Below, in pieces: positions 1-37,512 of a stretch of 37,512 nt of DNA; positions within the stretch are counted from its first letter, which is position 1, and every line of letters starts with the position of its first letter. Position numbers and translations under genes: made by a program. The stretch comes from a virus. Location of the stretch: the IMG/VR virus record IMGVR_UViG_3300030616_000054, positions 1 through 37,512 of that record, one strand, 5' to 3'. A model generated the notes under the pieces. That model searched no databases. It had not been told where the DNA came from and saw only the letters and a program-made list of their open reading frames with translations.

Positions 1-72
1 GCAAAAAACTATATAGTAAAGCCGCTCGATCGGGCCAAAGTCCTCGAGCGAATCATGATGAGCCTCAAATAG
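1..72 (+). CDS. Response regulator receiver protein, C-terminal end (host, partial)
   Basis: The first frame is open from base 1 to a TAG at 70-72 and encodes the last 23 residues of a protein. It contains YIVKPLDRAKVLERI, which matches the end of a CheY-like receiver domain: the conserved Lys-Pro after beta-5, followed by helix alpha-5. The protein stops directly after the receiver fold, so it is either a stand-alone CheY-type protein or one with an N-terminal output domain. It lies 14 bp before the tRNA and is host sequence outside the prophage. The assignment rests on this short segment only. Confidence 0.6.
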   Translation, partial: AKNYIVKPLDRAKVLERIMMSLK

Positions 73-86
73 AGGACCATCATTTT

Positions 87-160
87 GGGCGGCTAGCTCA
101 GTTGGTTAGAGCGCATGCTCGACACGCATGAGGCCGCAGGTTCGAATCCCGCGCCGCCCA
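87..160 (+). tRNA. tRNA-Val(GAC)-like gene, attB target, hybrid of host 5' half and phage 3' half
   Basis: A 74-nt cloverleaf: acceptor GGCGGGC-type stem GGGCGGC/GCCGCCC, D stem GCTC/GAGC, anticodon stem CATGC/GCATG with loop TCGACAC, T stem GCAGG/CCCGC around TTCGAAT, discriminator A160, no encoded CCA. The predicted anticodon is GAC (Val). Position 33 is C instead of the nearly universal U. The T stem has an A51-C63 mismatch, also found in some bacterial tRNA-Met genes. The 5' half to about 118 is host sequence. The 3' half from the core onward was supplied by the phage and rebuilds a full tRNA. The original host 3' half now lies at 37365-37406. Confidence 0.85.
119..133 (+). repeat. attL core (tRNA anticodon-loop segment)
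   Basis: TCGACACGCATGAGG is identical to 37365-37379. It covers the anticodon loop and the 3' anticodon stem of the tRNA, a common crossover position for tyrosine integrases. Downstream similarity continues through the tRNA 3' half with four substitutions. Confidence 0.9.
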
Positions 161-191
161 CTATAAACTGTTGTTTTATAAAGTTTTACGA

Positions 192-220
192 GAGCGCCAT
201 TTTTTAATGGCGCTTTTTTT
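192..220 (+). terminator. Rho-independent terminator after the tRNA
   Basis: Inverted repeat GCGCCATT/AATGGCGC with a T-rich loop, followed by a run of seven T. It is phage-supplied, lies 30 bp after the reconstituted tRNA, and replaces the host terminator that is now at 37409-37438. It also insulates the integrase gene from host transcription. Confidence 0.8.
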
Positions 221-226
221 ATTGGC

Positions 227-246
227 CGTGTGTACGCCGTGTGTAC
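227..246 (+). promoter_or_regulatory. Candidate integrase arm-type sites, left (two direct repeats)
   Basis: CGTGTGTAC occurs at 227-235 and again at 238-246, 11 bp apart. A near-identical pair lies at the other prophage end (37251-37259 and 37263-37271, the last base differing). Paired short repeats near both att sites are what arm-type sites of a tyrosine integrase look like. They overlap the region where the int promoter must be, so autoregulation by Int is possible. The function is inferred. Confidence 0.55.
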
Positions 247-279
247 ATTTTGCAGGCCGCACGACATAATGAGGGCGCT

Positions 280-1545
280 ATGGGGAGCAGAAAACAGTAT
301 ACCTATCACCCGAGGAAAACCCGGACGGGGTACGTTTGGGAGTACTCGATCAACGAGGAGGCGGGCCTGCCGACCGCCTGGTGCGAGCGGCGCAGGTCCA
401 GCGGGATCCCGGTCCGCTTCGGCCGCGGCGATAAGCCGACGCAGCGGAGCGAGGAGGAAATCCTGCGCTTCTGTATGCGCCGAGCCGGTGAGCTGCGCGA
501 GCAGTACCGCCAGAGCGTCCGCGCAGAGCGGGATCCGACGCTCGGGGATATCGTCGAACCGTACTACGACTACAACCGCTGCCCGCACATACAGCGGCTG
601 CTCACAGACGGGCGGAGCTTCTCCTGGCGGTGGGCCGCCTGGCAGCGGCAGCGGGTCGATGACTATATCCTCGCCGACCCGATCGCTCGGATCCGGTACG
701 CCGACCTCACGCCGGGGGATCTGGAGGAGTGGAAGCGGCGGCTGCGCTCCGACGGGGTGAAGCTCTCGGTGATCAACAAGACGATCGGCGCGCTCAAGAC
801 GGCGCTCGGAGAGGAGACGCGGCAGGGGAGGCTGGACCGCAATCCGGCTCTCGGGATCGGGCTGATCGAGGCGGCCGAGACCGAGCGCGGGTACTTCACT
901 CACGCCGAGCTCTATCGGATGTTCGTCTCCGAGGCTCCGGAGTGCTGGCGCTCGCGGAATCCGAAGCACACGAGCCCGCACGGGCGGGTCGGTCCGGAGA
1001 CGGCGCATCTAATGGGACTGTTCCATTTTCTCACCGGCGAGCGGATGGCGGCGATTCTCGAGCTGCGCTGGGCCGATATCGAGCTCGGCGCGGCGACGGT
1101 GACCTACCAGAGAACGAAGACGCAGAGCGGGCGGATGGCCCCGCTGCCTCAGACGCTCGTCAGCGAGCTTGGCGATCATGCAGATCGATCGATCCGCATC
1201 GCTCCGGCCGATCGCGTGTTCTGCTACGACAGCGGGGAGCCGATCGGGTACACGCTCTTCCGGACGCGGTACGCGAATATGACCCGCGCGCTCGCTCTGC
1301 CGCGCACAGATCCGGACGGATACGATCGGACGCCGTACTCGCTGAAGGTCTCGCTGGAGACGCACCTCATCGACGCCGGCGCCGATCCGGTGCACGTGCG
1401 CGAGTACATGGGTCACTCCCACGGAGCGGGGGAGAAGCGGCTCACGCGCGTGCAGGCGAGATACAAGCGCCGGCGCGTCGAGGTCCTCCGCGAACGGATT
1501 ATTCCTCTTGTGGATTCTCTTCTGTGCGGGGTGCGCGCGGAGTAG
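280..1545 (+). CDS. int: Tyrosine recombinase / phage integrase
   Basis: 421 residues from ATG 280, preceded by GAGGG at 271-275; an upstream in-frame GTG at 241 lies inside an arm-site repeat and is less likely. The C-terminal half is the phage-integrase catalytic fold: Arg255 in TGERMAAILELRW, Lys280 in the beta-hairpin (RTKTQSG), GHS with His379, and Tyr395 in QARYKRRR. Box II, normally HxxR, reads Tyr353-S-L-Lys356 here, so two of the canonical active-site residues are replaced. The N-terminal half (about 1-200) should hold the arm-binding and SAM-like core-binding domains. It lies next to attL and presumably catalyses recombination at the tRNA anticodon loop. No second integrase is present. 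Confidence 0.9.
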   Translation: MGSRKQYTYHPRKTRTGYVWEYSINEEAGLPTAWCERRRSSGIPVRFGRGDKPTQRSEEEILRFCMRRAGELREQYRQSVRAERDPTLGDIVEPYYDYNRCPHIQRLLTDGRSFSWRWAAWQRQRVDDYILADPIARIRYADLTPGDLEEWKRRLRSDGVKLSVINKTIGALKTALGEETRQGRLDRNPALGIGLIEAAETERGYFTHAELYRMFVSEAPECWRSRNPKHTSPHGRVGPETAHLMGLFHFLTGERMAAILELRWADIELGAATVTYQRTKTQSGRMAPLPQTLVSELGDHADRSIRIAPADRVFCYDSGEPIGYTLFRTRYANMTRALALPRTDPDGYDRTPYSLKVSLETHLIDAGADPVHVREYMGHSHGAGEKRLTRVQARYKRRRVEVLRERIIPLVDSLLCGVRAE

Positions 1546-1548
1546 CTG

Positions 1549-2022
1549 CTACCAGGCGGAGTCCGCCGCAGCTGCAATATACTTCTCGTAGTCCGCCGCG
1601 ATCGCATTCATCTCCTGCGAGACCTGGTCCCACTGCTCCTGGTATGCGATCTTCCCGACATCCGACGATTCGCCGGCTGCGATGACGGTGAGCCGAAAGT
1701 CGTAGATCGAGATCCGCGCCTTTCCCTCTTTCGCCTCGATCTTGATAGTGTACCAGACGTGCCAGGTGCCAAGGTTGATGAATTTCTCGACAAAACCCTT
1801 TCCCATCAGGACGCCTTCCGCTTTATCGCTGTACTCGATCACCTCGTCGGCGGCGGTGAACACTTCGACCATCCACTCGTTCGAGAGCCGGTAGAGCTCG
1901 TCCTTCGTCCTGTCTGCCTCTACGATCCGGACAATCTCCGGATCCTCCTGCAGCGGGGTCGTGGCCGTTAAGCAGCCGATCAGAACGGCTGCGGCGGCGA
2001 GTAGCGTTACCAATTTTTTCAT
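1549..2022 (-). CDS. Lipoprotein with DUF4468-like domain (probable lysogenic-conversion gene)
   Basis: 157 residues, with AGAGGAG upstream of the ATG. Residues 1-17 are a lipoprotein signal peptide ending in the lipobox LIGC (Cys17). The mature part contains the pattern NEWMVEVFTAADEVIEYSDKAEGVLMGKG followed by alternating beta-strands (VWYTIKIEAKEGKARISIYDFRL). This resembles DUF4468, a TBP-like fold found in small envelope proteins. It is transcribed leftward between int and the repressor, the usual place for genes expressed from the lysogen, so roles in envelope change or superinfection exclusion are plausible but unproven. It ends 3 bp from the integrase stop, convergent with it. The function is unknown. 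Confidence 0.75.
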   Translation of the reverse strand: MKKLVTLLAAAAVLIGCLTATTPLQEDPEIVRIVEADRTKDELYRLSNEWMVEVFTAADEVIEYSDKAEGVLMGKGFVEKFINLGTWHVWYTIKIEAKEGKARISIYDFRLTVIAAGESSDVGKIAYQEQWDQVSQEMNAIAADYEKYIAAAADSAW

Positions 2023-2142
2023 ACTTTTATCTCCTCTTAGTTTTTATAATTGCTGCAATGAGTAGGAAATCTCAAAACTCTATTTTCTATAGTATCGTTC
2101 AAGTTTTTAGTATCTCCTCCCGATACATCGATACAGGATGTA
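2023..2142. other. Intergenic stretch between lipoprotein and repressor genes
   Basis: About 120 bp, AT-rich, holding the lipoprotein ribosome-binding site near 2028-2035. A tandem CGATACAT/CGATACAG repeat lies near 2123-2139. No confident promoter hexamers or terminator are visible, so the lipoprotein gene could be cotranscribed with the repressor. Confidence 0.4.
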
Positions 2143-2631
2143 CTATGCTGAGCCAGCCTTCCGCTCTTCCCCTTTTTTGTCAGCGGAGTAGAGATAGGCG
2201 AAGAGCATCGCCTTAATCTCCGCGAGCTTCCCGCCTTCGAGATTCTTGATCTGATCGACGATCTCCCGCAGAGGCGCCGAGACGCGAACCTTCTCGACGA
2301 GCGGATCGTCGTCCGTCGGGGTGTACATCCTTTTCAGCTCTGATATCTGATTTACAAGGTCGGTGTAGTTACTCTGCGGCGCGGCGGTCCGTAGATCCGC
2401 CTTCTCGATCGGCGCGTCTTCCATCTGGCCGAAAAGCCAGCGTGCGTCAATCTCCGTCTCGCGGAGCAGGAGCTCGAAGTCGGCAGGGCCGAAGCCGTCT
2501 ATTTCGCCGCGCTCCTTCCGGCCCCACGCTTGCTTAGAGACGCCGAGCAGTCGCGCAACGTCGGCCTGGGAAAGGCCGCGGTACTCTCTGATCCGCTTTA
2601 ATCTCCCGTGTATATCCACTCTCCATCTCAC
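2143..2631 (-). CDS. XRE-family transcriptional repressor (CI-like)
   Basis: 162 residues with AAGGGG six bases before the ATG. Residues 7-62 form an XRE helix-turn-helix (LKRIREYRGLSQADVARLLGVSKQAWGRKERGE), the DNA-binding domain of lambda CI-type repressors. The C-terminal part shows no LexA-type peptidase motif and has no recognised domain; it may serve dimerisation. The gene is divergent from the early rightward genes and has its own promoter (2652-2680), as expected for the lysogeny switch. Without a peptidase domain, induction would need an antirepressor or another route. Confidence 0.85.
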   Translation of the reverse strand: MRWRVDIHGRLKRIREYRGLSQADVARLLGVSKQAWGRKERGEIDGFGPADFELLLRETEIDARWLFGQMEDAPIEKADLRTAAPQSNYTDLVNQISELKRMYTPTDDDPLVEKVRVSAPLREIVDQIKNLEGGKLAEIKAMLFAYLYSADKKGEERKAGSA

Positions 2632-2651
2632 TCCCCTTCCCAGTATTATTA

Positions 2652-2680
2652 AGTGTAAACCTATAGTTGCCGGAAATCAA
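2652..2680 (-). promoter_or_regulatory. Putative repressor promoter (PRM-like)
   Basis: On the minus strand, TTGATT (2680-2675), a 17-bp spacer and TACACT (2657-2652). It points at the repressor ATG at 2631. Confidence 0.55.
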
Positions 2681-2700
2681 TATTTTGTGATAATTTTTTG

Positions 2701-2728
2701 TTGACAAGGCTACATATAGTGCTATAAT
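2701..2728 (+). promoter_or_regulatory. Strong early rightward promoter (PR-like)
   Basis: TTGACA at 2701-2706, a 16-bp spacer, and a perfect TATAAT at 2723-2728. It faces right, opposite to the repressor promoter. The first in-frame ATG (2727) overlaps the -10 box, so the transcript should begin at or near the next ATG (2736). Confidence 0.8.
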
Positions 2729-2770
2729 GGAAACCATGCAGAAAACTATTTGTAGTATAAAGGAAACCAT
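2727..2770. promoter_or_regulatory. Candidate operators (ATGGAAACCAT palindrome and partial copy)
   Basis: ATGGAAACCAT at 2727-2737 has arms ATGG/CCAT and overlaps the -10 box and start region of the rightward promoter. A partial copy, AGGAAACCAT, lies at 2761-2770, 33 bp further on (about three helical turns). The same 11-mer occurs at 15180-15190. Binding by the XRE repressor or the downstream RHH protein is inferred. Confidence 0.45.
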
Positions 2771-2939
2771 AAGTATCAAGAGATCACACACGGTTGCCCC
2801 GAAGTTCACCGATGAGGAGTGGAGCCGAATCGATGAAACTCTCGCAAGCGTCGGACTCAAGAAAACCCACTTCTTCCGCCAGGCCATTCTCGAAAAACTC
2901 GCGCGTGATTTCCCCGAGTCCGGTCCTCCTGCAGCTTAA
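2736..2939 (+). CDS. Small ribbon-helix-helix-like DNA-binding protein
   Basis: 67 residues from ATG 2736. The core (VAPKFTDEEWSRIDETLASVG then KTHFFRQAILEKLAR) has the strand-helix-helix pattern of CopG/Arc-type RHH proteins. It is the first gene rightward from the repressor switch, so it is a candidate Cro-like regulator. The start is uncertain. ATG 2727 overlaps the -10 box and cannot lie in the mRNA. ATG 2736 would be seven bases after the -10 box, giving a leaderless message. An ATA at 2769 has an AGGA four bases upstream. Confidence 0.7.
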   Translation: MQKTICSIKETISIKRSHTVAPKFTDEEWSRIDETLASVGLKKTHFFRQAILEKLARDFPESGPPAA

Positions 2940-3141
2940 CCGCCTCCGTCGTCTGAACGCGGCAGTCAGACGACACCCGGGGCGAACCGACGAGGAGACC
3001 CGGGCTCTACTGGCGGAGTATCGAGATATCTACGGAGGAGGAAGCTATGGAAAACATCATTCTGACAGCGGGGATTCTGATCCTGTACATCGCGTACGTC
3101 GTCTTCGTGATCTGCCTGATCCGGCGGCCGAAGGTTTTTGA
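2905..3141 (+). CDS. Hypothetical protein, doubtful
   Basis: 78 codons from a GTG without a clear ribosome-binding site. The first part (LNRLRRLNAAVRRHPG, then DEETRALLAEYRDIYGGG) reads like a genuine helical protein and fills the 107-bp gap between two better-supported genes. The last third overlaps the membrane-protein gene at 3047 in another frame and looks like shadow sequence. No family is recognised. Confidence 0.3.
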   Translation: MISPSPVLLQLNRLRRLNAAVRRHPGRTDEETRALLAEYRDIYGGGSYGKHHSDSGDSDPVHRVRRLRDLPDPAAEGF

Positions 3142-3256
3142 GTACGACGTTTTCGAGCGCAGCAGGCGCTGGATCGACACGGTGGCCGCCTTCAGCCGGC
3201 GGGAGGTTGAGCGGCTCTACGGGGACTGCGAGGTCTACGTCAAGAAGCATCTATAA
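3047..3256 (+). CDS. Small single-pass membrane protein
   Basis: 69 residues, with GGAGGAGG seven bases before the ATG. Residues 4-25 (IILTAGILILYIAYVVFVICLI) form one transmembrane helix followed by RRPK, so the charged C-terminal 40 residues should face the cytoplasm. No family is recognised. As an early phage membrane protein it could be a host-takeover or superinfection factor, but nothing in the sequence decides this. Confidence 0.65.
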   Translation: MENIILTAGILILYIAYVVFVICLIRRPKVFEYDVFERSRRWIDTVAAFSRREVERLYGDCEVYVKKHL

Positions 3257-3282
3257 GTGGTTGGCAGCCAGGAGGAGGGAGT

Positions 3283-3729
3283 ATGCAGAGAACCGAGATA
3301 GAGGTCGCTTTCCAGCGAGTCATGGACGCGCTCGACGGGGCGCTCGCGACCGTCGAAAAAAACACCCGGGAGGCAACGCAGCCGGCGCTCTATGATCTGA
3401 GAGCCGCCTGCGCGTACAAGGGGATCACCTACGACTCGGCACGGAAGGTCAATCACCTCCAGCCGCTGTGCGGGTACTACACCCACTGGGAGGACACGGC
3501 GCAGCGACGTAAGCCGCGCTGGACGCGCGAGCAGATCGAGCCCTGGGCGCGGATAACGAGGCCGCAGCGGATCGAGTATGTCGAGGGCCTGCTCTACGGA
3601 GGCGACGCGGAGATCCGCGCCGGCGTGCTGCACATGCTTATCGCGGACGCAGAGCGCGGGCGGCTCCCGGAGTACCTCCAAGAGATCGTCGACGAGTACG
3701 TCGAGACGGTCAAGGGGAGGGCGGTATGA
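3283..3729 (+). CDS. Hypothetical protein with probable HTH segment
   Basis: 148 residues, with GGAGGAGGG before the ATG. Residues 36-66 (ALYDLRAACAYKGITYDSARK, then LQPLCGY) resemble the helix-turn-helix found in small phage proteins of the pattern LxxACxxKGxxYxTxxxxxxLQPxGG. The rest is predicted helical. It shares a 4-base ATGA overlap with the HNH gene, implying translational coupling. It may be an early regulator; the family assignment is by motif memory only. Confidence 0.6.
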   Translation: MQRTEIEVAFQRVMDALDGALATVEKNTREATQPALYDLRAACAYKGITYDSARKVNHLQPLCGYYTHWEDTAQRRKPRWTREQIEPWARITRPQRIEYVEGLLYGGDAEIRAGVLHMLIADAERGRLPEYLQEIVDEYVETVKGRAV

Positions 3730-4094
3730 CGGAGCGCTGGATGCCGGTAGAGCTCGGCGGGATCTCGTACCCGTACTACGTGAGCGACCAGGGGCGGGTG
3801 CGGAACCGCAGCGGGCGGATCCTCAAGCCCTGGAAGCGCGGAAACAACATGGGCGTCTACCACTGCGTCGGGCTGTGTCGCAACGGGCGTCGCGTGAAGA
3901 TCGACCTGCAGCGCCTCGTTGCGCTGCACTTCCTACCGAATCCGGAGGGCAAGCCGGAAGTCAATCACCTGGACCTGGATCACTTCAACAACCGCGTGGA
4001 CAACCTGGAGTGGTGTACGCGCAGCGAGAATGTGATGCACCGGTACTTCATGGAGGCGCACCTGACGCTCGAGCCCGAGGAGATGGCGGTATGA
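3726..4094 (+). CDS. HNH endonuclease with NUMOD4-like N-terminus
   Basis: 122 residues. Residues 5-35 (WMPVELGGISYPYYVSDQGRVRN) match the NUMOD4 DNA-binding motif of homing-type endonucleases. Residues 79-103 (VNHLDLDHFNNRVDNLEWCT, then SEN) match the HNH_3 catalytic core, with His81 and Asn93. Such genes often behave as free-standing homing endonucleases in phages. Here it is embedded by ATGA overlaps on both sides, so it is part of an operon rather than an obvious insertion. It could also help in DNA processing. Confidence 0.88.
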   Translation: MTERWMPVELGGISYPYYVSDQGRVRNRSGRILKPWKRGNNMGVYHCVGLCRNGRRVKIDLQRLVALHFLPNPEGKPEVNHLDLDHFNNRVDNLEWCTRSENVMHRYFMEAHLTLEPEEMAV

Positions 4095-4399
4095 GCGACA
4101 AGACATGGAAGGCGGTAGAGCGGCGTGTGGCTGCGTTTTTCGGCACGGTAAGGAATAGCCTCTCGGGCGGAAACAGTAAAGCGACCCGCTCGGATTCGCT
4201 ACACCCGACGCTCTATATCGAGAGTAAGTGGAGGCAGAAGCACTCAGCGATCACGCTGTGGGACGACACGGCGAGGAAGGCGAGACGGGAGAAGAAGATC
4301 CCGGTCGTGATCCTGGCCGAGAAGAGTCGCCCGGGATTCTGGGTGCTCTGCCACTCGTCGGATCTAAAGAAGGTCGCCGGCGAGGTGAATGAGTTATAA
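4091..4399 (+). CDS. PD-(D/E)xK-type nuclease, Holliday-junction-resolvase-like
   Basis: 102 residues, starting in an ATGA overlap. The segment TWKAVERRVAAFFG is followed by Asp35 and then LYIESKWRQ with Glu44-x-Lys46, the D...ExK metal-binding pattern of the restriction-endonuclease-like fold. Its length suits phage-type resolvases or small nickases. It probably cleaves branched or modified DNA in the early replication programme. The family is inferred from the motif. No stand-alone RuvC/RusA-type resolvase was recognised elsewhere in the window. Confidence 0.65.
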   Translation: MSDKTWKAVERRVAAFFGTVRNSLSGGNSKATRSDSLHPTLYIESKWRQKHSAITLWDDTARKARREKKIPVVILAEKSRPGFWVLCHSSDLKKVAGEVNEL

Positions 4400-4403
4400 A
4401 CAA

Positions 4404-4489
4404 GGCGGTCCCAGGGCCTTCGGGCGTCGGGGCGGTGGTTCCTGCACCTCCTACCACCTGAAGCGGAGTTCGAGCCTTCGCTGCCGCCA
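4404..4489 (+). ncRNA. tRNA-like cloverleaf element 1 (15-nt central loop)
   Basis: Four paired arms can be drawn. Closing stem: GGCGGT 4404-4409 with GCCGCC 4483-4488. D-position arm: GCC-TTCG-GGC near 4416-4425 within CCC/GGG pairing. Central stem: GGTGG 4434-4438 with CCACC 4454-4458, loop 15 nt. T-like arm: GCGGAG 4463-4468 with CTTCGC 4476-4481 around TTCGAGC. A normal anticodon loop has 7 nt. The central loop contains ACCTCCT (4446-4452), complementary to the AGGAGG that serves the next gene at 4505-4510. It lies 27 bp before the TTG-start gene. It may be a leader structure rather than a functional tRNA. Confidence 0.5.
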
Positions 4490-4516
4490 TAATTCTTTCT
4501 TGAAAGGAGGAGAGAA

Positions 4517-4675
4517 TTGCGGAGTTGGATCGTCGTCGCACATGCGGCGATAGTCACCGAGGATGCCAGCGGTGACAGGTCGTTCGATATTATATCGGAT
4601 CAGCCCGGAGGGGCGCACGGATTCGGACCGTGTGACCGGCGAGGCCATTGTTTAAGAACTGGCATTCATAATTGA
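4517..4675 (+). CDS. Small hypothetical protein with TTG start
   Basis: 52 residues from TTG 4517. AAAGGAGG at 4503-4510 is spaced six bases before the start and is one of the best ribosome-binding sites in the window. The product (SWIVVAHAAIVTEDASGDR, then FDIISDQPGGAHGFGPCD) has natural-looking composition but no known family. It lies between two tRNA-like elements. A 20-nt-loop hairpin (4679-4720) follows the stop by 3 bp. Its AGGAGG can pair with the central loop of the upstream cloverleaf, so translation may be controlled. Confidence 0.45.
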   Translation: MRSWIVVAHAAIVTEDASGDRSFDIISDQPGGAHGFGPCDRRGHCLRTGIHN

Positions 4676-4678
4676 TAC

Positions 4679-4720
4679 GCCGGGTCGCTCAATTTAACTG
4701 AGAACGTCCAGCGACCCGGC
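4679..4720 (+). repeat. Perfect 11-bp inverted repeat between small gene and tRNA-like element 2
   Basis: GCCGGGTCGCT (4679-4689) pairs with AGCGACCCGGC (4710-4720) around a 20-nt loop, 5 bp before element 2. No T-run follows, so it is not an ordinary terminator. An RNA processing or stability role is inferred. Confidence 0.7.
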
Positions 4721-4725
4721 ATTAT

Positions 4726-4843
4726 GGCACCGTGGCGCAACTGGTAGACACTAAAGATAGCTTAGTCAGTTATAAGAAATCTATCCGGCTGACCGATGAG
4801 CTTGAGGATATTTTTCATGCAGGTTCGAATCCTGCCGGTGCCA
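4726..4843 (+). ncRNA. tRNA-like cloverleaf element 2 (tRNA-Leu-like ends, 20-nt central loop)
   Basis: 118 nt. Acceptor GGCACCG/CGGTGCC pairs over 7 bp, with A4843 as discriminator. TG then GCGCAACTGGTAGAC is a D-arm of tRNA-Leu type. The T arm GCAGG-TTCGAAT-CCTGC is perfect. Between them, GATAG 4756-4760 pairs with CTATC 4781-4785 across a 20-nt loop, followed by a 33-nt variable region. An ordinary tRNA-Leu is about 85 nt. No 7-nt anticodon loop can be drawn. An inner CTTA/TAAG pairing and a competing GTCAG/CTGAC pairing are possible. It may be a degraded tRNA, a processing signal or a decoy. Confidence 0.65.
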
Positions 4844-4956
4844 AAACCCTTTTAAGGTGTGCCGGCCGAATGACCGGATACCGGGCCACCGGGGACTCAG
4901 GTGGCATCCGACCAGCCGGGAATTATCGGCCCGGCAATTATTACGAGGGGGATTTA
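4844..4956 (+). ncRNA. Structured leader upstream of the 79-residue gene
   Basis: GC-rich spacer with two perfect 6-bp hairpins: GCCACC/GGTGGC around GGGGACTCA (4895-4915) and GCCGGG/CCCGGC around AATTATCGG (about 4915-4936). Shorter CCGG pairings precede them. It ends at the GAGGGGG ribosome-binding site. No known riboswitch family is recognised. Confidence 0.35.
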
Positions 4957-5196
4957 GTGAAGCGTTATTATTTTCCAAATCGTACAGTGAAGGCCCGCGG
5001 GTATAGCCTGAAAGTGACCAGCGGGGGAACGGTCTACCATGACGACCACGGCACTTTTCGACGTCTGAATACTCTATGGCTGAAGCGATGGGGGCGGCTG
5101 AGCGTAGAGCTTCCGAATGGGAAGTGCGTTCATCTCAGACCGGAGCGAGACGGCAAGATCACGGTTATTGAAAATCTGGCTGAAGCTAAATCCTGA
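4957..5196 (+). CDS. Small hypothetical basic protein
   Basis: 79 residues from GTG 4957 with GAGGGGG upstream. The frame stays open upstream through tRNA-like element 2, but that part is RNA-gene sequence. The product (KRYYFPNRTVKARGYSLKVT, HDDHGTFRRLNTLWLKRWGRL, ELPNGKCVHLRPERDG) looks like a small all-beta, positively charged protein, possibly nucleic-acid binding. No family is recognised. It lies between tRNA-like elements 2 and 3, with 6 bp from its stop to element 3. Confidence 0.6.
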   Translation: MKRYYFPNRTVKARGYSLKVTSGGTVYHDDHGTFRRLNTLWLKRWGRLSVELPNGKCVHLRPERDGKITVIENLAEAKS

Positions 5197-5202
5197 AAAT
5201 TA

Positions 5203-5296
5203 CGGTCCGTAGCTCAGAGGTAGAGCATCATCAGCGAGTCCATCACTACGGGCGTGCATAGCGATGAGGTCGCCGGTTCAATCCCGGTCGGGCCGA
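5203..5296 (+). ncRNA. tRNA-like cloverleaf element 3 (perfect tRNA arms, 30-nt central loop)
   Basis: 94 nt. Acceptor CGGTCCG 5203-5209 with CGGGCCG 5289-5295 (one T-G wobble), then TA, D arm GCTC-AGAGGTA-GAGC, central stem TCATC 5228-5232 with GATGA 5263-5267, linker GGTC, T arm GCCGG-TTCAATC-CCGGT, discriminator A5296. All arms are canonical except the central loop, which has 30 nt instead of 7, a 23-nt excess. No CCA is encoded. The 3' end runs straight into the GGAGGG ribosome-binding site of the next gene (ATG 5307), so 3' processing would affect that gene's translation. This is the clearest of the three elements. Confidence 0.75.
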
Positions 5297-5306
5297 GGAG
5301 GGTGAG

Positions 5307-5615
5307 ATGAATATACCGACGATGATGTCCAGAGACGAGGTCGCGACGCAGCAGTATCTGCGGATGCCGACGACGTTCCCGACGCTTCGGCGCTGCCCGG
5401 AGTGCCGGCGGGAGATGGTTACCAACGGCGAGGGGCGCTTCTGGTGCCTGGCGTGCGGCTTTCACGATCGGCAGGATATCCGCCGGCTGCGCCGGCTCGC
5501 CGGACGCACAACGGGGCCTCAGGGCCTGCGCGCCTGGGACCGGGATATACACAGCCAGGCGCAAGCTGCACTGTCGAAAAAGGGGAGGGGAAATGGAGAA
5601 AATACCGATCGCTAA
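5307..5615 (+). CDS. Zinc-ribbon protein
   Basis: 102 residues with GGAGGG eight bases upstream. Residues 30-50 hold two knuckles, CPEC and CLAC, separated by 12 residues, typical of a zinc ribbon. The C-terminus is basic (RRLRRLAGR). It is probably a small nucleic-acid-binding or adaptor protein of the early programme. Its end overlaps the start of the ParB-like gene by 23 bp. The function is not recognisable. Confidence 0.65.
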   Translation: MNIPTMMSRDEVATQQYLRMPTTFPTLRRCPECRREMVTNGEGRFWCLACGFHDRQDIRRLRRLAGRTTGPQGLRAWDRDIHSQAQAALSKKGRGNGENTDR

Positions 5616-6417
5616 AATCAAGAAAGTCGCGAATATCAGAAACGACAATGTTGAGATCGAGGACCTCGCCTCCTCAATCAAAGAACACGGGCTCCTGCAG
5701 CCGATCATTGTGAGCAAGGTCAACGGCGGATACCATTTGGTCGCTGGTCATCGCCGCTACAACGCCTGTAAGAGCCTTGGATGGACCGAAATCCCGGCAA
5801 TGATCGAGAACTTCGACAACCCGAAGGTGATACAACTCACGGAAAATATGCAGCGGAAAAATCTGTCAAAGATCGAAGAGGCGGAGAGTGTACATGATCT
5901 TCATGAGATGCTGAAAGTTCCCCGCACCAGGCTCGCGCAGATACTCGGGAAGGATGCCGGATGGATTGAGAAGAGGCTGCGACTCTACGAGGTACGGAAG
6001 CATCTGTTTTCAACCGGCATGCTCCCGACCCGTCTCATCGACTCCATGAGCTTCGATATCGCCTACATCGTTGCGAAATTCGAGAAGAAGTACTGGCTGC
6101 AGATGTGCGCCTATCTGCTCGGGAAGCGATGGATGCCCGAGCGGATCGAAGAGTACTGTCAGGGCGTCGTGGATCCGAACTATAGACCGATCCGCAAGAC
6201 GTACGAGAAAAATGAGGTCGATACCACCACGAGTAGAGAATCCATTAAGAAACGGCCGATCAACCAGATTCTCGAAGAGCTCGGTGAGTCGGAAGTTGAC
6301 CAGTTCTCAATCATCAAGGACGATCATGACACGATCATAAAGCTGTTGCCGTCTACAGAGGGAAGCTACCGTTACCTGCTGAAAGTACTTATTAAGCTCG
6401 GCGGGGAGGTGATATGA
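5593..6417 (+). CDS. ParB/Srx-domain DNA-binding protein
   Basis: 274 residues with GGGGAGGGG before the ATG. Residues 1-90 are a ParB N-terminal domain: IRNDNVEIEDLASSIKEHG, LVAGHRRYNACKSLGW (GHRR box, residues 52-55) and TENMQRKN (84-90). Residues 96-125 contain a helix-turn-helix (RTRLAQILGKDAGWIEKRLRLYEV). This is the organisation of ParB/Noc/SopB CTPase-type proteins. No ParA partner is present and the phage integrates, so partitioning is unlikely; a role in replication or transcription is more plausible. It overlaps the next gene by four bases. Confidence 0.85.
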   Translation: MEKIPIAKIKKVANIRNDNVEIEDLASSIKEHGLLQPIIVSKVNGGYHLVAGHRRYNACKSLGWTEIPAMIENFDNPKVIQLTENMQRKNLSKIEEAESVHDLHEMLKVPRTRLAQILGKDAGWIEKRLRLYEVRKHLFSTGMLPTRLIDSMSFDIAYIVAKFEKKYWLQMCAYLLGKRWMPERIEEYCQGVVDPNYRPIRKTYEKNEVDTTTSRESIKKRPINQILEELGESEVDQFSIIKDDHDTIIKLLPSTEGSYRYLLKVLIKLGGEVI

Positions 6418-6611
6418 ACGCAGCACTCATCAGGGAGGAGGCCGGCGGGATCCGGAACGATTACGTCCGGTCGGTGTTGCTCGGAGCGACTAAGCGGGAG
6501 AGCCCGATCGCCCATCTGACCGAGCAGACGGTCTGGAATCTGGCGAAGAGTTATCGGGAGCTCGAGGAGCGCGTGGCTGAGCTCGAGGAGAAGGTGGAGC
6601 AGTGCAGCTAA
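6414..6611 (+). CDS. Small coiled-coil protein
   Basis: 65 residues from an ATGA overlap with the ParB-like gene. The C-terminal 25 residues (SYRELEERVAELEEKVEQ) form a short leucine-heptad coiled coil. It overlaps the helicase start by 10 bp, so the three genes are translationally linked. It may be a helicase partner or adaptor; no family is recognised. Confidence 0.6.
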   Translation: MNAALIREEAGGIRNDYVRSVLLGATKRESPIAHLTEQTVWNLAKSYRELEERVAELEEKVEQCS

Positions 6612-8113
6612 GAAAGCACCAGGCCGAGATGGTCGGTATCTGCGAGAGGATCCTCGCAGGAGAGCGGATCCGCTCGATCGTCGCGGCGGTAACGCCGGGA
6701 GGCGGAAAGTCCGCCCTTCCGGTGATCCTCGCCGAGTACCTGATCCCGGAGATTGCCGAGCGCCTGCTGTGGGTCGTGCCGCGGAACAGCCTCAAATACC
6801 AGGGCGAGGGTGAGTTCACGGATCCGCGCTGGAATGTCGTTCATCGGCTCCGGGCAGTCAACGGGAACGAGGCGGATCCGGCACGAGGGAACGGCGGATA
6901 CATCACGACATACCAGGCGATCGGGCAGAACCCGGGGATACACGCGGCCGAGCTCCGGCGCCATCGATACATTCTCTTTCTCGACGAGCCGCATCATGTC
7001 AGCGTGGAGAGCAGCTGGGAGGACGCGCTCGCGCCGCTCGTTGAGGCTGCGGGGTTGGTAGTCTTCGCCTCCGGAACGCTCGCGAGGGGAGACGGCCGGG
7101 CGATTGCGTTTATCGGCTCGGCTCCGGATCTGGAGGCTATTCGCTATGGCAGGAGCGACGCGCTGCGCGACGGCGCGGTTGCTCCTGTTCATTTCCATAC
7201 TCTTGACGGATCGGCGGAGTGGGAGAACGAGGACGGGAGCCGCGGGAGCGTAGAGAGCCTCGAGGCGGCCGGCGACTACTCGCCGCAAGCGCTCTTCACG
7301 GCGCTGCGGACCGAGTACGCGCTCGAGCTGCTGTGGATGTGCTGGCGCGACTACGAGCGGGAGACGCAGAGGAATCCGCTCGCACAGATGCTCATCGTTG
7401 CTCCCTCGATCAAGCTCGCGCGGCAGTACCGCCGAGTGCTCAGCGCGCAGATCGGGCTTGACGTCCAGATCGCAACGAGCGAGGACACGAAGGCGGCCCG
7501 GGAGACGATCGCGGCGTACCGCCGAGGTGTGTATCCGATCCTTGTTACAGTCGCTATGGCCTACGAGGGCCTCTCCGTTCCGCAGATCTCGCACATCGCC
7601 TGTCTGACGCATATCCGCTCCATCCCCTGGCTCGAGCAGTGTTTCGCACGGGCGAATCGACTCGCGCCGGGGAAGAAGGCCGGGTACGTGTACGGGCCGG
7701 CGGACCGGCGATTTCTGGAGGCGATCCGCGCGATAGAGGACGAGCAGGAGCTGGCGATCCGGGAGCGCGAGGCGCGGGGCGAGAGAGAGGAGATAGAGGA
7801 GGAGAGGACCGGAGAGGCGCGGCCCTGGATCAATCCGCTGCGCAGCGGAGTACACGGCGCTGCGGATCTCCCGCCGGCCGATGGCCAGCGGGACTTCACG
7901 CCCTCAGAGCTCGAGACGGCGCTCCGGCGGAATATCCGGTACCTGCGCCGGCACGTACTCAACGGGACGCGGCACGGGAATCACGCGGTCAAGGAGCGGA
8001 TCTGGAATGCGATCGTCCGGCGGACGGTAGATAAGAAGATCGATGAGATGAACCTCGAGGAGCTCGAGGCGGTATGGAAGGCGATGCGGGACAGGTTCGG
8101 GGGCGAGCTATGA
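6602..8113 (+). CDS. Superfamily 2 DNA/RNA helicase
   Basis: 503 residues from GTG 6602. Motif I TPGGGKS (31-37), motif II LDEPH (127-131), motif III SGT (157-159), the second RecA-like domain with IVAPSIKLARQY (265-276) and VAMAYEGLSVPQ (317-328), and motif VI QCFARANR (346-353). It is probably a DEAD/DEAH-like translocase acting in replication or recombination. The C-terminal 130 residues are charged, without a known domain. It is convergent with the RHH gene and overlaps its end by 6 bp. Confidence 0.88.
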   Translation: MQLRKHQAEMVGICERILAGERIRSIVAAVTPGGGKSALPVILAEYLIPEIAERLLWVVPRNSLKYQGEGEFTDPRWNVVHRLRAVNGNEADPARGNGGYITTYQAIGQNPGIHAAELRRHRYILFLDEPHHVSVESSWEDALAPLVEAAGLVVFASGTLARGDGRAIAFIGSAPDLEAIRYGRSDALRDGAVAPVHFHTLDGSAEWENEDGSRGSVESLEAAGDYSPQALFTALRTEYALELLWMCWRDYERETQRNPLAQMLIVAPSIKLARQYRRVLSAQIGLDVQIATSEDTKAARETIAAYRRGVYPILVTVAMAYEGLSVPQISHIACLTHIRSIPWLEQCFARANRLAPGKKAGYVYGPADRRFLEAIRAIEDEQELAIREREARGEREEIEEERTGEARPWINPLRSGVHGAADLPPADGQRDFTPSELETALRRNIRYLRRHVLNGTRHGNHAVKERIWNAIVRRTVDKKIDEMNLEELEAVWKAMRDRFGGEL

Positions 8114-8293
8114 TCCGGAGGCGGACAGCTTCCTCTTCGCTTCCTCGGCGAGCTCCGGATAGTTCTCCTCGGCGTAGATCCAGCAGGCGCGCTTCACGAC
8201 CGAGGAGAGATTGATATGCTCCCGGTCGGCGATTTTATCAAGCATTTCCGCGAGCGCAGGCTCGGCTTTAAATCCTTTCTGTATACCTTTCAT
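8108..8293 (-). CDS. Ribbon-helix-helix regulator, leftward
   Basis: 61 residues from ATG 8293. The segment ALAEMLDKIADREHINLSSVVKRACWIYAEENYPEL has the strand-helix-helix pattern of CopG-type RHH repressors. Its -10 box (TATAAT, 8305-8300) lies only six bases before the ATG, so the message is predicted leaderless; a GTG at 8308 would overlap the -10 box. An inverted repeat ATATCGTT/AACGATAT (8292-8299, 8327-8334) spans its promoter and suggests autorepression. It may also control the small rightward gene at 8405. Confidence 0.7.
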   Translation of the reverse strand: MKGIQKGFKAEPALAEMLDKIADREHINLSSVVKRACWIYAEENYPELAEEAKRKLSASGS

Positions 8294-8334
8294 ATCGTTA
8301 TTATACACGGTTTTACCGCGTACAACAACGATAT
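8292..8334. promoter_or_regulatory. Leftward promoter with 8-bp inverted-repeat operator
   Basis: On the minus strand, TTGTTG (8328-8323), 17 bp, TATAAT (8305-8300). The arms ATATCGTT (8292-8299) and AACGATAT (8327-8334) flank the promoter, one over the start region and one over the -35 box, 35 bp apart. CGGTTTTACCG lies between them. Confidence 0.65.
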
Positions 8335-8346
8335 ACGAAAAAATAG

Positions 8347-8375
8347 TTGCTTTTTCGGTAGTACGGGGATATACT
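8347..8375 (+). promoter_or_regulatory. Rightward promoter for the 8405 gene
   Basis: TTGCTT (8347-8352), 17 bp, TATACT (8370-8375), divergent from the RHH gene promoter. The ribosome-binding site CGGAGGG follows at 8394-8400. Confidence 0.6.
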
Positions 8376-8404
8376 TAGTATATCAATGTATAACGGAGGG
8401 CATT

Positions 8405-8577
8405 ATGTTTGATACGAAAACTTATATGCGGCTGCAGAGAGCCGTGAAAGGAGCAGAATATGCCAGAGCAGGCAAACCAGAGATGCCGTATGAACTTAGG
8501 AGCTGGCGAAGGCTATCGACGCAGTGCGTAAGGTCGCCGCCGAGAAGGGCCTGGTCCTGACTGACCAGACGAAGTAA
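8405..8577 (+). pseudogene. Small gene with a -1 frameshift near 8501
   Basis: ATG 8405 follows a promoter and CGGAGGG. The first frame reads MFDTKTYMRLQRAVKGAEYA, then RAGKPEMPYELR. It then turns into unlikely sequence and stops at 8560. The -1 frame from the GAG at about 8502 reads ELAKAIDAVRKVAAEKGLVL, then TDQTK and a stop at 8577, which looks like a natural continuation. A one-base loss in an original AGGGAG, a sequencing error, or programmed -1 slippage on CTTAGGAG would all explain it. A second ATG at 8459, with AAAGGAG upstream, opens only a 21-codon frame. The product is unknown. Confidence 0.5.
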
Positions 8578-8583
8578 CGGAAG

Positions 8584-8686
8584 AGGACCAGCGGGAGGCG
8601 AGTGTATCGCTCCCTGCATGGCCCTCCACCATAGCCATTACCGGGGGAATACACCGGCCGGTGCAACGCCGGCCGCCTCCGGTCCT
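8584..8686 (+). ncRNA. Multi-branched leader RNA before the recombination operon
   Basis: AGGACC (8584-8589) pairs with GGTCCT (8681-8686) and closes three arms. Arm one is an 11-position hairpin (8591-8617, loop GTGTA). Arm two is ATGGC/GCCAT (8618-8622, 8634-8638) with CCTCC in its loop. Arm three is CGGCCGG/CCGGCCG (8655-8661, 8669-8675, loop 7 nt). The CCTCC can pair with GGAGG (8695-8699), the ribosome-binding site of the gene at 8705. TTT follows the closing stem. This suggests attenuation or translational control; no known riboswitch is recognised. Confidence 0.45.
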
Positions 8687-8704
8687 TTTATCGAGGAGGG
8701 TCTA

Positions 8705-9652
8705 ATGACCAGAGATCAAGCGAAGAAAGTCATTGAGAAGTACCCGAACGCAGTGAACTTCGTGAAGCGCTCCCACCTGGAGGAGCTCTCGCCGCTGCTG
8801 GAGGTACACGTCGAGGTGGTGGAGGTAAAGAAAAGCGACTTCCATCCACTCTCGGGGAATGTCTACTATCCGAAGAAGGAGACCACCGACCGGTTCGGTA
8901 ATGCAGCCGGGATCTCCTTCGCCACTGTGGACGTGGGAACGCGGCGCGAGGACGGCTCGTATATCGGCCGGGCGGTCCCGCAGGAGGTCGGTCCGGACGG
9001 GAAGCTGGTGCAGTGGGCTCCGACCGAGTACGAGTTCGATCCGGAGATCCGCGCCGAGGAGACGATCCTGCAGGACAAGTACAATAAGTACGGCACCGAG
9101 AAGGCGAAGAAGCTCCTGCTGCTGGGCTTGAAGAAGGTCGCACGACGGCGCGCCGATACCGGCGCCAGGGCCGCGGCGATTATCTCGGCGATCGGAATGC
9201 CGACTGGGCTCAGGGATCTGTTCGGAAAGAACGAACCGGAGGCCGCGACGCGCACGTTCCTCTTCTCGCGGATCATCGCGAACAGTAAGAACGAACTCGT
9301 GCTCCAGCGAGCCCTCGACAGCATGTTCACCACTACCGGCGCACTGTACGGAGGAGGAGCCGCGGCGCAAATCGAGGGGCCGGCGGCGAGCGAGCCGCGT
9401 GACGTATCTCCGGCCGAACCGGCCGCCGGCGACGACGTATGGGACGACGCCGGAGGCGAGGAGGAGCTCAGCGAGCGCGACCAGATGATCGCGACGCTCG
9501 AGGGATACCTGAACAGCAGCGTGCTTTCGGAGAAGGGGCAGAAGCTGGTCGGCCTGGCGGTAGAGAACCCGCAGGGGTACAGTGACGCCGACCTCGAGTA
9601 CCTGCTCACCAAGTGCCGCAAGAGCGCCGGTGAGGAAGGAGGTGCAGCGTGA
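8705..9652 (+). CDS. Putative single-strand annealing/recombination protein
   Basis: 315 residues from ATG 8705 with GAGGAGGG upstream; the open frame before it crosses the leader structure. Residues 25-190 (LLEVHVEVVEVKKSDFHP, YYPKKETTDRFGNAAGISF, AEETILQDKYNKYGTEKAKK, ARAAAIISAIGMP) have the look of phage RecT/ERF-like or DUF1071-like annealing proteins, which bind ssDNA. Residues 235-270 are an acidic Ala/Glu linker. It overlaps the SbcDC-like exonuclease start by four bases and SSB lies downstream, a typical annealase-exonuclease-SSB arrangement. The function comes mainly from context. Confidence 0.55.
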   Translation: MTRDQAKKVIEKYPNAVNFVKRSHLEELSPLLEVHVEVVEVKKSDFHPLSGNVYYPKKETTDRFGNAAGISFATVDVGTRREDGSYIGRAVPQEVGPDGKLVQWAPTEYEFDPEIRAEETILQDKYNKYGTEKAKKLLLLGLKKVARRRADTGARAAAIISAIGMPTGLRDLFGKNEPEAATRTFLFSRIIANSKNELVLQRALDSMFTTTGALYGGGAAAQIEGPAASEPRDVSPAEPAAGDDVWDDAGGEEELSERDQMIATLEGYLNSSVLSEKGQKLVGLAVENPQGYSDADLEYLLTKCRKSAGEEGGAA

Positions 9653-12600
9653 GGATTTTACATCTTTCGGATTTACATCTCCGCGCCTCGCGTGGAGAGG
9701 AGAGCCTCCGGGCTCTCGATGCGATCGAGCAGATCGCCGTAGAGCAGGACGTCGACCTGATCGCGATCGCCGGCGATACCTGGGACGGAGCGGTACAGAA
9801 TACCGCCGGCGCGATGCTCTCGACGTTCGTCGAGCGGATCCGGCTCCTGGCGAATATCGCCCCAGTGGTGATGATCTACGGGACGCCGAGCCACGACACG
9901 GCTGGCAGTCTTGAGATCTTCGAGCAGGTAGATAGCAGGCACGGGATCACGATCCTTCGGCCGGGGAAGGGATACTTTTTCAACGAGAAAACGAAAACAC
10001 AGACCGTATTCGATGAGCCGGAGGTTGCAGGCATCAAGGACAGCCTTCTGATCTTCGGTGTTCCCGAGCCATCGAAGAAATGGATCGCGGGACTGGCCGG
10101 AGATAAAGAGACCGCCGAGGCCGGCGGTCGTCAGGCGCTGCGGAATCTCTTTCTCGGGTTGGCAGCCAAGAGGAAAGAACACGCAGATCTGCCCTGTCTC
10201 CTACTGTATCACGGGGAGATCGCCGGCGCAACCACCGCGACCGGATATCAGAGCGAGGCGAATACGAGCCTCGTCGTCACACGCGAGGACCTCGCGGCGG
10301 TAGGGGCCGACTATGTGGCCTGCGGACATATCCACGAGCCGCAGGAAGTCGGCCCGGGGATCTTCTACGCCGGTAGCGCCTTCCCGCAAAACTGGGGAGA
10401 GACGCACCAGGCGGGCGTGAATATCGTCGAAATTCGGAAGAATAATGCAGGGCCGGATAGCGGCTGGGGGGGCAATATGTATGTGACGACGATTGCACGC
10501 ATCGATCTCCCGTTCCCGCAGCGGGTGAAGCTCACAACTACCTGGCCCGAGGGGCCTGACGTGTTCACCGAACCCGCCGATATCGCGGAGAAGCTGGTAT
10601 GGATCGAGGCGACTGTATCGCAGGATACCGCGGCGGCGTTCGATCAGGACACCTCCCTCGAGAGGCTCCTGTCCCTTGGAGCCCTCGAGGGCTCCCGCGT
10701 CACCCTGAACGTACTCCCGACCGAGACGGTCCGCGCCGAGGAGATCGCGGAGGCGGCGAGCCTCCGGAAGAAGGTCTCTATCTGGGCCGAGAGCTCGGGC
10801 GAAGAGATCGCCGAGTCGGTACTCAATCGGGCGGACGTGCTCGAGGAGGAGGCCTGCGCCGCCGGCGTAACCGGGCAGGGTTCGCATATCCGCATCGACC
10901 GGCTGATTCTGCGGGGATCGGTCGGGATCTGGCGCGGGACCGGACTCGATACGATCGAGATCGACTTCGCTGATTACGAGCACGGACTCATCGCAATGAT
11001 CGGATCGAACGGAAAAGGAAAAACGACGCTGTTAGAGAATATGCACCCCTGGCCGCAGATGCTCACCCGCGAGGGAAAGCTCCAGGACCATTTCCGCCTG
11101 CGCGATTCATACCGGGATCTGTACTTCACCGACGAACGCGGCGGTGTACGCTACCGCGCGCTCATGCAGATCGACGGGCAGAACAAGAGTGGATCCATCG
11201 ACTACTACCTCTATCGCTGGGAGTACGGCCTGGACGGGGAGAGCTGGCAGCCTCTGGCGGATATCAACGGCCGGCGGGAGCCTTATGTCGAGGCGATCGA
11301 GGGGCTCTACGGATCCCTCGCCCTGTACCTCCGCAGCGCCTTCATCAGCCAGCGGCCGACGAAGGGGAACCCCGACCTGGCCGACGCGACGAAGGGAGAG
11401 CGGAAGGCGCTCTTCCGCGAGCTCGCCGGTCTGGACTACCTGCAGGGGTACGCCGACGCGGCGAAGGAGAAGGCGAAAGCGCTCGAGAGCGAGATCGCTA
11501 CGGATACTGGACGATGTCAGGCGCTGGAGAGCCTGGTCGAGGAGATCCCCGAGATCGAGGGACGTATCACCACAGGCCGCGCAGCGGTGAAAGATATCGA
11601 CGCTGTGATCGCCGAGTGCAGCGATAGCCTGTCCGTACTGCAGGGAGACCTGGAGGCGGCAGGGAAGCGGCTCGAGAAGGCCCGGGAGACGGAGCGCAAG
11701 GTCTCCGAGATCGGCTCCTCGCTTGCACGCCTCAGCGGAGAAGCGCGGGAGCTCGAGAGGAGCGCTGAGAGTTACCGGGCGGCGCTTGATAAGCGAGAGG
11801 CAGCCCGGCAGGCAATCGGAGAGTACGAGCAACTCACCGCCGAGCGGGCAGAGCTGCAGAAGCAGTATCAGAAGCATCTCGAGGAGGAGAAGCGGATCCT
11901 CGCGGACTGGCACGCTGCGAAGGACGAGAAGCAGGCCGAGCGGGAGAAGTACCGCGAGGGGATCGCTGGCAGCCAGAGCGAGGTGAACCAGCTCAAGCGG
12001 GAGGAAGCGGCAACCGAAACGATGATCACCAGCCTCGCCGGAGAGCTCATGGTGCCGATCAGCGAGACCTGCCCGACCTGTGGGCAAAGCTGGCCGGCAG
12101 AGCGGAAAGAGCAGTACCTGGGCGAGCGGGCCGAGAAAGAGGGAAGGCTCGCAGAGTTGCAGAGGCACGCCCGGGAGCTGGCCGATAAAATCATGGGCCT
12201 CGAGGCAGTTATCAGTGCCAACACCGACGCCATGAACGCGATCGGAGACCCGGAGAAGCCGGAGGTCCCGGAGTGGGACGAGGCGCCGCTGCGGAAAATA
12301 GAGACCGCACTCGAGTGGATCGAGATCGAGGCAGAGCGGGAGATCCTACAACGCGCCGACATGGCCGAGGCGAAACTCGAGGGAATAGCCGAACGGGTCT
12401 CTGCGATCGAGGCCGAGATCAAACGACTCGATACGGAGCAGTCCGAGTGGAAAGCGAAAGCGGATCCGGAGGCCGAGAGAATAGAGCGCGGAGCGAGGAT
12501 CGCGCTGGAGGGGATGCAGAGTAAGCTCGCCGGCGAACGGGAGCGGAAGGCAACCTACGCCGCACGGCTCGAGGAGCTCGAGGGGCAGCTCGCAGGGCTG

Positions 12601-13200
12601 CGGGAGAAAAAGGCCGAGGCGGAAAAGCTCCGCGGCCGGCTCGAGGCGAATCGGCAGACGGTCAGCGATTGGCAGTACCTCCAGAGGGCCTGTGGGCCGG
12701 ACGGGATCCAGGCGCTCGAGCTCGACGCCTTGGCGCCCTCGATCGCGCAGGTCGCGAATCGGCTCCTGGCCGCGGCGTACGACAGTCGCTTCCGGATCGA
12801 GTTTCGCACCACCAGGATCGGAGGATCCGGCTCGCGCGTGAAGCAGATGGAAACGTTCGAGGTCTACATCCACGACACCGAGGCGGGGACGGAGCAGGAG
12901 CTCAAGACGCTCAGCGGAGGCGAGGGCGTGTGGATCAAGAAGGCTATCTACGACGCGTTCGGGATCATCCGCGCACAGAATACCGGCACGCGGTTCACAA
13001 CCGCCTTCTTCGACGAGGCCGACGGAGCGCTCGACCCGGATGCGCGCGAGAGGTACTTCCGGATGCTCGAGGCGGCGCACGCAGAGAGCGGCCGGCGGCA
13101 CACGATCGTGATCACTCACAGCCGCGAGATCCAGGAGATGATCGAGCAGCAGATCGTGATGGACGAGCTCGTAGAGGCGCGCGAGGGGGTGGCGGTATGA
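9649..13200 (+). CDS. SbcD-SbcC (Mre11-Rad50-like) fusion nuclease-ATPase
   Basis: 1183 residues from GTG 9649. Residues 1-250 are a calcineurin-type nuclease: DLH (8-10), GDTWD (42-46), GTPSHD (78-83, replacing the usual GNHD), YHGE (187-190), GHIH (226-229). Residues 251-400 match the SbcD capping region. From 413 a Rad50/SbcC-type ATPase begins: Walker A GSNGKGKTT (452-460), Q-loop FISQRP (565-570), coiled coil from about 605 to 1000 with the zinc hook CPTC (808-811), signature LSGGEG (1088-1093), Walker B FFDEAD (1120-1125). Bacterial and T4/T5 systems use two polypeptides. Here there is one uninterrupted frame without internal stops. It probably resects DNA ends for the upstream annealing protein. 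Confidence 0.93.
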   Translation: MRILHLSDLHLRASRGEESLRALDAIEQIAVEQDVDLIAIAGDTWDGAVQNTAGAMLSTFVERIRLLANIAPVVMIYGTPSHDTAGSLEIFEQVDSRHGITILRPGKGYFFNEKTKTQTVFDEPEVAGIKDSLLIFGVPEPSKKWIAGLAGDKETAEAGGRQALRNLFLGLAAKRKEHADLPCLLLYHGEIAGATTATGYQSEANTSLVVTREDLAAVGADYVACGHIHEPQEVGPGIFYAGSAFPQNWGETHQAGVNIVEIRKNNAGPDSGWGGNMYVTTIARIDLPFPQRVKLTTTWPEGPDVFTEPADIAEKLVWIEATVSQDTAAAFDQDTSLERLLSLGALEGSRVTLNVLPTETVRAEEIAEAASLRKKVSIWAESSGEEIAESVLNRADVLEEEACAAGVTGQGSHIRIDRLILRGSVGIWRGTGLDTIEIDFADYEHGLIAMIGSNGKGKTTLLENMHPWPQMLTREGKLQDHFRLRDSYRDLYFTDERGGVRYRALMQIDGQNKSGSIDYYLYRWEYGLDGESWQPLADINGRREPYVEAIEGLYGSLALYLRSAFISQRPTKGNPDLADATKGERKALFRELAGLDYLQGYADAAKEKAKALESEIATDTGRCQALESLVEEIPEIEGRITTGRAAVKDIDAVIAECSDSLSVLQGDLEAAGKRLEKARETERKVSEIGSSLARLSGEARELERSAESYRAALDKREAARQAIGEYEQLTAERAELQKQYQKHLEEEKRILADWHAAKDEKQAEREKYREGIAGSQSEVNQLKREEAATETMITSLAGELMVPISETCPTCGQSWPAERKEQYLGERAEKEGRLAELQRHARELADKIMGLEAVISANTDAMNAIGDPEKPEVPEWDEAPLRKIETALEWIEIEAEREILQRADMAEAKLEGIAERVSAIEAEIKRLDTEQSEWKAKADPEAERIERGARIALEGMQSKLAGERERKATYAARLEELEGQLAGLREKKAEAEKLRGRLEANRQTVSDWQYLQRACGPDGIQALELDALAPSIAQVANRLLAAAYDSRFRIEFRTTRIGGSGSRVKQMETFEVYIHDTEAGTEQELKTLSGGEGVWIKKAIYDAFGIIRAQNTGTRFTTAFFDEADGALDPDARERYFRMLEAAHAESGRRHTIVITHSREIQEMIEQQIVMDELVEAREGVAV

Positions 13201-13385
13201 GGCTTCTCATGAATGGAAATAGCGCCGCCGATAACGAGCGCACTATCCATACCGGAAATCCGCATCATGACCGGCAGAGCTGCCCGCAGTGCGGGAGCCG
13301 GGACCTGGCGGTCACCGCCGAGCATGACACGCGCGGATACAACGGTTACCGCTGCAATAGCTGCGGCTGCCGGTTCGGAAACTAA
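13197..13385 (+). CDS. Small zinc-ribbon protein
   Basis: 62 residues starting in an ATGA overlap with the nuclease-ATPase. CPQC (31-34) and CNSC followed by GC near residues 54-59 form a four-cysteine zinc ribbon of the kind seen in small phage and transposon proteins (CPxCGS...RCxxCG). It lies between the exonuclease and SSB, so a DNA-binding accessory role is likely. No specific family is recognised. Confidence 0.65.
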   Translation: MRLLMNGNSAADNERTIHTGNPHHDRQSCPQCGSRDLAVTAEHDTRGYNGYRCNSCGCRFGN

Positions 13386-13400
13386 AGGAGAGTAATCGCA

Positions 13401-13856
13401 ATGGCTAACGATATAAATCAGGTAATTCTGGTCGGGAGGCTCACGCGTGAGGCGGAGCTGAAGTACACACAGGGGGGGACGGCGATCTGTAAGTTTTCGA
13501 TCGCCGTGAACCGCAGCCGGAAGAACGGCGAGGAGTGGACCGAGGAGGCGCATTTCTTCGATGTCGTGCTCTGGGGCCGGCAGGGAGAGGCGATCCATCA
13601 GTACCTCTCGAAGGGGAAGCAGGTCGCCGTTGCCGGCGAGCTGCGGCAGAACCGCTGGCAGACCGACGACGGGCAGAACCGCAGCAAGGTCGAGATCCAC
13701 GCTCTGAACGTGCAGCTGCTCGGGGGAGCGAAGGGCGAGGGATCCGGAGGCCAGCAGTCGGGCGGGTACAACCGCAAGACCGCAGCGGACGCGGTATGGG
13801 ACGAGCCGGCGCCGAGCGCCGGTCCGGAGAACTTCGAAGACGATATACCGTTCTGA
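13401..13856 (+). CDS. ssb: Single-stranded DNA-binding protein
   Basis: 151 residues with AAAGGAG upstream. Residues 1-108 are the OB-fold of bacterial SSB (INQVILVGRLTREAELKYTQ, FSIAVNR, FFDVVLWGRQGE, YLSKGKQVAVAGEL, NRWQTDDGQNRSKVEI). A glycine-rich flexible linker follows, then the acidic C-terminal tail FEDDIPF that recruits partner proteins. It protects ssDNA and supports replication and annealing. The position after the nuclease/annealase genes fits a recombination cassette. Confidence 0.97.
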   Translation: MANDINQVILVGRLTREAELKYTQGGTAICKFSIAVNRSRKNGEEWTEEAHFFDVVLWGRQGEAIHQYLSKGKQVAVAGELRQNRWQTDDGQNRSKVEIHALNVQLLGGAKGEGSGGQQSGGYNRKTAADAVWDEPAPSAGPENFEDDIPF

Positions 13857-13869
13857 GGGGAGGTGAGCG

Positions 13870-14160
13870 ATGAAGAAGAACTACACACGAGAGGTCCATA
13901 ACGTAGCGACTGCCAACCTGGCGCTCTGGCACAGGGTGTGGGACGTGCTGCTCGTCGCGGAGAAACCGCTCACCGTACGGGAGCTCGCAGAGTCCTGTAA
14001 CGTGAGCCGGGACCGGATGAACTGCATCCTCACGAGCCTCTCGGCTCACGGCGTCCCGGTTTACGAGGAGAGCGTCGGCCGTGCGATATTCTACGGCGTC
14101 TGCCGGCCGATCAGTCATCGGAAGATGGATGAGCTGATCGGGCTCAGGGAGGCGGTGTAG
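13870..14160 (+). CDS. Winged-helix DNA-binding protein
   Basis: 96 residues with GGGGAGG upstream. The segment LWHRVWDVLLVAEKPLTVRELAESCNVSRDRMNCILTSLSAHGVPVYEE is a winged helix-turn-helix (helices at about 20-65), similar to DprA-C or ScpB-type small regulators. It is probably a transcription regulator of the middle genes. It ends 2 bp before the next gene. Confidence 0.65.
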   Translation: MKKNYTREVHNVATANLALWHRVWDVLLVAEKPLTVRELAESCNVSRDRMNCILTSLSAHGVPVYEESVGRAIFYGVCRPISHRKMDELIGLREAV

Positions 14161-14162
14161 CG

Positions 14163-14384
14163 ATGGCTGATAAGAATAAACAGGTTACCTTCTCGCTGCG
14201 AAGCGCAGCCGAGAAGACGGAAATAGAGGAGTATGCGGCCGAGAAAGGGTTCCTGAATGTTGGCTCTCTCGCGCGCTTCGCCCTCTATCAGTACATGACG
14301 CGCTGTCCGTCGAGACGGGCGCGGTGCAGTACTGCACGGGCGCAATCCGGCGAAAAAAGAGAGGGGGTTCAACGTGAAAAGTAA
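14163..14384 (+). CDS. Small RHH/MobC-like protein
   Basis: 73 residues. QVTFSLRSAAEKTEIEEYAAEKGFLNVGSLARFALYQYMTR has the strand-helix-helix order of RHH proteins, followed by a basic tail (RRARCSTARAQSGEKREG). It is probably DNA binding. The last 11 bp overlap the M23 peptidase start. It is the third RHH-like protein in the phage. Confidence 0.55.
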   Translation: MADKNKQVTFSLRSAAEKTEIEEYAAEKGFLNVGSLARFALYQYMTRCPSRRARCSTARAQSGEKREGVQREK

Positions 14385-14871
14385 GCAGTTTATAGCGATC
14401 GTTCTGATTCTGCTGTTTTCGGCGTCCATCGCGGGCGCCGAGAGCCCGCGGCGATGGCCGATCCTGGGGATGGAGCGCTCCGATATCACGAGCGATTTCG
14501 GATACCGCGAGGACGGCTTCGGAGGTCGGGAGGGGTTTCACTTCGCGATCGATGTCGCCGCCCGCCGCGGGACCCTGGTCCTGGCGACGCACGACGGGGT
14601 GGTCGTCGATCACTTCCCGCCGCCCGACGGCTGGTATCGCGGCCATGAGGTCTACGGCGGCTGCGTGCTGATCGTATCGGAGGACGGCTGGGCGACCTTT
14701 TACGCGCACCTCTCGGCGAGCTTTGTCCGCGAGGGCCAGCGGGTCACCGCAGGGCAGATGATCGGCCGGGTCGGCAGCACAGGGCTCTCGACGGGGAATC
14801 ACCTGCACTACGAGATCCTGATCGATCCGCTGCGCTATACCGAGGCGATGTTCGGGGAGGAGGGTCTATGA
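14374..14871 (+). CDS. Exported M23-family peptidase
   Basis: 165 residues from GTG 14374 with GAGGGGG upstream. Residues 1-22 are a signal peptide (KQFIAIVLILLFSASIAGA). The M23/LytM domain has His56-x3-Asp60 (HFAID), His112 (YAHLS) and His143-x-His145 (HLHYE), the full zinc-ligand and catalytic set, so it should cut peptidoglycan cross-bridges in the periplasm. It lies far from the lysis cassette, among early genes. It could assist lysis, or it could be expressed earlier for wall remodelling. An endolysin is already present at 35381. Confidence 0.85.
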   Translation: MKSKQFIAIVLILLFSASIAGAESPRRWPILGMERSDITSDFGYREDGFGGREGFHFAIDVAARRGTLVLATHDGVVVDHFPPPDGWYRGHEVYGGCVLIVSEDGWATFYAHLSASFVREGQRVTAGQMIGRVGSTGLSTGNHLHYEILIDPLRYTEAMFGEEGL

Positions 14872-15128
14872 ATATTTTCGACTATGCAACCAAGGTCAAC
14901 AGATTTCTGAGAATAACCAGACGCCCGAGCGGTGCGTTCCAGGTACAGTTCGAAGGCGCCGAGGTGAAATACGGGCCGCTTCTGAAAGCTGAGTTCGGGC
15001 TTGGCAGCACTATCGCTGAGGCGCTGAACGACTACGCCGCGAGGATCTCGGGGAGGGTAATCGTCTTCGATGCGTGGGACGAGAAGTATAGACAAGAATA
15101 TAGGGTTCCAGGCAGGAAGCGGCCATGA
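14868..15128 (+). CDS. Hypothetical protein
   Basis: 86 residues, starting in an ATGA overlap with the peptidase gene. FRITRRPSGAFQVQFEGAEVKYGPLLKAEFGLGSTIAEALNDYAARISGRVIVFDA looks like a small alpha/beta protein. Proteins of this shape (FxVxxxGxxxxxxGxTxxEALxDYxxxIsG) recur in phages as hypothetical early proteins. The function is unknown. Confidence 0.6.
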   Translation: MNIFDYATKVNRFLRITRRPSGAFQVQFEGAEVKYGPLLKAEFGLGSTIAEALNDYAARISGRVIVFDAWDEKYRQEYRVPGRKRP

Positions 15129-15161
15129 TCCGCATCCTCGCAAAATATCAGGAGGGCAGTG

Positions 15162-15407
15162 ATGAAAAATAGAGATAGTATGGAAACCATATCAACACGC
15201 AAGAAAATAAAAGAACCTTGGTGCACCGAACTGGGAGCTACTTACTGCGTCGGGGAAATGGATTATATGGCATTAAACTTGATAAATGCGGAGACAGGAG
15301 AGATGCGGCAGAAAATGGTCTCTGTGGATTTTGTTGTCAGACGGTGCTTCGGAAAGGCCCGATTGCGTGACGTTGAGGTTGAGGAAAAAAATCAGGAGGG
15401 TGAATAG
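15162..15407 (+). CDS. Hypothetical protein (lower-GC block)
   Basis: 81 residues from ATG 15162 with GGAGG six bases upstream. It opens a stretch to about 16200 with clearly lower GC and more AT-ending codons than its neighbours, suggesting recent acquisition. The palindrome TATGGAAACCATA at 15179-15191 lies inside its first codons. No family is recognised. Confidence 0.55.
   Translation: MKNRDSMETISTRKKIKEPWCTELGATYCVGEMDYMALNLINAETGEMRQKMVSVDFVVRRCFGKARLRDVEVEEKNQEGE
15179..15191. promoter_or_regulatory. Third copy of the ATGGAAACCAT palindrome
   Basis: TATGGAAACCATA, with arms TATGG/CCATA, shares an identical 11-mer with the switch region at 2727-2737. Here it lies just inside a coding sequence. 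It may be a distal operator or chance. Confidence 0.3.
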
Positions 15408-15746
15408 ATGGATAGCGGCACGTATCGCAGGGTTCCAGAGGGCGAAACATACACAGGGGAAGGACAGGTCTATTATTTATGGAGTGATGGTACATTTCGC
15501 GGGTATCCAGAGGAGAAGGATGAACCAATAAGCACATTTCGAGGTGTCCCGCCGGATTGCTACACCCAAGCCGACCTTAGCCAAGTCGCCGAGCGGATGA
15601 GGCAGCGGTGTATTGAGGTGTGTAAAAATGAGCTAAAGCTTATTGGAGAATTAATTGAAATACGAAACAGCGAACACCTTGACGGGAGAGAATGGGAAGC
15701 GGAGGTAATATGTACCGCAATCCAAAACCTGGAGGTAGAGGGATGA
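15408..15746 (+). CDS. Hypothetical protein
   Basis: 112 residues with AGGAGG upstream; the start abuts the previous stop. The N-terminal part is polar (TYRRVPEGETYTGEGQVYYLWSDGTFRGYPE). The C-terminal part is helical with three cysteines (ERMRQRCIEVCKNELKLIGELIEI). It belongs to the lower-GC accessory block. The function is unknown. Confidence 0.5.
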   Translation: MDSGTYRRVPEGETYTGEGQVYYLWSDGTFRGYPEEKDEPISTFRGVPPDCYTQADLSQVAERMRQRCIEVCKNELKLIGELIEIRNSEHLDGREWEAEVICTAIQNLEVEG

Positions 15747-15952
15747 AAATAGAAGATGAATTCTATCTGGTATGGGAGCCTATGTCTGGATATGCCAGAT
15801 ATCAACATAAATATAGGCATGATGCAGAAAGAGAGGCTGAACGACTGGCAAGCGAAAATCCTGAAAAATCCTTCTATGTGCTAAAGGCTCTGAGCGTATC
15901 GAAGGCAATAAAGCCGGTAGAGACGACAGAATTAAATACCATTCCATTTTAG
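15743..15952 (+). CDS. Hypothetical protein
   Basis: 69 residues from ATG 15743, with GGAGG ten bases upstream and an ATGA overlap with the previous gene. FYLVWEPMSGYARYQHKYRHDAEREAERLASENPEKSFYVLKAL resembles short phage proteins with a YxVWNP...A..EAxRLA...P...F.VL pattern and no known function. Earlier in-frame ATGs lack a ribosome-binding site. Confidence 0.6.
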   Translation: MKIEDEFYLVWEPMSGYARYQHKYRHDAEREAERLASENPEKSFYVLKALSVSKAIKPVETTELNTIPF

Positions 15953-15965
15953 CAGGAGGTAACCA

Positions 15966-16217
15966 ATGGAAGGTAATCCGAGAATCGAAAAGCACATGGT
16001 AGCCGTACACGATGAGCTGTGTAAATACGGGCTGACATCGGAAAACAGGACGAAGATATACAACCGAGTATATAGCCAGATGACCGCCGTAGTCGAGGCA
16101 GAGCGGGAAGCGTGTGCAAAAGAATGTGAAAAGTTATCAGAGATTCCAGAGTTTGCCGACTATGCAGAGGCGTGCTTTGATTGCGCCGAAGCCATCCGAC
16201 AGCGGGGTGAGAAGTGA
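15966..16217 (+). CDS. Hypothetical protein
   Basis: 83 residues with AGGAGG upstream. Mostly helical (MTAVVEAEREACAKECEKL), with four cysteines (CAKEC, CFDC) that could bind metal. Related short proteins of the type REACAxxCExLA...A...CA.AIR are common among phage hypothetical proteins. The function is unknown. Confidence 0.6.
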   Translation: MEGNPRIEKHMVAVHDELCKYGLTSENRTKIYNRVYSQMTAVVEAEREACAKECEKLSEIPEFADYAEACFDCAEAIRQRGEK

Positions 16218-16417
16218 CCGCGCTCTTCTACTCTGTCCGCTGCCGCGTCGTGATGCCAGATGAGGCCGACGACAATGAGACGCAGATCGAGGTCCCTGGC
16301 GGTATGGGCCAGGGAGAGACGCTTCGTTTCTGGGCGGACCTCGAAGATAAGCTCGGGGCGGTAGACGTGGAGATCGTAGAGGGCGAGTGGAGGGGGCTGT
16401 GGTGGCGGACAGATTGA
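16214..16417 (+). CDS. Hypothetical protein
   Basis: 67 residues from GTG 16214 in a GTGA overlap with the previous gene. An acidic, probably all-beta small protein (FYSVRCRVVMPDEADDN, QIEVPGGMGQGETL). No family is recognised. GC rises back to the phage average here. Confidence 0.45.
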   Translation: MTALFYSVRCRVVMPDEADDNETQIEVPGGMGQGETLRFWADLEDKLGAVDVEIVEGEWRGLWWRTD

Positions 16418-16437
16418 TACATGGAGAAATGTGAATA

Positions 16438-17418
16438 ATGGGACGACAACCGAAATATGATGCTGATTATTTTCCGTTCTACGCGAAGGACGGGCGGACG
16501 CTCTTCATCCTGCAGCAGCGTTACGGCCTGGAGGGTATCGGGTTCTTCACGAACCTGATGCGCCTTCTGACGTTGACGCCGAACCATCATCTCTGCATTC
16601 AGGAGGAAGCTGATCGGCTGTATTTTTTCTCAAAAATTGGCATAGATGAGGATCGCGGAATGGAGATGATAGATCTACTGGTAAAGACCGGAAAGATACA
16701 TCACGACTTGTGGATAACTCACAGAGTGATCGTATCTGAAGATCACCTCAATAGCCTAAAACCGCTGTATGAACGGCGGAAACAGGAGATTATAACCATC
16801 GAAGAAATTGAAAATACCTACATTAATCGAATTAATGTAGACGAAAAAGGGATAAATGTAGACATAAACCCGATAAATGACAGCAGAAACACACAAAGCA
16901 AAGCAAAGCAAAGTAAAGTAAAGCAAAGCAAAGCAGAGGAAACTACATCTAAGCCTGTGGATAACTCTCCGCAGTCGGCCGCGCATGTCGACCCGAGCGA
17001 TGTCGTGGCTGCTGCTGCCGCCTTTAATCTGCAGCTGCAAGGAGGGGAGGCGAGGACGGCAGCCGAACGGCTCGAAGCACGGGGACTCGGAGCCGACTTT
17101 ATCGCCTGGGTCGGGGAGGAGCTGCGCGCGGATCGGAAGATCAAGAACCCCGCCGGCTTCCTGCGCCGCATGCTCGCCGACCTGGACGGGTACGGGGACT
17201 ATCTCGCGAGGTATCGAGAGCGGACCAGGGCCTCACCGGATCCGGGGAGAGCGAAAACACCTGCGGATAGCTGCCCCGACTGCGGGGCGAAGATTCGTAT
17301 CATCGGCGACGAGGCGTGGTGCAGCGAGTGCCGGCAGTTGCTGTGGGTATACGATAGCGATTTCAATATCTGGAGCGCGCCGCCGGAGAGAAAGGCGGAG
17401 GACGCTGCAGGCTGGTAA
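16438..17418 (+). CDS. DUF4373-type replication initiation protein
   Basis: 326 residues. The N-terminal 100 (KYDADYFPFYAKDGRTLFIL, RYGLEGIGFFTNLMRLLTL) match the Lin1244/Lin1753-like DUF4373 domain found in phage replisome organisers. Residues 120-170 are low complexity and encoded by AT-rich DNA with eight AAAGC/AAAGT units (16895-16934), a likely origin inside the gene, as in several phages. A C-terminal zinc ribbon (CPDC and CSEC) follows a domain resembling DnaD/replication-protein C-termini. No helicase loader was identified separately. The ribosome-binding site is weak. Confidence 0.78.
   Translation: MGRQPKYDADYFPFYAKDGRTLFILQQRYGLEGIGFFTNLMRLLTLTPNHHLCIQEEADRLYFFSKIGIDEDRGMEMIDLLVKTGKIHHDLWITHRVIVSEDHLNSLKPLYERRKQEIITIEEIENTYINRINVDEKGINVDINPINDSRNTQSKAKQSKVKQSKAEETTSKPVDNSPQSAAHVDPSDVVAAAAAFNLQLQGGEARTAAERLEARGLGADFIAWVGEELRADRKIKNPAGFLRRMLADLDGYGDYLARYRERTRASPDPGRAKTPADSCPDCGAKIRIIGDEAWCSECRQLLWVYDSDFNIWSAPPERKAEDAAGW
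16820..16934 (+). other. Candidate replication origin inside the replication gene
   Basis: AT-rich patch in a GC-rich gene. AATGTAGAC occurs twice (16834-16842, 16855-16863), with ATTAAT twice just upstream, followed by eight pentamer units AAAGC/AAAGT in tandem (16895-16934). Iterons plus an AT-rich stretch within the initiator gene fit an origin. Function is inferred. Confidence 0.5.
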
Positions 17419-17434
17419 TCTACCGGGAGGGGAG

Positions 17435-17719
17435 ATGACCGAGAAGGAGATCAGAACGATCGATACGACCGGGCTGTATGCCTGGCTGCTGGAGAGGATG
17501 GAGTGGGAGAGCTTCGTCGAGATGTGCCAGAGGTTCGGCGGCCAGCGGGTGTGGATCCCGCGGCAGCCGTATCTCGAGGACCGGAACGCAGAGATCCGCC
17601 GGCGTTTCGGCGCGATCATGGAGGGCGGGCATAGTCCGGATATGACGGCGATCTACGAGTCGCTGGCGCGAAATTTCGGCATGACACCGAGCGGGATCCG
17701 GCACGCTCTTTATGACTGA
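17435..17719 (+). CDS. Mor-like transcription activator (middle/late switch)
   Basis: 94 residues with GGGAGGGGAG upstream. FGGQRVWIPRQPYLEDRNAEIRRRFGAIMEGGHSPDMTAIYESLARNFGMTPSGIRHALY follows the Mor/C family of phage Mu: GGxxxYIP, Rnxxixxxf.G, and a C-terminal helix-turn-helix. Members activate middle or late promoters. It is the last gene before the terminase, so it probably drives the late operon. The direct repeats 3' of it (17717-17736) could be its target. Confidence 0.75.
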   Translation: MTEKEIRTIDTTGLYAWLLERMEWESFVEMCQRFGGQRVWIPRQPYLEDRNAEIRRRFGAIMEGGHSPDMTAIYESLARNFGMTPSGIRHALYD

Positions 17720-17779
17720 TATATGAGAGTGATATAAAAAAATGCCGGATTCTGCCTTGTTTCGGCATCGAACATGCCG
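17711..17779 (+). promoter_or_regulatory. Candidate late promoter and attenuator region
   Basis: TGATATA occurs at 17717-17723 and 17730-17736 (13 bp apart), the second overlapping TATAAA, a possible -10 box; no good -35 is present, as expected for an activator-dependent promoter. Downstream, ATGCCG (17742-17747), CGGCAT (17763-17768) and ATGCCG (17774-17779) can form two mutually exclusive 6-bp hairpins. Confidence 0.4.
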
Positions 17780-17874
17780 TATATTCCCAGGCAACTGGGA
17801 GGGTGCGCTTTTTGCGCCCTCGGGGCCAGATATGGCCAGATCGCCACACGCGAGGGAGCGCGACAGGAAAGAGT
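17720..17874 (+). other. Intergenic region before terminase genes
   Basis: 155 bp with no convincing gene. Besides the switch-like hairpins it has GAGGGTGCGC/GCGCCCTC around a T-rich loop (about 17796-17818). A packaging site (cos or pac) could lie here, beside the terminase small-subunit gene, but no signature proves it. Confidence 0.35.
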
Positions 17875-18336
17875 GTGCTTTCAACGACAAGGCAGAGATA
17901 CATCGAGTTTTATTTCCACCACAAGGACGGGAAGACGATCCCGGAGATCGCGAAGCTGTACGAGATGGGCGAGCGTACTGTTGAGCGGGGTCTTGCTTGG
18001 TGCCGCGCTCAGCGCATCGGCAATCGAGAGCTGTCCAGGGAGCTTGAGGACCGCATCGCGGACCTGCGCGATGATATCCGCCGCATCGAGCGGCGGATCA
18101 AGCGCACCGAGCGAGATATCGACGATGCTCCGAAAGACGGGCCGAAAGACTCACCGCTCGTCGGACTCACCCAGGCAGTCGGAAAGCTGTACACGGAGCT
18201 GCGTGAGCAGAAGCGATATCTCGCCGAGTTGGAGGGAATCTACAAGCAGACCCTCAACGTACAGCACACCGGCGGCGATGGCGGCCCGATCCGATACGAG
18301 GCAGTCAGTGCCGAAGATTCCGATCAAGATCAATGA
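17875..18336 (+). CDS. Terminase small subunit (putative)
   Basis: 153 residues from GTG 17875 with AGGAAAGA upstream; the frame is open further upstream but in non-coding-looking sequence. Residues 8-45 (RYIEFYFHHKDGKTIPEIAKLYEMGERTVERGL) form a helix-turn-helix. A charged coiled coil follows (ELEDRIADLRDDIRRIERRIKR). This is the organisation of TerS proteins that bind pac/cos DNA and oligomerise. It directly precedes and overlaps TerL by 29 bp. Confidence 0.75.
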   Translation: MLSTTRQRYIEFYFHHKDGKTIPEIAKLYEMGERTVERGLAWCRAQRIGNRELSRELEDRIADLRDDIRRIERRIKRTERDIDDAPKDGPKDSPLVGLTQAVGKLYTELREQKRYLAELEGIYKQTLNVQHTGGDGGPIRYEAVSAEDSDQDQ

Positions 18337-19525
18337 AACCTTTCTTCCCCTCTACGACCTTGAGACCCGGTACATCGAGAACATAGGCGGTCGGCGTAGC
18401 GGGAAAAGTGTTGCAATATCGCAGCTACTCACGCGCCGGGCTCTGGAATACCCGAGGCGGAAAGTCGTCTGTTTGCGAAAAGTCGGCCGCACGCTGCGAT
18501 TCTCGGTCTGGCCGCGACTGAAATCTGCTGTTGATGAGGCGGTCGGACTGGGGCGGTGCCGGCAGAACAAGACCGAGATGACACTGCTGCTACCGGGAGG
18601 AAGTGAGTTCCTGTGCATCGGGGCAGACGATCCGGAGAAGCTGAAATCGATCGAGGGCGTGACTGACTACTGGTTCGAAGAGGCGACGGAGTTCGATGAG
18701 CGGGATCTCGATACCGCGGATGCCGGGCTCTCAACTCCCGCAGCATGGCCGAATCAGATATGGCTGACGCATAACCCGATACCGAAGATCCCGGGACACG
18801 AACACTGGCTTGAGCGCCGGTTCTTGCGCCGGGAGCTTCCGATCGGCAAGGTCGTAGTTGACGGCAGTACCGCCGTGCTGCGGACCACCTACCGGCAGAA
18901 CGCCTTCTGTCCTCCGGAAGTCCGAGAGGTCCTGGAGGGGTACCGGGAGACGAACCCGGACCTCTACCGCATGTGGGCACTCGGGGAGTTCACCACGGTA
19001 GAGGGAGTGATCCTGGACGGCTGGGACATCGTGAACAAGGTTCCCTCTGGTGTACCGTTTCTCGGCTATGGTCTTGACTTCGGCTACGCTAACGATCCGG
19101 CGGCGCTCGTGGCGATCTGGGAGCACAACGACGAGCTGTATGTTCGCGAGGATCTGTACTCAACCGGCCTGACAAACCAGGACATCGCCGAGCGCATGGG
19201 AGACCTCGGGATCAGCAGGAGCGATATAATCCGCGCTGACAGCGCAGAGCCGAAAAGCATCGAAGAGATCAAACGGCTCGGGTTCACTGTTGTCCCTTCG
19301 CTTAAAGGGCCGGACTACAAGCGGGCCGCCGCGAACTGGCTCAAGTCGAAGCGGATCCATTTCATCGAAGGATCAACGAATCTGATCCGCGAGGCGTCCA
19401 CCTGGTCCTGGGATCGAGACCGACACGGCAACGTGCTTCCGAGGCCGGCCGACGGTGACGATCACACTATCGATGCCATGATCTATGGCTCATACAGGAA
19501 ATCAAGACGCTGGAGGCCCCTGTGA
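18308..19525 (+). CDS. Terminase large subunit
   Basis: 405 residues from GTG 18308 with GAGG upstream. N-terminal packaging ATPase: Walker A GGRRSGKS (27-34), Walker B with catalytic acids TDYWFEEATEFDE (119-131). C-terminal RNase H-like nuclease: GLDFGYANDP with Asp257, Asp311 in RADSAEP, and DDHTIDA with Asp389, the three metal ligands. It resembles the Terminase_3/PBSX XtmB group. It pumps DNA into the prohead and cuts concatemers. It overlaps the portal start by four bases. Confidence 0.93.
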   Translation: MPKIPIKINETFLPLYDLETRYIENIGGRRSGKSVAISQLLTRRALEYPRRKVVCLRKVGRTLRFSVWPRLKSAVDEAVGLGRCRQNKTEMTLLLPGGSEFLCIGADDPEKLKSIEGVTDYWFEEATEFDERDLDTADAGLSTPAAWPNQIWLTHNPIPKIPGHEHWLERRFLRRELPIGKVVVDGSTAVLRTTYRQNAFCPPEVREVLEGYRETNPDLYRMWALGEFTTVEGVILDGWDIVNKVPSGVPFLGYGLDFGYANDPAALVAIWEHNDELYVREDLYSTGLTNQDIAERMGDLGISRSDIIRADSAEPKSIEEIKRLGFTVVPSLKGPDYKRAAANWLKSKRIHFIEGSTNLIREASTWSWDRDRHGNVLPRPADGDDHTIDAMIYGSYRKSRRWRPL

Positions 19526-21618
19526 AAATAGGCCAGATGATACGGAATCTGAAATCGCTGTCGCAGATGGTATTCAGCCGCGGGAATCTCGGCTGGCTGC
19601 TCTTCCCAAACACGAGACGGAACTACGCGGCGAAGACGGACCTGCTCACGGCGAACGTCGTGATGGCTCCGATACTCTGGATCGCCCGGCAGTTCACCGA
19701 GGCGCGGCTCGCGATCCGAGACGCTGAGGAGGAGATGGTCCATCAGCACGATCTGCTGCGCCTGGTGCGCAGGCCGAACCGCTTCTACTCCGGGCTCCTG
19801 CTCTGGTTCGCCACGATCGTGAGCATGATCATCGACGGGAACGCGTACTGGGTAATCGTCCGCAACGGGCAGCTCAAGCCCGTTGAGCTGTGGTACGTCC
19901 CGCACTGGCTCATGGACCCGAGGAGCGAGAGCGCGAGCGAGTTCATCGAGTACTACCTGTACACGCCGGCGGGGAAGCAGATCCGGCTCGATCCGGAGGA
20001 TGTGGTGCACTTCCGCTACGGTCTCGATCCGGACAATACGCGCAAGGGCCTCAGCCCTCTCAGGCCGGCGCTGCGCGAGGTCTTCACCGACGAGGAGGCG
20101 GCGAATTTCAGCGCCTCGATCCTCGTCAACGGCGGCGTCCCGGGCCTGCTGATCAGTCCGGAGGGTGAGAACGATATCGCGCCCGATGATGCGGAGGCGG
20201 TGAAGGCGTACGTCAGGGAGAAGTACACGCGGGACAACCGCGGCGAGCCGATGGTGATGAGCGGGCCGACGAAGGTCCAGGAGTTCGGCTTCAGCCCTGA
20301 GAAACTGAACCTCTCGGCGATCCGCAATATTCCGGAGGAGCGGGTGACCGCCCTGCTCGGGATCCCCGCCGCGATCGTCGGATTTGGCACCGGACTCGAG
20401 CAGGCGACGCAGAACGCGACGATGCAGACGCTGCGCCGCGTGGCGTTCGAGTCGGCCGTTGTACCGATCCAGAGGCTCGTTGCCGAGGAGCTGCAGATCC
20501 AGCTCCTGGCGGACTTCGAGCCGGATCCGGACAGCGTGGAGGTCGTCTTCGACAACTCCGGCGTGCGCGTCATGCAGGAGGACGAGAACGAGCGGTGGAA
20601 GCGGCTCAATCTCGCCGTCGCCGGCGGCTGGCTCAAGGTCACCGATGCGCAGGCGCTCGCGGGGCTTGAGCCGGACGACTCGCAGGAGGGGTACCTGCGG
20701 CGCGTCGGCACTACCTTCTCCCCTGCCGGCCAGTCTCCCGTCACGGAGGGGCAGACCGGCGAGGGAGGCGAGAAGATGCTCAAGGCACTACTGAAGAGCA
20801 ACGAAGAAGCGGCGCAGCAACTCGTCGACCGCATGGCGCGGGACGCCGAGAGGCTAAGCGCCGCCTTCGCCTCTGAGCTCCGCGGCCGGCTCGAGGAGTA
20901 CGGCCAGAGAGCGGCCGCGATCTACGCCGAGGAGGCAGAGAGCCGCGGGTTCGCCTCGGCGGTAGAGCCGCAGCGCAAGGACAGCACGCTCGACGACGAG
21001 GTTCTCGTCGGCTTCGTGATCGACAAGCTCGCCGCAGAGATAGACCAGGCGGCCGTGCTCGCATACGGCGCCTATTACCTGCAGGTGGCGCGGGCGACGG
21101 TCGACGGGATCAATGCAGCGCTCGGCGTGGCGATCAATGTCACCGACCCGATGGAGCAGGAGATAGTGCGCGCAGGCGGTACCCGTATGGGTCTCGTGGA
21201 CCTGGCCGGCGACGCAAAGGACGAGCTGCTGCAGGTACTCGCCGAGGCGCGGGAGAACGGGTACGCGGCCGAGAAGCTTGCGCGGGAGATCAGCGACCGA
21301 GTGCCGGCCGGACCGTGGAAGGACGCAAAGACTCGGGCGCGGGTAATAGCGAGGACCGAGACGAAGTACGCGCAGAACGTCTCCTCGATCGTCGCGGCGA
21401 AGGGCTCTGGGGCCGTCGCCGTGCAGATCGTGGACGGGCAGCTCGGAGAGCGGAGCTGTGACATCTGCATCGAGCGCGACGGCCTGGTCGTATCGGTTGC
21501 CGAGGCCGAGGGGATCGCCGCATCCGAGCATCCGAACGGGACGATGAGCCTCGTCCCGCTCTATGGAGCGGAGGCGGCAGATCGGATAACGCCGGCGGCA
21601 CAGGTGCCGCAGAGGTAG
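19522..21618 (+). CDS. Portal protein fused to MuF-type minor head domain
   Basis: 698 residues from GTG 19522. Residues 30-400 are an HK97-type portal (DGNAYWVIVRNGQLKPVELW, DVVHFRYGLDPDN, KGLSPLRPAL, EERVTALLGIPAAIVG). A linker with a long helix follows (430-560). Residues 590-690 match the C-terminal Phage_Mu_F/SPP1 gp7 domain (RARVIARTETKYAQNVSS, then SCDICIERDG and SEHPNG). HK97 portals are usually about 400-450 residues, with MuF proteins encoded separately. One frame spans both here, giving a portal with up to twelve head-interior domains. Confidence 0.88.
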   Translation: MKIGQMIRNLKSLSQMVFSRGNLGWLLFPNTRRNYAAKTDLLTANVVMAPILWIARQFTEARLAIRDAEEEMVHQHDLLRLVRRPNRFYSGLLLWFATIVSMIIDGNAYWVIVRNGQLKPVELWYVPHWLMDPRSESASEFIEYYLYTPAGKQIRLDPEDVVHFRYGLDPDNTRKGLSPLRPALREVFTDEEAANFSASILVNGGVPGLLISPEGENDIAPDDAEAVKAYVREKYTRDNRGEPMVMSGPTKVQEFGFSPEKLNLSAIRNIPEERVTALLGIPAAIVGFGTGLEQATQNATMQTLRRVAFESAVVPIQRLVAEELQIQLLADFEPDPDSVEVVFDNSGVRVMQEDENERWKRLNLAVAGGWLKVTDAQALAGLEPDDSQEGYLRRVGTTFSPAGQSPVTEGQTGEGGEKMLKALLKSNEEAAQQLVDRMARDAERLSAAFASELRGRLEEYGQRAAAIYAEEAESRGFASAVEPQRKDSTLDDEVLVGFVIDKLAAEIDQAAVLAYGAYYLQVARATVDGINAALGVAINVTDPMEQEIVRAGGTRMGLVDLAGDAKDELLQVLAEARENGYAAEKLAREISDRVPAGPWKDAKTRARVIARTETKYAQNVSSIVAAKGSGAVAVQIVDGQLGERSCDICIERDGLVVSVAEAEGIAASEHPNGTMSLVPLYGAEAADRITPAAQVPQR

Positions 21619-21633
21619 GGAGGAGAGAGAACT

Positions 21634-22440
21634 ATGACCGAAACGATGGATATTACCAAGGCGCCCCGAAAGAGCTTCAAGCCCGACGCGCTGAAGATGG
21701 ACGTCAACGGGGAGGGGACCTTCGAGGCAGTGTTCGCGACGCTGAACGTCGTGGACAAGGACGGGGATCTCACGGTCAACGGCGCGTTCGGCGAGCAGAA
21801 GGTGCTGATCAGTCAGTACAACCACGGCTCCTGGAACGACGGCGCGAAGGCGCTGCCGATCGGAGTCGGCCGGATCTTCGAGCGCGGCGACGATGCGGTC
21901 GTTGTCGGCGAGTTCGATCTCGAGGATCCGGACGCGCTGAAGACGTACCGGAAGTTCAAGTACATCAGCGAGAAGGGGTACACGCAGGAGTTCAGCTACG
22001 CGCTGCCGGAGATTGACTACGAGTTCCGCGACCTCGACGGCCGGCGGATCCGTGTACTGAAGAAGATCCGCGTTCCGGAGGTATCTCCGGTGCTCATGGG
22101 CGCCGGTGAGAATACGAGGCTGCTCTCGGTGAAGACCGGGAAGCAGGAGGAAGAGGAGAGTACAGAGGGGGAGGAGACGAAGTCCCGCACCTTCGCAGAA
22201 CATGCCGCCGACGTTCTTGCTGACGTCGATGGCCTGGTAAAGCGATTTCAGGAAATCGCAGAGCTGCGCGAGATAGCCGGGAAAAGCGCCTCTCCTGCGA
22301 GCACGGATGCGATGCTCAAGCTGCGCGACCGTCTCAAGGGCGTCATGACGCTCCTGGACGAGGTGGAGAAGAGCGCGGACGCCGAGCGGAGCGACTATCT
22401 GCTGCTCAAGAATATATCCGAACAATTCCAGGGGGAATAA
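21634..22440 (+). CDS. HK97-family prohead maturation protease
   Basis: 268 residues with GGAGAGAG upstream. The herpesvirus-assemblin-like fold of HK97 gp4 is recognisable: FEAVFATLNVVDKDGD, QYNHG with catalytic His64, YTQEFSYAL with Ser121, and VPEVSPVLMGAG with the third acidic residue near 149. Residues 170-268 are a helical extension (LVKRFQEIAELREIAG, LLDEVEKSADAER) that could act as a scaffold. It cleaves the delta domain of the capsid protein and then itself. Confidence 0.92.
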   Translation: MTETMDITKAPRKSFKPDALKMDVNGEGTFEAVFATLNVVDKDGDLTVNGAFGEQKVLISQYNHGSWNDGAKALPIGVGRIFERGDDAVVVGEFDLEDPDALKTYRKFKYISEKGYTQEFSYALPEIDYEFRDLDGRRIRVLKKIRVPEVSPVLMGAGENTRLLSVKTGKQEEEESTEGEETKSRTFAEHAADVLADVDGLVKRFQEIAELREIAGKSASPASTDAMLKLRDRLKGVMTLLDEVEKSADAERSDYLLLKNISEQFQGE

Positions 22441-22442
22441 CT

Positions 22443-23690
22443 ATGGGAGTAAAACAGGACCTTGTAGAGAAAAGGAACGAGCTCGAGGCCAAGCGCGACA
22501 AGCTCGGTAAGGTCATCAAGGAGGCCGGCAGCGACCTCGATATGTCGAAGGTCACAAGCCTCGAGGGCGACAGCGCACAGAAGGTCGAGAAGATCCGCGC
22601 GATGAACGACGAGATCAACGACCTCGCGAAGCAGGTCGACACCCTCGTCGCCACCGTCAAGGCTGCCGAGGAGGCCGAGCGGTTCGAAAAGCAGGCCGCC
22701 GAGAGCGTCCGCCAGGGGCTGCCTTTCCCGGACGGAAAGGAGAAGGGGCAGAAGCTGTCCCTCGGCGAGCAGTTCACCAAGAGCGGGGCGTACAACGAGA
22801 AGGGCGAGATCATGCTCAACAAGGCGGTAAACCTCGACGTCGATCTCAAGACGTTGATGACGAGCGCCGCCGGCTGGGATCCGGAGAATGTGCGCTCGGG
22901 CCGTCTCGTGGACTACGCAACGCGCCCGATCCAGGTGATCGACATCGTCCCCGCCGGCCGCTGCAGCGGCGACGCAGTGGTGTACATGGAGGAGACGACC
23001 TTCACGAACAACGCAGCCGAGGCGAACGAGGGGCTCACGAGCACCAACTACTTCGGCGAAGCCGCGCTCGCGCTCACGCAGCGCACGAGCAACGTCCGCA
23101 AGATCGCCGTCTGGCTGCCCGTGACCGACGAGCAGCTCGCCGACGTACCGCAGATCCAGAGCTACATCAACCGACGCCTGCCCTTCATGCTGCGCCAGCG
23201 GCTCAACTACCAGATCATCAACGGCGACGGAAGCGCCCCGAACCTGTCGGGGATCATCAACACGAGCAACGTCCAGACCTTCGCCCGCAGCGGTGACGTG
23301 TTCGACACGATCTACGAGGCGGCGAAGAAGGTCCGTGTCACCGGCCGTGCCATGCCGAACGCGATGATCATCCATCCGAACGACTGGCAGGGGATCCGTA
23401 CCGCGCGCACCGACGACGGGCTCTACATCCTCGGCAATCCCGATCAGCCCGGCCCGAGCAGGGTCTGGGGCCTGCTCATCACCGAGAGCGACGCCTGTCC
23501 GGAGAACAGCCCCGTGGTCGGCGACTTCAACAACCACATCGAGCTGGCCGAACGGCAGGGGATCGAAATCAAGGCGACCGACAGCCACGACAAGTATTTC
23601 ATCCAGGGCAACGTCGCGATCCGCGCCACCGTGCGCGTGGCACTGCCGATCTATCGGCCTGCCGCGTTCTGCTACATCACCAGCTTCTGA
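22443..23690 (+). CDS. Major capsid protein, HK97 fold
   Basis: 415 residues, 2 bp after the protease. Residues 1-105 are a coiled-coil delta/scaffold domain (LVEKRNELEAKRDKLGKVIK). The mature capsid part follows with HK97 gp5 hallmarks: VDYATRPIQVIDIVPAG, EETTFTNNAAEANEG, KIAVWLPVTDEQLAD, GIINTSNVQTF, NAMIIHPNDWQGIRT, GNPDQPGPSRVWGLLI, AIRATVRVALPIYRPAAF. The order protease then capsid, and the cleavable N-terminus, fit HK97-like assembly. Confidence 0.95.
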   Translation: MGVKQDLVEKRNELEAKRDKLGKVIKEAGSDLDMSKVTSLEGDSAQKVEKIRAMNDEINDLAKQVDTLVATVKAAEEAERFEKQAAESVRQGLPFPDGKEKGQKLSLGEQFTKSGAYNEKGEIMLNKAVNLDVDLKTLMTSAAGWDPENVRSGRLVDYATRPIQVIDIVPAGRCSGDAVVYMEETTFTNNAAEANEGLTSTNYFGEAALALTQRTSNVRKIAVWLPVTDEQLADVPQIQSYINRRLPFMLRQRLNYQIINGDGSAPNLSGIINTSNVQTFARSGDVFDTIYEAAKKVRVTGRAMPNAMIIHPNDWQGIRTARTDDGLYILGNPDQPGPSRVWGLLITESDACPENSPVVGDFNNHIELAERQGIEIKATDSHDKYFIQGNVAIRATVRVALPIYRPAAFCYITSF

Positions 23691-23699
23691 GGTGATTCA

Positions 23700-23723
23700 T
23701 GCGGGGCCGGTATGGCCCCGCCT
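23700..23723 (+). repeat. Hairpin after the capsid gene
   Basis: GCGGGGCC/GGCCCCGC, 8 bp perfect around GGTAT, starting 10 bp after the capsid stop. No strong T-run follows, so partial termination or mRNA-end stabilisation is more likely than full termination. Confidence 0.6.
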
Positions 23724-23752
23724 TAAAACTCATTGAAGAGAAGGAGAGAAAC

Positions 23753-24355
23753 ATGAGTAGTGTACCTGCCTATGTACATGCATTCAAAACGTTCGGTTAT
23801 CACACCGAGACCGCCGGGACCACGATCGACGAAGAGGTCCCCGGACGCGACGGCGAGCGCCTGGCGCTGATAGAGGCCCTCGTGACCGCCGCGGCAACCG
23901 CTCACACGCTGTACCTGATGTACGCCGAGGGGACCGGGAGCCGGAACACCGCAGCGGCTGCAGCCGATGCAGAGCAGAAGGACGTGGTGTGTACCGACGC
24001 ACCGAAGGACCCGGCCGGCAACGCCGCCGCATCAGGTGATATCGTCGCCTACCAGCTTGCTGGCGGCACCTGGGAGTTCAACACTGTGGACAGCCTCGAC
24101 ACCAAAACCATCACGCTGACGAACAACATCGGAACCGGCGGAATCGCCGCGGGTGCGAAGGTGCTGGTCCTCGGAGTTGCCGCCGACGGGGCGAACTTCC
24201 AGTTCGCGATCGGCGCGAGCGCGCAGAGCGAGTTCGGCAAGGGCGGAATCGCTGCCGTACATCCGTACTCCGGCGAGCCGTTCTACGTCCAGGACTCGAA
24301 CGGGACAAACGCCGGCTCGATCGACAACCTCGTGTTCGCTTACCTCGGCAAGTAG
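23753..24355 (+). CDS. Probable capsid decoration/head protein
   Basis: 200 residues from ATG 23753 with AAGGAGAG upstream; an earlier ATG at 23699 starts inside a hairpin. Rich in Ala, Gly and Thr with beta-strand patterns (TITLTNNIGTGGIAAGAKVLVLGVAADGANFQFAIG). Genes of this composition directly after the major capsid gene often encode decoration or head-fibre proteins. It is bracketed by two GC-rich hairpins, which would give it its own mRNA level. The role is inferred from position. Confidence 0.55.
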   Translation: MSSVPAYVHAFKTFGYHTETAGTTIDEEVPGRDGERLALIEALVTAAATAHTLYLMYAEGTGSRNTAAAAADAEQKDVVCTDAPKDPAGNAAASGDIVAYQLAGGTWEFNTVDSLDTKTITLTNNIGTGGIAAGAKVLVLGVAADGANFQFAIGASAQSEFGKGGIAAVHPYSGEPFYVQDSNGTNAGSIDNLVFAYLGK

Positions 24356-24378
24356 CAGAGGCGAGAGTGCAATCAATC

Positions 24379-24400
24379 GGGGCGGCCTCACCGCCGCCCC
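24379..24400 (+). repeat. Hairpin after the decoration gene
   Basis: GGGGCGGC/GCCGCCCC, 8 bp perfect around CTCACC, between the decoration-like gene and the pentapeptide gene. It is not followed by a T-run. Confidence 0.6.
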
Positions 24401-24419
24401 GCTCTGAGGAGGAGTGAAT

Positions 24420-24878
24420 ATGAGCGAGTATACACACGAGCAGATGCAGGCGATCCTCGGCAAACACGCCGCTTGGCTGCGCGGAGAGGCGCAGGGGGTG
24501 AAGGCGGTTTTCTCCGGGGCAGACCTCACGAGCGCGTACCTGAAAGGGGCCGATCTCCGACAGGCCGAGCTCCACGGCTGCGATCTCACCGGAGCGTACC
24601 TCTCGGAGATCGATCTCGAGAGCGCGACGATCAGCAAGTGCAACCTGACGAACGCTGTGGCGAAGGGAGCTCGGTTCCAGAGCGCCTCGATGCGGTACTG
24701 CAATCTCACGGGGGCGAACTGCCAGGGGGCGAACTTCCGAAGCGCGAACCTGCAGCAGGCGAACCTCACCGATGCGTACCTCAAGGACTGCGACATGGAC
24801 GGGATCAGCGGGACCGGTATCACTTGGAGCGACACCTTCACGCACGGCCTGCACTACCGCGATGCGGATATCGAGTAA
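24420..24878 (+). CDS. Pentapeptide-repeat protein
   Basis: 152 residues from ATG 24420 with GGAGGAG upstream. After an N-terminal segment (YTHEQMQAILGKHAAWLRGE), residues 30-130 are about 20 tandem A(D/N)LxX-type pentapeptides (GADLTSAYLKGADLRQAEL, NLTGANCQGANFRSANLQQ), which fold into a right-handed quadrilateral beta-helix. Such proteins can mimic DNA (Qnr/MfpA type) or act as structural pieces. Its place among head genes suggests a virion protein or an early-acting ejected protein. A C-terminal cap ends the helix. Confidence 0.85.
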   Translation: MSEYTHEQMQAILGKHAAWLRGEAQGVKAVFSGADLTSAYLKGADLRQAELHGCDLTGAYLSEIDLESATISKCNLTNAVAKGARFQSASMRYCNLTGANCQGANFRSANLQQANLTDAYLKDCDMDGISGTGITWSDTFTHGLHYRDADIE

Positions 24879-24891
24879 GGGAGAGAAGCGT

Positions 24892-25167
24892 ATGAGTATG
24901 AGAGTTGACCGAAAGGTCTATCGAACCGCCACGGGCGGCCTGACAGACGATCCGGCGAAAGCCGCATTCGTGGCCCTGCCCGAGGGGGCGCCTGTCTCAC
25001 CGGCCGAGCTCAAAAAGGAGCCCGCGCTCGGCAGATACATCCCGATCATCCGGGAGACCGAGGCGGCTCGGAAGAAGGCCGAGGAGGAGAAAGCCGCGCA
25101 GAAAGCGGCGAACAAGCAGGCGAATACACCGGCGAACAAGGGCGCCGGCGGAAAGAAGAAGGAGTAA
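24892..25167 (+). CDS. Hypothetical protein with Lys/Ala-rich tail
   Basis: 91 residues from ATG 24892 with GGGAGAG upstream. The N-terminal 50 residues (RKVYRTATGGLTDDPAKAAF, LGRYIP) look folded. The last 35 (AARKKAEEEKAAQKAANKQ...) are a highly charged helix ending KKKE. It lies in the head-connector region; the role is unknown. Confidence 0.6.
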   Translation: MSMRVDRKVYRTATGGLTDDPAKAAFVALPEGAPVSPAELKKEPALGRYIPIIRETEAARKKAEEEKAAQKAANKQANTPANKGAGGKKKE

Positions 25168-25170
25168 ACG

Positions 25171-25515
25171 ATGGCAGAGTCAAGACTTTCTGTTGAGGAT
25201 GTCAGCCTTACGGGGCTCGCCGCGACATATAACGAGATCGGCGGCGTCGATACGTACCTGGTCCGCAACGACGGCCGGATCATGCTGCATTTCAAGCACA
25301 CCGGTGCGGGAGACGAGACGGTCACGATCCAGACGCCGAAGACGGTCAGCGGCCTCGCGGTCGCGGATCTTCCTGTCACCGTGCCGGCCACCACCGGCGA
25401 CAAGATGGTCGGTCCGTTCCGTCCGGGGACGTTCAACGACTCCTCCGGCGATCTGAAATTCACCGCCTCCGCCGGCACGGATCTGACCTGTGCGGTAGTG
25501 CGGCTCGGGGGATAG
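25171..25515 (+). CDS. Hypothetical virion-associated protein
   Basis: 114 residues, 3 bp after the previous stop. A beta-rich sequence (LVRNDGRIMLHFKHTGAGDETVTIQT, DKMVGPFRPGTFNDSSGDLKFTAS, LTCAVVRLG) resembles small all-beta phage structural proteins near head-completion genes. It may be a decoration or head protein. No exact family is recognised. Confidence 0.6.
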   Translation: MAESRLSVEDVSLTGLAATYNEIGGVDTYLVRNDGRIMLHFKHTGAGDETVTIQTPKTVSGLAVADLPVTVPATTGDKMVGPFRPGTFNDSSGDLKFTASAGTDLTCAVVRLGG

Positions 25516-25518
25516 CGT

Positions 25519-26034
25519 ATGTCACTGATCACAACCGACGAGCTGCGCGAGCACGTAGAGACGGATCTGGCCGAGGAGGCGCTGCAGCGGGTGATCGACG
25601 CGAACGAGAAGGAGATCGTCCGGAAGTTCGGCGCGCACACGACGCAGGTCGACTACGTCGAGCCGGGTCGCAGCGACTGTCTCTTCCTCTCCCGCGCGCC
25701 GAGCGAGATTACGGAGGTCGTGGAGAGGTGGGGCGATACCGACACCACGCTCAGCGCCGACGACTACGAGCTCGTGGCGAACTGGCGGAGGCTGAACCGC
25801 CTCTCGACCGGGACGAATCCGACGAGCTACTGGGGCGAGCTCGTGAAGGTGACCTACACGCCAGCGGACCGCAACGACGAACGCAAGCTCGTGCTCGTGG
25901 ACCTGTGCAAGCTCGAGCTCGAGTATACCGGCAATGTTGCCGACGTGGTCGGGGATGTGAAGACCACGAAGAAGGAGCTGCGAAAGGCCCGCACGGAGGT
26001 CCTCTCGAGGCTCAGCACGAGGAGGATCGTGTAG
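25519..26034 (+). CDS. Head-tail connector (gp6-like adaptor)
   Basis: 171 residues. It has the pattern of HK97 gp6/SPP1 gp15-type adaptors: short N-terminal helices (LITTDELREHVETDLAEEALQRVIDANEKEI), a beta-hairpin insertion (EITEVVERWGDTDTTLSADDYELVANWRRLNRL) and a C-terminal helix bundle (LVDLCKLELEYTGN). It binds the portal and extends the neck. The assignment is by pattern and gene order. Confidence 0.65.
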   Translation: MSLITTDELREHVETDLAEEALQRVIDANEKEIVRKFGAHTTQVDYVEPGRSDCLFLSRAPSEITEVVERWGDTDTTLSADDYELVANWRRLNRLSTGTNPTSYWGELVKVTYTPADRNDERKLVLVDLCKLELEYTGNVADVVGDVKTTKKELRKARTEVLSRLSTRRIV

Positions 26035-26036
26035 AG

Positions 26037-26387
26037 ATGAGCGCGCGCGGCCAGATGACGCAGCGGTGCGATATCGAGCGAAAGCTCGAGAGCGGGACCG
26101 ATCCGTACGGGGCGCCCGTCACCCAGTGGCAGACCGTCGGGCTCTCCGTTCCCTGCCGCTTCTGGTACGAGAGCGGAGGCGGGTCCCGCACGCGGGAGAA
26201 CGAGAACGCGAGCTTGCGGATCCACGCGCTGCGCGGGATCCTGCCGGCGGACGCTGATCTGGCCGAGGGAGACCGGATTGCCCGTGTCGTCGATCGGCGC
26301 GAGAGAAAGCTCTACGGACAGCTCGTCCTCGACGCGGTAGAGCGGAGAGGTGATCACCTGTCGGTGATAGCGGAGGAAGTGAAGTGA
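26037..26387 (+). CDS. Head-closure/head-tail joining protein
   Basis: 116 residues, start 2 bp after the connector stop. MTQRCDIERKLESGTDPYGAPVTQWQTVGLSVPCRFW and the later EGDRIARVVDRRERKLYGQLVLDAVERRGDHLSVIAEEV fit the small beta-barrel head-closure (SPP1 gp16-like) family. It should plug or adapt the connector after packaging. It shares a 4-bp overlap with the next gene. Confidence 0.65.
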   Translation: MSARGQMTQRCDIERKLESGTDPYGAPVTQWQTVGLSVPCRFWYESGGGSRTRENENASLRIHALRGILPADADLAEGDRIARVVDRRERKLYGQLVLDAVERRGDHLSVIAEEVK

Positions 26388-26755
26388 GCGTCAACTGGAA
26401 GGGGAAGCAGCTGCGGGCGAAGCTCGATCGGGCGATCGAGCAGGGCATGAAGGAAACAGCGAGCGACTGCATCGCTACCTCGAAGGCCCTGGTCCACAAG
26501 GATACAACGAGCCTGCAGGGCTCGATCCGCATGGACGGTAGAGGCGTGCGCCGGGAGGGTGGGCAGATCTCTCTCGACTGGGGCTCCTACGGTATCGACT
26601 ACGCGATCTGGCAGGAGTACCTGCCCGGGGAGGAGCTTCCCGAAGGCGGGACCCGACTGCTTTCCGGCGGGAAGCCGTACCTGCGCCCCTCTGCAGACGA
26701 GCACTATCCGGAGCTGCCCCGGAAGATCCGCAGCGCATTCGGGAGTCCGCTATGA
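26384..26755 (+). CDS. HK97 gp10-like tail-completion protein
   Basis: 123 residues from GTG 26384 in an overlap. An N-terminal helix (KQLRAKLDRAIEQGMKETASDCIATSKALVHKDTTSLQGSI), then WGSYGIDYAIWQEY and KPYLRPSADEHYPELPRKI, is the pattern of the HK97 gp10/DUF family of neck and tail-completion proteins (IxYAxxxExG...PyLrPA). It connects head and tail. Confidence 0.72.
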   Translation: MSVNWKGKQLRAKLDRAIEQGMKETASDCIATSKALVHKDTTSLQGSIRMDGRGVRREGGQISLDWGSYGIDYAIWQEYLPGEELPEGGTRLLSGGKPYLRPSADEHYPELPRKIRSAFGSPL

Positions 26756-27165
26756 TCGACATTCTGGCTGCCGTGATCCGCTACCTGAAGGAGGACACCG
26801 ATGTGGCCTTCCAGACCAGCGGGCGCATATACGGATCCGAAATCCCCGCGGCCGAGACCGCGGAGATGCCGCGCAAGTGCCTGCTGATCCGCGATGCCGG
26901 CGGGCGAGAGGCTGCCGACTTCGTGCCGCTCGCCTCTCCGCGTTTCGACTTCTTCAGCTACGGCGCCACGGCCTACGAGGCGGCGGAGGTAGATCGCGCC
27001 CTCTGGGAGGCGCTGCATAATCTGAGCCGAGAGGAGGCGAACGATACGCTTCTGCACTCGGCGACCATTTCCGGTGGTCGGCTCCCGTGGAAGGAGCCCG
27101 CCACCGGCTGGCCCGGATTCGTCCGCTCTGCGGTCGTGCAAGCCGGGACAGATGGGCTCTCGTGA
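26752..27165 (+). CDS. Tail terminator protein (putative)
   Basis: 137 residues starting in an ATGA overlap. The order IDILAAVIRYLKEDTDVAF...GRIYGSEIP...KCLLIRDAGG...FDFFSYGATAYEAAEVDRALWEAL is that of DUF3168-like/gpU-like tail terminators, which cap the tail tube. It directly precedes the tube protein, the usual order. Confidence 0.68.
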   Translation: MIDILAAVIRYLKEDTDVAFQTSGRIYGSEIPAAETAEMPRKCLLIRDAGGREAADFVPLASPRFDFFSYGATAYEAAEVDRALWEALHNLSREEANDTLLHSATISGGRLPWKEPATGWPGFVRSAVVQAGTDGLS

Positions 27166-27180
27166 TGAGGAGGAAATATC

Positions 27181-27777
27181 ATGGATGAAAAAATTATTAT
27201 GGCACCGTTCGAGGCCTGGTGGGCTCCGGTCGGTGAAAGCGTTCCCGATCTGGCCGACACTCCGTCCGGTAACTGGGATAAGATCGGGACGAATGGGCTC
27301 TCGCACATGGCCGAGGGCGGCGTAACGGTCCGTCACACGCAGACCCTGAACGAGGTCCGCACCGAGGGTGGCACCGCTCCTCAGAAGGTAACGAGGAGCG
27401 AGGAGGATCTGGAGGTTGAGTTCAACATCGTCGACATGAGCCTCGAGGAGTACGCGAAGGCGATGAACGACCAGACGGTCACCGATACGGCGGCCGGAAG
27501 CGGCACCGCCGGCGTCCGGTCGATTCCGATCCGCCGTGGTACCGACGTGGAGGTCAAGGCGCTGCTGCTGCGGGGGGCGAGCCCCTACGGCTCGAGCTTC
27601 TCCAGCCAGTACTATGTCGCGCAGGCGTACGTCAAGGGAGATATCGAGATCGTGTACACCAAGAACGACAAGGCGATGGTCCACTTCCTTTTTGGCGCGA
27701 TCGAGGACCCGAGTCAGGCGGCCGAGGAGGATCGGCTCGCGAAGCTGTACATGCAGGACGCCGCGGCGGCCGAGTAA
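27181..27777 (+). CDS. Major tail tube protein (putative)
   Basis: 198 residues with GAGGAGG upstream. A beta-rich protein (LSHMAEGGVTVRHTQTLNEVRTEGGTAP, EEDLEVEFNIVDMSLEEYAKAM, SQYYVAQAYVKGDIEIVYTKNDKAMVHFLFGAI) has the layout of siphovirus tail tube proteins. It lies between the terminator and the tail chaperones. No sheath gene was recognised, so the tail is non-contractile. Confidence 0.75.
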   Translation: MDEKIIMAPFEAWWAPVGESVPDLADTPSGNWDKIGTNGLSHMAEGGVTVRHTQTLNEVRTEGGTAPQKVTRSEEDLEVEFNIVDMSLEEYAKAMNDQTVTDTAAGSGTAGVRSIPIRRGTDVEVKALLLRGASPYGSSFSSQYYVAQAYVKGDIEIVYTKNDKAMVHFLFGAIEDPSQAAEEDRLAKLYMQDAAAAE

Positions 27778-27786
27778 GGAGAGAAG

Positions 27787-28146
27787 ATGGATACACTTGA
27801 TCTGAATGCACCGGTCGAACGGCCGAAGGTAAGGCTCGGCGAAAAGGAGTTCGAGCTCCTGGCTCAGGACGATATGAGCCTCAAGGACGCCGCTCTGATA
27901 AAGAGCGTACACAAGAAGTTTAAGACTCTCTCGGAGTCGGAAGAGCTCGCCGAGGAGGTGGCGGAGAAGTTTCTCGCCGACCTCGACAGGGCGATAAAAA
28001 CACTCTTCGTCGAAATTTCGGATGAAGATTTCGCGAAGCTCGAGACGTGGCAGAAGAGCCGGATCCTCGATTTCTGGGGGAAGCAGATGAAGGCCCAGCG
28101 CGAGGACGCCGAGGGAGAGTCGGCGGAGGAAAACCCTACCGAGTAG
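27787..28146 (+). CDS. Tail assembly chaperone (gpG-like)
   Basis: 119 residues with AAGGAGAG upstream. An acidic, helical protein (EFELLAQDDMSLKDAALIKSVHKKFKTLSESEELAEEVAEKFLADLDRAIKTLF) matches the N-terminal chaperone that coats the tape measure during tail assembly. A slippery heptamer AAACCCT at 28131-28137, just before the TAG at 28144, can shift ribosomes by -1 into the next frame, as in lambda G/GT. Confidence 0.82.
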   Translation: MDTLDLNAPVERPKVRLGEKEFELLAQDDMSLKDAALIKSVHKKFKTLSESEELAEEVAEKFLADLDRAIKTLFVEISDEDFAKLETWQKSRILDFWGKQMKAQREDAEGESAEENPTE

Positions 28147-28463
28147 TCGCCGACCTGCAGCGCTTCTACGGCGGCTCGCCTCGAGAGTGGCTCGAGCTCC
28201 CGTCCGGGCTGTGCGACATGATGGTGCGGGAGATGCCGCGGCTGCGCGCGCAGGAGGCCCTCGAGACGGCGACGGCGGTATGGGTCGGATGTGGAAACGG
28301 CAAGAAAGAGGCGGTTCGCAAGACGGTCGCCGAATGGGAGAGACGGATGCGGCGCGGCGAGCCGGTGCAGAGGATGGAGCTCAGCCGCGATCAGGTAGAC
28401 GCGCTCATGCGTGCGAAGGGGATTAGCGTAGAATGGCAGAGTCGCTCGGACAAGCAGTCCTAA
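27787..28463 (+). CDS. Frameshifted tail assembly chaperone (gpGT-like, -1 at AAACCCT)
   Basis: Reading A-AAC-CCT (28131-28137) and slipping -1 joins the gpG-like frame to the frame ending at 28463, giving a 225-residue protein. The added 108 residues begin YRVVADLQRFYGGSPREWLELPSG and include a helical domain (RAQEALETATAVWVGCG), the T domain that contacts tube and tape measure. The downstream frame has no good start or ribosome-binding site of its own. It overlaps the tape-measure start by 31 bp. Confidence 0.8.
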
Positions 28464-30532
28464 CGCTTACAGTAGATCCGACGAAGTACGACAAGGCGAT
28501 GGACTCGGCGCACGCGCGTGTGCTGAAGCTCGGCCAGTCGTTCCAGAAGGTCGGCAAAACCCTCACTCTCGGCGTAACGCTCCCGCTCGCCGCTGTTGGA
28601 GTGGCCGCCGGCAAGGCCTCGAGCGACCTGGCCGAGTCGATGAACGCGGTCAATGTAGTGTTCGGTGACTCGGCCGATAAGATCGCCGCCTGGGGCAAGA
28701 CGGCCGCCGATAGCGCCGGGCTCGCGCAGAGCGACTTCAACCAGGCCGCGACCACCATCGGCTCGATGCTGCAGAACGTAGCGATGAGCGCAGAGGACGC
28801 GGCCGACTGGTCGATCACACTCACACAGCGCGCGGCCGACATGGCCTCGGTATTCAATACCGACGTGAGCGACGCTCTCGGGGCGATTCAGGCGGGGATC
28901 CGCGGGGAGATCGATCCGCTCGAGCGCTTCGGCGTCGGGCTCTCGATGGCAGCCGTCCAGGCGTACGCCGTGGAGAAGGGGATCGCGGCCGCCGGCGCGG
29001 AGATGACGAACCAGCAGAAGATCACCGCACGGCTCGGGCTGCTGATGGAGCAGACGAGCAAGGTCGCAGGCGACTTCGCCAACACCGCCGATCAGAGTGC
29101 AAACAGCTTCCGCGTGCTCAAGAGCCGTGTGGAGAACGTCGCCGCTCGCATCGGCGAGAAGCTCCTGCCGATCTTCGACAAGGCGGTCGATACGGTGAGC
29201 CGCGTTGTGGACTGGATAGACTCGCTGTCGGACAGCCAGCAGAAGCTCCTGCTCATCTTCGCCGGCACCGCCGCCGCAGTCGGGCCGGCGCTCAGCGTGA
29301 TCGGCACGGCCGTCACCACAGTGACGCGGCTCGGGACCGCTCTCGGCGTGGCGAATACCGCGATGCTCGGACCCCTCGGTCTGATCGCCCTGGTCGTTGG
29401 CCTCGGCGTTGCCCTTGGCGCTACCGCTACTGCGGCCGACCGCGCGAAGCGCAGCGTGACCGGGATCGGGAGCTACGAGGAGCTGCGGAACCTGCAGAAG
29501 TCCACGCGCGCGATCGAGGCGCGCTCGCAGGCGATCGAGGACGCGTACCGACCGATGGATGCACTGGCGAAGCGCTCGGAGGCGATGGAGGAGCACTGGA
29601 AGGGGATCCAGGACGCAGCCGAGGAGACGCAGAAACAGGCCTCCGCGACTACCGCCGAGATGGAGCGGCAGAAACAGCTCGCCGAGGAGCGGTTCAACGA
29701 GACTTTCGCCGGGATGGAGGACTACCTCGAGAGCCAGAAAACGGAGCTCGAGCGGCTGAAAGAGACCCGCGCAGAATGGGCAGGACTGCAGTTCCTAAAA
29801 AGTCAGACCTACCAGCTCGACGTTCAGGCCGAGGCGCTCCGGCTCCTCGATGAGGAGATAGCGGCGCTCGAACAGGGGAGCGAGAAGACACTGGACTTTA
29901 CCGCCTCTCTCGATACGCTGCGAGAGACGGGAAACGCGACCTACCAGGAAATGAAGGATGACCTGAAGGAGGCGGGAACGCTGACGCGGGATCTCGACAA
30001 GGCGACCGAGGATCTCGCCGATACCGTGGTCGGAGTGCTCAAGACCGGATTCGAGGAGACCTTCCAGTCTATCGGCGAGGCGGCCGAGAGCGGGAAGGAT
30101 ATCATGAACGCCTTCGGGAAGTCGGTCACGCTCGTGTTCGCGAACCTCCTCGACGCGATCGGAGAGTACCTGCTCAAGATGGCGCTTGCGTACGCCCTGG
30201 CCCTGCAGTGGGGCAAGGCGGCACTGGCGACCGCAGGGGCCGCGGCGGCGTTCGCCGCCGCCGGCTTCGTCCGCTCCTGGGCAGAGCACGCCTTCGCAGA
30301 GGGCGGCGTGATCGCCGAGCCGGTAGTCGGCGTCGGCCTCACCTCCGGTGAGTCGTACTCCTTCGGCGAGCGTGGTCCCGAGCGCGTGGATCCGCTTCAC
30401 GGCGGAGGCGGCGGGAGCATGCGCCCCTTGAGGATCTATCTCGACCGGCGGCTCTGGTACGACGGGATGTATAACGCGAGCGTCAACGGCGATATCGTGA
30501 TCCATCCGCACGGAGTGAGGGTGAGGCGATGA
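28433..30532 (+). CDS. Tail tape measure protein
   Basis: 699 residues. N-terminal phage tape-measure signature (LGQSFQKVGKTLTLGVTLPLAAVGVAAGKASSDLAESMNAVNVVFG...AADSAGLAQSDFNQAATTIGSML...ALGAIQAGIRGEIDPLERFGVGLS). Hydrophobic segments lie near 290-335 and 575-610. Long helical stretches in between (SEAMEEHWKGIQDAAEETQKQASATTAEMERQKQLAEERFNETF). It sets tail length and is ejected with the DNA. At 0.15 nm per residue the tail would be about 105 nm. Confidence 0.93.
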   Translation: MAESLGQAVLTLTVDPTKYDKAMDSAHARVLKLGQSFQKVGKTLTLGVTLPLAAVGVAAGKASSDLAESMNAVNVVFGDSADKIAAWGKTAADSAGLAQSDFNQAATTIGSMLQNVAMSAEDAADWSITLTQRAADMASVFNTDVSDALGAIQAGIRGEIDPLERFGVGLSMAAVQAYAVEKGIAAAGAEMTNQQKITARLGLLMEQTSKVAGDFANTADQSANSFRVLKSRVENVAARIGEKLLPIFDKAVDTVSRVVDWIDSLSDSQQKLLLIFAGTAAAVGPALSVIGTAVTTVTRLGTALGVANTAMLGPLGLIALVVGLGVALGATATAADRAKRSVTGIGSYEELRNLQKSTRAIEARSQAIEDAYRPMDALAKRSEAMEEHWKGIQDAAEETQKQASATTAEMERQKQLAEERFNETFAGMEDYLESQKTELERLKETRAEWAGLQFLKSQTYQLDVQAEALRLLDEEIAALEQGSEKTLDFTASLDTLRETGNATYQEMKDDLKEAGTLTRDLDKATEDLADTVVGVLKTGFEETFQSIGEAAESGKDIMNAFGKSVTLVFANLLDAIGEYLLKMALAYALALQWGKAALATAGAAAAFAAAGFVRSWAEHAFAEGGVIAEPVVGVGLTSGESYSFGERGPERVDPLHGGGGGSMRPLRIYLDRRLWYDGMYNASVNGDIVIHPHGVRVRR

Positions 30533-31275
30533 GAGCACACTACGTAAATCTGATCGACAGCGCGACGCTCACGAGCGATAACGAGAATCCGAGTTATCCG
30601 CTCACCGCGCTGCAGCATATCCACCTGGCGAATCCATTCCGCTTCAACTCGCTCGCGGCGAGCTATATCGACATAGACCTGGGGTCGGCGCAGGCGGCGA
30701 AGTCGATCGGGATAATCAGCAATCTCACCGCCGCCGCGACGATCACGCTCAAGGGCCACAGCGACACATCGAGCTGGGGGGCCCCGGACGTGGAGGAGAC
30801 GGTGACAGCGGCCGACCGGAACCTGATGCACTACTTCACCGAGGAGACATACCGCTACTGGCGCCTGGAGATCACCGACGCGGCAAATCCGGACGGGTAC
30901 GTGGAGATCAATCGGCTGTACCTCGGCGGGTATCTACAGATGCCCCGATTCGCTGGCGGCCTGCAGATCACACACGAGGATCTCTCGAGTCGTCGCTTCT
31001 CGCCGGCAGGTCAGCCGTTCAGCGTCGAGCGCGGCCGCCGGCGCAGCGTCGCCTTCAACCTCCCGTTCGTCCTGGCGACCGAGAAGGCGAGCTACGACAC
31101 GGTGCTCGAGACGGTCGGGATCCATACGCCGTTGTGGGTCGCAGTGTGGGAGAGCGACTTCACGAAGCTCGAGCCGTTGTACGTGCTGCACGCCGAGGGG
31201 AAGGTGAACTGGCGAAAGATCAGCACCGGCGACTGGCTCTGGGAAGCGGACCTTGAGTATATAGAGAGCAAGTAA
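30529..31275 (+). CDS. Tail-tip protein with discoidin-like beta-sandwich (distal-tail candidate)
   Basis: 248 residues starting in an ATGA overlap with the tape measure. Residues 8-135 (HLANPFRFNSLAASYIDIDLGSAQAAKSIGIISNLTAAATITLKGHSD ... YRYWRLEITDAANPDGYVEINRLYLGG) resemble F5/8 type C-like domains used in siphovirus tail tips. The rest is beta-rich with FSVERGRRRSVAFNLPFV. Position after the tape measure suits a distal-tail or Tal-associated protein. Confidence 0.65.
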   Translation: MRAHYVNLIDSATLTSDNENPSYPLTALQHIHLANPFRFNSLAASYIDIDLGSAQAAKSIGIISNLTAAATITLKGHSDTSSWGAPDVEETVTAADRNLMHYFTEETYRYWRLEITDAANPDGYVEINRLYLGGYLQMPRFAGGLQITHEDLSSRRFSPAGQPFSVERGRRRSVAFNLPFVLATEKASYDTVLETVGIHTPLWVAVWESDFTKLEPLYVLHAEGKVNWRKISTGDWLWEADLEYIESK

Positions 31276-31284
31276 GGGGGAGAG

Positions 31285-32172
31285 ATGAGCGATAAAATCA
31301 GCATACCTGACGGGAGTACCTGGAACGCCACCGACGTTGCGAACACGATCAACTGGATCACGCAGATCCTGACCGGCAAGAGCGAAATTTCATTCTCGAA
31401 TATGACCGGCACCAGCGAGCCGAAGCTGCAGGCCGGCGGGATCGTAGAAGTCAACGGCGTGCTCTACTCCGCATCGGCCGAGAAATCGAACACCGGATGG
31501 AGCGGGATCGCGAACTCGACGCAGGCGTATCTGTACGCCGTGATCACCAGCGACAATATCGTCCCGACCTGGTCGACGACCGCGCCGACCTGGAGCGATG
31601 CGAAGAACGGCTGGTACGAGAGCGGGACGACGAAGAAGTGCATGCTCACCAGCTACAAGGACGCGAGCGGAAACTACACCCTGAAGCGCTTCCTCCCGCA
31701 GAAAAAGGACAGCACCGTACACGGGATCGAGACGATCACCAGCGGGAGCGGGAACTGGACCGTCCCGGTGGGTGTGACACAGATCAAGGCGACGATTGTC
31801 GGGGCCGGAGGGGGAGGTGGTGCACCGACTATAGATGATGGTGATGACGGAGGAGACACAGTTTTCAACGGAGTGACTGCCTCTGGGGGAAACGGAGGCC
31901 ATGAGGCATATCAAGACGGCAATGGACTCTCCGGACATGCGAGCCATGACGGGCTAGTAGCGGGGAACGGAGGTATGGGAGCAGTCGAGAGACTTGGTGA
32001 CGTAAGATATTCAGGAACAGATGGCGGTGGCGGCAAGATAAAAATAGAAATCATGGCCGTCTCTCCAGGATCTCTACTTGCCTATTCCATAGGGAGTGGG
32101 GGAGCTGGCGGAAACAACGGTTCGTATACAGGTGGCAATGGGGGCGATGGGGAAATAATCATCGAGTACTGA
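31285..32172 (+). CDS. Tail fibre/receptor-binding protein with Gly-rich tip
   Basis: 295 residues with AAGGGGGAGAG upstream. The N-terminal 160 residues resemble fibre-shaft proteins. The C-terminal 120 residues are glycine rich (VGAGGGGG, GVTASGGNGG, GSGGAGGNNG), the pattern of polyglycine-II receptor-binding tips or 'Gly-rich' adhesins. DNA composition changes at about 31820 to lower GC with unusual codons, a sign that the tip was exchanged by recombination. It probably contacts the host surface. Confidence 0.7.
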   Translation: MSDKISIPDGSTWNATDVANTINWITQILTGKSEISFSNMTGTSEPKLQAGGIVEVNGVLYSASAEKSNTGWSGIANSTQAYLYAVITSDNIVPTWSTTAPTWSDAKNGWYESGTTKKCMLTSYKDASGNYTLKRFLPQKKDSTVHGIETITSGSGNWTVPVGVTQIKATIVGAGGGGGAPTIDDGDDGGDTVFNGVTASGGNGGHEAYQDGNGLSGHASHDGLVAGNGGMGAVERLGDVRYSGTDGGGGKIKIEIMAVSPGSLLAYSIGSGGAGGNNGSYTGGNGGDGEIIIEY

Positions 32173-32173
32173 T

Positions 32174-33982
32174 ATGGACACGGTAATATTTGAGTTCGAC
32201 AGAGGAATTATCCGCGATCTCTTTTACTTCTCCGAACCGGGTATCTGCTCGGCCGTACTCACTATGCCCTATCAGTTCGTCGTTTCCTTCGGCGCCTTCG
32301 CCGATACCTATAACTTCCCCTCGACGCGGATCGAGCTCAAAAGCGTAGCGGTACTGCAGGACGGGACCTGGCGGGAGCTGCGGCTCACCACGAGCAAGGC
32401 GAACCTACGGACGCAGAACGAGAGCTTCTATTTCGAGGGGAACGTGTCGAACCAGGAGATTCATCTGCACCTCGATGATTTTCGGCCCTGGTGGAGCGTG
32501 GACCGGATCAAGCTCGGGTACACGAAGGGGTACAGTAACAACGGCTATCACAACGGCACGATTTACTATCCGCCGGCGCTCGTTACCGCAGGGCTTAGCG
32601 TACGGCGCGGGGTCAAGGGCGTGCTTGAGTCGAGCTCCTGGTACGCCGAGAACAGCGTCCAGATTCTGAACCTCGAGGGCGAGCTCGACGACATAGCGAC
32701 CTGGGGGCTGTTCAACCGGCCGGCGCGGCTGTACGTCGGAAATAAGACCGAGGCGATGAGCTCCTTCCATCAGCTCCTCGCGAGCCGGATCGCGGCGGTC
32801 CCGGCAGCGAGTGCCGAGAGCGCGGAGATCCGCCTGCAGGAGAGGAAGAAGTACTGGAGTGATAAGATCGGCACGGCGACCTACTCCACAAGCGATTGGC
32901 CGAACCTGCCGGACAAGTACGTCGATAAACGGATCCGCCTCGCCTTCGGCCAGGTCGAGGGGATCAAGTGCGTCCCGGTTGACGAGTATACCTGGAAGAT
33001 CTGCGACGTGCTCGACTACAGCGGGATCAAAGAGATCGAGGCAGTCTACAAGGAAGGGGTGGCTGTATCGACCGCCACCGAGGACCTGGCCGCGGCGACA
33101 TTCACGCTCTCGAGCGAGGACGCCGACGGGTACGACGACGACATCACCGCCGACGTCAAGGGAGTGGTCGACGGCGACGGGGATATGATCGCGAACGTCC
33201 TCACGATCGCCCGCGAGCTCATGCGCTACTACAGAGGGATCGAGTATATCTCGGACAACTTCGACACCACCGCCTGGGCTGCGCTGGAGGCCGGCGCTCC
33301 CGACGGAGCTCTGGTGATCGACGGCGAGGAGCTCAGGGACGTGCTCGATCTGCTCGCCCTTTCGGCCCGCGTCACGATGTTCGCAACGCGCGCGGGACTG
33401 ATCTCGATCGTGCGCGCCGATGAGACGAAGTCGGTCAGTGACGGTATCGTGCGGAGCCACAGTATCGACGGCGAGCTCGCCGCCGAGTACGACGACGAGG
33501 GCGTGGTCACCTCGCTGGAGATCGAGCACGACAGCGACCACGCGGACGATGAGCCGTACGTGTATCTCTACGACGAGCAGGAGACCGATATCTACCGCGA
33601 GTATGAGCGCAGGGAGACTGGGAAGTTCCGGGTCGCGATCAAGAGCCGCACCGACGTTGAAACGTGGGCGGAGTGGGCGATCGAGTTCTTCAGCTCCGTG
33701 CCGACATACTTCGGGGCCTCGGTGCCGATGGACGATTACGTCGAGTGGCTTTTCTTCGACACGCTCTTTCTCGAGGTCAACCACTGGGGTCGCGAGTGGT
33801 ACGGGACTGTGAAGGCGCTGATCGAGTCGCTTGAGCTGCGTCTCGATGACATGATGATCGGCTGGCGGCTGCGGTACATCGGCACGCTCGAGAGCGGGTA
33901 CGAGCCGCTCGCCGGCGAAAGCCTTGAGATCCTTACCGATGAGGATGGGGCGACACTATACACGGATCCGGAGGTGGCATAA
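32174..33982 (+). CDS. Tail hub/tip protein
   Basis: 602 residues, 1 bp after the previous stop. A beta-rich protein (VVSFGAFADTYNFPSTRIELKS, IRLAFGQVEGIKCVPVDEYTWKICD, ADETKSVSDGIVRSHSIDGELAAEYDDEGVVTSLEIEHDSD). Size, position and the FGxVxGIxxVPVDxxxWKICD segment suggest a tail-hub or baseplate-like protein that closes the tube. The function is inferred from gene order. Confidence 0.65.
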   Translation: MDTVIFEFDRGIIRDLFYFSEPGICSAVLTMPYQFVVSFGAFADTYNFPSTRIELKSVAVLQDGTWRELRLTTSKANLRTQNESFYFEGNVSNQEIHLHLDDFRPWWSVDRIKLGYTKGYSNNGYHNGTIYYPPALVTAGLSVRRGVKGVLESSSWYAENSVQILNLEGELDDIATWGLFNRPARLYVGNKTEAMSSFHQLLASRIAAVPAASAESAEIRLQERKKYWSDKIGTATYSTSDWPNLPDKYVDKRIRLAFGQVEGIKCVPVDEYTWKICDVLDYSGIKEIEAVYKEGVAVSTATEDLAAATFTLSSEDADGYDDDITADVKGVVDGDGDMIANVLTIARELMRYYRGIEYISDNFDTTAWAALEAGAPDGALVIDGEELRDVLDLLALSARVTMFATRAGLISIVRADETKSVSDGIVRSHSIDGELAAEYDDEGVVTSLEIEHDSDHADDEPYVYLYDEQETDIYREYERRETGKFRVAIKSRTDVETWAEWAIEFFSSVPTYFGASVPMDDYVEWLFFDTLFLEVNHWGREWYGTVKALIESLELRLDDMMIGWRLRYIGTLESGYEPLAGESLEILTDEDGATLYTDPEVA

Positions 33983-34878
33983 TGAAATTCAGTGACTGGG
34001 TATCAAGCGTACTGGCGGCGGCGACGAGTATCGGCAGCAGCGATAAGTTCGTGATCCTGCAGAGCGGCTTGCCGAAGAGTGCAACGCGGAGCCTGCTCGG
34101 GGGATTCACCGCAGGGATGACGATGGACTATGTCGGCATCTCCGTCCCCTCCGGCTGGCTGTGGGTCCCGCTGGAGGCGACGACGATCAGCCGCACGACC
34201 TACGCGGATCTCTGGTCCGCTCTCGGATCGATCGACTGGTTCGCTCCGAACTCGACCGCCGCCTCGAACGCCGCGGGCGCCGGGACATTTCACCTGCCGA
34301 CCCTCGACGACTGCTATGTCAGGGGCGGTGTGCATGGGACAATATCAAGTGCTGATAACGCGAATAACGAGATAGAGATAGAGGACCAGCGGGGAACTAC
34401 TCTTACCGACTCACATCTTCGCGACGGCTCACCAATGCGGTTTTACGGTGCCGACCTTCCGTCAGGGCTAAGTGCATGGACAACCTATTATCTGTGTTGG
34501 GACTCTGGAAATTCTCAGTGGAAAATCTACACCACCGAGGCGGACGCGATAGCCGACAGCGGGAGCAATCAGCAGACCCTTGCAGATGACGGGTCTGGTA
34601 CCATGTACGCCACGCAGTTCGGGATTTCGCTCGATGATGCGATGCAGGGGCACTGGCATCAGACATATACATGGAACCAAACAGGAACGGGTGCTGGTGG
34701 TGGAAGCAATGCTATAGATCAGTCAAACTTGGATGCAAACCTTGCATCTAACGACTTGAGCAACCGCAGCTTTACCCGTGAGGCTATTACAGACGGCACC
34801 AACGGCACTCCCCGCACATCCAACGAGAGCAGAGGCAGAACCGGCTACATGGCGAAGATTATCTATACGGGAGTGTAG
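33982..34878 (+). CDS. Tail collar-domain fibre with inserted segment
   Basis: 298 residues, start overlapping the previous stop by one base. Residues 48-115 match a phage tail collar domain (YVGISVPSGWLWVPLEATTISRTTYADLWSALGS...FHLPTLDDCYVRG) and residues 222-226 return to the typical GHWHQ. About 105 residues are inserted between (LRDGSPMRFYGADLPSGLSAWTTYYLCWDSGNSQWKIYTT). From about 34330 to 34850 the GC content falls, indicating a recombined module. It is probably a host-recognition fibre. Confidence 0.75.
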   Translation: MKFSDWVSSVLAAATSIGSSDKFVILQSGLPKSATRSLLGGFTAGMTMDYVGISVPSGWLWVPLEATTISRTTYADLWSALGSIDWFAPNSTAASNAAGAGTFHLPTLDDCYVRGGVHGTISSADNANNEIEIEDQRGTTLTDSHLRDGSPMRFYGADLPSGLSAWTTYYLCWDSGNSQWKIYTTEADAIADSGSNQQTLADDGSGTMYATQFGISLDDAMQGHWHQTYTWNQTGTGAGGGSNAIDQSNLDANLASNDLSNRSFTREAITDGTNGTPRTSNESRGRTGYMAKIIYTGV

Positions 34879-34961
34879 CGTGAATGGAGCGGCGACTGGA
34901 AACGATCCTAAGCAACGACCTGCGCGACGGGATGATCTGCGTCGAGCGGAAGGGGGATAGT

Positions 34962-35384
34962 ATGGCAAAGCAGCAGCAGGCGGAGAAGGTGCCGGAGAAT
35001 TATATGACCGCGATCTTCGGCATGATGGAGCAGTTCGAGAAAGCGACATCGCGGCAGATCGAAACGGTCACGGTCGCGGTAAAAGAGAACGCGCTGAATA
35101 TCAAGCATAATGCCGAGAGTATCGGGAGGTTCACCGGGAAGCTCACGAACGGCTGGGGGGACACATTGAAGCGCCATGACGAGGAGATCAAGGAAAAGAT
35201 CAGCGAGAAAACCTTCAACTCGGCCATGAAAAGCATACGCGAGTATATAGACGAGAAGATCCACGGAGTCAATAAACAGCTCACCGTCCTGATGTGGATC
35301 TTCGGTATCTGCTTTCCGGCTCTGCTCGGGGCGATTATCACGCTGATAATTCTGGTGTCCCAGGGAGGAGGCTGCGGAGGATGA
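34962..35384 (+). CDS. Membrane-anchored coiled-coil protein (XhlA/holin-like)
   Basis: 140 residues from ATG 34962 with AAGGGGGA upstream; an in-frame ATG at 34884 has no good ribosome-binding site. Residues 20-100 are a coiled coil (FEKATSRQIETVTVAVKENALNIKHNAES). A single transmembrane helix follows near the C-terminus (LTVLMWIFGICFPALLGAIITLIILV). It resembles XhlA-type lysis proteins placed before the endolysin. It could be an accessory holin or anchor. Confidence 0.65.
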   Translation: MAKQQQAEKVPENYMTAIFGMMEQFEKATSRQIETVTVAVKENALNIKHNAESIGRFTGKLTNGWGDTLKRHDEEIKEKISEKTFNSAMKSIREYIDEKIHGVNKQLTVLMWIFGICFPALLGAIITLIILVSQGGGCGG

Positions 35385-35929
35385 GCGTCAACTGGGCCGC
35401 TTACGCGGCGGTGATGCAGGAGAAGATCGAGCAGCTCACGCTCGCAGAGCAATACCGGTACTGGGTCACCAACCTGATCGGCGCGCCGTACCGCTGGGGC
35501 CAGGAGGGACCGCTCGGAACCGACTGCTCGGGGACGATCGCCTTCGCGCTGTGGATGATGGGATTCGATATCCGCACCACGGCGCAGGGGCTTCTTGATC
35601 GAGTTTTCACCGTACCGTCCGACAGCTACGACGAAAGCAAGGCGCAGGCGGTCTTCTACCTCACGACGCGCGAGAGCAAGCACGGCGACCGCGTAGTACC
35701 GGCCGGCACGGCGATTCACGTCACCGCCCTGGTCGGCCCGGGGGTCGTGGTCAACGCCGGCGACACCGTGACGATATCGAGGCAGGAGTCGATCGAGGGA
35801 TGGTTCCGCACCCGTAAAGGTTCCGAATCGCGGATCCGTGCGATAGACTGGGAGGTGGCTCGACAGCTGAGCCAGCGCGGGACCGAGGCGTGGGGCGTGG
35901 ATCCGATCCTGATGGAGCTGCGGGGATGA
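35381..35929 (+). CDS. NlpC/P60 endolysin
   Basis: 182 residues from ATG 35381 with GGAGG upstream, overlapping the previous stop. GAPYRWGQEGPLGTDCSGTIAFAL contains the catalytic Cys49, and AIHVTALVG contains the His113 of the NlpC/P60 papain-like fold. It cuts the peptide part of peptidoglycan. No signal peptide is present, so it needs a holin for export. Confidence 0.9.
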   Translation: MSVNWAAYAAVMQEKIEQLTLAEQYRYWVTNLIGAPYRWGQEGPLGTDCSGTIAFALWMMGFDIRTTAQGLLDRVFTVPSDSYDESKAQAVFYLTTRESKHGDRVVPAGTAIHVTALVGPGVVVNAGDTVTISRQESIEGWFRTRKGSESRIRAIDWEVARQLSQRGTEAWGVDPILMELRG

Positions 35930-36123
35930 ACCGGAAATGGACGCTCGCGCGTTGGTCGATGGTCCTCGCGACCTGTGTGATAGCAGCCGGCATCGTGGGA
36001 TATTTCATCGGTAAAGAGGGGGCGGCGGGAATTATCATGCAGGGACTCGGAGGCGTGGCGGGAGTGCTCTCGATATACGGAGCGGTCAACGTTACGCAGA
36101 AAAGCGTCGAGAAAAAGGAGTAG
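35926..36123 (+). CDS. Holin candidate
   Basis: 65 residues starting in an ATGA overlap with the endolysin. Two hydrophobic helices (WSMVLATCVIAAGIVGYFIG and IIMQGLGGVAGVLSIYGAVNV) separated by a short turn, with a charged C-terminus (KSVEKKE), are the class II holin layout. The next gene's start lies 3 bp after its stop. Confidence 0.75.
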   Translation: MNRKWTLARWSMVLATCVIAAGIVGYFIGKEGAAGIIMQGLGGVAGVLSIYGAVNVTQKSVEKKE

Positions 36124-36125
36124 TG

Positions 36126-36560
36126 ATGAAATGGAGAGTATTCGCAGCGCTGGCGTTGGTCTGCTTATTCTGCTTCTGTTCACCGCCGGCGGCTATCTCG
36201 CAGGACTACGGAGAGGCGCGCCTGATAGCGGAGCTCGAGTCGATATTGTTGAACTACGAAGCGCATACCGCGAAGCTGCATCGATCGCTGAGCTCGCAGG
36301 ACGAGAGGCTGACGAGCTTACTGGAGAAATCGGCCAACTTAGAGCGCGACTTGAACGCAGCCTTGAGACGAGCCGAGAGCTCCGAGAGCAAATCGCAGGA
36401 GCTGCAGCAGACAATAGCGACGCTCAGGACATCGCTCGAGAGCTTGCAGAAACAAATCGAAGGTTTAGAGAGCTCCTTGAAGCGGCAGAGGTGGCTCCGC
36501 ATTAGAGACGCGCTCGGAGCCCTGGGGGCGGGGATCCTGGCCGGCGTGCTGCTGCTATAA
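36126..36560 (+). CDS. Spanin-like lysis protein, outer frame
   Basis: 144 residues from ATG 36126 with AAGGAG upstream. N-terminal signal-like segment (VFAALALVCLFCFCSPPAAIS) with closely spaced cysteines, but no strict lipobox. The middle is a coiled coil (RLTSLLEKSANLERDLNAALRRAES, KSQELQQTIATLRTSLESLQKQIEGLES). A C-terminal transmembrane helix follows (LGALGAGILAGVLLL). It fully contains the frame at 36131-36505. Whether it is an o-spanin-like or unimolecular spanin is open. Confidence 0.65.
   Translation: MKWRVFAALALVCLFCFCSPPAAISQDYGEARLIAELESILLNYEAHTAKLHRSLSSQDERLTSLLEKSANLERDLNAALRRAESSESKSQELQQTIATLRTSLESLQKQIEGLESSLKRQRWLRIRDALGALGAGILAGVLLL
36131..36505 (+). CDS. Spanin-like lysis protein, nested frame (i-spanin-like)
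   Basis: 124 residues from ATG 36131, entirely within the previous gene in the +2 frame and sharing its ribosome-binding site. Residues 1-28 have one signal-anchor helix (VGLLILLLFTAGGYLAGL). The rest is a charged coiled coil (LTGEIGQLRARLERSLETSRELREQIAG, ELAETNRRFRELLEAAE), the Rz-type i-spanin layout. Both frames have protein-like sequence, as in the nested Rz/Rz1 genes of lambda. It may connect the inner membrane to the outer spanin partner. Confidence 0.65.
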   Translation: MESIRSAGVGLLILLLFTAGGYLAGLRRGAPDSGARVDIVELRSAYREAASIAELAGREADELTGEIGQLRARLERSLETSRELREQIAGAAADNSDAQDIARELAETNRRFRELLEAAEVAPH

Positions 36561-36563
36561 ATA

Positions 36564-36595
36564 AGCCCCGCATAATGCGGGGCTACTGGTTTTTC
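36564..36595. terminator. Bidirectional terminator between lysis genes and the attR operon
   Basis: AGCCCCGCATAATGCGGGGCT (perfect 9-bp stem, 36564-36584), then ACTGGTTTTT. It ends the late operon. The other strand reads TTAT after the stem, so termination of the leftward operon may be weaker. Confidence 0.8.
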
Positions 36596-36747
36596 CTGAT
36601 TCTTTCAATATCCTGTTCAGAGTAGAAGCGCCTTCCATACTTGACCTCAACGGGCTCAAGCTTCAGGCGGTGAATCCTGACCCGCACATTGTTGAAAGAA
36701 AGGCCCGTAAGACTTGCGATCTCGCGGGCCGTGTAGGTGTTTACCAT
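36583..36747 (-). CDS. MerR-type excisionase-like protein (54 residues)
   Basis: 54 residues. NTYTAREIASLTGLSFNNVRVRIHRLKLEPVEVKYGRRFYS is a MerR/excisionase winged-helix: TAREIA...GLS...VRxRIxRLxLxPxxxxyGrrfYs. It is the third gene of a leftward operon beside attR and overlaps its upstream neighbour by 7 bp. A recombination-directionality factor is the obvious reading, although xis genes are often near int instead. It may alternatively be a small regulator. Confidence 0.65.
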   Translation of the reverse strand: MVNTYTAREIASLTGLSFNNVRVRIHRLKLEPVEVKYGRRFYSEQDIERIRKNQ

Positions 36748-36920
36748 TCTTTTACCGACCTTCTTTTTCTGTGCAGCTCTTCGGGGTTCCGTAGTGATAC
36801 AAACCCTTCCCAGCGGCCATCAATCAGCGCTTCTACCACCGAATAGTAACTGCCTGCTTTAGAATCCCATTTCCATTCACTTGCCCGAAGGTCTTTTTCA
36901 TTAATTCTTAACTTGGTCAT
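36741..36920 (-). CDS. Hypothetical protein
   Basis: 59 residues from the ATG at 36920, with GGGGGA upstream on the minus strand. A tryptophan-rich small protein (LRASEWKWDSKAGSYYSVVEALIDGRWEGFVSLRNPEELHRK) of unknown family. It is the second gene of the leftward operon. The longer open frame starting at 36989 lacks a ribosome-binding site. Confidence 0.55.
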   Translation of the reverse strand: MTKLRINEKDLRASEWKWDSKAGSYYSVVEALIDGRWEGFVSLRNPEELHRKRRSVKEW

Positions 36921-36966
36921 ATCGTCCCCCTTTGCCGGGATGGGCTCCCGGCGGTCCGTGTAGGGT

Positions 36967-37134
36967 TTATCTGTAACTGTATCCTGCACGATACAACCTC
37001 TCAGCGTCGGCGGGCGTTACTACCCAATACTTACCGTCGTCACCCAAGATGATCCGCATGGGCTTTACAGCTCCATATGCGAAGTTCTCAGCATATCGCT
37101 CATTGTTAAACTTAAAAATCTTATTCTTGGTCAT
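36967..37134 (-). CDS. Hypothetical protein
   Basis: 55 residues from the ATG at 37134 with GGAGG five bases upstream. KIFKFNNERYAENFAYGAVKPMRIILGDDGKYWVVTPADAERLYRAGY looks like a small alpha/beta phage protein of the type found beside excisionases. It is the first gene of the leftward operon and lies 26 bp downstream of its palindromic promoter. Confidence 0.6.
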   Translation of the reverse strand: MTKNKIFKFNNERYAENFAYGAVKPMRIILGDDGKYWVVTPADAERLYRAGYSYR

Positions 37135-37159
37135 AGCATCCTCCTTAACTATACTTAAT

Positions 37160-37192
37160 TGTAACACGTATGTTACATTCTGTCAAGGAAAG
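37160..37192 (-). promoter_or_regulatory. Operator-containing promoter of the attR operon
   Basis: On the minus strand, TTGACA, a 17-bp spacer and TACAAT point leftward. The spacer and -10 carry the inverted repeat TGTAACA (37160-37166) and TGTTACA (37171-37177), a perfect 7+7 match across 4 bp, placed for a repressor to block polymerase. Confidence 0.75.
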
Positions 37193-37364
37193 ATGTAAAA
37201 AAAGAAGATTATTTTCGAGTATTTGTATATACCTATTTCCCGCCCTGGGGCGTGTGTACGAACGTGTGTATCTTTGCATCCAGAAATGCCCTTTTTTACC
37301 ATGCCGAGCATAGAATAATAGAGATATTAGAGGGTAAAAATGGAGATTTGAGCCCTCCCCATTT
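37193..37364. other. attR arm region
   Basis: AT-rich stretch without a credible gene. It holds the right-hand arm-type repeats (37251-37271), CGTGTGTAC and CGTGTGTAT 12 bp apart, counterparts of those at 227-246. Confidence 0.5.
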
Positions 37365-37406
37365 TCGACACGCATGAGGTCACAGGTTCGAATCCCGTGT
37401 CGCCCA
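37365..37406 (+). repeat. attR: core plus displaced 3' half of the host tRNA
   Basis: Core TCGACACGCATGAGG (37365-37379), then a tRNA 3' half ending in discriminator A37406. Joined to the host 5' half at 87-118 it forms the uninterrupted tRNA. It differs from the phage copy at four positions, including a compensated T-stem pair. Confidence 0.9.
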
Positions 37407-37409
37407 TCC

Positions 37410-37439
37410 AGCCCCTGCAGATTTGCAGGGGCTTTTTTT
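37410..37439 (+). terminator. Original host tRNA terminator
   Basis: GCCCCTGCAGATTTGCAGGGGC hairpin (8-9 bp) followed by seven T. It matches what would have followed the intact tRNA before integration. Confidence 0.85.
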
Positions 37440-37453
37440 GTATACTATACGTA

Positions 37454-37512
37454 ATGGAACTGTATTGGAACGAAACCCTCCTCAAGCCCGGAATGCTGAT
37501 CCGGGTAGATGA
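37454..37512 (+). CDS. Start of a host gene (partial)
   Basis: ATG 37454 opens a frame to the window edge: MELYWNETLLKPGMLIRVD, 19 complete codons. TATACT at 37441-37446 lies seven bases before the ATG and there is no ribosome-binding site, so the gene may be leaderless or start further on. The segment is too short for a family call. Confidence 0.35.
   Translation, partial: MELYWNETLLKPGMLIRVD

What the first reader, a model, noticed from the sequence alone, without database searches (positions are those of the whole stretch)
4404..5296. Three phage tRNA-like cloverleaves with enlarged anticodon-position loops
Seen: three cloverleaves within 900 bp with tRNA-type acceptor and T arms (TTCGAGC, TTCGAAT, TTCAATC). 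Their central loops are 15, 20 and 30 nt instead of 7. Element 3 (5203-5296) is otherwise a textbook tRNA. Known: bacterial tRNA genes rarely vary in anticodon-loop length, and archaeal-type small introns are not known in phages. Inference: they could be precursors with small introns, decoys for anticodon nucleases, RNase P/Z signals, or tRNA decay products. Three in a row with the same kind of deviation argues against random decay.
Basis: partly seen in the sequence, partly recalled or inferred. Interest (0 to 1): 0.85.

Follow-up and report, generated by a model that had tools for sequence, protein, structure and literature searches.

The report
Phage tRNA-like genes without usable anticodons
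A spirochaete-type prophage carries two clear and one probable tRNA-shaped RNA genes whose anticodon end has been rebuilt so that it can no longer read codons; following them up exposed a small, conserved intron-like insert that sits unrecognised in tRNA genes of many other phages, including cultured ones.

Summary
Window: a 37.2-kb prophage in a tRNA-Val gene, with relatives in Spirochaetales. E2 (4726-4843) and E3 (5203-5296) are truly tRNA-derived: acceptor plus T arm are found 2 times against 0.005 in shuffles, and a tRNA-type covariance model gives E3 7e-9 and E2 1.5e-5. E1 (4404-4489) is weaker: good T arm, 6-bp acceptor, no D-loop GG. The drawn loops are only partly right: E2's 20-nt hairpin has pairing probability 0.00, and E3's '30-nt loop' holds a strong inner helix. 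No single excision gives E2 or E3 a normal anticodon arm, so simple intron precursors are not supported. Relatives carry similar rebuilt tRNA-like genes in the same region. Best reading: non-decoding tRNA-like RNAs (function inferred); decay is the main rival.

By-product, not E1-E3: a conserved 40-57-nt insert ('CAGCA element') in the anticodon stem of tRNA genes in many viral contigs and in cultured jumbo phages (Serratia BF, Cronobacter GAP32, Erwinia SNUABM). Its hairpin covaries, and removing it restores canonical tRNAs (45 of 84 candidates against 0.6% of shuffles). The only phage tRNA introns I found reported, in Lak megaphages (2019), lack it.

The parts
4404..4489 (+). E1, probable tRNA-like element: acceptor GGCGGT/GCCGCC, hairpin GGTGG(4434-4438)/CCACC(4454-4458) with 15-nt loop, T arm CGGAG-TTCGAGC-CTTCG (4464-4480); D arm without GG
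   Evidence: not found by model R1
4726..4843 (+). E2, tRNA-derived element, Leu-like body: acceptor GGCACCG/CGGTGCC, D arm GCGCAACTGGTAGACAC, T arm GCAGG-TTCGAAT-CCTGC (4819-4835), discriminator A; rebuilt centre
5203..5296 (+). E3, tRNA-derived element: acceptor 5203-5209/5289-5295, D arm 5212-5226, closing stem 5228-5232/5263-5267, 30-nt centre 5233-5262 with inner helix, T arm 5272-5288, discriminator A 5296
4400..4960 (+). structured stretch, largely non-coding, that holds E1 and E2; folds better than shuffles (z -3.9)
5297..5309 (+). Shine-Dalgarno GGAGG and ATG start of the next gene, directly after E3
87..160 (+). tRNA-Val(GAC) at the left prophage end (attL side)
37360..37406 (+). repeat of the 3' half of tRNA-Val, right prophage end (attR)

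Best explanation
E2 and E3 (and probably E1) are tRNA-derived, non-decoding RNA genes of a temperate phage. Shown: the acceptor-T half (and in E3 the D arm with the elbow contacts) is intact; the anticodon domain is replaced by other hairpins; it is not a canonical arm and no single excision makes it one; related phages have different versions in the same region. Inferred: they are co-transcribed with the early genes, recognised by RNase P and RNase Z at the acceptor/T stack, given CCA, and released as stable tRNA-like RNAs whose task does not need codon reading (substrate, mimic or sink for tRNA-binding proteins). Which protein they act on is not known.
For: tRNA origin well beyond chance. 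Perfect acceptor and T stems in E2 and E3 while the centre is non-canonical. The E3 counterpart in L321 keeps acceptor, D and T pairing with different bases and also has no usable anticodon arm. 11 acceptor+T hits in relatives, all on the sense strand, against 0.1 expected; several have rebuilt centres. Elements that cannot be trimmed to a canonical tRNA are common in other viral contigs: 38 of 50 in the sample without the CAGCA motif, and in a stricter set of 33 a 5-bp closing stem is enriched, 6 against 0.8.
Against: No expression data. Only one counterpart of E3 and none of E2 or E1 could be aligned, so selection on the arms is not measured. E1 lacks the D-loop GG. The number and shape of elements differ between relatives, which fits decay as well.
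Confidence: 0.45

Rival explanations
1. Decaying phage tRNA genes: once normal tRNAs, now gathering insertions in the least constrained arm under relaxed selection.
For: Variable number and form in relatives, next to normal tRNA genes; E1 and L325 2360-2465 have lost the D arm too.
Against: All 7 acceptor and 5 T-stem pairs of E2 and E3 are intact. The same kind of rebuilt centre recurs in unrelated phages with the closing stem kept more often than by chance.
Confidence: 0.3
2. Precursors of functional tRNAs with small introns that are removed in a non-standard way (two excisions, or an unusual mature anticodon arm).
For: Intron-like inserts are common in phage tRNA genes; L323 6709-6786 becomes a canonical tRNA-Tyr(GTA) by losing 6 nt; the L321 counterpart of E3 contains ACAGCAA.
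Against: No single excision works for E2, E3 or the L321 counterpart; the CAGCA-element model R2 does not match the window or L321.
Confidence: 0.13
3. Cis-acting punctuation: the tRNA-like folds only mark RNase P and RNase Z cuts that separate early mRNAs; the excised RNA has no function.
For: E1 starts 4 nt after a stop codon; E3 fits between two genes and ends at the next Shine-Dalgarno, and its L321 counterpart ends a few nt before one. RNase P and Z need mainly the acceptor/T stack (established knowledge).
Against: E2 lies in a 470-nt stretch without a clear gene, not at a gene junction. Normal phage tRNAs are packed between genes in the same way.
Confidence: 0.1

Closest known systems
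Introns in tRNA genes of Prevotella Lak megaphages (Devoto et al. 2019, PMC6784885)
   Same: phage tRNA genes with extra sequence in the anticodon region; the paper calls the introns enigmatic
   Different: Lak introns fetched here are much longer, at least one holds a tRNA-like fold (reported in the paper), and the Lak-A1 Thr gene reduces to the canonical Lak-C1 gene; E2 and E3 do not reduce to a canonical tRNA
CAGCA element
   Same: tRNA genes of phages with an enlarged anticodon region that ARAGORN misses; full acceptor, D and T arms
   Different: has a conserved covarying hairpin plus ACAGCA motif and a canonical anticodon arm once removed; E1-E3 have neither
tmRNA
   Same: acceptor and T arm kept while the anticodon region is replaced
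   Different: no Rfam match; no tag ORF sought; from established knowledge only
Bacterial Y RNAs (YrlA) and other tRNA mimics
   Same: non-decoding RNA that looks like tRNA to tRNA-processing enzymes (established knowledge)
   Different: YrlA is joined to a Ro-binding stem in another arrangement; no Ro gene or Y RNA sought here; a lead only
Stable RNAs of unknown function in the phage T4 tRNA cluster; non-proteinogenic tRNA-Gly of staphylococci
   Same: stable RNA of unknown use in a phage tRNA cluster; tRNAs that serve outside translation (from memory)
   Different: no sequence relation tested; leads only

Membership tests
canonical bacterial tRNA | 7-bp acceptor, 5-bp T stem with TTCRANY loop | tested here: met
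   E2 and E3 met; E1 only 6 bp and shifted
canonical bacterial tRNA | D arm with G18G19 and elbow contacts | tested here: inconclusive
   E3 met; E2 has GG but a mismatch in the D stem; E1 not met
canonical bacterial tRNA | 5-bp anticodon stem, 7-nt loop with U33 | tested here: not met
   none of the three as encoded
tRNA with a single intron (archaeal, Lak or other type) | canonical anticodon arm after one excision | tested here: not met
   E2 and E3: none found; E1 formally one with 8 nt
archaeal BHB intron | two 3-nt bulges around a 4-bp helix at the exon junctions | tested here: not met
   judged by eye on the minimum-energy folds
group I or II intron | conserved catalytic core | tested here: not met
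   inserts of tens of nt; no such Rfam match at E up to 5
CAGCA element | hairpin plus ACNGCA insert in the anticodon stem | tested here: not met
   R2 gives no hit in the window or L321 at E up to 5
tmRNA | tmRNA covariance model | tested here: not met
   no match; ARAGORN finds none
anticodon-nuclease decoy | binds or is cut by the nuclease | not testable with these tools
   needs biochemistry; loss of a normal anticodon loop makes it less likely (inference)
decayed tRNA pseudogene | stems lose pairing, no RNA product | tested here: inconclusive
   stems intact in E2 and E3; no RNA data

The most novel reading that the evidence does not exclude
E1-E3 are examples of a widespread, undescribed class of phage non-coding RNAs: tRNA bodies kept for processing and protein recognition, with the anticodon domain replaced by lineage-specific structures and acting independently of codon reading. 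They exist alongside a second phenomenon for which I found no description, a 40-57-nt conserved intron-like element in phage tRNA genes.
Probability: 0.35. Interest if true: 0.82.

Novelty: new variant of a known kind. Interest (0 to 1): 0.62.

Why it matters
If the tRNA-like genes are expressed, phages use tRNA bodies for something other than translation, which bears on the old question of why phages carry tRNAs. The by-product is sharper: tiny inserts that split the anticodon stem of otherwise canonical tRNAs, in phages that can be grown on enterobacterial hosts, imply a very small self-splicing RNA, an unknown splicing route in bacteria, or translation with a five-armed tRNA. These can be told apart by RT-PCR and an in vitro splicing test.

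Tried and rejected
Chance: rejected. Known RNA families: none. Membership in the CAGCA-element class: rejected by model R2, although the 7-mer ACAGCAA in L321's counterpart first suggested it. Model R1 scores any tRNA, so its hits were used only as evidence of tRNA origin. Phage-encoded ligases as the splicing route: RtcB in 4 and T4-type Rnl1 in 2 of 30 records with such genes, many of them possibly fragments, so not general. Close relatives by ParB or terminase in viral contigs: none useful; portal hits at about 40% (Sinorhizobium and Microcystis phages) show no annotated tRNA genes. A search for intron-free alleles of the same CAGCA tRNA found only similar normal tRNAs (77-93% identical in the listed best hits), not true alleles. 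A scan with an E3-like D arm gave mostly ordinary tRNAs plus L362, L364, L365 and L367. Papers: no description of the CAGCA element found; the library holds open-access papers only.

Full report
What the window is. The record is a virus record of 37,512 bases. [quoted passage not shown] Its terminase, portal and capsid genes have PHROG matches of the tailed-phage kind. The helicase at 6602-8110 has its best matches in Spirochaetales and Treponema MAGs and in viral contigs L321-L340, which points to a spirochaete host (inference).

Checking the observation. Exactly three T arms with a TTCRANY loop exist in the window, on one strand and within about 810 nt, against 0.1 expected in shuffles. E2 and E3 also have perfect 7-bp acceptors at the right place; 0.005 such pairs are expected. 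A covariance model of tRNA genes with enlarged centres (R1, built later from other phages) finds E3 at 44.8 bits and E2 at 30.7 bits, second and third only to tRNA-Val, and not E1. E1 has a shifted 6-bp acceptor and a D-arm hairpin without GG; it is probable because of its place next to E2, not by itself. Partition-function folding contradicts the drawn E2 hairpin (0.00) and shows that E3's 30-nt loop contains a 4-bp helix with probability 0.98. The stretch 4400-4960 is more structured than shuffles (z -3.9).

Are they intron-bearing tRNAs? I tried every single excision that would leave a 5-bp stem and 7-nt loop with U33 and a purine at 37. E2, E3 and E3's counterpart in L321 give none, also with relaxed variable-loop and linker lengths. 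E1 formally can (an 8-nt excision) but does not have a full tRNA body. So by standard tRNA rules the products of E2 and E3 could not decode.

Relatives. In L321, the nearest relative (helicase 59% identical), a 116-nt element lies just upstream of the helicase with the same acceptor type (C1-G72, A73), intact D and T arms, a 67-nt centre and again no canonical arm; a Shine-Dalgarno-like AAGGAGG follows within about 10 nt. The acceptor and T stems of E3 and this element pair through partly different bases. L323, L325, L335, L336, L339 and L340 have further odd tRNA-likes, and normal-looking tRNAs occur in L321, L241, L327, L331 and L332. Over these relatives there are 11 acceptor+T hits, all on the sense strand, against 0.1 expected. 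In L367, found by its D-arm sequence and not by kinship, two elements carry hairpins inserted in the D loop; L323 at about 7127 appears to have an enlarged T loop.

A wider search. Two kinds of enlarged gene emerge. Of 84 candidates 45 give a canonical anticodon arm when the insert is removed, against 0.6% of shuffled centres. On 22 aligned genes 96% of cells pair, 23 of 26 pairs show double changes, and all six hairpin pairs in the insert covary. ARAGORN recognises 39 of 39 trimmed genes, with ordinary isotypes, and none of the untrimmed ones; those 39 were selected for having a canonical arm, so the independent evidence is 45/84 against 0.6% and the covariation. Trimmed genes align with normal phage tRNAs, the best at 93%.

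The element is in cultured jumbo phages. Model matches are in Serratia phage BF, Erwinia phage pEa_SNUABM_19, Pectobacterium phage CBB, Cronobacter phage GAP32, Xanthomonas phage XbC2 and Vibrio phage D479, and further Erwinia SNUABM phages hold the identical or an 83% identical Lys gene. There it is annotated as tRNA-Lys, as tRNA-Phe, as tRNA-OTHER or as tRNA-Pseudo, or not at all. Only 1 of 296 genomes of the spirochaete phylum has a match, on a small contig with several such genes. The second kind comprises elements that, like E3, cannot be trimmed to a canonical tRNA: 38 of 50 in the sample without the motif; in a stricter set of 33, a 5-bp closing stem is enriched, 6 against 0.8. E3 belongs with these. 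A model of the CAGCA insert alone (R2) does not match the window.

Mechanism. Most likely E1-E3 are tRNA bodies retained for processing and recognition, with a centre no longer used for decoding (0.45). E2 resembles tRNA-Leu, whose synthetase does not read the anticodon in E. coli, so charging is conceivable (established knowledge plus inference, untested). Decay (0.3) is the main rival and cannot be excluded without more orthologues or RNA data.

Known or new. I found one report of phage tRNA introns in the library searched, in Lak megaphages (PMC6784885). I fetched the enlarged Lak genes: the inserts in the Thr gene and others are longer, and none of the ones printed carries the CAGCA element; the insert model R2 found nothing in the 50-kb Lak stretches searched. 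I found no paper on the CAGCA element or on non-decoding phage tRNA-likes, but the library is open access only. For E1-E3 the fair label is a new variant of a known kind; the CAGCA element deserves its own study.

Noticed in passing
e.g. L204:1607-1722, L146:3880-4000, L171:474-588, L351:12009-12131 (Serratia phage BF), L356:3021-3147 (GAP32): CAGCA element: 40-57-nt conserved insert in the anticodon stem of phage tRNA genes; covarying hairpin plus ACAGCA; removal restores canonical tRNAs of many isotypes.
   Followed up: yes
L351:10360-10476 and 10806-10932; L353:8411-8524; L357:1321-1434: Further CAGCA-type genes in cultured jumbo phages; the two in Serratia phage BF are unannotated, the one in CBB is called tRNA-OTHER; the Glu(UUC) version has ACGGCA.
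   Followed up: partly
L367:6659-6766 and 8408-8507; L323:7127-7275: tRNA-like genes with a hairpin inserted in the D loop (L367) or an enlarged T loop (L323), so other loops than the anticodon loop can also be enlarged.
   Followed up: partly
L004, L059, L100 (CTCAWGGTRAAGGRCCWAAA) and L098, L104 (GCGGA-AAA-hairpin-TACCTAA-TCCGC): Two more recurrent designs of enlarged anticodon domain in viral tRNA-like genes.
   Followed up: no
L042, L050, L057, L058, L088, L112, L119 and others: Viral tRNAs with a CTTATAC anticodon loop (UAU) and a long class II-like variable arm with an AGATTAG-type loop.
   Followed up: no
L404 (Lak-A1 492338-492523) versus L407 (Lak-C1 456124-456195): Lak tRNA-Thr(TGT) with and without an insert of about 114 nt in the anticodon loop, as reported in PMC6784885.
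   Followed up: yes
L409 (contig of 13 kb in one genome of the spirochaete phylum): Cluster of tRNA genes with ACAGCA inserts, one of them in a Tyr-like gene with a long variable arm.
   Followed up: partly
window 16884-16953: Run of 5-bp CAAAG-type repeats inside the replication-initiator-like gene.
   Followed up: no
window 4528-4720 and 4845-4945: Further strong hairpins between and after E1 and E2, including a 10-bp or longer GC-rich stem at about 4680-4722; unexplained structured stretch.
   Followed up: no

Follow-up and report, generated by a model that had tools for sequence, protein, structure and literature searches.

The frame at 9649-13200 of the window (the whole 37,512-nt stretch of viral DNA that was analyzed; the fusion and its parts, the partner gene, the helicase gene, and the SSB gene given below are on the plus strand) encodes a single-chain SbcD-SbcC (Mre11-Rad50) fusion of 1183 aa. 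Together with the gene directly upstream of it (8618-9652), which encodes a candidate annealing protein, it probably forms a phage recombination module. The conserved family, the two halves, the operon, the fold match, and the repeated fusion were seen by sequence and model.

The fused gene and its two halves

The frame extends from a GTG start codon at 9649 to the stop codon at 13198-13200 (1183 codons, uninterrupted, with no internal stops). A strong Shine-Dalgarno sequence (AAGGAGGT) is located immediately 5' of the GTG. The start overlaps the upstream gene by 4 bases, and through this overlap the fusion gene is translationally coupled to its partner.

The SbcD/Mre11 half (9649-10863, residues 1 to ~405) comprises a metallophosphoesterase core, a cap, and a C-terminal helix-loop-helix, and was delimited by Pfam, the structure model, and the helices at residues 372-405. 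It is followed by a linker of ~7 residues (10864-10884, about residues 406-412, assigned from secondary structure and alignment) and by the SbcC/Rad50 half with the ABC ATPase lobes and coiled coil (10885-13197, residues 413-1183, from PHROG_77 and the model). The N-terminal half matched Pfam Metallophos (9.3e-10, residues 1-231) and PHROG SbcD (7.9e-15, residues 1-299), and the C-terminal half matched PHROG SbcC (PHROG_77; 4.3e-39, residues 572-1171), with the Pfam SbcC_Walker_B match slightly below the cut-off. When the 28-member family profile was compared with solved structures, Mre11/SbcD was the best match (5.9e-20) and Rad50/SbcC stood lower in the list. In the AlphaFold2 model (mean pLDDT 81), residues 1-353 aligned to E. 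coli SbcD (Z 27.4), and residues 412-1179 to Rad50 (5dny, Z 28.0) and to the E. coli SbcC heads (Z 27.5). The last SbcD helix covers residues 389-405 and the first SbcC strand begins at 413; with a linker this short and both halves aligned, each half is whole and there is no further insertion between them.

The nuclease motifs found were D8/H10, GD at residues 42-43, GTPSHD at 78-83 (9880-9897, in place of GNHD), H188, and H227/H229. The metal-binding and catalytic residues of the calcineurin-like phosphoesterases are thus present (D8, H10, D43, H82, H188, H227, and H229), with the motif III Asn replaced by Ser. The ATPase half has Walker A (GSNGKGKT, residues 452-459, 11002-11025), the zinc-hook motif (CPTC, residues 808-811, 12070-12081), the ABC signature (LSGGEG, residues 1088-1093, 12910-12927), the Walker B region (FFDEAD, residues 1120-1125, 13006-13023), and H1157. 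As in SbcCD, the ABC ATPase is interrupted by a long coiled coil with a CxxC zinc hook at the apex, CPTC being placed in the model between helices 716-800 and 817-864. The single frame with an N-terminal nuclease is also the arrangement by which Mre11/Rad50 fusions are recognized (PMC3175470). The original prediction of one 1183-codon frame carrying a complete nuclease, then a complete ATPase with CPTC and LSGGEG, was therefore borne out by the frame, Pfam/PHROG, and the model alike.

Fused relatives in viral contigs

Fused relatives were collected by two alignment-based profile scans of viral contigs, followed by frame analysis; a viral scan with the fusion protein sequence alone returned no matches. 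The original prediction had proposed a search for homologues with the same domain order, and this was productive: both halves were found in one frame (~1,085-1,340 codons) in 30 other viral contigs of the same clade, and ~38 contigs made up a second, distant fused group (Clostridium-type). Members of the clade were mostly full-length proteins of ~1,130-1,290 residues, with overall identity of ~26-43% across the whole protein (alignment A4). Walker A, the signature, and Walker B hardly varied among the 28 members of this alignment, all of which had both hook cysteines (C808 and C811). A CPxC-type hook was present across the clade (CALC in one member). In the stretch scanned, CxxC was mostly absent from the second fused group and from split relatives. 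Among the contigs of the second group are MT837445, recorded from human faeces, and L125, an isolate-genome contig of 59,182 bases that, judged by its size, may be the plasmid of C. kluyveri treated in the 2011 fusion paper. The scan of genome contigs yielded a single split locus, in an Ignavibacteriaceae MAG (L086), and no close member of the clade was present among the GenBank phages searched.

In one close relative (L009), the fused gene was in two pieces, with an HNH endonuclease gene (2819-3310) inserted where the nuclease core meets the cap and ATGA overlaps linking it to each piece. In another contig (L007, 6394-6879), an HNH endonuclease gene of the same kind separates the partner gene from the fusion. 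Both look like free-standing homing endonucleases.

Phylogeny of the halves

Quick trees were built for SbcD (86 rows, 382 columns) and for the SbcC lobes (366 columns). The 25 representatives of the fused clade grouped together among split relatives in both (SH-aLRT 99 for SbcD and 100 for SbcC), and the 18 Clostridium-type fusions were placed elsewhere in both, near the split loci L133, L140, L148, and L160. A single clade of all fusions was rejected by the AU test on a 36-row subset of the SbcC lobes (dlnL 82.6, p 7.8e-5). A common origin with the other fusions, assessed for the Clostridium-type group alone, was thus rejected on the SbcC lobes, with both trees in agreement, and unless the fusion was lost in many lines, it arose at least twice. 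Judged from these trees, which had long branches among distant rows and did not include Mimivirus R555, Deferribacter, or the eukaryotic fusions, the fusion belongs to a lineage apart from the Clostridium type, one that arose on its own. The locus L099, on a long branch, may be a third fusion.

The two halves differed in their nearest relative. The SbcD half was nearest to L010 (residues 1-400, 94 L010-only against 47 L008-only sites, p 9e-5) and the SbcC half to L008 (44 vs 25, p 0.03; 25 vs 8, p 0.005), these p values being optimistic as the pair was chosen after the trees had been viewed. The switch was located near residues 380-410, which suggests an exchange near the fusion junction and mosaic halves. 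The partner gene was also closer to the L010 group (39% vs 26% identity).

The upstream gene and its operon

The partner gene (8618-9652, 344 aa) encodes a candidate Rad52/Red-beta-type single-strand annealing protein. Its own sequence had no match in Pfam, NCBIfam, or PHROG, but it belongs to a family in which 22 of the 27 aligned homologues matched PHROG_13782, a family with no assigned function. Sequence searches against Pfam, NCBIfam, PHROGs, and PDB profiles gave the partner no function and no annealing protein as a match, its profile did not match lambda Red-beta significantly (E 0.078), and tblastn found no match in GenBank phages. A viral scan with lambda Red-beta, made for profile building, returned near-identical copies only.

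The structure model of the partner had a pLDDT of 82, with the core mostly above 90. RAD52 was its best PDB match (Foldseek E 0.07, not significant; VIA-align 2 Z 7.1, under 8), and Mgm101 (Z 5.1) and lambda Red-beta (Z 4.7) were among the other listed matches. Named matches in the viral structure library included several Rad52/59/22, RecT, ERF, and "essential recombination function" proteins. The assignment as an annealase is proposed because two structure libraries point to the same functional class, which the operon suits, no single score being decisive. The operon contains a nuclease and a single-strand DNA-binding protein (SSB), as annealing-protein operons do: the SSB gene (13401-13856, 151 aa) is the next one downstream of the fusion, and a Superfamily 2 helicase (6602-8113, 503 aa) is encoded two genes upstream of it. 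Some streptococcal phages, in which sbcC adjoins sak4, already provide a case of a recombinase next to SbcC (PMC8093625).

The gene directly upstream of sbcD was scored with the iterated partner profile in 84 phage, plasmid, and bacterial loci. A partner homologue was found there in 66 of these, in three architectures: 22 of 24 testable clade members (the flank of L026 was too short to tell), 18 of 18 Clostridium-type fusions, L099, and 25 of 40 split loci. Many of the homologues overlapped sbcD by 1 or 4 bases. The deepest members of the fused clade (L101 and L107) had no partner homologue upstream.

The fused enzyme might instead act alone, in host-DNA breakdown or in hairpin/palindrome cleavage as E. 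coli SbcCD and T4 gp46/47 do, with the upstream gene unlinked to it. The nuclease-ATPase is complete, T4 gp46/47 carries annotations for both recombination and the degradation of host DNA, and the plasmid relatives and a few phages have no upstream partner. We nevertheless consider such an enzyme unlikely, as an adjacency kept in so many loci and in three architectures, often with overlapping frames, is hard to explain without a shared function.

Elsewhere in the window, tRNA-Val (87-161) is followed by a tyrosine integrase gene (241-1545, Pfam PF00589), which is probably a prophage end. A head and tail gene set is also present, and with the integrase beside the tRNA gene it indicates that the phage is probably temperate. 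The early region of this integrase-carrying phage encodes a ParB-like protein (5593-6417). A small M23 peptidase with a signal-like N-terminus (14374-14871, 165 aa) is encoded among the early genes, outside the structural block, and is possibly a lysis enzyme.

The nuclease active site

The change from GNHD to GTPSHD was described accurately in the original prediction and consists of two inserted residues plus the replacement of Asn by Ser. In canonical Mre11, this Asn is a metal ligand. The motif is not a peculiarity of this protein: the form GT-x-[S/T]-HD is general in the clade (position 81 was Ser in 10, Thr in 13, Ala in one, and His in one of the 25 representatives), and Ser was found in 25 of 40 split relatives. 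Asn was kept in all 18 Clostridium-type fusions. Being common to the clade and many unfused relatives, the insertion and the Asn change are old and general. The metal-binding His of the GHIH motif (H227) was Asp in 6 of the 23 clade members having a residue there, and the same His-to-Asp change is reported for Mimivirus R555 (PMC3175470).

These replacements, of the motif III Asn in every representative and of H227 in some, would suit a structural tether with a weak or dead nuclease, the more so with the Mimivirus parallel. This reading is improbable, and somewhat more so than that of an enzyme acting alone. D8, H10, D43, H82, and H188 did not vary in any of the 25 representatives, H229 was kept wherever the residue was present, and the motif III change, being shared with most split relatives, is an old feature of a site that is conserved in other respects. 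On the residues conserved, the nuclease is most likely active, with its metal site altered.

The junction and the single chain

The original prediction held that fusion fixes a 1:1 stoichiometry, but the ordinary Mre11-Rad50 complex already contains two of each chain. The unusual geometry that it expected was not supported either. In T. maritima, the C-terminus of Mre11 is located ~28 Angstrom from the N-terminus of Rad50, a gap bridged by 9-12 residues, and the domain order fits the complex (PMC3175470); the fusion keeps the whole C-terminal region of Mre11 and adds a short linker only.

Separate proteins could still be made in the cell from the fused gene, by an internal start or by proteolysis in the linker, and the two-piece gene of L009 suggests that pieces can work in trans. 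The break in L009 falls elsewhere, inside the SbcD half. The linker of the fusion has no start codon with a ribosome-binding site, and the same was true of 27 of 28 members; a ribosome-binding site and start were present at the linker in a single member and are not conserved. Production as separate proteins is thus very improbable. An assembly or sequencing artefact joining two genes would need little change, given that the genes of an annotated split relative (Leptospira phage LE1) overlap by 4 bases, but it is ruled out by the 30 independent homologous contigs sharing the architecture, with a conserved junction region and a clade supported in both trees. With so many fused homologues, the two doubts raised alongside the original prediction, an artefact and homologues that are always split, both fall away.

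Comparison with known systems

The original prediction regarded the family as known from separate proteins only, but Mre11/Rad50 fusions were described by Yoshida, Claverie, and Ogata in 2011 in Mimivirus R555, Clostridium kluyveri plasmids, Ruminococcus, Anaerostipes, Deferribacter, and several eukaryotes, with a truncated fusion in Bacillus phage 0305phi8-36 (PMC3175470). The fusion architecture has thus been known since 2011. Like the protein studied here, these are one polypeptide with the nuclease first and the ATPase second, in viruses or plasmids; they were considered polyphyletic, and repeated fusion in viruses was argued (PMC3175470). No later work following up these fusions was found in a partial literature search. 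As far as the sequences compared here indicate, what is new is a separate fused lineage, outside the GenBank phage set searched. The Clostridium-type fusions differ from it in tree position, in the hook (mostly no CxxC in the stretch scanned, CPxC-type here), and in motif III (Asn, Ser/Thr here).

The split SbcD and SbcC of phages and plasmids (Leptospira phage LE1, Burkholderiales plasmids) have the same domains in two genes, with 23-28% identity to the halves of the fusion. The LE1 gene that precedes sbcD has weak homology to the partner. The Burkholderiales plasmids have a GT-x-SH motif like that of the fusion, but an extra gene is located between sbcD and sbcC, and the partner gene was not detected. 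E. coli SbcCD and T4 gp46-gp47 share the motif order and, as compared for E. coli SbcCD, the fold of both halves; unlike the fusion, they are two chains with GNHD in motif III. In lambda Red (bet-exo) and RecET, the annealing-protein gene is directly upstream of the nuclease gene, with a 4-base overlap in lambda. Their nuclease, a small exonuclease, belongs to a different family, and Red-beta has no significant sequence similarity to the partner.

A proposed recombination module

A recombination module of nuclease and annealing protein is favored because the partner is located upstream of sbcD, a helicase upstream, and an SSB downstream, and because lambda bet-exo has the same order. Counted against it were the replacement of the motif III Asn by Ser/Thr, H227D in some members, the partner Z below 8, and the two clade members with no partner. 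In such a module, two fused chains would dimerize to give the usual two nucleases and two ATPases. The ATP-bound heads would clamp a DNA end or hairpin, and ATP hydrolysis would free the nuclease to cut and resect the DNA end. The annealing protein and the phage SSB could then take the single strand and pair it with a homologous strand, and the outcome may be genome circularization, concatemer formation, repair, or recombination-dependent replication.

Beyond this phage, PHROG_13782 and its relatives may well be unrecognized Rad52/Red-beta-type annealases that serve as dedicated partners of phage Mre11-Rad50, the two forming a minimal Rad52-Mre11-Rad50 module in which the nuclease and ATPase became one chain independently in several lineages. 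The assignment of the partner as an annealing protein is the most useful new lead, as PHROG_13782, a family lacking annotation, gains a concrete and checkable identity as a candidate annealase from its fold match and its place upstream of sbcD. A large clade of single-chain Mre11-Rad50 proteins in phages offers a testable system, in which having a single chain makes structural and mutational studies of the head complex simpler. If the assignment is true, Red and RecET would be joined by a further type of annealase-nuclease pair, which might be of use in recombineering.
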